Source of the DNA: Candidatus Yanofskybacteria bacterium RIFCSPLOWO2_02_FULL_45_18
GTDB lineage: Bacteria; Patescibacteriota; Minisyncoccia; 2-02-FULL-40-12; GWA2-44-9
Length of the DNA stretch: 38,237 nucleotides
NCBI GenBank assembly: GCA_001795795.1
Contig: MGKV01000014.1
Location: 1 to 38,237, forward strand
Direction of reading: 5' to 3'
A program made the position numbers and the translations under genes. Numbering within the stretch: the stretch's first letter is position 1; every line of letters begins with the position of its first letter. Below the pieces are notes generated by a model. It did no database searches, was not told where the DNA came from, and saw nothing but the letters and a program-made list of their open reading frames with translations. This document shows positions 1-38,237 of this stretch, in pieces.

Positions 1-102
1 TCACCGCGCCAAGCGGAGAGGATTTGTCGGGGGGAAATGCTTGGGCGGTGCTGTGCGCCGCCAACGAAAAAGTCGGTCAATTTTCTGAAAGTCAGATTTT
101 GG

Positions 103-175
103 TGCGCCCGGTAGGATTCGAACCTACGACAATCTCCTTAAGAGGGAGCTGCTCTACCAACTGAGCTACGGGCGC
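103..175 (-). tRNA. tRNA-Lys (anticodon CTT)
   Basis: Reverse complement GCGCCCGTAGCTCAGTTGGTAGAGC...CTCTTAA...GGTTCGAATCCTACCGGGCGC: 7-bp acceptor stem, D-arm, T-arm GGTTCGAATCC, anticodon loop CTCTTAA. Confidence 0.95.
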
Positions 176-195
176 ATTTACTTTTCGTGTACAGT

Positions 196-265
196 GTCCC
201 CGGAGGGAATCGAACCCCCATCAACAGCTTCGAAGGCTGCTGCTTTATCCGTTAAGCTACGGGGA
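196..265 (-). tRNA. tRNA-Arg (anticodon TCG)
   Basis: Reverse complement TCCCCGTAGCTTAACGGATAAAGC...CTTCGAA...GGGTTCGATTCCCTCCGGGGA: acceptor and T-arm intact, anticodon loop CTTCGAA. Confidence 0.93.
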
Positions 266-1406
266 CAGATAGTAGAATCTTTTCAAGCACCCCGAGAACA
301 TATTCTACTTCGTTTTTTGTGGTCTGTCTACCCAGACTAAACCGCAAAGCGTGAAGATATTTCTTTTCGTTGCCGATAGTGACTAATACGTGAGACGGTT
401 CCACCGCTCGAGAAGTACAGGCAGAGCCGGAGCCGGCGCGGATGCCGTATTTATCCAATTCTAAAAGCAGGCGCTCCACATCAGCATCGGGAAATGAGAC
501 GCTGACATTGTTTGACAAACGATGTTCACCAATCGGTCCGTTGATTTTCGCTTCCGGAAAACGCTTCTGCAGTTGGCTGATGAAATAATCGCACAAGCCA
601 GATATTTTGGCGGTTTCTTTTAAGTCAATCCGCTTTATCGCTTCGGCCAAACCGACAATTGCCGGTAAATTTTCCGTACCCGCCCTTAACCCGAACTCCT
701 GTTCCCCGCCAAGTACCAGCGGCCTTAACGTCACCCCGCGGCGCGCATACAATACGCCGACCCCGCGCGGACCGTATATTTTGGAACCGTTGAATGTAAG
801 CAAATCAACCCCCAGATGATTGACATTCATGTCTAGAAATCCAGCCGCTTGGCAGGCATCTACATGGAACAAAACGGGTTTTGTTCCATCAATTTTCAAT
901 CTACAATTTTCAATTTCCAATTTCTTTTTGAATTCTTTGATTAGTTTTCCGATTTTAATTATTGGCTGGATTGTGCCAATCTCGTTGTTGGCATACATCA
1001 CAGATATGAGTTTGATTTTTTCGCTCATTGCTTTTCGCAATTCGTCTAACTTTACAAATCCGGCGCTGTCAACGCCCACAACTACCGCTCTGATTCTTTC
1101 GGCCGGTTTGAGCACCGATTTATGTTCAATGGCGGTTGTAATCATTTCCCCCTTTTTAAGTCCCAGTCCTAAAATAGCCAGGGAGTTGGCTTCGGAACCG
1201 GAACTGGTAAAAATAATCTCTTCGGCGCGCGCGCCTAAAAAACACGCTATCTTAAAACGTGCGCTGTCAACTTCTTCTCGAGCTGACCTTCCCCGGATAT
1301 TGAAAGATGATGGGTTGCCATATTGTTTTAGCGCCCTAGCCATCTCGTTCGCAACCCGACGGTCAACCGGAGTAGCCGCGGCGTTATCCAGATATATCTC
1401 CCCCAT
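252..1406 (-). CDS. cysteine desulfurase (NifS/IscS family)
   Basis: Starts MGEIYLDNAAATPVD; HVDACQ, NGSKIYGPRGVG (PLP-Lys region) and SGSACTS catalytic Cys loop; contains an unusual insertion LEIENCRLKIDGTKP. Confidence 0.93.
   Translation of the reverse strand: MGEIYLDNAAATPVDRRVANEMARALKQYGNPSSFNIRGRSAREEVDSARFKIACFLGARAEEIIFTSSGSEANSLAILGLGLKKGEMITTAIEHKSVLKPAERIRAVVVGVDSAGFVKLDELRKAMSEKIKLISVMYANNEIGTIQPIIKIGKLIKEFKKKLEIENCRLKIDGTKPVLFHVDACQAAGFLDMNVNHLGVDLLTFNGSKIYGPRGVGVLYARRGVTLRPLVLGGEQEFGLRAGTENLPAIVGLAEAIKRIDLKETAKISGLCDYFISQLQKRFPEAKINGPIGEHRLSNNVSVSFPDADVERLLLELDKYGIRAGSGSACTSRAVEPSHVLVTIGNEKKYLHALRFSLGRQTTKNEVEYVLGVLEKILLSVPVA
891..925. repeat. five-heptad array inside the cysteine desulfurase gene
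   Basis: AATTTTC|AATCTAC|AATTTTC|AATTTCC|AATTTCT. Confidence 0.8.
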
Positions 1407-1415
1407 ATTTCAAAA

Positions 1416-2702
1416 TTAAGCTTCGGTGACGCACCGCTTCTCAAGTAACGCAAGAGTTTTTTCATTGACTATCCGCTTACCGATCTGCTCTTTTAAACCG
1501 GCAATGTCAATTTTTGATTCTTCCGGTTGTCCGCGGGCAGATAAAGAATCAATAAAGCTGCCGGTTTCCTTATCAATCTCTTCCGAAGTGGCCAGAATAT
1601 CATTTTCTTTGGCTATTTTATGCAAAATCAAGCTCATATCAACCTGCTTTTCCGCTTCAGCCTGCCAGTCTTTGCGCAACTCGTCCTGTGTTTTTTTGAC
1701 ATGAGCCAAATATAATCCCAGTTCCATGCCTTGGCCATGAAGATGCTCGTCAAAATCAGCCACCATGTTATCCAACTGCCTTTCTACTAAAAATTTTGAG
1801 GGTTTTATTTTGCTTTCTTTGGTAAGCCGCTCCAGTATCTCTACGCGTATGCGCTGTTTTTGTTTAGCTTCTTTCTCTTGCTTTAAACCATTCTCCACGC
1901 TTTCACGAAGCGCCTGCACGGTTTTAAAATTACCCAAGCTTTTGGCAAAGTTGTCATCAAGTTCAGGCAGTTTAACCTTTTGAACCAGATTAATTTTTAC
2001 TTTAAAATCCAGTTTCTTGCCCGCAACCGATTTTTCGTAATAATCGGCGGGGACCGCCAAAGAAAAGGTCTTTTCCTCGCCTTTGCCCATGCCTATCAAC
2101 TGCTCTTCAAAACCGGGGATAAAATTACCTTTGCCAAGAACAAGAGGATGATTTTTGCTCACGCCCCCCTCAATAACTTTTCCTTCTGAAGTAACCTCAA
2201 AATCAATCTCCACCCTGTCGCCCAACTCGGTTGTTCCATCTTTTTGAGATGCCTGGGCACGGGAAGCTCTTAATGTTCCGAGGGCCGTTTCCAGCTCCTC
2301 TCCGCTTACTGATATAGACGTTTTTTTGACTTTTGCCGAAGAAAGGTCGGGGAGATTGATTTCCGGATATACGGCCAGCCGTAGCGAATACCTCAACTTG
2401 CCGGGCGAATTTTCTTCAACTTTAAGGTCTGATGTGTTGATAATATCCAGATTTTTTTCTTCCGAAATACTGGAAAAACTTCCACGCAAAGCATCCTCTA
2501 TGGCGATCTCGCTGATTTTTACCTGATCCGCATACTTTTGGACCAGCTCCTTGGGAGCTTTGCCTGTTCTAAATCCATCTATTTTTAAACTCTGGCTGAC
2601 CTCCCTCCCGGCTTTGTCCAGATATTTTTTTAAATCATCCTCATCCAGTTCAACCGAAAGTTGATACTGGATATCTTCTATTTTTTTCAGAGAATAATGC
2701 AT
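1416..2702 (-). CDS. tig: trigger factor (ribosome-associated chaperone/PPIase)
   Basis: MHYSLKKIEDIQYQLSVELDEDDLKKYLDKAGREVSQSLKIDGFRTGKAPKELV (TF N-domain GFRxGKxP signature), FKBP-like domain; start trimmed from the listed ORF because the N-terminal extension overlaps nusA out of frame. Confidence 0.92.
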   Translation of the reverse strand: MHYSLKKIEDIQYQLSVELDEDDLKKYLDKAGREVSQSLKIDGFRTGKAPKELVQKYADQVKISEIAIEDALRGSFSSISEEKNLDIINTSDLKVEENSPGKLRYSLRLAVYPEINLPDLSSAKVKKTSISVSGEELETALGTLRASRAQASQKDGTTELGDRVEIDFEVTSEGKVIEGGVSKNHPLVLGKGNFIPGFEEQLIGMGKGEEKTFSLAVPADYYEKSVAGKKLDFKVKINLVQKVKLPELDDNFAKSLGNFKTVQALRESVENGLKQEKEAKQKQRIRVEILERLTKESKIKPSKFLVERQLDNMVADFDEHLHGQGMELGLYLAHVKKTQDELRKDWQAEAEKQVDMSLILHKIAKENDILATSEEIDKETGSFIDSLSARGQPEESKIDIAGLKEQIGKRIVNEKTLALLEKRCVTEA

Positions 2703-2703
2703 A

Positions 2704-4020
2704 TTATTGGCTTGAGGAGTTGTCGCCGGCCGTATCCGCTTCTTTTGCCGTATCGCCCGCGGTTGTTTCAACAACCGTAGTGCTTCCCTCTTCTGTTTTT
2801 GTTTCCTTGGCCGCTTCCGGTTCCGCTTCCGTAAAACTAAGATTTTCACGCGGAGAACGGACATCAATTTTCCAGCCGGTCAGTTTGGCGGCTAGTCGGA
2901 CATTCTGTCCTTTTTTACCGATAGCCAAAGAAAATTGGTCATCTGAAACCTCAACCAGCGCATGCTTTCTATTCTCATCTATTAATTCAACATTCAACAC
3001 CTTGGACGGAGAAAGGGCATTGGCGATGAACTCTTTTTCTTTTTCACTCCATAGAATAATATCAATTTTTTCGCCCGACAATTCGTTAATGACGGTCTGG
3101 ACCCTGACTCCTTTTTGACCGACAAGAGAACCGATAGGATCAACCCCATCTTCTGTTGATGCCACCGCAATTTTCGTCCTTGAACCGGCCTCCCGCGCAA
3201 TCGTTTTTATTTCCACGGCGCCGCTATCTATCTCTGGTACTTCCATTTTAAATAATCCTAAAACCAACTTGGGGGATGCGCGCGAAAGAACAATCATCGG
3301 CCCGCGAGAAGAATCATCAACACGCAAAATCATGAATCTTAATCTTTGGCCGATGCGGTAATTATCAGAAAAAATTTGTTCGGTTGGAGGTAATATCGCA
3401 TTAGTTTTGCCCACATCAACAAATACTAATGGCCCTTCCCGTCTTTGAACAGCTCCGCTTACAATTTCGTTCTCACGGCCTTTAAATTCCGAAAATATTG
3501 CTTCTCTTTCCGCCTCGCGCAATTCTTGGATAATAACTTGTTTGGCGGTTTGAGCGGCAATGCGGCCAAAGTCGGTTTTAGATTCCAGCGACTCCATTAT
3601 CTCATCGCCGATTTTAGCGTTTTTCTTTATTTTGAGCGCATCTTCCAGCAATATGTGCTTTTCAGGATTAAACTTTATCTTAATTTCTCTGTCCTCTTCG
3701 TCTTCGCCCGGAATCATGTTAATCCTCTCCCGCATCACCTCTCCCGCCTCTGCATGCTCTTCCAACGCTTTGTGCGGCAAAGAACCGACAATATATCCTT
3801 CCTCATCCACGCCTTCAACCACATAGTGGCTTTGGGTGACCATCAGTTGATTATTTTCAATATCCAGCTTAACCCTGATTATCTGGCCCTTTTTTCCGTA
3901 ATCGCGTTTATAAGCGGCGGCCAGCGCGGCTTCAATCGCTTCCATTATTGTTTTCTCGGGAATGCCCCTCTCTTCGGCTATTTGCTTTATCGCTGACGAA
4001 AATTGTTTTGTGTCAAACAT
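2704..4020 (-). CDS. nusA: transcription termination/antitermination factor NusA
   Basis: N-domain MFDTKQFSSAIKQIAEERGIPEKTIMEAIEAALAAAYKRDYG, S1 domain, KH domains (GSLVGQKGVRVQTVINELSGEKIDII; LAIGKKGQNVRLAAKLTGWKIDV); start trimmed to MFDTKQF. Confidence 0.95.
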   Translation of the reverse strand: MFDTKQFSSAIKQIAEERGIPEKTIMEAIEAALAAAYKRDYGKKGQIIRVKLDIENNQLMVTQSHYVVEGVDEEGYIVGSLPHKALEEHAEAGEVMRERINMIPGEDEEDREIKIKFNPEKHILLEDALKIKKNAKIGDEIMESLESKTDFGRIAAQTAKQVIIQELREAEREAIFSEFKGRENEIVSGAVQRREGPLVFVDVGKTNAILPPTEQIFSDNYRIGQRLRFMILRVDDSSRGPMIVLSRASPKLVLGLFKMEVPEIDSGAVEIKTIAREAGSRTKIAVASTEDGVDPIGSLVGQKGVRVQTVINELSGEKIDIILWSEKEKEFIANALSPSKVLNVELIDENRKHALVEVSDDQFSLAIGKKGQNVRLAAKLTGWKIDVRSPRENLSFTEAEPEAAKETKTEEGSTTVVETTAGDTAKEADTAGDNSSSQ

Positions 4021-4072
4021 GACGATTTTATCTGCGAGGAAGTGAGAAGCAGACGAGCGGTTATAAAAGTCG

Positions 4073-4114
4073 TTACCATGCACTTTCCATAAATTCCCTG
4101 AGAGTGCATGGTAA
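4073..4114 (-). other. leader hairpin of nusA operon
   Basis: Perfect 12-bp inverted repeat TTACCATGCACT (4073-4084) / AGTGCATGGTAA (4103-4114), inside the predicted nusA 5' leader. Confidence 0.6.
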
Positions 4115-4204
4115 GCAACTGTTTCTGTGCTCTTTCGCTTCGCTCACTGCGCGCAGACATTTGCTTATAAAAATGGCGCGCTATCAAGCGAGCCAGTAAA
4201 CTAC

Positions 4205-4234
4205 AGTATAACAAAATCACCACGGTTGTGTCAA
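4205..4234 (-). promoter_or_regulatory. sigma70-type promoter for the nusA-tig-cysteine desulfurase operon
   Basis: Minus strand TTGACA (4234-4229) - 18 nt - TATACT (4210-4205) with extended -10 TGT; nusA starts at 4020, implying a leader of about 180 nt. Confidence 0.75.
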
Positions 4235-4270
4235 ATTGAAATTTTCCTTTACAAAAGGTATTGTTAGAAT

Positions 4271-5440
4271 ATGAAATTGGCGCCAAAATTTACTATTCCA
4301 GAACTTTTTGACCGCTATGTGAAAAACTCCTTTCCCTCTAAAGAAAAGGCTTTTGAAATACTTGCGCAACCGGGACGCACTTTGTATTGGGGTACTGACC
4401 CGACGGGACCCAATCTGCACCTTGGTCATTCAACAAACCTTCTTTTACTTAAAAATCTCATCGCCCACGGCCATCATATTATTTTGCTAATCGGCGACTT
4501 CACGGCACAGATTGGTGACCCCACAGATAGGGATGCCACTCGCCGCCCTTTGTCCGAAAAGGAAATAAAAGAAAATATGCGCGACTATTTGGACCAAGTA
4601 TATAAAATAATTCCCAAGAAGTTTTTTAAGATTGAGTACAATAGTAAATGGTACAAAAAATTCTCATTTAGCGAAGTTATCAAATTAGCTAGCCATGTTA
4701 GCGTACAGCAAATGTTGGCCCGAGATATGTTTCAAGAACGAATTAAAAAAGAGCGCACCATTGGACTACACGAATTTTTATATCCTTTAGTCCAAGGATA
4801 TGACTCGGTAATGCTTAAAGTAGACGGCGAAATTGGCGGAAACGACCAAACTTTCAACATGCTTGTCGGCCGCGACCTTGAGAAAGAACTAGTACGGAAG
4901 GATAAGATGGTGATTGCAACTCTGCTACTAGAAGATCCGACTACGGGCAAAAAAATGATGAATAAAAGCGAAGGCCAGTATATCTCTTTGCGCGATTCAG
5001 CCAGCGATATGTACGGCAAGATTATGGCTATGCCCGACAGTGCTATTCTGCCACTATGGAAATTATGCACCGAGGAATCACTACCAAGCCAAGAAAATAT
5101 ATCCGCTCAACCTAAAACAACCAAAGAGCAGCTCGCCCTGATAATCACACGGATGTATCATGGCGAAAAAGACGCGCAAAGAGTGCGAAAACAATTCCGG
5201 TCAATATTTTCCGAGGGGCAGTTGCCAACCGACATTCCCGAGATAGAAGCCAAAGAGACACTGCTTCAAACTGTAGTGGCGGCTGGGCTGGTGCCTTCAA
5301 TTTCTGAAGGCAAGCGGTTAATAAATCAAGGCGCAATCGCAATAAACGACATTGTGGTAAAAAGATGGGATCAGCCCAACGCCCCCCGCTCGGGCGACAT
5401 CATAAAAATAGGGCCTCATACCTTCAGAAAGATCCGCTAG
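4271..5440 (+). CDS. tyrS: tyrosyl-tRNA synthetase
   Basis: Class I aaRS: GTDPTGPNLHLGHSTN (HIGH), GKKMMNKSEG (KMSKS-like), QGYDSVML, C-terminal S4-like domain (LVPSISEGKRLINQGAIAINDIVV). Confidence 0.93.
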   Translation: MKLAPKFTIPELFDRYVKNSFPSKEKAFEILAQPGRTLYWGTDPTGPNLHLGHSTNLLLLKNLIAHGHHIILLIGDFTAQIGDPTDRDATRRPLSEKEIKENMRDYLDQVYKIIPKKFFKIEYNSKWYKKFSFSEVIKLASHVSVQQMLARDMFQERIKKERTIGLHEFLYPLVQGYDSVMLKVDGEIGGNDQTFNMLVGRDLEKELVRKDKMVIATLLLEDPTTGKKMMNKSEGQYISLRDSASDMYGKIMAMPDSAILPLWKLCTEESLPSQENISAQPKTTKEQLALIITRMYHGEKDAQRVRKQFRSIFSEGQLPTDIPEIEAKETLLQTVVAAGLVPSISEGKRLINQGAIAINDIVVKRWDQPNAPRSGDIIKIGPHTFRKIR

Positions 5441-5478
5441 CAACACTATCGCCATCGCGAGTCGTTAGATTGCCCCGC

Positions 5479-5513
5479 ATCAAAACCCCCGCCTTGGCGG
5501 GGGTTTTGATTTT
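5479..5513. terminator. bidirectional Rho-independent terminator between tyrS and a convergent acidic ORF
   Basis: ATCAAAACCCCCGCC-tt-GGCGGGGGTTTTGAT, 15-bp perfect stem with A/T flanks. Confidence 0.9.
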
Positions 5514-5688
5514 ATGTGGTCTCTTCCTCGGTTTCCTCATCGTCTTCCCACTCTTCATCCTCTTCATCGTCATTCTCTTCATCTTCATCGCCCTCTTCCT
5601 CATCATCCTCCTTTACCTCTTCGTCGTACTTGTAGAAATCATCTTTGTCCTCTTCAAACACGAATCTCCCGTCAAATAACATGTCCAT
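5512..5688 (-). CDS. small, extremely acidic hypothetical protein
   Basis: ORF MDMLFDGRFVFEEDKDDFYKYDEEVKEDDEEEGDEDEENDDEEDEEWEDDEETEEETT ending at a terminator; start chosen at ATG 5688 rather than TTG 5712. Confidence 0.55.
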   Translation of the reverse strand: MDMLFDGRFVFEEDKDDFYKYDEEVKEDDEEEGDEDEENDDEEDEEWEDDEETEEETT

Positions 5689-5803
5689 GGGCCTTTTACT
5701 TGTCGCCCCCAAGGGATCGGCCTAGCGGAACCCATGGCAGTCGGACAAGTAAACAAGTTGATAATATGGATATTGTATTATCGGCAAAATTAAAGTCAAG
5801 TGC

Positions 5804-6295
5804 CTACATGGGTCGCGGCGCCGTGCCACAAATCGCCAAAGCCAGCGCGTCGGCGACATCATCCGGTTTTATTTCGTTTTTGATGCCCAGAATCAGACGA
5901 GCCATTTTTTGAACCTGGTCTTTGTCGGCGCGGCCATAGCCGGTTATGGCCATCTTCACCTCAAGGGGGGTATATTCCGCCAGTTCAATCCCCCGCTCAA
6001 GAATCATCGCGTTTATCATCCCCCTCATCTCGCTTACCGCCATCACGGTTTTCTGGTTTTTAAAGAAAAAAAGTTTCTCCACCACAAAACGGGAGGGTTG
6101 ATGCCGACTGATCAAACCCTCAATTTTTTTCTTGGTATTTCTGAATTGCTCCGCGCTGTCCTTACTTTTATTCTCAATAAGACCATAAGACAAGCAGGTA
6201 ATATTCCGACCGTCAAAACTGACTACGCCATAGCCGATCCGCGTCGTGCCGGGGTCTATGCCGATTATCACCTGATTTTTATTCTTTTGATTCAT
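5804..6295 (-). CDS. ruvC: Holliday junction resolvase RuvC
   Basis: IIGIDPGTTRIGYGVV, FVVEKLFFFKNQKTVMAVSEMRG, DDVADALALAICG; start trimmed to MNQKNKNQ. Confidence 0.93.
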   Translation of the reverse strand: MNQKNKNQVIIGIDPGTTRIGYGVVSFDGRNITCLSYGLIENKSKDSAEQFRNTKKKIEGLISRHQPSRFVVEKLFFFKNQKTVMAVSEMRGMINAMILERGIELAEYTPLEVKMAITGYGRADKDQVQKMARLILGIKNEIKPDDVADALALAICGTAPRPM

Positions 6296-6845
6296 CGGCG
6301 AAATTGGAGTATATCTCCTGGACATCTTCATTGTCGTCCAGCGCGTCAATAAGAATCCGTGCTTGAGCCAAAATCTCGGCATCCGGCGTCAGTCGGTATT
6401 CAACCGGCACGCTCCAGATAATCCCCTCGGAGGCAATCTCCCGCCTGAACATCCAGCTAAAAGACCCCTCGGCTACCATCTTCCCGCCGTGGCGCGCCGC
6501 GATGGTTTTAATTTCGCCGATGGTCCGATTAGTGTTGTCGGTAATTCCAACGACTATCAGTGACACATTCCCCGGCCCCATAACCTCCACCTTAAATTCA
6601 TGGAGCTGGGCGGCGTCTTTCTCCCCGGCCTTTTTAATCGCCCGCTCAATCGTGTTGTTAGGCATATTTAAAGAGCGGGCCGTTTCAATTAATCCTTTTA
6701 ATTTAATATTCGCCTTCGGATCCGGCCCGCCTTCTTTGGCCGCCACGGCAATCGCTTTGCCGAGTTTGCTAAAAAGCTGGCCTTTCTTTTGGTCGCTGAT
6801 GCCTTTCTTGTGTTTTATCTGGCTCCACTTTGAATGCCCTGACAT
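6279..6845 (-). CDS. yebC: YebC/PmpR-family protein
   Basis: MSGHSKWSQIKHKKGISDQKKGQLFSKLGKAIAVAAKEGGPDPKANIKLKGLIETARSLNMPNNTIERAIKK. Confidence 0.94.
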   Translation of the reverse strand: MSGHSKWSQIKHKKGISDQKKGQLFSKLGKAIAVAAKEGGPDPKANIKLKGLIETARSLNMPNNTIERAIKKAGEKDAAQLHEFKVEVMGPGNVSLIVVGITDNTNRTIGEIKTIAARHGGKMVAEGSFSWMFRREIASEGIIWSVPVEYRLTPDAEILAQARILIDALDDNEDVQEIYSNFADESKE

Positions 6846-6849
6846 AGAA

Positions 6850-7869
6850 TTAGCTGAAGAGAGTTTCGTTTTTTGGTTCAATGCCTAAGTGCCGGCATCC
6901 GGCGGTGGTAATTATCCGCCCCTTGGAGGTTCGCGCCAGAAATCCGATTCTCATTAAATACGGCTCATAAACTTCCTCAATAGTGCCCTCCTCTTCAGCT
7001 ATCGCCGCCGCTACGGATTTCAGCCCCACAGGCCCTCCGTCAAAGTTGACAGCAATAGCTTTTAATATCTTACGGTCCGTATTTTCCAAACCGCAACTAT
7101 CAATTTCCAACATGCCAAGGGCTTCCTTGGCAACAATGGCAGTAACACTTTGCATATCCTTTATCTGGGCATAATCTCTCACTCGTTTTAAAAGCCGATT
7201 AGCCACGCGAGGAGTGAACCGCGAAGCGGAAGCGATAACTCCAACGGCTTTTTTGTCTATCTCAACGCCCAACAACATCGCCGAACGGGAAATAATTTTT
7301 TCAACATCATTCTCGTCGTAAAAATCCAGACGAAAATCAATGCCGAACCTTGACCGGAAAGGAGCCGAAAGAAGGGAGATTTTGGTAGTGGCGGCGACTA
7401 AAGTAAATCGCGGAAGATCTATCTGCAAAGTTTTGGCGGCGATTCCTTTGCCGATAATAATGTCCAATTTAAAATTCTCCATTGCCGGATAGATAACCTC
7501 TTCAACGGCTCTGTTGAGCCGATGAACCTCATCAATGAACAAAACATCCCCATCGCCCAAACTGGTTAGAATGGACCCGACATCGCCAGCTTTTTCCAAA
7601 GCCGTTCCGGATGTGATTTTTAAACTTGTTCCCAGCTCTTTGGCAATAAGATACGCTAAAGTCGTTTTACCAAGACCGGAAGGGCCGTGCAATAAAAGAT
7701 GCTCGGCTGGTTCTTTTCTTTTGCGGGCCGCTCCTAATATTATTCTGATATTTTCTTTTATCTTTTCCTGCCCCACATAATCATCAAAGCTCCGAGGGCG
7801 CAAGGTTTGATCTAATATCTGGTCATCAGAACGGCTGACAGGGGTTAATTGTGGCATCTTGACATTCAT
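6850..7869 (-). CDS. ruvB: Holliday junction branch migration helicase RuvB
   Basis: LRPRSFDDYVGQEKIKENIRI, HLLLHGPSGLGKTTLAYLIA (Walker A), DVLFIDEVHRLNRAVEE (Walker B), C-terminal winged-helix. Confidence 0.95.
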   Translation of the reverse strand: MNVKMPQLTPVSRSDDQILDQTLRPRSFDDYVGQEKIKENIRIILGAARKRKEPAEHLLLHGPSGLGKTTLAYLIAKELGTSLKITSGTALEKAGDVGSILTSLGDGDVLFIDEVHRLNRAVEEVIYPAMENFKLDIIIGKGIAAKTLQIDLPRFTLVAATTKISLLSAPFRSRFGIDFRLDFYDENDVEKIISRSAMLLGVEIDKKAVGVIASASRFTPRVANRLLKRVRDYAQIKDMQSVTAIVAKEALGMLEIDSCGLENTDRKILKAIAVNFDGGPVGLKSVAAAIAEEEGTIEEVYEPYLMRIGFLARTSKGRIITTAGCRHLGIEPKNETLFS

Positions 7870-7915
7870 AGCTTTTTTGATTAAAATATAGGCAAGGAAC
7901 GGTTAAATGGGCCTC

Positions 7916-8067
7916 TTTAATCTGTAGGCAATTGGGCAATGTATTCACGTACAGGCCCAATAGGGATACTATCTTAGCCGGGTAGACCGGTGTTCGCTGG
8001 GCTATTCCTCGGAATTATCCTACCTCGGTTTTTTTAATAAAATTGGGGGTCTTGCCTACAGGTTAAA
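7916..8067. other. structured intergenic element (candidate ncRNA or MITE-like element)
   Basis: Arms TTTAATCTGTAGGCAA (7916-7931) / TTGCCTACAGGTTAAA (8052-8067), 16 bp with one G-U on the + strand; internal hairpin TTGGGCAATGTA-ttcacg-TACAGGCCCAA and further potential stems; T7 run at about 8029-8035. Confidence 0.5.
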
Positions 8068-8077
8068 AAGGTTCATG

Positions 8078-9757
8078 CTAGACGACTCCCAGCACCCGAT
8101 AAATCTCGTCCAAAGCCGTCGTCCCCGCTATTAATTTCAAAAAAGCATCCTGCATAAAAGTAACCATGCCTTCTTCGATTGCGCGGTCTCTTATTTCACT
8201 GACTGGGGCGTTTTTTAGTATTAAAAACTCCATTTCTCTTGAAATCGTAAAAGCCTCGTACACGCCTATTCGCCCTTTAAATCCTAGGTTGTTGCACTCT
8301 TTGCAACCCTGCGGAGCATAAACCACTAGCTTATCGTCTACCATTGGAAGTTTAAAACGCTCCACCAAAGGGGTCATGTGTTTTTTTATCCTTTCCAAAT
8401 CCTCCCCATGCAACTCAGTTGCTTTTTTACATGCTGGACACAGTTTTCTTAATAATCTTTGCGCCATGGCCATATTAAGAGCCGGGGCAATCGTTTGCGA
8501 CTTAACCCCCAGATCAACAAGCCGCGGAATGGTGCCGGCCGCATCATTGGTATGAAGCGTTGAAAGGACGATGTGTCCGGTCAAGGCGGCCTGCATTGCT
8601 ATTTCGGCTGTTTCAAGGTCTCTTATTTCTCCGACCAGAACAACATCCGGATCTTGGCGAACAATAGCCCGCAACCCGTTAACAAAAGTGTATCCCTTCT
8701 CCGGTTCAACCTGAGTCTGGGAAATCCCCGTGATGTGGTATTCTATCGGATCTTCTATCGTGATTATTTTGGTATCAGGGGTGTTGAGATAATTTACAAA
8801 AGAATACAGGGTGGTAGTTTTGCCTGAACCGGTCGGACCGGTGGTTAATATCACCCCTACGGCTTTATCAAGCTGTTTTTTAACCAAAGCGAGAATGTCG
8901 TCTCTCATTCCCAACTCTTCTATTTTCCCCATAACCCGCCTCGGGTCCAACAATCGCATAACAATCGTTTCTCCGTATTCGCTTGGCAAGACAGAAACCC
9001 TAACTTCAACATCCGTATCTTTTTGTCTTATTGTAAAGCGTCCGTCTTGAGGCGTGTCATGAATATTCAATTTCAGCTGTGCAAGAACTTTGACACGATT
9101 TACGACTTTTTTGTAGTCTTTCGTTTCAACAAAAACTGCATCCTGCAAATAACCGTCCAAACGGTAGCGAACCCGGGTGTTTTTTGCCTCCGGTTCAAAG
9201 TGAACATCTGAAGCCCCTATCTTTAAAGCGCCGCCAATAAAAATCTCTAGGAGCTTGGTCACTGATATTTTCGTAATTTGATTTTTTAGATCTTGGAGAC
9301 TCTGGATGCTGGCCTGTATCTGATTTAATTCCTCTTCTTTAATTGTGATCGCCCCTATTTCAAAAACATCGGGGGAAACTATCGCTTTATATTTTTTCCA
9401 GGCGTTTTCCAAACCAGCTGGCATTGTTAAAACAAGCTTTATGGCAAACCCTTGTTTTTCGAGCTCTTCCAGAAGTTTCTTCGTTTCAGTGTCTTCGGGA
9501 TCGGTGACCGCAACCAATATTTTTGCACCGACCTTGTAAATAACCGCCAACTTGGCCGACCGCGCTTTTTCTTCTTTAACCAACCCCAGCGCTTCTAAGC
9601 CACCAGGGGTCGTTTTTAAATCAGAAAAAGGAAGCTCGAATTTTTCGGCCACACTTTTGTATTCCCTTTCTTTTGCATCAGTCCGTATTTCCTCTATCTT
9701 CTTCTCCAACTCCTCTTCAAGTTCAGCCCCTTTTTTCCCTAATGTTTGTTGCGCCAT
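8078..9757 (-). CDS. pilB: type IV pilus/type II secretion assembly ATPase (PilB/GspE family)
   Basis: ASDVHFEPE, GPTGSGKTTTLYSF, TIEDPIEYHI, RAIVRQDPDVVLVGEIRDLETAEIAMQAALTGHIVLSTLHTNDA, CPAC...GCKECNNLGFKGR zinc motif. Confidence 0.95.
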   Translation of the reverse strand: MAQQTLGKKGAELEEELEKKIEEIRTDAKEREYKSVAEKFELPFSDLKTTPGGLEALGLVKEEKARSAKLAVIYKVGAKILVAVTDPEDTETKKLLEELEKQGFAIKLVLTMPAGLENAWKKYKAIVSPDVFEIGAITIKEEELNQIQASIQSLQDLKNQITKISVTKLLEIFIGGALKIGASDVHFEPEAKNTRVRYRLDGYLQDAVFVETKDYKKVVNRVKVLAQLKLNIHDTPQDGRFTIRQKDTDVEVRVSVLPSEYGETIVMRLLDPRRVMGKIEELGMRDDILALVKKQLDKAVGVILTTGPTGSGKTTTLYSFVNYLNTPDTKIITIEDPIEYHITGISQTQVEPEKGYTFVNGLRAIVRQDPDVVLVGEIRDLETAEIAMQAALTGHIVLSTLHTNDAAGTIPRLVDLGVKSQTIAPALNMAMAQRLLRKLCPACKKATELHGEDLERIKKHMTPLVERFKLPMVDDKLVVYAPQGCKECNNLGFKGRIGVYEAFTISREMEFLILKNAPVSEIRDRAIEEGMVTFMQDAFLKLIAGTTALDEIYRVLGVV

Positions 9758-9903
9758 ATATCCTTATAGTTTAACACAATATCGGTTATCGTATTTCCAC
9801 ACCGCCATATGGCTTACCTTAACGAACCCTGCCCGTTTGTAAAGAGAATGTTTGTGGATATCTCGTATTTTTTCTGTGGGCTTTAAAAAAATCCGATTTG
9901 TGT

Positions 9904-9909
9904 TATAAT
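9904..9909 (+). promoter_or_regulatory. extended -10 promoter element of PBP gene
   Basis: TGTTATAAT immediately upstream of ATG 9919; predicted TSS about 9916. Confidence 0.55.
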
Positions 9910-9918
9910 AAATTCTCC

Positions 9919-12051
9919 ATGCATTCATTTTCTGCTCATAAATTGGGCCTCTCATTGCCGCGCTATGTTTCAAAGGCGCTTTTTACCATTTTTATCTGGG
10001 CTTTCTTGTCCGGCTTTATCGCAACGGCCATATTTATTATTTATCTTAAAAATACCCTGCCTGATCCAGAATCTATTTCTACCAGAAAATTAAGCGAGTC
10101 CGCCAAAATATACGACCGGACTGGCGAGGTTTTGCTTTACGATATCTACGACGAAGAAAAACGAACGATCATCCCTTGGGAAAAGATTCCGAACAACCTT
10201 AAAAAGGCAACTTTGGCCGCAGAAGACAGCGATTTTTACTCGCACAAAGGGCTCGAAATTAAAAGCATTCTCCGCGCCATATTAAAAAATCTGGAGAGCG
10301 GCCAGCTTTCTCAAGGAGGTTCAACAATAACTCAGCAGCTGGTTAAAAACTCTTTGCTGGGACAAGAGAAAACCTTTTCCCGCAAACTCCGCGAATTGAT
10401 GCTCTCGGTTGAAGTTGAAAGAAAATTTTCCAAGGACCAGATATTTTGGATGTATCTCAATCAAATACCATACGGTTCCAACGCTTATGGAATTTATGCG
10501 GCAAGCCGCACTTTTTTCGGCAAAGATCCGGACACCCTGACCATAAGCGAAGCCGCGATATTGGCCGCGTTGCCCCAAGCGCCTTCGTATTATTCGCCCT
10601 TCGGCAGCCATGTCGGCGAAACCATCGAACGCCGCAATTGGATCCTCGAAAAAATGCGCGATTTAAAGTTCATCTCTCCTGAAGAATATTCAGCGGCAAT
10701 AAAAGACAGGCCTTCTTTTAGCGCCACAAAATCCGTCTTTTCGGCTCCTCATTTTGTTGTAATGATAAAAGAATACCTGATAAAAAAGTATGGGGAAGAA
10801 AGGGTGGCGAATAGCGGCTTTAAGATCATCTCCACGCTTGATGCGGATTTACAAGAAGCGGCGGAAGGTTCGGTCAAAAAATATGCCGAGATAAATAAGA
10901 AAAAATATAAAGCAGGCAACGCCGCCTTGGTGGCTATTGACCCTAAAACCGGCGACGTTCTTTCCTTGGTCGGTTCAAGCGATTACTTTAATACCGAGAA
11001 TCAGGGCAACTTTAATGTGATAACCGCCAAACGCCAGCCGGGTTCGGCTTTTAAGCCTTTCGCTTATGCAGAGGCGTTTAAAAAGGGCTACGCCGATTAC
11101 AGCGCCTTATTTGACGTACCAACCGAATTTAATCCAAACTGCCCCTCATCCGCAACTCAACAAAAGGATTCCTTGGGCGTGGATTGTTATCATCCTCAAA
11201 ATTATGACGGGCGTTTCCGTGGACCGGTTACTTTCAGACAGGGCCTCGCTCAATCTCTCAATGTTCCTTCGGTTAAGGTTTTATACTTGGCAGGGATTAG
11301 CGATACTATAAATTTGGCTGAAAAAATGGGTATAACAACACTGGGAGAGCGGGACCGTTTTGGCCTTTCTTTGGTGCTGGGCGGCGCAGAGGTCCGTCCG
11401 ATAGATATCGTTTCGGCCTACGGAATATTCGCAAATGACGGCATAAGAAATCCTTGGAGCCTAATCAAAAAAATTGAACTTAATGACGGCACATTGCTTG
11501 AAGAAGAGAATGTTTCCCCGACAAGAGTTCTTGACTCTCAAATTGCCCGGCTTATCAGCGACATCCTGTCGGACAATAACGCCCGCACGCCGGTTTTTGG
11601 AGCAATCAGTTCTTTGTATTTCCCCGATTATAACGTTGCCGCAAAAACTGGAACTACCCAAAATAACCGAGATGCTTGGGTTATCGGTTATACCCCTTCT
11701 TTAGTGGCCGGGGTTTGGACCGGCAACAACGATAATGCCTCCCTGACGAAAGAAGGGGCCGGTATTAGCGCTTCCGGCCCAATGTGGCACGAATTTATGG
11801 TTAACGCCCTAAAGAATTTCCCTCAAGCACCTTTCCTTTCACCTGACCCTGTTCCCAGCAATGAAAAACCTATGCTGAACGGTATTTACAAAATATCTGA
11901 CGACCCGTCCGTTCCCGCAGAAATACATAGTATTCTTTATTTTGTAGACCCTAAAAATCCGTTGGGTGCATCCCCTCAAAATCCCGCTGGCGATTCTCAG
12001 TTTGCCAATTGGGAAGAAGCGATACAGCAAAACCGCCAATTAGTTCCCTAG
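9919..12051 (+). CDS. class A penicillin-binding protein (GT51 transglycosylase + transpeptidase)
   Basis: AAEDSDFYSHKGLEIKSILRA, QGGSTITQQLVKN, RKLRELMLSVEVERKFSKDQI, transpeptidase PGSAFKPFAY (SxxK), SLNVPSVK, AAKTGTTQNNRDAW (KTGT). Confidence 0.95.
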   Translation: MHSFSAHKLGLSLPRYVSKALFTIFIWAFLSGFIATAIFIIYLKNTLPDPESISTRKLSESAKIYDRTGEVLLYDIYDEEKRTIIPWEKIPNNLKKATLAAEDSDFYSHKGLEIKSILRAILKNLESGQLSQGGSTITQQLVKNSLLGQEKTFSRKLRELMLSVEVERKFSKDQIFWMYLNQIPYGSNAYGIYAASRTFFGKDPDTLTISEAAILAALPQAPSYYSPFGSHVGETIERRNWILEKMRDLKFISPEEYSAAIKDRPSFSATKSVFSAPHFVVMIKEYLIKKYGEERVANSGFKIISTLDADLQEAAEGSVKKYAEINKKKYKAGNAALVAIDPKTGDVLSLVGSSDYFNTENQGNFNVITAKRQPGSAFKPFAYAEAFKKGYADYSALFDVPTEFNPNCPSSATQQKDSLGVDCYHPQNYDGRFRGPVTFRQGLAQSLNVPSVKVLYLAGISDTINLAEKMGITTLGERDRFGLSLVLGGAEVRPIDIVSAYGIFANDGIRNPWSLIKKIELNDGTLLEEENVSPTRVLDSQIARLISDILSDNNARTPVFGAISSLYFPDYNVAAKTGTTQNNRDAWVIGYTPSLVAGVWTGNNDNASLTKEGAGISASGPMWHEFMVNALKNFPQAPFLSPDPVPSNEKPMLNGIYKISDDPSVPAEIHSILYFVDPKNPLGASPQNPAGDSQFANWEEAIQQNRQLVP

Positions 12052-12314
12052 AGAATTCTTATTTTAATTTGTTTGCGTAACCGCTCCGCTAATATTTCCT
12101 TATGAAACAGTAGTTCGCTGGCCGCTATTTTATTTTTTGTTTTTATTACAACAACTCCACTTTTGCTTAAATACTTAATTTCACCTATCATCCCCGTTAA
12201 TTTTATCTTATTTATCGCTTGCCCTATATCTTCTATAATACGCCGCCCTGTTTCTTCTGTTTCGACGGATTCTTCTTTTTTCTTTTGCAAAGACCTTTTT
12301 ATGTTCTTAAGCAT
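12048..12314 (-). CDS. DciA-like / DUF721 family protein
   Basis: Short basic protein with KSGVVVIKTKNKIAASELLFHKEILAERLRKQ, adjacent to dnaN/dnaA; family call from motif and context. Confidence 0.6.
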   Translation of the reverse strand: MLKNIKRSLQKKKEESVETEETGRRIIEDIGQAINKIKLTGMIGEIKYLSKSGVVVIKTKNKIAASELLFHKEILAERLRKQIKIRIL

Positions 12315-12315
12315 T

Positions 12316-13407
12316 TTAGCTTCGTAATGGCATCACGAGATATAATATTCCTTCATCTTCTTTTTCCGATTGTAATATTATAGGATTTCCTTGTCCCGTA
12401 AATTTAATCGCTATTTTATTGTTTTTCAAAATTTTAAGGCCATCCAGAAGATATCTATAATTAACCGACATATCAAAAGGAGAATTTGTAAGGGACACCG
12501 TGGCTTTTGCTTTTATTTCACCTTTGCCGCTATTTTTACTTAAAAATTCCGCTTCTTTTTCGGTAAAAATTACCTTAATATCCGCTATGTTGGAGGAAAA
12601 AAGACCAGCTAATCTTATAACCCTTTCCATTATTTCTTTTTCCATAACGGCCTTGGAAATTATTTTTTCAGGAATAACTTTTTTATAATCAGGATAGTTG
12701 CCTTCCACTAACCGGGACACCAGCTCAAAATCTTCAGTTGAGAAAGAAATTTGATTTTCATTTATTTTTATCAAAATATTCCCTTCAAATTCAGAACAAA
12801 TCCTTATCATCTCCGCCGCGGCGTTGCGCGGAAGTATAAATGACATATTTTTCTCACTTTTGTGGCTGACTATTTTCTCTGCCAGCCGAAAACTGTCAGT
12901 TGCCACAAAACTTATTTTTTGATTGTTAGTTGATATATATATACCCGACAGTTCTGGTCTGGTTTCAGAAATAGCTACAGAATCAATTACCGATTCAAAA
13001 GCGTTCTTTAGTATTTCTGATTGGATGGTCATTAAAATTCCTTCTTTTATTTTGGGTATGATTGGAAAATCTTCCCCCGACAAACCATAAATCTGGGTTT
13101 TGTATTTTTCAGAATTAACGGTAAGAATATTATTTTTAGAAACAAGTGATACTTTTTCATCAGAAATTCCATTTATAAAATCCGAAAATATTCTTGCAGG
13201 AACGGTTAATTCTCCTATTTCTTCAATTTTAGCACCAATATAACAATTAATCCCCATTTCTAAATTTGTAGCGGATATCTTAAGGCGGCCGTTTTCTGTT
13301 TTTATTAAAATATTATTTAAAATTGGCAATGACCCATTTTTGCCTACAATTTTTTCAGCTAGATTCAATGCTTTATTTAAATTTTTCTGACTTATAATTA
13401 CTTTCAT
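12316..13407 (-). CDS. dnaN: DNA polymerase III beta clamp
   Basis: MKVIISQKNLNKALNLAEKIVGKNGSLPILNNILIK, GEDFPIIP, TDSFRLAEK, LVEGNYPDYKKVIP. Confidence 0.95.
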   Translation of the reverse strand: MKVIISQKNLNKALNLAEKIVGKNGSLPILNNILIKTENGRLKISATNLEMGINCYIGAKIEEIGELTVPARIFSDFINGISDEKVSLVSKNNILTVNSEKYKTQIYGLSGEDFPIIPKIKEGILMTIQSEILKNAFESVIDSVAISETRPELSGIYISTNNQKISFVATDSFRLAEKIVSHKSEKNMSFILPRNAAAEMIRICSEFEGNILIKINENQISFSTEDFELVSRLVEGNYPDYKKVIPEKIISKAVMEKEIMERVIRLAGLFSSNIADIKVIFTEKEAEFLSKNSGKGEIKAKATVSLTNSPFDMSVNYRYLLDGLKILKNNKIAIKFTGQGNPIILQSEKEDEGILYLVMPLRS

Positions 13408-13633
13408 AATTTAATTTTAATAATAATTATTTAATTAAAATTATTATTGTTATTATTATATAAGATATTTTTGTGGATATTGATTAAAAAGTATTAAATA
13501 AAAAGGAAAATATTCAATTTTTTAGGTTATAATTTTTTAATAAGTTGTTAATAACAAGAATATAATAATGGATAAAAATATTAAATATTAAATAAAGCGG
13601 AAATAATGACTATGTTATCTACAAATTATACAC
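13408..13633. other. candidate oriC (dnaN-dnaA intergenic)
   Basis: AT-rich tract 13408-13460; DnaA-box-like TGTGGATAT (13472-13480, reverse ATATCCACA), TTATCTACA (13615-13623), TTATACACT (13626-13634); palindrome TTGTTAATAACAA (13545-13557); flanked by dnaN and dnaA. Confidence 0.6.
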
Positions 13634-14998
13634 TTATTTATCAGAAGAGTTATAAACGCGCTCGCGAATCAGTACTAACTCGTTTTTTAAGGAGTCATCA
13701 AAACTTTCTTCTTTTTTAATCTTTTCACAAGCGTGAATAACTGTGGAATGGTCGCGCCCGCCCAATTTTTGTCCAATTTCAGGAAAGGAAAGTTTAACCT
13801 CTTCCCGTAAAAGGAACATAGCAACCTGACGAGGTTTAACAATTTCTTTTTTTCGGCTTCTACGCGCCAAATCAGCGGGTGTTATATTATAAAAATCAGC
13901 TACTGCTTTCAAAATAGCCGGGGGAGATGTTTTTCTGTAAGGGGTGCTTAAATAAGCGGTAAGAATATTCCGCGCCTCCTTAATGTCCGGAACTTTGTTG
14001 CAGATTTGGCTAAAAGCGATAATTCTGTTTAGCGCTCCCTCAAGCTCCCGGACATTTTTTTGGATATGGGTTGCTATGTATGAAAGAATATCAAAAGACA
14101 AAATCGCATTTTTTTCAGCTGCTTTTTGACTCAAAATTGCTAACCGAGTTTCATAATCGGGAGAACTGACGTCGGCTATCATTCCTCCCTCAAAACGGGA
14201 ACGTAACCGCTCTTCCAGCGCCGGAATGGCTTTGGGCGGGCGGTCAGAAGACAAAACAACTTGTTTGTTTTTACCATGGAGCTCGTTGAAAATAGAAAAA
14301 ACGATATCTTGAGTTTTTTCTTTTCCGGCAATGAACTGGACATCGTCCAAGATCAGCAGATCTAATTTGGAGTAATAAGACTTGAGGTCTTCAATGGTCT
14401 TGTTTCTGATGGACTCAACAATGGCGGCGGTCATTCTTTCCGCGGGTATATAGAGAATTTTTTTACTGCCGGAAAGAACGCTGTTCCCAATTGCTTGCAA
14501 AAGGTGGGTTTTCCCGAGTCCGACGCCTCCATAAAGGAAAAGAGGATTATAGAGTTTTCCCAGAGTTTTCGTAACTGCCAGAGAAGCGGCGTGAGCCAAT
14601 TCATTGTTAGAGCCGACAATAAAGGACTCAAAAGAATATTTTTTGTTTAGATTGGTGGATTTATCAATGTCTAAATCTGAAGAAACGTTGTTTTTATCTT
14701 CAATCTCTTTTTCAATAATGCGGGAAAGGTCTTGTTTGACTAAAATTACTTTTGGCTGGCCGATAATATATTTTACCTCGCGTATTTCAGTCGCCAGAAC
14801 TCTTAGCGACTGAAGTATTTTTCGGTTAAATTTATTTTCCAGCCATTCTTTGATGAAACCATTGGGGACGCTGATGGTGACAAAATTGCTTTCCCTCGCC
14901 ACGATAGATGTGTTTTTAAACCAAGTTGTAAAATTTGCCTTGGATAAGGATAATTCCATTTCTCCCAATACTGCTTTCCAGAGTTCTTCGTTGCTCAT
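13634..14998 (-). CDS. dnaA: chromosomal replication initiator DnaA
   Basis: NPLFLYGGVGLGKTHLLQAIGN, LLILDDVQFIAGKEKTQDIVFSIFNELH, C-terminal GGRDHSTVIHACEKI box-binding signature. Confidence 0.97.
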   Translation of the reverse strand: MSNEELWKAVLGEMELSLSKANFTTWFKNTSIVARESNFVTISVPNGFIKEWLENKFNRKILQSLRVLATEIREVKYIIGQPKVILVKQDLSRIIEKEIEDKNNVSSDLDIDKSTNLNKKYSFESFIVGSNNELAHAASLAVTKTLGKLYNPLFLYGGVGLGKTHLLQAIGNSVLSGSKKILYIPAERMTAAIVESIRNKTIEDLKSYYSKLDLLILDDVQFIAGKEKTQDIVFSIFNELHGKNKQVVLSSDRPPKAIPALEERLRSRFEGGMIADVSSPDYETRLAILSQKAAEKNAILSFDILSYIATHIQKNVRELEGALNRIIAFSQICNKVPDIKEARNILTAYLSTPYRKTSPPAILKAVADFYNITPADLARRSRKKEIVKPRQVAMFLLREEVKLSFPEIGQKLGGRDHSTVIHACEKIKKEESFDDSLKNELVLIRERVYNSSDK

Positions 14999-15233
14999 CC
15001 GTTAGAAGTAGCCCCGCCGAGGTCCTTTAGATTTGCGCTTTTGGCGTGGCAGAGGACTTTTAACGGGATTTATGCGTAAAAATTAAATCAAACAATTTAT
15101 TTATCAGTGAACATATTATAACGCGATAAACAAACAAGAATAAACAGTGTTAAAGTTGATAGGGTGTTCATAACAGGTGGAAACAAAACCGAGAGAAGGT
15201 TTAATGTAATCTTTTTACAACTGTAGGTAAATA

Positions 15234-15262
15234 TTGACCCAGCTTCAAAAAAAATATATAAT
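15234..15262 (+). promoter_or_regulatory. rpmH promoter
   Basis: TTGACC (15234-15239) - 17 nt - TATAAT (15257-15262); rpmH ATG at 15269, 7 nt after the -10. Confidence 0.7.
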
Positions 15263-15268
15263 CTGATT

Positions 15269-15406
15269 ATGAAAATTACCACATGGAGACCCAAAAAAAT
15301 AAGAAGAAAAAGAAAACACGGCTTTTTAAGGCGGTCGCGTTCAAAGTCGGGGCGGAACGTTATCAAGAGAAGAATTCAAAAAGGCAGACGCCGAATTACG
15401 GTTTAG
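15269..15406 (+). CDS. rpmH: 50S ribosomal protein L34
   Basis: Own translation [45 protein letters not shown]; not in the supplied ORF list (below length cutoff). Confidence 0.95.
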
Positions 15407-15416
15407 ATTTGAAACG

Positions 15417-15755
15417 ATGGCCCTCCCGCTTAAAAACAGGTTAAAAACAGAAAGGGATTTTAAAAATGTATTCCGCAAAGGAAAAACCGTCAGTAGCGGG
15501 CTGTTGTTCTGTAAAATATTACAAAAAGAGTTAGCGGCAAGCCGGTTCGGCTTTATTGTTCCGGCGCGGAAATTTCCGTTAGCTGTTGGCAGGAACAAAA
15601 TCAAACGGATTCTGTCCGAAGCGGTATTGGCGGAACTGCCGAATATCCGGGAGGGATGGGATATTATCGTTGGCTTACAAGATAAACACAAAAACAGAGA
15701 AGAACTGATCGCCGACCTTGTAAAAGTATTAAGGAAGGCGGGATTAATAAAATGA
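15417..15755 (+). CDS. rnpA: ribonuclease P protein component
   Basis: [46 protein letters not shown]; position after rpmH. Confidence 0.9.
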
Positions 15756-15976
15756 AAATGGAAGGCCGAATCTTGGGGACATATAAGAAATTAGCAGTAA
15801 TTTGGAGGCTGACGCCGCCATTTTTATTCTATTCCCAATGCAGATTTATACCGACCTGTTCCGAATACTGCGAGTCTGCCGTTAAAAAGTATGGGATGAT
15901 AAAAGGTTTGGGTAAGGGGTTTTGGAGGATCGTTAGATGCAATCCGTTCAGTAGGGTTTCGTTGGATGAAGTATAA
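15752..15976 (+). CDS. yidD: membrane protein insertion efficiency factor YidD
   Basis: [42 protein letters not shown] overlap with rnpA. Confidence 0.93.
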
Positions 15977-15993
15977 CGCCAACCGTCATCAAA

Positions 15994-16689
15994 ATGAGCT
16001 TACTATTTAATGAAATTTTATATCGGCCGCTGTTGAATCTTTTAATAGCGATTTACAACAACCTGCCCGGTCAGGATTTCGGGCTGGCCATTGTTCTGCT
16101 GACCTTCCTTATAAAAATTGTATTTTTCCCTCTGACTCTCAAGACGGCCCGGTCGCAGAAAGCGTTAGCCGAACTTAATCCGGAGATCAGCGCCATAAAA
16201 GAAAAATACAAAAATGACAAAAGCTCCCAATCGGCGGCCATTATGGCGCTTTATAAAGACAAAAAAATCAATCCCCTAGCCGGATGCTTGCCGCTTCTTA
16301 TCCAGCTACCCATTCTTGTGGCGCTGTACAGAGTATTTTTAGATGGAGTTAAGCCGGAAAATTTGAATATGCTTTATGCTTTTGTGCATAATCCCGGAGA
16401 GTTGAACAAAATATTCTTAGGATTGGTAGAAATAACCGCCAAAAGCCCATGGTTGGCTTTTTTGGCCGGTGGCCTACAGATGATCCAAGCCAAAGTCAGC
16501 GCCAAGAATATGCCAGTCGGCGGCAACAAAGAGCTTTCTGCCCTGAGTAGCCAAATGTTGTATTTCTTCCCCGTAATGATTATTATAATTGGATGGAATC
16601 TGCCTGCCGGAGTCATGCTTTACTGGGTGGCTTCAACGTTGTTTTCCATCGGGGAACAATGGTTTGTAAAACGAAACGGCCCCAAATAA
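15994..16689 (+). CDS. yidC: membrane protein insertase YidC/Oxa1 family
   Basis: DFGLAIVLLTFLIKIVFFPLTLKTARSQKALAELNPEISAIKEKYKND, CLPLLIQLPILVALYRVF, LPAGVMLYWVASTLFSIGEQWF. Confidence 0.93.
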   Translation: MSLLFNEILYRPLLNLLIAIYNNLPGQDFGLAIVLLTFLIKIVFFPLTLKTARSQKALAELNPEISAIKEKYKNDKSSQSAAIMALYKDKKINPLAGCLPLLIQLPILVALYRVFLDGVKPENLNMLYAFVHNPGELNKIFLGLVEITAKSPWLAFLAGGLQMIQAKVSAKNMPVGGNKELSALSSQMLYFFPVMIIIIGWNLPAGVMLYWVASTLFSIGEQWFVKRNGPK

Positions 16690-16690
16690 T

Positions 16691-17170
16691 ATGGAAGAAG
16701 CAAAACAAACAAAACTAAATAGCCAAATCACCGGAACGATTAAAGGCCTGGTTTCTTTTATGGGCGCTTGTGGAGAAATAAGAGTTGACCACAACATCGG
16801 CGGGATACTTGTTTCGGTTTACACTGAAGAAGACGCCCGGATATTAATAGGAAAGAATGGCCAAAACCTGAACGCCCTGGAACATATTCTGAGATTGATA
16901 ATGAATAAGCAAAACGTGGATTTCTCTACCCCAATATCTTTAGACATCAATGACTATAAGAAATCCAGGGCCTTATTGGTGCTGGATATTGCTAAAGAAG
17001 CGGTAGAACGAGTGAGAAATACACGAAAGGCCGAAGCGTTAACGCCCATGTCGGCCTATGAAAGAAAACTGGTTCACACCGAATTAGCTTCTTGTCCGGA
17101 CATAATTACAGAAAGCATCGGCGAGGGACCGCAACGGAGGATTGTTATAAAACCATACCTGCCGATTTAA
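16691..17170 (+). CDS. jag: Jag/KhpB-like KH-R3H RNA-binding protein
   Basis: KH motif ARILIGKNGQNLNALEHILRLI and R3H-type LTPMSAYERKLVHTELASCPDIITESIGEGPQRRIVIKP. Confidence 0.88.
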   Translation: MEEAKQTKLNSQITGTIKGLVSFMGACGEIRVDHNIGGILVSVYTEEDARILIGKNGQNLNALEHILRLIMNKQNVDFSTPISLDINDYKKSRALLVLDIAKEAVERVRNTRKAEALTPMSAYERKLVHTELASCPDIITESIGEGPQRRIVIKPYLPI

Positions 17171-17181
17171 AGGCAATCCTT

Positions 17182-17216
17182 AATTCCTAATTTCTAACTA
17201 CCAATTTCTAATTATA
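17182..17216. repeat. five-heptad array (intergenic)
   Basis: AATTCCT|AATTTCT|AACTACC|AATTTCT|AATTATA. Confidence 0.6.
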
Positions 17217-18339
17217 TTGAGCCCAGGTCGGGAAGCGGCAGTTTATATAGTAAGCTGTCGTTTTTGTTTATAAACAAGAGATAACTTTCATCGGCGGATA
17301 AAAAAATCTCGCTTATTCGGATGACCGGATTACCGGAAAGGTAGATAAGCTTTTTAGCCTTGGTTAAAGTGTTAAGAACATAAATATCTTCGGCCGAATT
17401 TGAGAGTTGGGTTGCGGGGACAGAACAAGCCAGATGAATCTCATCGGCACTCCAAGCGCAGTTGGATGAGGAAGTATTCAATGGCAGACGATAATTAAAG
17501 CTGTTGGCGGCATTATAATAGAAAAGGTTATACCGGTTTGGGTTTGGCGACTCGGAGAAAAGCGCCTTGTTTCCTTTTGGCGACCATGCAACCGAAAGAT
17601 TTGCCCGTTTCTCTAAGATTTTAGATAGCTGGCCGTTTGTAGTCAAAGACAAAAGGTCGTATAAGTCCGCGCTTTCTACGCGGACTTTTAGAGTTAGAAA
17701 GCCGGATGCGGGCCAAGACAGATTAACAGAATCAAAGCGGGTGGAAAAAATCTTTTTTGAAACGCTGCCGTCCGGCTGCGCAAGGTAAACTCCATTGCCG
17801 TCTTCAGTTTCGGCAAAGTAAGCTATTTGGGAACTGTCGGGAGAAAAAACGGCCGAGCGGGCGGAAGAATTAAGCGGGAATGATTGTCGTGCGGCCCGGT
17901 CATAATAGGTTAATTTGGGCTGAAAATTATTGGAAGAGTAAATAAAACCGTCTTTGCTTGGCGCCCAAACTGCAGTATAAAAACTGGCAGGCGCGAGAGT
18001 TAAAACGGGGGTTTCTTTGCCTGTTCTGGTGTCAGCTTCAAATAAATTGCCTTTTCCGGCCTCAAAATAAAACACCGAACCGGAAGATTGTCCCGATGCG
18101 GCGGCGACTGCTTTGCGGGCGCTTAACGCTACGGGTTTGTTGAGCGCGGGGTTGTCATCCGCTTCATAATCGGAGTTGGATGTCTGGGCGTTGCTGGAGC
18201 CGAATTGTTTTGTGATAGTTCCCTGCTGAAGGTTGGCATCATTGGGAGCGTCAATGCCCATGAACAAATAGCTTGTCAAAAAAGCGGCAACGCCGGCAAA
18301 TATAAAAATAAAGAAAATTACGATATTATGTTTGCGCAT
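17212..18339 (-). CDS. membrane-anchored TolB/WD40-like beta-propeller protein
   Basis: N-terminal TM MRKHNIVIFFIFIFAGVAAFLTSYLF; repeated propeller-like strands SAVFSPDSSQIAYFAE, LSVAWSPKGNKALFS, CAWSADEIHLACSV. Confidence 0.6.
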   Translation of the reverse strand: MRKHNIVIFFIFIFAGVAAFLTSYLFMGIDAPNDANLQQGTITKQFGSSNAQTSNSDYEADDNPALNKPVALSARKAVAAASGQSSGSVFYFEAGKGNLFEADTRTGKETPVLTLAPASFYTAVWAPSKDGFIYSSNNFQPKLTYYDRAARQSFPLNSSARSAVFSPDSSQIAYFAETEDGNGVYLAQPDGSVSKKIFSTRFDSVNLSWPASGFLTLKVRVESADLYDLLSLTTNGQLSKILEKRANLSVAWSPKGNKALFSESPNPNRYNLFYYNAANSFNYRLPLNTSSSNCAWSADEIHLACSVPATQLSNSAEDIYVLNTLTKAKKLIYLSGNPVIRISEIFLSADESYLLFINKNDSLLYKLPLPDLGSI

Positions 18340-18343
18340 AAAA

Positions 18344-19141
18344 TCAAGTGGCCAAAGACGGCATGAGTCCTGCGTAATTTTCAGACAGCTCCTCGCGCGA
18401 CAAGGCCGGTTCTGCCGGCATGGTTTCGGCTTCGGGTTCATTCTCCAACTGGTTAAGGGCTTCAAGTATGGGGAGTTGCTGCAATTCCAACTCGAAATCT
18501 TCCAGCTGTTTAATGGAACGAGTTAACGAACGGCATTCCATTAGAACGGGAAAGGCCCTCATCCGTTCTTTCCGGTGGTCCAAGAAAACCTTGGCTACTT
18601 GACCGAAATATCCCGGCACAATGGCATCAACAACCGGAATCAATTCTATGCCTTGAAATATTGCGAGGTCTTTTATAAAACGGTTGGTGTAAGATTGAAA
18701 GGACTGACTCGCCTGCTTGTTGAAATCATCCCTGCTTTTTTGCGTAACACCGCCAAGAAGGCGGCTTCTGCCGGATTGAATTGCGGCTTGACTAAGTTTT
18801 TGCCGTAACATAACGAATTCGCTCTCCAGCTTGGTTTTCAGCGCCGACAAACTATTCGCATTGCGCATTACAGTATCAATCTTCATTTTTACAAACCACA
18901 AAATTATTGCCAGAATCCAAGATGTTACCCACCCGGCGTCAAAGATGCTCAAGATTTCGCTGATACCGGCGAAAAAAAGTGCCATCAGAAAAAGACTTAA
19001 CGGAAATCCCTGCGTTTTCTTTTGGAGTTTGTCCAGCGTAGCTTGGCGGTCCCGCTGCTTGCGTTCAATCGGAACAGCCAGTTTTATTAACTGGTTTTGC
19101 AGTTCGGTTATGACTAAAAAGTTATCAGATTGCGTCGCCAT
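18344..19141 (-). CDS. hypothetical membrane protein of the T4SS-like cluster
   Basis: 265-aa ORF with hydrophobic segment FPLSLFLMALFFAGISEIL...WVTSWILAIILWFV and coiled-coil-like regions; between propeller and VirB4-like genes. Confidence 0.55.
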   Translation of the reverse strand: MATQSDNFLVITELQNQLIKLAVPIERKQRDRQATLDKLQKKTQGFPLSLFLMALFFAGISEILSIFDAGWVTSWILAIILWFVKMKIDTVMRNANSLSALKTKLESEFVMLRQKLSQAAIQSGRSRLLGGVTQKSRDDFNKQASQSFQSYTNRFIKDLAIFQGIELIPVVDAIVPGYFGQVAKVFLDHRKERMRAFPVLMECRSLTRSIKQLEDFELELQQLPILEALNQLENEPEAETMPAEPALSREELSENYAGLMPSLAT

Positions 19142-19142
19142 A

Positions 19143-20909
19143 TTATTGTTGGCTTATTTTAGACCACTCTTCTTTGGCTTTTTCTGTTTCCAAAATCTGG
19201 CGCGGGTCCGAGGTTATTATCTGGTCTTCGGCATAAGAAGCGAGAACGCGGATGCCGATATGGCTTTGGCCGAGGAAGAAAAGACCAAAGCCAACGCGGG
19301 CTTCCAGCAGGTAATATTTCTCGGCATCGGTTAGGTTGAAAGTTTTCTGGACGACATCTATGGCGGCGGGAGACTGTTTCATCAAAATTTGGATTGAAGA
19401 GTTGGTTAAAATCGTCTTGCCCTGCGGACTGGCCAGAAAATCCGGAATATCCTGCGAAATGGTGGTCAGGCCGGTATAATATTTGCGGGCGCGTTTGGCG
19501 ATGTTGGAGAGGAAATTGGCTCCGGTCTCATATTTCATCAGCCACCAGGCCTCGTCAACAATAAGAATCCTTTTTTTCAATTCTTTGCGGATCTTGACCC
19601 AGATGTGATTCAATATCAGGTACATTGCGATTGGACGGAGCTCCTCTTCCATATCGCGAATACTGAAAACAATAAGCTCATTTTCCAGATTGACATTGGT
19701 TTCTTTGTTCAGGAAACCGGAGAATGTTCCATCGGTATATTTCTTCAGCCGGGTAGCCATTGATTCGGCTCCGGTCATTCCGGCCATGATATTTTGCAGA
19801 TCCGACAGAACCGGTGGCGGAGCTTTGGAAAAATCCGAATCAGGCGTGATATCTTTAACGGCATAAACCTGAATCAACGCCTCATCTAATAGGGAATCTT
19901 CTTCCGGCGTCAGCGCGCCCAAAAGAAGTTTCATCAAACCGGACAAGTCCAAAATATGCGTCTTGAAAACATCGGAAAAAGATTCCCCTTCCCGTGGCGC
20001 GGGCAGGTCAAAGGGGTTAATATGCTGTTCCGAAGTGACGGAGATTTTAATATGCGAACCGCCCACGGATTCACAGAGGTATTTATACTCGTCTTCCGGA
20101 TCAACAATGACAACTTGAGTGCCAAAAATCATACTGCGAAGTATCTCAAGTTTGATAGTGTAACTTTTGCCTCCGCCTGATTTGCCGAACACAACCGAAT
20201 TGGCGTTTTCCAAACCAAACCGGTCAAACAGGACCATGGAGTTGTTGTGAGTATTTATCCCGTAAAGAATACCGGTGTCCGACGTCAAGTCAAAAGATAC
20301 GAAGGGAAAAAGCGATGACACCGGCGCAGTATTAAGGGTGGTATAAACCATCAGGCGGTCTGTGTTGACTGGCAAGGTGGAATTAAAACCATCAAGCATG
20401 CGGAAAATCGCCTGTTTGGGATATACCAGCTGATATTCCAAAAACCCTTTTATTTTACTCTCGGTTTCGTCCAGCTCTTTAAGACTGTTCTCGTAGAGAG
20501 TTATATAGATTCCCAAGTCAAAGAGTTTCTCGGTTCCCTGCTGGAGCATGTCGCGCAGCATTTCAATGTCCTGCATGGCTGTTTCCAGCATTGGGTTTCG
20601 GACCTTGCCCTTGGATGCTTCTTCCATTGCTTGCGATTCCAAACGGGCCAGTTGGTCGCGGAGTTTGCGCAACATCTCGGCTGTATTTTTGGGCAGGACG
20701 AAAATGGAAACGTCAAAAACGCGGTCTAGGTTTATAATCGGCGAAAACCAGCTGGTGTTAAGATAGCGGGGGTAAGTAGCTAGGAAAATAGTGCGGGCGT
20801 ATTTGGTTCCGATCTGGATATAATTGGGCGTAACGCTAAGAGCGGACGGCGCCAACATCTCGGGCGTGGTTTTCTTTTCTTGCGACGGTTGTGGATTTGT
20901 TTCGGGCAT
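19143..20909 (-). CDS. VirB4/TraC-like T4SS ATPase
   Basis: VFGKSGGGKSYTIKLEILRSMIFGTQVVIVDPEDEYKYL (Walker A), KKRILIVDEAWWLM (Walker B), TTISQDIPDFL. Confidence 0.88.
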   Translation of the reverse strand: MPETNPQPSQEKKTTPEMLAPSALSVTPNYIQIGTKYARTIFLATYPRYLNTSWFSPIINLDRVFDVSIFVLPKNTAEMLRKLRDQLARLESQAMEEASKGKVRNPMLETAMQDIEMLRDMLQQGTEKLFDLGIYITLYENSLKELDETESKIKGFLEYQLVYPKQAIFRMLDGFNSTLPVNTDRLMVYTTLNTAPVSSLFPFVSFDLTSDTGILYGINTHNNSMVLFDRFGLENANSVVFGKSGGGKSYTIKLEILRSMIFGTQVVIVDPEDEYKYLCESVGGSHIKISVTSEQHINPFDLPAPREGESFSDVFKTHILDLSGLMKLLLGALTPEEDSLLDEALIQVYAVKDITPDSDFSKAPPPVLSDLQNIMAGMTGAESMATRLKKYTDGTFSGFLNKETNVNLENELIVFSIRDMEEELRPIAMYLILNHIWVKIRKELKKRILIVDEAWWLMKYETGANFLSNIAKRARKYYTGLTTISQDIPDFLASPQGKTILTNSSIQILMKQSPAAIDVVQKTFNLTDAEKYYLLEARVGFGLFFLGQSHIGIRVLASYAEDQIITSDPRQILETEKAKEEWSKISQQ

Positions 20910-20911
20910 GA

Positions 20912-21562
20912 TTATGTTGCAGTTTGGTTCTCCGCGGCAACGGCAGAACTTTCAGGCGGCGGATTATAAAGATTACAGAATAATTTAATCAGTTCTTCCG
21001 ATTCCATGATTTGCGATTTAAGCCCCATTCCGGTCAGACCATCAAGGATCAACTCCACCCTTTGCAGAAGCTGGATACGGTAGGAACCGAATTTTTGCGG
21101 GTCAATCTGGATTTGGGTTGGGGATTTTTTAAAAAGACCGGAGAGCCTCCCGAAAAGTCCGCCTTTTTCTTGGGTGGCCACGGCGTAAAACGGCACCACG
21201 ACATAAAATTGCTTATCCATGATATTGGCCAGCGAAGATATTTCTTTTACAAAATTACCGTATTCAGCCGCTTGTATTTTGAGAAGTTCGTTGGTTAAGC
21301 TTGCTCTGGAGGACTCTACCAGTTTAAGATAATTTTCAATATCAAGATGGCGGGACGTGATAACGATTTGCAAAGGAAAATCAAGGGAATTGAGGAAATT
21401 CTGGAAATTTTGGATGATGGCGGTCTGCTCGTCTTCCGAACGCAGTTCAAAATTGATCGCCCCCACGTCAACAACTGCCCTTAAAGAGCCATCCTTAAGA
21501 ATTGCCACGCCGTCGCGGATGTCGGATATTTCAACCAAATTAATTGTGGACTTGTCTGGCAT
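20912..21562 (-). CDS. TraC/VirB4 N-terminal-domain-like protein
   Basis: VEISDIRDGVAILKDGSLRAVVDVGAINFELRSEDEQTAIIQNFQNFLNSLDFPLQIVITSRHLDIENYL; upstream of VirB4-like gene. Confidence 0.55.
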   Translation of the reverse strand: MPDKSTINLVEISDIRDGVAILKDGSLRAVVDVGAINFELRSEDEQTAIIQNFQNFLNSLDFPLQIVITSRHLDIENYLKLVESSRASLTNELLKIQAAEYGNFVKEISSLANIMDKQFYVVVPFYAVATQEKGGLFGRLSGLFKKSPTQIQIDPQKFGSYRIQLLQRVELILDGLTGMGLKSQIMESEELIKLFCNLYNPPPESSAVAAENQTAT

Positions 21563-21574
21563 TGGAATTGGCAG

Positions 21575-21889
21575 TTATTTTTTCTGCGTTATCCCCGCAG
21601 TTAGGTTTTGCTCGCCTTCCCTGAAGACATACTTCTTCTGGCCTAATAAATAAGAAAATCCGCGAGCAATATAATCAGCCATGGGCTGGTCGTCTATTTT
21701 TACCAAGGCAAGCGTCAGCGCAATCGCCGCGACAGGCAAAGCCAGTGTGAAAAAAAGCGTACCCTTGACAGCCGTTGAAAGAAGAAAAATAATCGTTCCC
21801 CCAGTGGCAACCCACAGGAATTGTTTAAGCGTAAAGGGGCCGACAATTTTAATTTCCGTCTGAATAAATTGTGGAAGCTGGAATCTCAA
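21575..21889 (-). CDS. PrgI-family-like small membrane protein
   Basis: RFQLPQFIQTEIKIVGPFTLKQFLWVATGGTIIFLLS; listed ORF begins at TTG 21937 inside a heptad repeat; start placed provisionally at TTG 21889 (LRFQLPQF). Confidence 0.65.
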   Translation of the reverse strand: MRFQLPQFIQTEIKIVGPFTLKQFLWVATGGTIIFLLSTAVKGTLFFTLALPVAAIALTLALVKIDDQPMADYIARGFSYLLGQKKYVFREGEQNLTAGITQKK

Positions 21890-21897
21890 CCGTGAAA

Positions 21898-21932
21898 CAA
21901 TTGACAATTGACAATTGACAATTGACAATGTA
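21898..21932. repeat. heptanucleotide tandem repeat
   Basis: CAATTGA x4 followed by CAATGTA. Confidence 0.9.
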
Positions 21933-21954
21933 GTCAAATGTCACAGCTAAAATG

Positions 21955-22728
21955 TCACGGGTTATTTTTGCGTCGTAAGTCTATTATATTCCCTTTCGGG
22001 GCATTTGGCTTGGGGATAGCTGACTTGTAGGCGGGAACATATCCTTGCGGAGCCGGCCGTCCGGCAGGAACGGGACGCAGCGGCGCCAGCCGTTCCCTTA
22101 TCGGCGGACGGATTGTCGGTCTGACGGGTTCTTTAGTCTGATTGGCCAAAGACGACATAGAGGACCTGCCAGCGATTCGTTCGGGGCCAACAAACGCTTG
22201 ATTGATCGGGCGGCCGAGTGGTTGGGTGGTTTGAGCGCCGTGCGGGGTTACTCGGTTACTTGGCAACTCTGCCGCTGGGTTACTGGATGGCATCACCGGT
22301 TTTTCTGTTCGTTGGGCTTCAAGGCGCGAGATGGTGGCGGCAAACTTCTCCCGCTGTATTTTTTTAATTTCTCCTAACGCCACCGCGGGGACGGCTTTGA
22401 TAGCCTCGTTGCTTAGTTGCGCGGATTTTTCCGGCGCAAGTCCGGTTCTTGCGGAAACCTGCAACGGCATGTCGCGGATGAAAAGGTCGCCCATAGTTAT
22501 GTCGCGGATAATTTTGGCAACCGGCTCGCAAGAAAATTCGTCCAATCCATATTTGGCTCCAATCTCAAGTATTGAATCAGAAGTTTGGGTGTTAATCAGG
22601 TAATCTTTTAATATTTCAGGCAGAGTGTCGTAGCGGCTCAAAAAACCATTTCTTGATGCCTCCTCCTCGTCTAGGGATTCGGCAAAGTAAGGGCTGGAAA
22701 CGTAGTATTGTAATTCAGCGTTGAGCAT
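21955..22728 (-). CDS. hypothetical protein with Pro-rich C-terminus, T4SS-like cluster
   Basis: MLNAELQYYVSSPYFAESLDEEE... with C-terminal RPTIRPPIRERLAPLRPVPAGRPAPQGYVPAYKSAIPKPNAPKG. Confidence 0.55.
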   Translation of the reverse strand: MLNAELQYYVSSPYFAESLDEEEASRNGFLSRYDTLPEILKDYLINTQTSDSILEIGAKYGLDEFSCEPVAKIIRDITMGDLFIRDMPLQVSARTGLAPEKSAQLSNEAIKAVPAVALGEIKKIQREKFAATISRLEAQRTEKPVMPSSNPAAELPSNRVTPHGAQTTQPLGRPINQAFVGPERIAGRSSMSSLANQTKEPVRPTIRPPIRERLAPLRPVPAGRPAPQGYVPAYKSAIPKPNAPKGNIIDLRRKNNP

Positions 22729-22734
22729 TTAGGT

Positions 22735-25161
22735 TTAGGACGCGGATTTTAATTTTTTTTCTGCCTCTTGAACGGCTGTTTGGGCTTTAGAGACTTTGTT
22801 TTCCAGCCTTTTTATGTCTCTTTCGGCGGACAACTTCACATTTTTTACCCGGTTTGCCCGTCTTTGTATTTCTGCCGTCTTTTCGGTAATTTGACTGTCT
22901 CTCCTGCCGACCCTGTTATTTATTTCGCTGGCCAATTTCTGGAAACCCGCCGCTTGTTCATCAATTTTGTTGATATCCACACCCATATTCGTGATCTCTT
23001 TTTCTATGTTTTTTAATTCTGCCGGGTCCGTGGTTACTGCATAGTTATCTTGCAGTGTTTGTAATCTGGCCGCAGAAGTCGTTAATTTTTTATATTCATT
23101 TTTGTCGGCAGTATTTTGGGCTGTTAGTTTTTGTATCTCGTCTCTTATTTTGGTTCCCGTTTCCGCAAACTCTTTGGCGGCTTCTCTGACGGATTCAATC
23201 TCCCCGCCTTTAGATGCTTTGCGCGCGGCAGACAATTCTTTGTCAAGAAGGAACGCTTGCTTTTTAGCGTGAACGACACCATGAGTCGCCTCAAAGACCG
23301 CCTTCTTTTCCGCCGGAGCTTTGCTAGCCAACCGGACAAGAGCTTCCGGACTTTTGTTTTCTACCAAAAACTCCTGCACCGCATTTGACGCCAGTTCATT
23401 TTTGGAAAGTTTCAAAAGGTCGTCGGTGGGCAACAAAGCAAGTTCGCCTTTAAATAGCGGAGCAATAATCTTTTGCTTGTCTTCGGGGGTCATTGTTTTG
23501 GCTTGTTCGGCGGTTATTTCTGTGCCATCGGGGCGCTTTAACTGGCCCATGTCTAGCTGCGCGTTAAGCGTCGCGGTAAGCGCCGTTTGTTTTGCTTTTT
23601 TGACTGCCCTGTCCCGGTCTGCTCTTTCGGCATCTTTGAACAACTCAAGAGCCTGTCTGATGCCAAGCTCGTCTTTTATGTTTCCTTTTCCTAGTTGATC
23701 CATGACATAGTCCTGCGTGCGTCCGGTGAAGGCTTTACTGCCGGCTTTTGAAAAATCAGCATACTTTGGCAAGAAATCGCTGATTTCTTGCGGAGTGAGC
23801 CGTTTTTTCTTAAGCAGCAGTTCTGCCGCGGCGCTGGCTTTGGTCATGTTGCCTTGGTCTCTCATCGCCTTTCTCAAATCTTCAATGCTTGTATCCGATT
23901 CCTCATATTTTTTCATCTGTTCCCTTGTGTCTCGGGCGTGAAGTTTGTCGGCCTCAAATCCTTTAACGCCGAAGGCGCCCTTTAGCCGCTCTATCCTCTT
24001 TCTTTCCGCTTCGGTGCCGCCAATTCCAAAGATGCCCTCTTTCTTTGCTTGTTCTACCCGCGCTTTGAATGCTTCGGGTGCCTGCTTCACATAGGGAAGT
24101 TTAAGTGGAGCCCGCATTATTCCACCAGCCGTGTTTCCGGCCCAGCCGACGGCTTTTCCGGCCCAGGTTCCGCCGACACCGGAGACGGAACGGGCCATTA
24201 GAGGCCCGCCAATCAAGAACAAACACACCAAGGCGTAGAAAAAAATTGTTTGCAGGGTTATGCTGTTTAATTTTATTGAGGTGGCGGTCACAGTGGCCGA
24301 CAGATTGGTCGCTTCTTTGATGAAGTCTCCTTGCTTGCCCAAGAAATAAAGGGCAAAGTAGAGTGAAAAAAGAAAAATTGGCAAGAAGAGATTCCAGGCG
24401 ATGAACTCTTTCCACCACTTGTCAAAATAGGCTTTGGTTGCGGGGAAAATAGTGGCGGTTACGGCCAGAGGCGACAATATGAGCAATATCCAGATAAAGG
24501 GAATTCTGATAAGCGCAAAGACAAAAGCGGTTAAAAGACTGATTGCAAAAGAAGTCAAAAGGATTAAGGAAAATATTATGGAAATAACAAGTTGTCCGGT
24601 TATGTCCTTGCCCAGCTCAACCGTAAACCCGCTGTCGCTTGGTTTAATACCCCCGATAAGGTTCGCCGGATTTAATCCGTTGGCCAGCTTGTCGCCGATA
24701 GAACCCATGGCGTGCAACATGATATTATTGAAAACTTGGGTTCCGTTTATGACTAAATTGCCGAGAACCAAACTGAAATTTATCAAAAGCGCCGCAATCA
24801 GAAAACCTATTATCATGGAATTAAAATTATAACCTTTCAAAAAACCAACCTGGAAAATAGTGCCAAAGGCCATGACAATCAGGCCGACGATGAAAAACAT
24901 ATTGGCGAAATTGCGCATTATGGTCCAGCCGGCTTGCACGATGGCGAGGTTGTTCACCGGAAATTTCAAAACAACTCCCAGCCACTCGGTCATTTTTATA
25001 ATGGCAGTGCCGACAAACTGAAAAATTACCGATAAAAGGTCTAAAAGAGCTTCATCTACGCTGGTGGGGATAGCCTGTGCCGTCGCCGGATAAACTAGAA
25101 AAAGTATCAAAACTATCAAAATTACCCACCTTGCATTATTTTTTTTGCGGAGAGAGAACAT
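22735..25161 (-). CDS. TrbL/VirB6-like polytopic membrane protein with long coiled-coil C-terminus
   Basis: 808 aa; multiple TM segments in the N-terminal half (IPFIWILLILSPLAVTATIFPATKAYFDKWWKEFIAWNLFLPIFLFSLYFALYFLG), charged helical C-terminal half. Confidence 0.65.
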   Translation of the reverse strand: MFSLRKKNNARWVILIVLILFLVYPATAQAIPTSVDEALLDLLSVIFQFVGTAIIKMTEWLGVVLKFPVNNLAIVQAGWTIMRNFANMFFIVGLIVMAFGTIFQVGFLKGYNFNSMIIGFLIAALLINFSLVLGNLVINGTQVFNNIMLHAMGSIGDKLANGLNPANLIGGIKPSDSGFTVELGKDITGQLVISIIFSLILLTSFAISLLTAFVFALIRIPFIWILLILSPLAVTATIFPATKAYFDKWWKEFIAWNLFLPIFLFSLYFALYFLGKQGDFIKEATNLSATVTATSIKLNSITLQTIFFYALVCLFLIGGPLMARSVSGVGGTWAGKAVGWAGNTAGGIMRAPLKLPYVKQAPEAFKARVEQAKKEGIFGIGGTEAERKRIERLKGAFGVKGFEADKLHARDTREQMKKYEESDTSIEDLRKAMRDQGNMTKASAAAELLLKKKRLTPQEISDFLPKYADFSKAGSKAFTGRTQDYVMDQLGKGNIKDELGIRQALELFKDAERADRDRAVKKAKQTALTATLNAQLDMGQLKRPDGTEITAEQAKTMTPEDKQKIIAPLFKGELALLPTDDLLKLSKNELASNAVQEFLVENKSPEALVRLASKAPAEKKAVFEATHGVVHAKKQAFLLDKELSAARKASKGGEIESVREAAKEFAETGTKIRDEIQKLTAQNTADKNEYKKLTTSAARLQTLQDNYAVTTDPAELKNIEKEITNMGVDINKIDEQAAGFQKLASEINNRVGRRDSQITEKTAEIQRRANRVKNVKLSAERDIKRLENKVSKAQTAVQEAEKKLKSAS

Positions 25162-25181
25162 TTATAAAAATTGCGAGACCA

Positions 25182-26642
25182 TTATTGGGAGGTTAGGTAA
25201 TTGGTCAGTTTGTTGGTGAAATATGATGTGGCGGCGATAAGCAGTTCGGCAATCTCGTCGGAAGACACAAACCAACTTAACTCGCTGTCTATGAAATTGG
25301 CCGTGGTTGCGCCCAAAAGGTCGGCTGGAGTGGTAACTTGCCCCAAGAAAGTACATCGGGCTTGGGCAGGACCAGTTTTGCAGAATTGCTGGGCTTGTCG
25401 GTGGCATTCGTCTAAGCAAGATTGTTCGTCTGGATCGGGATGGGGGCCCTCAACAGCGGAATCAATACAGGTTTTGTCACATTCGGCGTTTTCTTTTTCT
25501 AGACATGCGTTGGTTTTCGGTGCGCTTTGGCAACCCTCTCTGGCGCCGGTATATCCTCTTCCCGCGAGAGCTTCGTTTTTATCGGCTTCGCTTTCCAGTT
25601 TGCGCTGACTATCTAATTCACGCAGGGAGGCGAGGTACAGTCCGGTGAAATTATTTTGCGGTTGTAGCATCCTTTCAAAAGCTTGAAGGCCGCCGTTTTG
25701 AGAAGGGTTTTTAAGATAAGCGTTTAAATTCCATCCTCGGGGCATGGTACAGCTTCCGCTTAAAGTAAAAGGGTCAAGCGAGCCGGTGCGGATATTGTTT
25801 CCGGCAAAGGGGTTTGACTGGGGCGCGGGTGTGGCGGTTGTTGATTTTCCGCAAAGCCCGCTGTCTATCTCTTGGCAGGGTTCAACCAAATTTCCACTGC
25901 AGAGGTCAACTGGAATGGAGGAACAACCTTCTGCGGGGGGCTTGATATAGTCGGGCGGACCTTCAATGGCGAAAGGGCATTCATAGTCTGTGGTGCAGAC
26001 AGTTGAAAGATCGCCCTCGCAAGAACCAAGCACGATGTTGCATTTGCCGACTTCTTCAACACACTCGTAAGTATCAGACGGACTTACATACGCGCAGGTC
26101 GGACTACCGGTTGTAGTTTGCCGTTGGGCTTGAAACGCCCCGTCTATTCCTTGTTGCAGATAACCGCAGACATTTGTTTTTCCGAGTATCTGGCGAAAAA
26201 TATCCTCGCCCCGATATTCACCCTCGGTCATGAAGTTGCGATAATTTTGAATGAAAGCCGGTCCGCCGTTTCTGCCGGATTTTTTAATTGTTTTGGTAAC
26301 CTCCCTTGAAGCCAAACTAAAGAAACCCCTAGCGGTGCAATGAACCAGCGGATCTTGGAAATATTCCTTGATATTATCGGTCAGACTGCACTTTATGCCG
26401 CTGCCGCTTCCAAGAGCAGTAGCACCGCTAAATGCGCAGGCGATGATAATCCTCGCTCCGTAAACCATTGCTGGAGCGGCGCAAACCAACGCCTCTTTCA
26501 TTATGGATGAAACGACATCGTCATCCTCGTCTGGCGGCGGTGATGGCGTAATCGTCTGGCCGTATGCCAAGACCGGATTAAATGCAATTAGAATAATGAT
26601 TAAGGTTGTCAATGTTTTTGAGATTGTGCGTTGCGGGGTCAT
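25182..26642 (-). CDS. secreted Cys-rich protein of the T4SS-like cluster
   Basis: Signal peptide TISKTLTTLIIILIAFNPVLAYG; 24 Cys by eye count in 486 aa. Confidence 0.55.
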   Translation of the reverse strand: MTPQRTISKTLTTLIIILIAFNPVLAYGQTITPSPPPDEDDDVVSSIMKEALVCAAPAMVYGARIIIACAFSGATALGSGSGIKCSLTDNIKEYFQDPLVHCTARGFFSLASREVTKTIKKSGRNGGPAFIQNYRNFMTEGEYRGEDIFRQILGKTNVCGYLQQGIDGAFQAQRQTTTGSPTCAYVSPSDTYECVEEVGKCNIVLGSCEGDLSTVCTTDYECPFAIEGPPDYIKPPAEGCSSIPVDLCSGNLVEPCQEIDSGLCGKSTTATPAPQSNPFAGNNIRTGSLDPFTLSGSCTMPRGWNLNAYLKNPSQNGGLQAFERMLQPQNNFTGLYLASLRELDSQRKLESEADKNEALAGRGYTGAREGCQSAPKTNACLEKENAECDKTCIDSAVEGPHPDPDEQSCLDECHRQAQQFCKTGPAQARCTFLGQVTTPADLLGATTANFIDSELSWFVSSDEIAELLIAATSYFTNKLTNYLTSQ

Positions 26643-27529
26643 TGCTTCAGGTTTTGGATTATCGGAATTAGCCGGGTGAGATATAAGGTTTCCAAGGTTG
26701 TCAGAGCGGTCAGCGACTGAATCATGTCGTTGAAATTTGTCAGCAGACCGTAGGATTGGGACATATTCTTGAGCATCGCAATAATTTCTCTGTGCGTGTC
26801 AGCATGATTCAGCGGAGCGGAAATATTTTGAATTTCCTGCGCCAAATTCAATGTTCGCGTGGCGGCAGAGTCCGCCGCCGCTATAAATTTGTCTTCCCCC
26901 GTTTTTGTGGTGATGCCCTGCATTAATTTCAATAAATTGGCGAAGTTGCCATACTCTTCTTCCAGTGTTTTAGACACGGATTTCATTTTTTCATCATAGG
27001 TCTTTTCATTGTCGGGAGAGGTGTCAACCATGGTTATTCCGATTGTTGCGGCAAGGTTGGGGGCGCTGTTGGCGGAGGATTGCAGCAGCATTTGGTCCAT
27101 AAGTTGGGAGATTGATTTGTCAAAATCGGGATTTGACGGTTTCAACGAACCCTCAAACAGGCCGGCCGCCAAAAGACTGGTCGTTTTCTTTGTTAGATTT
27201 TTTTCTTGCGGCAAATATCCGAGTAGCCAATCATCCGGTCCGGCGATGCGGGGGTCGTGGCCGGTCAGAACTTCTTCGCCGTCCTTGAAGCCGTCGCCGT
27301 CGGTGTCGGGATTTTGGAAATCGGTATTCCAGTATGACTCCTCGCGATTCTTCAAACCGTCGTGATCCGCATCATCGGCAGGCGTTGGCAGGGGGGTGGT
27401 TTTTTTCACCGAAACCCCCAAAATGGCGCTTGACAATTCCCCGCCCTTTAGAGTTTTGATGAAACGAAAGGCCGAAACTGCCGCAATCAATGCTAGGATT
27501 ATAATAGCGATTTTTATTTTGCCGGACAT
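26639..27529 (-). CDS. membrane-anchored protein with thrombospondin-type-3/EF-hand-like Ca-binding repeats
   Basis: N-terminal TM; DDADHDGLKNREESYWNTDFQNPDTDGDGFKDGEEVLTGHDP. Confidence 0.7.
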   Translation of the reverse strand: MSGKIKIAIIILALIAAVSAFRFIKTLKGGELSSAILGVSVKKTTPLPTPADDADHDGLKNREESYWNTDFQNPDTDGDGFKDGEEVLTGHDPRIAGPDDWLLGYLPQEKNLTKKTTSLLAAGLFEGSLKPSNPDFDKSISQLMDQMLLQSSANSAPNLAATIGITMVDTSPDNEKTYDEKMKSVSKTLEEEYGNFANLLKLMQGITTKTGEDKFIAAADSAATRTLNLAQEIQNISAPLNHADTHREIIAMLKNMSQSYGLLTNFNDMIQSLTALTTLETLYLTRLIPIIQNLKQ

Positions 27530-27624
27530 TGATAAAAGTTATAACTTAAAACAAAAGAGAAACTGCCAATTTAATTATATCATTTATAATGACTTGGCGA
27601 GGGCTTAAAATGTTCATATCTCAA

Positions 27625-27660
27625 CATAAAATATCCCCGCGGTCGCGGGGATATTTTATG
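27625..27660. terminator. bidirectional terminator overlapping the ksgA stop codon
   Basis: CATAAAATATCCCCGCG-gt-CGCGGGGATATTTTATG, 17-bp perfect stem. Confidence 0.85.
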
Positions 27661-28456
27661 TATGTTTACTAATCTTTATCCAATCTTCCAATGATAAATT
27701 TTCAGCCCGGACATCTTCTTTTATTCCGAGCTTTCTGAATATTTCGGCCATTTTTGGTTTATCGGTTTTCAGGTATCTGGCCAAATTGCCCGCCAGCTGT
27801 TTTCTCTTTCCCGAAAACCCAACCCGCATAATTTTGAACAAATCCGCCTCGCCAACTTTTAATTTTTCATTTTTCATTTTTAATTTTATGATTGCCGAAT
27901 CAACTTTAGGTATCGGACGGAAACTCCCCCGTGAAACATGACCGATAATTTCTGGTTTGGAATAATATTGAACCGAAAGCGCGAGTAAATTCATGCGGGG
28001 TGGTTTTGCCACGATACGTTGTGCGACTTCTTTTTGCACCGTTAAGACAATCAGTTTCGGTTGGAGCCACTTTTCAAAAATAGTTTTGAGAAGATGCGAG
28101 GTAATGTAGTAAGGAATGTTGCCCACTACCCTGTATCCGCCAATTTCTAATTTCAAATTTCTAATTTCTAATTTTAAAATGTCGGCTTCTATAATCTCTA
28201 CATTGTTGTACTCGGTAAACTTTTCTTTAAGCGGCGCGATAAGGCGGCGGTCTTTTTCAATGGCGATAATCCGGCCGGCTTTTTCGGCCAGCTTTTCAGT
28301 CAGATTCCCCGTGCCGGGGCCGATTTCCAGAACAGTATCATTTGCATTCAGTTCCGCCACGCGAACGATTTTATCCAAAACCCCCTGATTTATCAGGAAA
28401 TTTTGTCCCAGAGATTTTTTAGTTTTCAGCCCGTATCCTCTTTGGATATTGGACAT
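27656..28456 (-). CDS. rsmA: 16S rRNA dimethyladenosine transferase KsgA/RsmA
   Basis: KKSLGQNFLINQGVLDKIV, VLEIGPGTGNLTEKLAEKAGRIIAIEKD, VVGNIPYYITSHLL, RPIPKVDSAII. Confidence 0.94.
   Translation of the reverse strand: MSNIQRGYGLKTKKSLGQNFLINQGVLDKIVRVAELNANDTVLEIGPGTGNLTEKLAEKAGRIIAIEKDRRLIAPLKEKFTEYNNVEIIEADILKLEIRNLKLEIGGYRVVGNIPYYITSHLLKTIFEKWLQPKLIVLTVQKEVAQRIVAKPPRMNLLALSVQYYSKPEIIGHVSRGSFRPIPKVDSAIIKLKMKNEKLKVGEADLFKIMRVGFSGKRKQLAGNLARYLKTDKPKMAEIFRKLGIKEDVRAENLSLEDWIKISKHT
27854..27888. repeat. five-heptad array inside rsmA (second)
   Basis: AACTTTT|AATTTTT|CATTTTT|CATTTTT|AATTTTA. Confidence 0.75.
28142..28176. repeat. five-heptad array inside rsmA (first)
   Basis: AATTTCT|AATTTCA|AATTTCT|AATTTCT|AATTTTA. 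Confidence 0.8.
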
Positions 28457-28503
28457 TGATTATAAATTAGATATTAGAAATTGTTAGAATATTTGAAGAT
28501 TGT

Positions 28504-30507
28504 CTAGTACTCCACAACATCCTCATCTTCGTAATCTTTCCCGGCCTCCCATCTGACCAAATGCGTCGGAATTTCGCCGATGAATCGTGAGGGCAGATTG
28601 GCTTCCATGGTACCGAAGATGCGGCGATATTTGGAGTAGGTTACTATCAGTTGTTCCTTGGCGCGGGTAACGGCAACATAGCAAAGGCGGCGCTCCTCCT
28701 CCAGCTCCTTTGGTTCAAACAGTGTTCGGTTGTGAGGGAAAAGCCCCTCCTCCATGCCAGCGATAAATACTACTGGAAACTCAAGCCCCTTGGAAGAGTG
28801 TACGGTCATTAGGGTTATGCGCTCGTTGCCATCCCTTAATTTTTCTATATTTTGTAATAACGTGATTTCTTCAAGAAAAGAAGCCAACCCGTCTTCTTTG
28901 GTTGCGTCATATTTTTTAGCGACCGTCAGAAGTTCTTTCAGATTTTCAATGCGCTCATCGGCGGTTTCAAATTCATCGCGCGAGGGAGCGTAAATTGTTT
29001 TTAGATAATCTTCATAATTAGTTTGGTCAATTACGGACTTGATTAACGCGGTTAATTTTTCTTTTTTTGCTTTTTCCGACAGAGCGGCTATTAATTTGGA
29101 AAATGCCGCCAGCCCCCTTTTTTGCTTGGTATCGGAACTCAAAGTTTCGGTCAAACTATCGGCTGTTTCAATAAGACTATGCCCGGGCTTGTTTGCGAAT
29201 GATATTTTCTCAACCGTTTTGTCTCCAATACCGCGGGTGGGGATATTCACGGCCCGGCTGAAACTGATGATGTCGCTGGGATTATTTATAAGTCGGAGAT
29301 AAGACAAGATGTCTTTTATTTCTCTGCGCTCGTAGAATTTAATGCCGCCGATAATCTGGTATGGGAACCCCCGTTTTATGAGCGCCTCTTCAATTGCGCG
29401 GGATTGGGCATGCGTTCGGTATAGGACGACAAAGTCGGCGATTTTGCGGCCCTTGGCCGCGAGCTCTTCAATGGTGTAAACAATAAAATTAGCTTCGTCG
29501 CGTTCGTTTAGCGTTTCTTTAACGATGATTTTCTCGCCGGTGTTATTTTCCGTCCATAGTTCTTTTGGCATCTGCATTTTGTTGTTGGCGATTATTTCAT
29601 CGGCGGCGGCGAGAATAGTTTTGGTGGAGCGGTAGTTCTGCTCCAGCATGACGATTTTGGCGTCGGGATAATCTTTCTCAAAATTCAGAATATTGCGGAT
29701 GTCGGCCTCGCGGAACATATATATTGATTGGGCATCATCCCCGATGCAAAACAGGTTTTTGGTTTTTTGAGCCAGCAGAGACACCAAAACATACTGGTCG
29801 TGGCTCGTGTCCTGATATTCGTCTACGAGGATGTAATGCCAAAGGTTGTGATATTTTGCCAGAGTTTCGGGATTGCTCTTGAAAATCCTGACTGTCAGGC
29901 CAATAAGGTCGTCAAAATCCAATGCATTCATTTTTTTGAGATTCTCCTGATAAGTGCGGTAAACCTGTGCCACCAGCTTGGAATAAAAGTCGCTGCCGGT
30001 ATAACTTTCGGCCGGAACGAGTTCGGTTTTGAGTTTGGAAATCCTAGAACGGATAGAACGCGGATTATAGCGTTTAGTGTCAACTTCAAACGAAGCCATT
30101 ATTTTTTTAATTAAACTGGCTTGGTCACCTTCATCCAAAATTGTGAAATTCCTAGAGTAACCGATTCTCTCTATCTCGCGGCGCAGGATTCGGGCGCATA
30201 CCGAGTGGAAGGTGCCGATTTGCGGCGTAGCCGCAAATCGTCCCGAGGAGCGGTGCGACGAGGGGCTATTTTCAAGGAGAGCGGCAATCCGTTCTTTTAT
30301 TTCTCCCGCCGCTTTGTTGGTAAAGGTAACGGCTAAAATATTCTCTGGCCTCACTCCCGAAGAGATTAAATAGGCAATGCGGTGAGTAAGACATCTTGTT
30401 TTTCCCGAGCCGGGTCCGGAGATGACCAAAACAGGGCCGTCAATCGTTTTGACGGCCTCTATTTGTTTTCCATTCAAACCGGCGAGGATTTGGGTTTCGG
30501 GATTCAT
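28504..30507 (-). CDS. UvrD/PcrA-type SF1 helicase
   Basis: LNGKQIEAVKTIDGPVLVISGPGSGKTRCLTHRIAYLI, ALDFDDLIGL, ILVDEYQDTSHDQY, GDDAQSIYMFREAD, EQNYRST, LMTVHSSKGLEFPVVFIAGMEEGLFPH, YVAVTRAKEQL. Confidence 0.95.
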   Translation of the reverse strand: MNPETQILAGLNGKQIEAVKTIDGPVLVISGPGSGKTRCLTHRIAYLISSGVRPENILAVTFTNKAAGEIKERIAALLENSPSSHRSSGRFAATPQIGTFHSVCARILRREIERIGYSRNFTILDEGDQASLIKKIMASFEVDTKRYNPRSIRSRISKLKTELVPAESYTGSDFYSKLVAQVYRTYQENLKKMNALDFDDLIGLTVRIFKSNPETLAKYHNLWHYILVDEYQDTSHDQYVLVSLLAQKTKNLFCIGDDAQSIYMFREADIRNILNFEKDYPDAKIVMLEQNYRSTKTILAAADEIIANNKMQMPKELWTENNTGEKIIVKETLNERDEANFIVYTIEELAAKGRKIADFVVLYRTHAQSRAIEEALIKRGFPYQIIGGIKFYERREIKDILSYLRLINNPSDIISFSRAVNIPTRGIGDKTVEKISFANKPGHSLIETADSLTETLSSDTKQKRGLAAFSKLIAALSEKAKKEKLTALIKSVIDQTNYEDYLKTIYAPSRDEFETADERIENLKELLTVAKKYDATKEDGLASFLEEITLLQNIEKLRDGNERITLMTVHSSKGLEFPVVFIAGMEEGLFPHNRTLFEPKELEEERRLCYVAVTRAKEQLIVTYSKYRRIFGTMEANLPSRFIGEIPTHLVRWEAGKDYEDEDVVEY

Positions 30508-31178
30508 TTTTGGCTTTTAATTTTTTGGCCCATTTCTTTAATTTTTTCCAGAAAACGCGGCAGAACCAGTTTTTTATCATCGGTAAGCTCACGATAGGTT
30601 ATAAGATAACCCTGATAAGCCCAGACGGGGTCCATTCTTAGCGGGTAGGTGTCTACGAATACCAACTCCGGATCGTCTTTGCCGGGACGGGTGCCTATCA
30701 TGATATTTCCTGGATGGGGGTCGGCCGAAATATCTTCGGCCAGAGCCATATCCATCATACGGACATACAGGTCGTCTATGGACGACTCAAACCGTTTGAG
30801 AACATCCGGCGGCTGATTTTTGAGCGTCCCGCCCGATATTTTTTCCTGGACGAAAAACACTGTGTTTTGTTCCTTCTGGTTTGCCCCCGCCACAAAATGT
30901 GTTTCGGCGACATTCGGGCCGAGATATTTTTTTAGGATTAGATAAATATTCTTGGCCTGATTGGCAAGGGCAATCAGTTGGTTCGGCTCTAACTTTTGTA
31001 GGCCGCTTTTGTCTATAAGGATGTTCTCCATGTGGTCGTAAAGACGGTAAAGTTCCTTGACCACATAGCGGGGGTTGCTCTCAAAGTCCTTAATTCTGGC
31101 GAACTCGCCCGTCTGAAACCGGTCAATAAATTTTTCCTTGAAAGGCGGTTTGGGTTTTGATTCGCCGAATCCGAACAT
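30504..31178 (-). CDS. protein-kinase-like fold protein (ABC1/UbiB- or APH-like motifs)
   Basis: ADPHPGNIMIGTRPGKDDPELVFVDTYPLR resembles HPGN catalytic loop plus D-x-x-P; 4-nt overlap with helicase. Confidence 0.45.
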   Translation of the reverse strand: MFGFGESKPKPPFKEKFIDRFQTGEFARIKDFESNPRYVVKELYRLYDHMENILIDKSGLQKLEPNQLIALANQAKNIYLILKKYLGPNVAETHFVAGANQKEQNTVFFVQEKISGGTLKNQPPDVLKRFESSIDDLYVRMMDMALAEDISADPHPGNIMIGTRPGKDDPELVFVDTYPLRMDPVWAYQGYLITYRELTDDKKLVLPRFLEKIKEMGQKIKSQK

Positions 31179-31231
31179 ATGGAGTTAATTTTAACAGATT
31201 TTATCAGTTAAAACAAATTAAAAACGGACAG

Positions 31232-31765
31232 TCACATACGAAGACTATCCGAAATAATTCGCTGACCCGTCAGGTGTTTGTAAATATCTTGAACGGTATG
31301 TTTCCGAAGAATTAAAACCGCAAGGACTAATATAATAAGGTTGTAAGCGGCATGGATTAAAATTGGAAGCCAAAGGGACTGATACACTACGCCGACAAAT
31401 GATGCGATAGGTCCCCAGAGGAGAGTAAGACAGAACTGAAGCGGATTTTTGTATAGAAACCAGTGGCACAAGCTGAATAGCAAATTTAAGATTACTGCTA
31501 CTCCCCAAAATCCCAAAGACGGACGGACAAATAGTATAACAAGCGGAGCTCTGAAAATCATTTCTTCCAAAAGCGAAGCATAGAAACAGCACCAAGGTAC
31601 GCAAAGTAGCCAAAATACACGGGACTTATTTGAGACAGTCCATTCCGTAATGTTTCGTCTCGGAATGCAAAAAGCTAAAAACAGGGCTATATAAGTAGAC
31701 AACAAGACCCAAATTCCTGTGATAATCGATATTGTGGGCAGAAAAAAATAAATTCTTTGCAACAA
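31232..31765 (-). CDS. CPBP-family intramembrane metalloprotease-like protein
   Basis: EEMIFRAPL (EExxxR), FSLCHWF and LPILIHAAYNLI histidine motifs in TM segments. Confidence 0.7.
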   Translation of the reverse strand: MLQRIYFFLPTISIITGIWVLLSTYIALFLAFCIPRRNITEWTVSNKSRVFWLLCVPWCCFYASLLEEMIFRAPLVILFVRPSLGFWGVAVILNLLFSLCHWFLYKNPLQFCLTLLWGPIASFVGVVYQSLWLPILIHAAYNLIILVLAVLILRKHTVQDIYKHLTGQRIISDSLRM

Positions 31766-32010
31766 TTACAAGCTCCTTTGTAAAGGTTCCTTACTGCGGT
31801 GGTCATTATATCAAAAAGTTCGGACTTACTTCCAGCAGAATCCTGACTGACATTCCACGCGCTCCGCGTGTGCCTCATTCGGGATTCTGCTGGAATTGTG
31901 GACTTAACGGGACGATGTTTGACTACATAAAGCATTGGGGAAATGCAGGAATCTCGTTAAAAAGCTACCAACTACTTTCACAAGCTTATAGTCAAATATA
32001 CGCCCAGTAA
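31765..32010 (+). pseudogene. possible CHC2/T4-gp61-like zinc-ribbon primase fragment
   Basis: KVPYCGGHYIKKFG...HSGFCWNCGLNGTMFDYIKHW resembles primase zinc-ribbon motifs; no good start codon (only TTG 31732), C-terminally short. Confidence 0.25.
31830..31895. repeat. 14-bp inverted repeat with nested hairpin
   Basis: TTCCAGCAGAATCC (31830-31843) / GGATTCTGCTGGAA (31882-31895); inner CACGCG-ctc-CGCGTG (31856-31870). Confidence 0.8.
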
Positions 32011-32049
32011 GTATCAAGGATTGCTATTTGAAAGACAACTTAATATCAG

Positions 32050-32781
32050 TTACAAGAACCAATTCTCCTCAAAAAATCGGGGGTCATAGGTATAATTTTC
32101 GTCAACTGCCACCATATTTACTAAAAAGTGAAGTCCAACACGATTCTCGCCGTGATAGTAAATCAAATCTTTCCAATAATAAGTATCCAAAGAAGCGTTC
32201 TTAAGTTTTCTAAAAACATCACTATACTTACTAAACGTCGGCTCAAAAACCAACTCTGGGGAAATTCTATTTGGGAGTAAAAAGTGTCTATAATAATAAA
32301 CTAGCGCCCGGAATGGTTGTTCAAAGTTTTCAAATACATCTAAAACTATTTGCGTGTTCACATTTAAAAAGTTCCTAAATCTTAACTCTTTTTCACTATT
32401 TCCGTCGTTATATTCTTCTAATGGTTTATTTGTATCAGCATTCTCACGTTTAAATAATACAATTTTTTCAGAATTCTCATTCGCATAATTATCAATGGCT
32501 TTAATGGTTTCTGTTGCATTAGCGGTATAGTAGTTTAAACGAAGACCCCCATTGGGAACATCTGCATCTTTTATGTAGTTAATATAAAAACCTGGAGTTA
32601 TATCTCTAAAATCAGATACTTTGAATAATGGCTTAAGTAATTTTATACAATCAAGATATTTTTCCGGGGTTAAAAGTTGTAAATCTGGTATGCTAAAAAA
32701 TACTCTGCCATTCAAATGTTTTTTCGGAAGATTATACACCCCGTCCACATTGCTTCCTTCAATTTTTTGTATTATATCCAT
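32050..32781 (-). CDS. hypothetical protein, RM-linked
   Basis: 243-aa ORF on same strand directly downstream of the RM genes; no family recognised. Confidence 0.6.
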   Translation of the reverse strand: MDIIQKIEGSNVDGVYNLPKKHLNGRVFFSIPDLQLLTPEKYLDCIKLLKPLFKVSDFRDITPGFYINYIKDADVPNGGLRLNYYTANATETIKAIDNYANENSEKIVLFKRENADTNKPLEEYNDGNSEKELRFRNFLNVNTQIVLDVFENFEQPFRALVYYYRHFLLPNRISPELVFEPTFSKYSDVFRKLKNASLDTYYWKDLIYYHGENRVGLHFLVNMVAVDENYTYDPRFFEENWFL

Positions 32782-32787
32782 TCTAAA

Positions 32788-33093
32788 TTACTTTATGAAA
32801 CCACGCTTAACTGCTTTTTTAATAATTACCATTAAATCATTTTTGGGAATAAGTGGAGCAAATTGACCAAATACCCATCTACCTTTAACAGATGGTTTTT
32901 TGCCTATAATGTAGTAACAGAAGCGATATTCTATTATCCCAGTTTCAAACTTAATTTTTTGTAAATAAAAATACTTTTTTGAGTAAGTTGATTGTCTGTG
33001 TTTCAATTCGTCAATTATCGTAAATCTTAAAACCTTTCCGTCAGGGAACCTTGCCACACCTTTTTTGCCAATGTTGTTTGGGGGATTGTTCAT
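32788..33093 (-). CDS. hypothetical protein, RM-linked
   Basis: 101-aa basic ORF, overlaps methyltransferase stop by 4 nt. Confidence 0.6.
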   Translation of the reverse strand: MNNPPNNIGKKGVARFPDGKVLRFTIIDELKHRQSTYSKKYFYLQKIKFETGIIEYRFCYYIIGKKPSVKGRWVFGQFAPLIPKNDLMVIIKKAVKRGFIK

Positions 33094-34220
33094 AAAATCT
33101 TTACTGGTTTGTGTCTTAAAAATTCGTATTCGCTTTTTGAGAATAAACTACTTGGTAAATCACCTAATCTTTTTTGGGCAACTTTGATTGCTGGTTCTGA
33201 TTGGTCAATACCAATCCAATTGCGGTTAAGTAATTGTGCCGCAACAAGCGTTGTGCCCGAACCGCAAAAACAATCCAAAACTAAGCCACCTTCGTTTGAT
33301 GATGTTTCCACAATTAGTTTTAACATATCCAGGTTTTTCTCTGTTGGATATTGAGGATATTGGGGGTCTTTAAACTCCCAGATATCTTGCATTTTCTTGC
33401 CTTCTTTTTCGTCAAGAAAGATTTTTTTACGTGGCACTCCGTTTGTTGACCACTCTATTAGTTCTTGTTGGTCCCATTGGTCTAAAATTGCTGGGTCGGT
33501 TCTCCAGTGGCGACCTTTGGGTGGTTTCATTCCTTTCCACTCTTTGCTTGTGTTTCCGTTGGAAGTTTCGCCAGGTGCGTGAAGTGGAATTGTGGTATAT
33601 CGTCGCCCATTTTTGTCAAACTTTTTAAATAAGCGCTCTTCATCTTCTTCAGAAAAAGGAATACGTGGGTTATTCCAAATCGGGTTCTCTGATTTTGAAT
33701 AGAATAATATCAAATCCTTGATATTACCATAAGCTTTGCGATGAAAGTTCTTGGGATTACACTTGATACGAGTAATATCATTTCTAAACATATCTCGCCC
33801 AAAAACCTCGTCCATAATAAGTTTTACGTAATGCCCAATCTTATAGTCAATGTGAAGGTAAATAGAACCACGCTCTGACAAAAGTTCACGTAAAAAAAAT
33901 AAGCGTTCTCGTAAAAATTCCAAAAAATCAGCTCCAATCAAAATGTCGCTATACGCAATTGCATCGTTGCTACTACTGCTGATTGTATTTGCACGGTCAT
34001 CGCTAATTTTAAAATGTCCGCTTGTGGCAAATGGGGGGTCAATATAAACCAAGTCAATCTTGCCCGAATAATTATCAAGTAGTGTTTTGAGAGCAGGAAG
34101 GTTATCGGCATAAATTAGTTTGTTTTTTGCTCCTCTGCCAGAGATTACTCTTAATTCTGCTTTTACTGTTTTTTCAAGAATATCTTTCTCGTGTTTCTTG
34201 TTTTCATAAGTAATAAACAT
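33090..34220 (-). CDS. DNA adenine methyltransferase (beta-class, type III-like)
   Basis: KIDLVYIDPPFATSGHF (motif IV DPPF) preceding VLDCFCGSGTTLVAAQLLNRNWIGID (motif I FxGxG). Confidence 0.88.
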   Translation of the reverse strand: MFITYENKKHEKDILEKTVKAELRVISGRGAKNKLIYADNLPALKTLLDNYSGKIDLVYIDPPFATSGHFKISDDRANTISSSSNDAIAYSDILIGADFLEFLRERLFFLRELLSERGSIYLHIDYKIGHYVKLIMDEVFGRDMFRNDITRIKCNPKNFHRKAYGNIKDLILFYSKSENPIWNNPRIPFSEEDEERLFKKFDKNGRRYTTIPLHAPGETSNGNTSKEWKGMKPPKGRHWRTDPAILDQWDQQELIEWSTNGVPRKKIFLDEKEGKKMQDIWEFKDPQYPQYPTEKNLDMLKLIVETSSNEGGLVLDCFCGSGTTLVAAQLLNRNWIGIDQSEPAIKVAQKRLGDLPSSLFSKSEYEFLRHKPVKIL

Positions 34221-34225
34221 AGTAA

Positions 34226-35008
34226 TTAGATTTGGTATAGAAACTCACGCAAAACAAGTGCGCTCATAATGTTCTCTTTCTTCAATTTACCCGCAATGCT
34301 TTTATACATTTTATTGTTACCTTTGATATAAAGCACCCCATCAAGTATTGCGACAGTTATCGCCTCTATACCTTTCGCCTTTACTGTTGCGATAGCATCG
34401 TTAAATTGTGCATTTTGGTGTCCACCGAAATCAGTCAGAAACTTTGCTTCGCCCATAACGTATTTTCCATTGAAGCGACCAATAAAGTCCAGTCCTTTGT
34501 TGTGTTTGTAGTTCAGATGTTCTTTTGCAAACCTCATCATCTCTGCATCACTTGCATCTAAAATGGTATTTCCTTTTGCTTTTACAAATTCGTCAAGTTT
34601 CACTGGTTCAATTCCTAATGACTTCTTTTTAAGCCAGCGCTTGAAAAGTGGTCCAATCTGTCGGTTTGTTTCTTTTGGTTCAGAACAACGGGCGTAAATC
34701 GTATTAAGTCCCATTTCATATAAGCGACCAGAAAGCCGTGCTACTGTCGCAGGATTTCGCTCTAACGCAGTTTCATCGCGTTTTAAATAGGCAACATAGG
34801 AATCTTTAATTGGGAATAATTCAAACTTTAAAAGATTTTTTAAGAGAGTTATGTTATCACGTTTTCTAAACGCTTTTTCTACGTCTTTCCAAAGTTCCTC
34901 ATTAAGCTCGCGGATTCCTTCGGGAATTGTTGGATATACTTGAAATAAGTCGTCTAGGTAACTTCTTTGGTTCGCGTAGTCAATACTCAATTGTGTCCAG
35001 TAGTTCAT
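34226..35008 (-). CDS. putative type II restriction endonuclease (PD-(D/E)XK-like)
   Basis: KGLDFIGRFNGKYVMGEAKFLTDFGGHQNAQF (D...GEAK motif) immediately upstream of the methyltransferase; start trimmed to MNYWTQLS. Confidence 0.7.
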   Translation of the reverse strand: MNYWTQLSIDYANQRSYLDDLFQVYPTIPEGIRELNEELWKDVEKAFRKRDNITLLKNLLKFELFPIKDSYVAYLKRDETALERNPATVARLSGRLYEMGLNTIYARCSEPKETNRQIGPLFKRWLKKKSLGIEPVKLDEFVKAKGNTILDASDAEMMRFAKEHLNYKHNKGLDFIGRFNGKYVMGEAKFLTDFGGHQNAQFNDAIATVKAKGIEAITVAILDGVLYIKGNNKMYKSIAGKLKKENIMSALVLREFLYQI

Positions 35009-35027
35009 GGTTTTAATAAAATAAAAA

Positions 35028-35053
35028 GTTAACTTGTATACTAACAAGTTAAC
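35028..35053. promoter_or_regulatory. operator-like palindrome upstream of the restriction gene
   Basis: GTTAACTTGT-atacta-ACAAGTTAAC, perfect 10-bp arms, 20 nt upstream of ATG 35008. Confidence 0.65.
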
Positions 35054-35096
35054 ACATAGCGATATTTTTTCAATTGTGTCTTTTGAGAACTACCTT

Positions 35097-35474
35097 TTAG
35101 GAATGTAACCTAAATGACCTACCTTTTTTCTTGTCATCTTTGTCGTCTTTCGCCCCAACTTCTTCTCGCATTTCTTTTGCCGTTCGTTTTGCCCAGAACA
35201 CATTTACAAAATGCCAAACAAACATAGAAAGAACCGCCATAGCACCTAATGGGGGGTATATCGCTCCTAATACAAAAGTCAGAATCAGCAAAAGAAAGGT
35301 GCCACCAATATAATCAAAGAAGCGGCGTGTTTGGTTTAGGTAAAGCCACCCGAAAGCTCCAAAGAATAACACTAAAATAGCGGCAGTATTAGGATTTTTA
35401 TTCTTTGCCTTGATGCTTGCTCTATATAGTTCTTCCTCTTTAATTTTTTGTTTTTCTGCTTCGGTTAAAGCCAT
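35097..35474 (-). CDS. small TM2-domain-like membrane protein
   Basis: KNPNTAAILVLFFGAFGWLYLNQTRRFFDYIGGTFLLLILTFVLGAIYPPLGAMAVLSMFVWHFVNVFWAKR. Confidence 0.5.
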   Translation of the reverse strand: MALTEAEKQKIKEEELYRASIKAKNKNPNTAAILVLFFGAFGWLYLNQTRRFFDYIGGTFLLLILTFVLGAIYPPLGAMAVLSMFVWHFVNVFWAKRTAKEMREEVGAKDDKDDKKKGRSFRLHS

Positions 35475-35923
35475 TGTTTTTTGAAGCTTTTAGCTTGCCC
35501 GCTAATAAGCTCCGTTATTTTTTTATTCCACCGAAACCTATAATTTTTCCTGTTTTTGTAGATGTGCCTTTTCACAAACTGCCTCGGTATTTTAGTTATG
35601 AAAAATGGTTCCAGTGTTTCCTCGCCAAGCAAGACGACAATTAAATAATCAAATTCTCCAAGGTCGTTTCTAAAGTCAAAAGAGGTTGCGCTGTTTTTGC
35701 TTTTAATCACGCGGGTTTTTATTTGATAAGTTCTGCCTTGCAAGTCGGTGGCATCGTAATCTTTGTTAACTAAACTTTTAGCCAAGTTCAATTTGAATTT
35801 TTTAGCCGCAAGCCATTCTCCATAATCGCCGACAATCTCGCCTTGCGTTCTAACAACCCCCAGTTTCTCCAACTGATTTACTGCGGTTAAATACTCTTTT
35901 ATTGCTTCGTGAATTTTTGTCAT
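35465..35923 (-). CDS. hypothetical protein with PD-(D/E)XK-like motif
   Basis: GEWLAAKKFKLNLAKSLVNKDYDATDLQGRTYQIKTRV (D...QIK) resembling nuclease-fold core. Confidence 0.45.
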   Translation of the reverse strand: MTKIHEAIKEYLTAVNQLEKLGVVRTQGEIVGDYGEWLAAKKFKLNLAKSLVNKDYDATDLQGRTYQIKTRVIKSKNSATSFDFRNDLGEFDYLIVVLLGEETLEPFFITKIPRQFVKRHIYKNRKNYRFRWNKKITELISGQAKSFKKQWL

Positions 35924-36094
35924 AATTCATTGCAGAACTACAAAACCCATCCGCGTGGTAGTGGCTTTCGCCACACATATCGGTTTCCCGATATGACCGG
36001 TTAGGTCCCAACACGAATGGGTTTAGTATACCTAACCGGATTTAATGTCGTGCCCGTTAGTTTACTTGCTAACGAGTTTAGACACCTAACTTAC
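35924..36094 (-). ncRNA. structured 5' leader RNA (candidate cis-regulatory or stand-alone ncRNA)
   Basis: Minus strand: CGTTAG/CTAACG hairpin, 10-bp stem CCGGTTAGGT/ACCTAACCGG, CATATCGG-GAAA-CCGATATG, GTGGC-GAAA-GCCAC, plus 14-nt complementarity between loop 36011-36024 and 35943-35956. Confidence 0.6.
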
Positions 36095-36150
36095 CTATTT
36101 TTTATACTGCCTTTATATTACCAAATTGAGCATTAAAAACCAATAAAGAG

Positions 36151-36179
36151 TTGCGAATTAGTGCTAAATCGGGTATAAA
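36151..36179 (+). promoter_or_regulatory. promoter upstream of 36189 ORF
   Basis: TTGCGA (36151-36156) - 17 nt - TATAAA (36174-36179); ATG at 36189. Confidence 0.5.
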
Positions 36180-36188
36180 GTGGTCATT

Positions 36189-36671
36189 ATGAAAATGAAA
36201 AATGAAAACTTAAACTTGCAAGAAAAAATTGACAAATTGAAAAAGGATACCCCCAAAATGGTTAAACGATTTTTCTTTAAGGAATTAAGGACCCGATATG
36301 GTTATAAACCAGGCACAACTTTGGTGGTAAAAGACCGTGTCAAGTTATCCAAAAATGCCAAGGCATCGTTTGATGATGAACAAGCAAAAATTAGTGTTGG
36401 CAAATACGAAATAGAATTGCCCCCAACAAAAAATGAACATTTTTTATGTAAGGCAATGTTTCTTTATGGAGTCGGTGAAGCAGTTGATTGGTCAATTGTT
36501 TACGAACATATAACCGGATATTACCGAGACCTTTTTGGTAAACCACTCCCAAGCCGCCAAAATTGGCGGATTGTTTATGATACTACGGGTGCTGTAAATA
36601 AACGGTTTCAAGAAAGATTTGGCGAGGACTTATTCGTCTGGCAAGAGAAAACAATAAAACGCCTCCGATAA
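36189..36671 (+). CDS. hypothetical protein, possible winged-helix-like C-terminus
   Basis: ORF MKMKNENLNLQEKIDKLKKDTPKMVKRFFFKELRTRYGYKPGTTL...; start chosen at ATG 36189 from the promoter position. Confidence 0.6.
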   Translation: MKMKNENLNLQEKIDKLKKDTPKMVKRFFFKELRTRYGYKPGTTLVVKDRVKLSKNAKASFDDEQAKISVGKYEIELPPTKNEHFLCKAMFLYGVGEAVDWSIVYEHITGYYRDLFGKPLPSRQNWRIVYDTTGAVNKRFQERFGEDLFVWQEKTIKRLR

Positions 36672-36716
36672 GATTGCCTCAACGGTGAGTCGTAATTGAC
36701 TCACCCCATTACGAAG

Positions 36717-36747
36717 TAACCTTGAAATATAGGTTATTTTTATTTTT
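36717..36747 (+). terminator. Rho-independent terminator
   Basis: TAACCT-tgaaatat-AGGTTA followed by TTTTATTTTT. Confidence 0.65.
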
Positions 36748-36757
36748 CAAAAATTAA

Positions 36758-37021
36758 ATGTTTATGAACCAAGAAGTATTAAATGTGAATGACTATTTTA
36801 GGAGCAGTGACCTTTGTTTGGTAACTGTCCTGTCTTTGTTTTTCCCAATAGAGTCCATTGACAAACAACCGTCTGGAAAGGCGTTTCTTTTGTTTAGAAA
36901 AAACAACGAAGGATTTGAAGATATTTTGAAAAAATACTGGGCAAGACAATTATCCATAGAGCCACAACAATTTTTCAGTCAATTGAAGATTATAAAAGCA
37001 AGGATTTACTCGGAAGAATAA
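36758..37021 (+). CDS. DUF5659-like small protein
   Basis: VNDYFRSSDLCLVTVLSLFFPIESIDKQPSGKAFLLFRKNNEGFEDILKKYW. Confidence 0.55.
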   Translation: MFMNQEVLNVNDYFRSSDLCLVTVLSLFFPIESIDKQPSGKAFLLFRKNNEGFEDILKKYWARQLSIEPQQFFSQLKIIKARIYSEE

Positions 37022-37023
37022 TT

Positions 37024-37152
37024 ATGAAAAAGGAACAGGATAATAATCAAGAACAGGACGAGAAACTATTAGATTGTTTAGCGAGAGCTTTGATTTTAAT
37101 TGCCAAAGAACTGTTTCAAGAAAAACAAGAGGATGACAACACTAAACACTAA
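37024..37152 (+). CDS. small hypothetical protein (42 aa)
   Basis: Own translation MKKEQDNNQEQDEKLLDCLARALILIAKELFQEKQEDDNTKH*, tightly packed between neighbours. Confidence 0.4.
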   Translation: MKKEQDNNQEQDEKLLDCLARALILIAKELFQEKQEDDNTKH

Positions 37153-37154
37153 CT

Positions 37155-37484
37155 ATGGACATAGAAAAAATTGAAATAAAAGTCAAAATTATTGAGGAAA
37201 AGAAATTAAAAGCGATTATTACCATCAACTTTGGGGATTTTGTGATTAAAGGATTTCGGGTAGCCGAGTCAGAGTATCCCAACGAGCGAGGAGACAAATT
37301 ATGGATTACTCCGCCGTCTTATCGGGACGGTAGTGGTCGTTATCATCCCATATTCTTTATGCCTGATAAGGAATTATGGGAACAGCTAAAAAAGAAGATG
37401 TGGGACGAATACTACCGTCAACTCAACGAATACCATAAAAAGCGATTTGACCTTACAGATGACAATATTCCCATAATTAACTAA
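37155..37484 (+). CDS. SpoVG-like protein
   Basis: KAIITINFGDFVIKGFRVAESEYPNERGDKLWITPPSYRDGSGRYHPIFFMPDKELWEQLKKKMWDEY, pattern reminiscent of SpoVG. Confidence 0.45.
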   Translation: MDIEKIEIKVKIIEEKKLKAIITINFGDFVIKGFRVAESEYPNERGDKLWITPPSYRDGSGRYHPIFFMPDKELWEQLKKKMWDEYYRQLNEYHKKRFDLTDDNIPIIN

Positions 37485-37582
37485 TAATAATTAACAATAG
37501 TAGTTAACAATATAGAATAACATAGTGATAATTAACTATTATTTAACCATATAGTTTTCCTATAAGGTGTAACAGTTAACTA
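37475..37582. repeat. iteron-like array of TTAAC-centred motifs
   Basis: TTAAC at 37477, 37491, 37504, 37532, 37543, 37576 and ATAAC at 37517; first four spacings 13-14 nt. Confidence 0.55.
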
Positions 37583-37672
37583 TTACTAAATTCCGATGTA
37601 TTAAAACAGTCAATAGCAGACAGGATTAAAAAGCGAACGAAAAAGTTAAAAAATTGAGGTATAATTAAAATG

Positions 37673-38161
37673 ATGCCAGCGTTTTCCAAAGAAAAAGAAA
37701 AAGAATTTTTGGCGGTTATCCGCTTGCTTTTAGTTCGCCGCCCAGATATCTCAATTTTGGGGTTGCAGGAGGCGTTAAATCAGAACGGTTACCGTTTCCA
37801 TCGCGAATACGTGACCAAACTTCAAAAAAAGGTTTTAACGGAAAGAATCCACCGAATTGAAGACCGCCAGCTTTTGTCCAAAGAAATAGCGGAGTTTGAA
37901 GACCTTATCGGAGTAACGGCAAATGAGCTATGGCGGATAATCTTGGCAAAAAATTCATCTAATCACGAAAAAATCAGAGCAATCGGGACCTTGGTAAATA
38001 ACCGCTCCGTTCTTCTTGAAAAAAAATTCAATGCCGGTGTTTTTGAGAAACAGCTTGGCAAGGTTAAGGCAGAGCCAGTTCTTACCCCAGAGCAAAGACA
38101 GATGGTTAGCAACGCGCTGGATTATGTCCATTCGTTATCGTTACAAAATCAAGGTAGTTAG
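37673..38161 (+). CDS. phage terminase small-subunit-like protein
   Basis: Helical DNA-binding-type ORF MPAFSKEKEKEFLAVIRLLLVRRPDISILGLQEALNQNGYRFHREYVTKLQKK...; preceded by TATAAT 37660-37665. Confidence 0.35.
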   Translation: MPAFSKEKEKEFLAVIRLLLVRRPDISILGLQEALNQNGYRFHREYVTKLQKKVLTERIHRIEDRQLLSKEIAEFEDLIGVTANELWRIILAKNSSNHEKIRAIGTLVNNRSVLLEKKFNAGVFEKQLGKVKAEPVLTPEQRQMVSNALDYVHSLSLQNQGS

Positions 38162-38237
38162 AGTATAATAAAAATCACGCGTAGAACGCGTAAAATCGCG
38201 CTATAACGAGCGTTTTACCTGAAACAATGGAAATCTA

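Follow-up and report, generated by a model that had tools for sequence, protein, structure and literature searches.

A long-range helix reaching beyond the LOOT RNA model points to a possible two-state leader switch in Patescibacteria

An RNA encoded on the minus strand before a DUF6998 gene of Candidatus Yanofskybacteria belongs to the LOOT family, and we lean modestly toward the view that it acts in cis, as the 5′ leader of an mRNA encoding DUF6998 and a probable small membrane protein, and that it switches between two folds. The RNA lies in contig MGKV01000014.1, whose 38,237 nucleotides are here called the window. Family membership, covariation of the helices, competition for nucleotides, copies of a LOOT strand at the start sites of relatives, position in the leader and an enrichment of membrane proteins among the targets all argue for this reading. 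Speaking against it are the label sRNA given to the family in Rfam, a window locus that carries no start-site copy, and a first gene in the window that does not encode a membrane protein.

A sequence-only reading of the region had described four packed hairpins and recognized no known architecture in them. The Rfam/Infernal scan that it called for, run here with Rfam 15, gave RF03000 as the sole match, above the gathering score; the architecture is therefore not an unknown one. The features of the locus are as follows.

35960-36084, minus strand: LOOT RNA (Rfam RF03000), full-length match to model positions 1-121 (cmscan 83.7 bits, E = 1.6e-14, gathering score 46.4)
36046-36084, minus strand: P1 (TGTC/GACA) enclosing P2 (CTCGTTA/TAACGGG), from the Rfam alignment; 92% and 91% of cells paired in 83 homologues
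35997-36039, minus strand: P3 hairpin of 10 bp, CCGGTTAGGT/ACCTAACCGG, from direct reading, homologue alignment and folding
35976-35995, minus strand: P4, 8 bp, with a tetraloop, CATATCGG-GAAA-CCGATATG; 97% of cells paired in 83 homologues
35961-35974, minus strand: P5, 5 bp, with a tetraloop, GTGGC-GAAA-GCCAC, from direct reading and the Rfam and homologue alignments
36101-36106, minus strand: possible, weak -10 element TATAAA in the sequence upstream of LOOT
35465-35923, minus strand: gene for DUF6998, a protein of 152 aa resembling PD-(D/E)XK restriction endonucleases (Pfam PF22522, E = 3.4e-11)
35097-35474, minus strand: second gene, 125 aa, overlapping the DUF6998 gene by 10 nt; hydrophobic stretches in the sequence
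35028-35053, minus strand: terminator-like hairpin with a T-run, after the two genes and before the Tsp45I restriction genes, from a terminator scan

Read directly on the minus strand, all four hairpins and both GAAA loops are present at the coordinates first given to them, including CGTTAG/CTAACG at 36074-36055, and the minus strand is upheld as the RNA strand. One helix had been overlooked, P1, in which 36081-36084 pair with 36046-36049 to close the first hairpin, and within the P3 loop lies an inner local hairpin, CCCA/TGGG (36018-36021 with 36007-36010). The 171-nt region folds to -65.2 kcal/mol, against -42.3 ± 3.9 kcal/mol for shuffled sequences (z = -5.8; 0 of 200 shuffles as good), and the 128 nt through the end of the last hairpin reach z = -6.8 relative to shuffles. 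The nested helices P1-P5 covary in relatives, as expected of a member of RF03000, with which the window RNA shares the same P1-P5 architecture and both GNRA hairpins. Among 83 sequences P1, P2 and P4 change on both sides; P3 is 69% paired in a sequence-only alignment, with compensatory changes in all 10 of its pairs. A consensus promoter scan called no promoter on the minus strand of the window, the TATAAA included, and exact TATAAT boxes are modestly enriched in LOOT homologues.

LOOT is patchily spread, occurring in 22-47% of sampled Patescibacteria-type genomes with up to seven copies per genome. It was found in 30 of 95 relatives, 21 of 45 genomes of the order, 101 of 384 genomes of the class and 83 of 380 genomes across the phylum, and the 627-kb genome under study holds one copy. 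The approximately 200 LOOT relatives compared come from tiny, mostly uncultured bacteria; fourteen well-known genomes held no copy above the cut-off. A phage collection likewise gave no match, and an origin of LOOT from phage was rejected. In one genome (G185), ends of contigs (C25, with L168; C40; C88) coincide exactly with LOOT copies, which makes LOOT look like a repeat at which the assembly broke. Low-scoring variants from one order (L028, L238, L239 and L029; ~1501-1750) have LOOT followed by a conserved tail of ~100 nt, and the gene that usually comes next on the same strand is absent from them. Neither tmRNA nor tRNA nor another Rfam family matched these tailed variants, which are possibly a stand-alone derivative.

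A further feature lies partly outside the Rfam model, which stops at the last hairpin (35960), leaving the following 3′ strand and the start-codon region beyond it.

36011-36024, minus strand: 5′ strand of a long-range helix, the P3 loop AAACCCATTCGTGT, covarying with 35943-35956
35943-35956, minus strand: 3′ partner strand of this helix, ACGCGGATGGGTTT, with TTGTA after it; not covered by the Rfam model

The 14-nt complementarity between these strands, with two G-U pairs, exists just as the sequence-only reading described it. Among 25 diverged homologues, the 3′ strand that suits the window's P3 loop best is its own (score 33.0, compared with a row median of 11.5), and because this partner beats those of all the others, the complementarity is not a matter of chance. 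We extracted LOOT and its flanks from 128 loci and scored each P3 loop against its own 3′ segment and those of other loci; complementarity was 27.1 for own segments and 15.6 (sd 4.6) for swapped ones. With 25 representatives of less than 70% identity, own pairs scored 27.3 compared with 14.9 (sd 0.88) when permuted, the highest of 5000 permutations being 18.4, and the own partner ranked first in 21 of the 25, the window included. These permutation values are not strict probabilities, since the homologues are mutually related; the main bias is countered by a fresh set of loci and by controls at slid positions. In the fresh set, 81 loci not used before, own segments scored 26.8 and permuted ones 14.9 (sd 0.48). 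When 83 homologues were aligned by sequence only, an 11-bp long-range helix had 85.9% of its cells paired and compensatory changes in 10 of its 11 pairs, and its covariation score was 0.468, against 0.238 ± 0.011 when shuffled and at most 0.175 at slid positions. The covariation asked for earlier is thus seen in both the long-range helix and P3, and for the long-range helix it is confirmed on the 81 fresh loci. Judged by these sequence comparisons, the long-range helix is shown to be real, conserved and covarying; it is absent from the Rfam model and new here.

Directly 3′ of the helix, homologues carry a U-rich tract (T 53-100% at positions 0-4; consensus near UUUUUGUUU) that is broken up by a conserved G (70%). 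A conserved ACAAYTNA stands just upstream of LOOT in 122 of ~206 homologues, the window not among them; the conserved UUGU beyond the long-range helix would be a possible pairing partner for it.

The long-range helix shares nucleotides with the inner hairpin of the P3 loop in 166 of 172 testable homologues, and this local pairing is itself above permutation (12.3 compared with 9.0, sd 0.16). Because the long-range helix competes for nucleotides of the P3 hairpin, the RNA looks bistable. Ended after the last hairpin, the window RNA is predicted to fold with P3 closed (-52.8 kcal/mol); with 19 nt more, the prediction changes to the long-range helix with P3 opened (-60.7 kcal/mol). These predictions admit nested pairs only, so that a partial pseudoknot holding both helices is possible. 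The covariation, the sharing of nucleotides and this flip in the fold lend weight to the earlier proposal of a pseudoknot or mutually exclusive switch. By the measure of sequence and thermodynamics, conserved and mutually exclusive structures join the LOOT domain to the expression platform, as in a riboswitch or cis-acting leader.

A second set of alternative pairings appears at the start sites of relatives. In 28 of 113 homologues, compared with 0.74% of swapped pairs, 8-12 nt of the P3 5′ strand are found again downstream, and nearly all of these copies stand just before the start codon; in the fresh set the copy is found in 15 of 81 loci (0.76% of swaps). Across the 43 pooled cases (~22% of loci), the copy mostly ends 0-5 nt before the ATG, which in nearly all of them lies 48-67 nt after LOOT. 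Two controls, the P3 3′ strand against upstream sequence and the P3 5′ strand against downstream sequence, stayed at the swap level. The copies vary between loci and match inside each locus, so that the P3 5′ strand, the P3 3′ strand and the start region vary together. With its partner copied before the ATG, the P3 3′ strand would have a choice between pairing within LOOT and pairing at the start site, which it could thereby mask in copy-bearing loci. The window LOOT has no such copy (score 12, at the swap level), and in copy-negative loci other parts of LOOT show little signal against the start site beyond a few copies with misassigned P3.

DNA methyltransferase genes, as recognized by a simple motif rule, are enriched among copy-bearing loci (8 of 43, compared with 4 of 151; p = 8e-4). 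At three loci (L099 and L101 in genome G106, L098 in G206) the copy precedes an ORF of ~20-25 codons in place of a full gene, followed in G106 by a terminator-like hairpin; such a short ORF could be a leader peptide. Five copy-bearing genes (L040, L121, L058, L098, L248), among them methylases, a glycosyltransferase and a short ORF, share an MPxKLQLQ-like N-terminus despite unrelated functions, as though the regulatory module extended into the first codons.

The genes behind LOOT bear out the leader position that had been proposed. Of 128 loci, 117 have an ORF on the strand of LOOT as the closest one past it, usually no more than 80 nt away, and in the window the ATG stands 36 nt past the end of LOOT, which thus occupies the 5′ leader immediately ahead of a start codon on its own strand. 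The sRNA type assigned by Rfam contrasts with this arrangement, in which nearly every copy adjoins such an ORF and which favors a leader over a free sRNA. The first genes are spread over many families, the most frequent Pfam matches being to N6/N4 DNA methylases (8 of 102), then SNase nucleases (4) and D12 methylases (3), and they reveal no common pathway. By a simple measure of hydrophobicity, 72% of first genes in the discovery set and 69% in the fresh set have a hydrophobic segment, compared with 25-27% of neighboring ORFs and 24% of neighbors with an upstream gap of 150-600 nt (p = 4e-22). Most targets of LOOT would thus appear to be membrane or exported proteins, with DNA methyltransferases as a further group.

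In the window, the DUF6998 product is not a membrane protein; its ORF matches the Eco15I restriction endonuclease (E = 2.4e-11) and the PADLOC model mREase_II (E = 2.2e-16), in agreement with its earlier description as PD-(D/E)XK-like. The product of the second gene is, from its hydrophobic stretches, a probable small membrane protein. A Tsp45I-type restriction endonuclease (Pfam Tsp45I, E = 3e-121) and an N6/N4 methylase are encoded at 33090-35047. A restriction-modification pair is thus indeed nearby, as had been stated, but beyond the terminator-like hairpin, and for this reason is unlikely to be cotranscribed with LOOT; the number of such hairpins found by the scan does not exceed that in shuffles.

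We propose that P1-P5 would form first during transcription, with the P3 hairpin closed. The emerging 3′ strand (35943-35956) would then form 11-18 bp with the P3 loop, opening P3, or would be kept off if the LOOT domain were stabilized. Since the end of the helix lies ~20 nt upstream of the start codon, accessibility of the start site would differ between the two states. Where the helix sits, together with the start-site copies, leads us to infer the direction of control, closed P3 being on for translation and the long-range helix off; dynamic switching and the signal are inferred as well, and the bias toward membrane proteins suggests that the signal may concern the envelope or the growth state. 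Between about a fifth and a quarter of relatives would have another strand swap available to them, their P3 3′ strand being complementary to the nucleotides just before the ATG.

A static H-type pseudoknot that protects the 5′ end of the mRNA or tunes basal translation, with no regulated switching, strikes us as unlikely. LOOT resembles H-type pseudoknot leaders in having a hairpin loop paired with a downstream strand; P3 and the helix between loop and 3′ strand are both conserved and covarying, as in classical pseudoknots; targets of no common pathway would suit such a role; and a compact pseudoknot with shorter versions of both helices would give the same covariation. The loop pairing of LOOT, however, overlaps the inner hairpin, with nucleotides shared in nearly all testable homologues, and 11-18 bp, about a helical turn or more, are hard to fit into a loop of ~23 nt with P3 fully closed, making full coexistence with P3 unlikely. 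The start-site copies, moreover, imply a second alternative pairing. Since the U-rich tract directly follows the helix in homologues, control of transcription is a live rival to control of translation: helix and tract would constitute an unusual terminator, and closed P3 would prevent termination. We judge such an attenuator decidedly unlikely, given that the conserved G interrupts the tract, that the tract partly pairs into the helix, and that the helix encloses ~50 nt, which is slow for intrinsic termination; the terminator scan, which is blind to long-range stems, gives no call there.

There is a slim chance that LOOT is a trans-acting sRNA, using the P3 strand against the start sites of other mRNAs. 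This would agree with the Rfam type and with a P3 3′ strand that is antisense to start sites in a subset of loci, but the matches are locus-specific, directed to the gene immediately downstream even among the several copies in one genome (G441), and LOOT nearly always abuts a same-strand ORF. A trans target of P3 in the Yanofskybacteria genome was sought and rejected, there being no second exact copy of CCGGTTAGGT. The sequence-only reading had also raised a guide-like RNA or an RNA antitoxin of the DUF6998/restriction locus, on which we place almost no weight. Closeness to the PD-(D/E)XK ORF and the restriction-modification pair is what recommends it; its suggested test, co-occurrence with the downstream ORF, showed that DUF6998 is present in 8 of 384 genomes of the class and adjoins LOOT only in the window; among named genomes, a search for DUF6998 turned up a single distant relative. 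Elsewhere LOOT precedes unrelated genes, so the conserved linkage to one protein family expected of an RNA antitoxin or guide RNA is missing, and both were rejected together with an RNA linked to restriction-modification. Of the options raised at the outset, a cis-regulator has become the best reading.

As a regulatory leader, LOOT would be like translational riboswitches in its 5′ leader position, structured domain and exclusive pairings near the start codon. It differs from them in having no known ligand, in targets that are unrelated accessory genes and not one pathway, and in a start-site mimicry that copies one strand of a domain helix. LOOT has been presented as a metagenome-derived Rfam family (PMC7779021), two covarying pairs were added to it in Rfam 15 (PMC11701678), and the CaCoFold paper singles it out for 28 cross-covariations (PMC7657543). 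The literature we searched, which did not include the original description of LOOT, mentions the family only as an Rfam example and for its unusual covariation, and contains no account of a strand-swap mechanism. That original description is reportedly due to Weinberg et al. in 2017.

Extended to the family, the cis-regulatory reading becomes a more tentative proposal, to which we give slightly less than an even chance: LOOT would be a cis switch widespread in Patescibacteria, with mainly membrane or secreted targets and a strand-swap platform, in which the 3′ strand would imitate one strand of the P3 loop hairpin and the start-codon region would, in roughly one case in four, imitate the P3 5′ strand. 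What is new for LOOT is a helix that its Rfam model lacks, together with a class of targets, and what has until now been an orphan RNA family gains a testable role as a cis leader with two exclusive folds. If this is true, LOOT would be among the few regulatory RNA devices characteristic of Patescibacteria, in which gene control is little known, and genomes with multiple copies would reveal its regulon and point to the signal.
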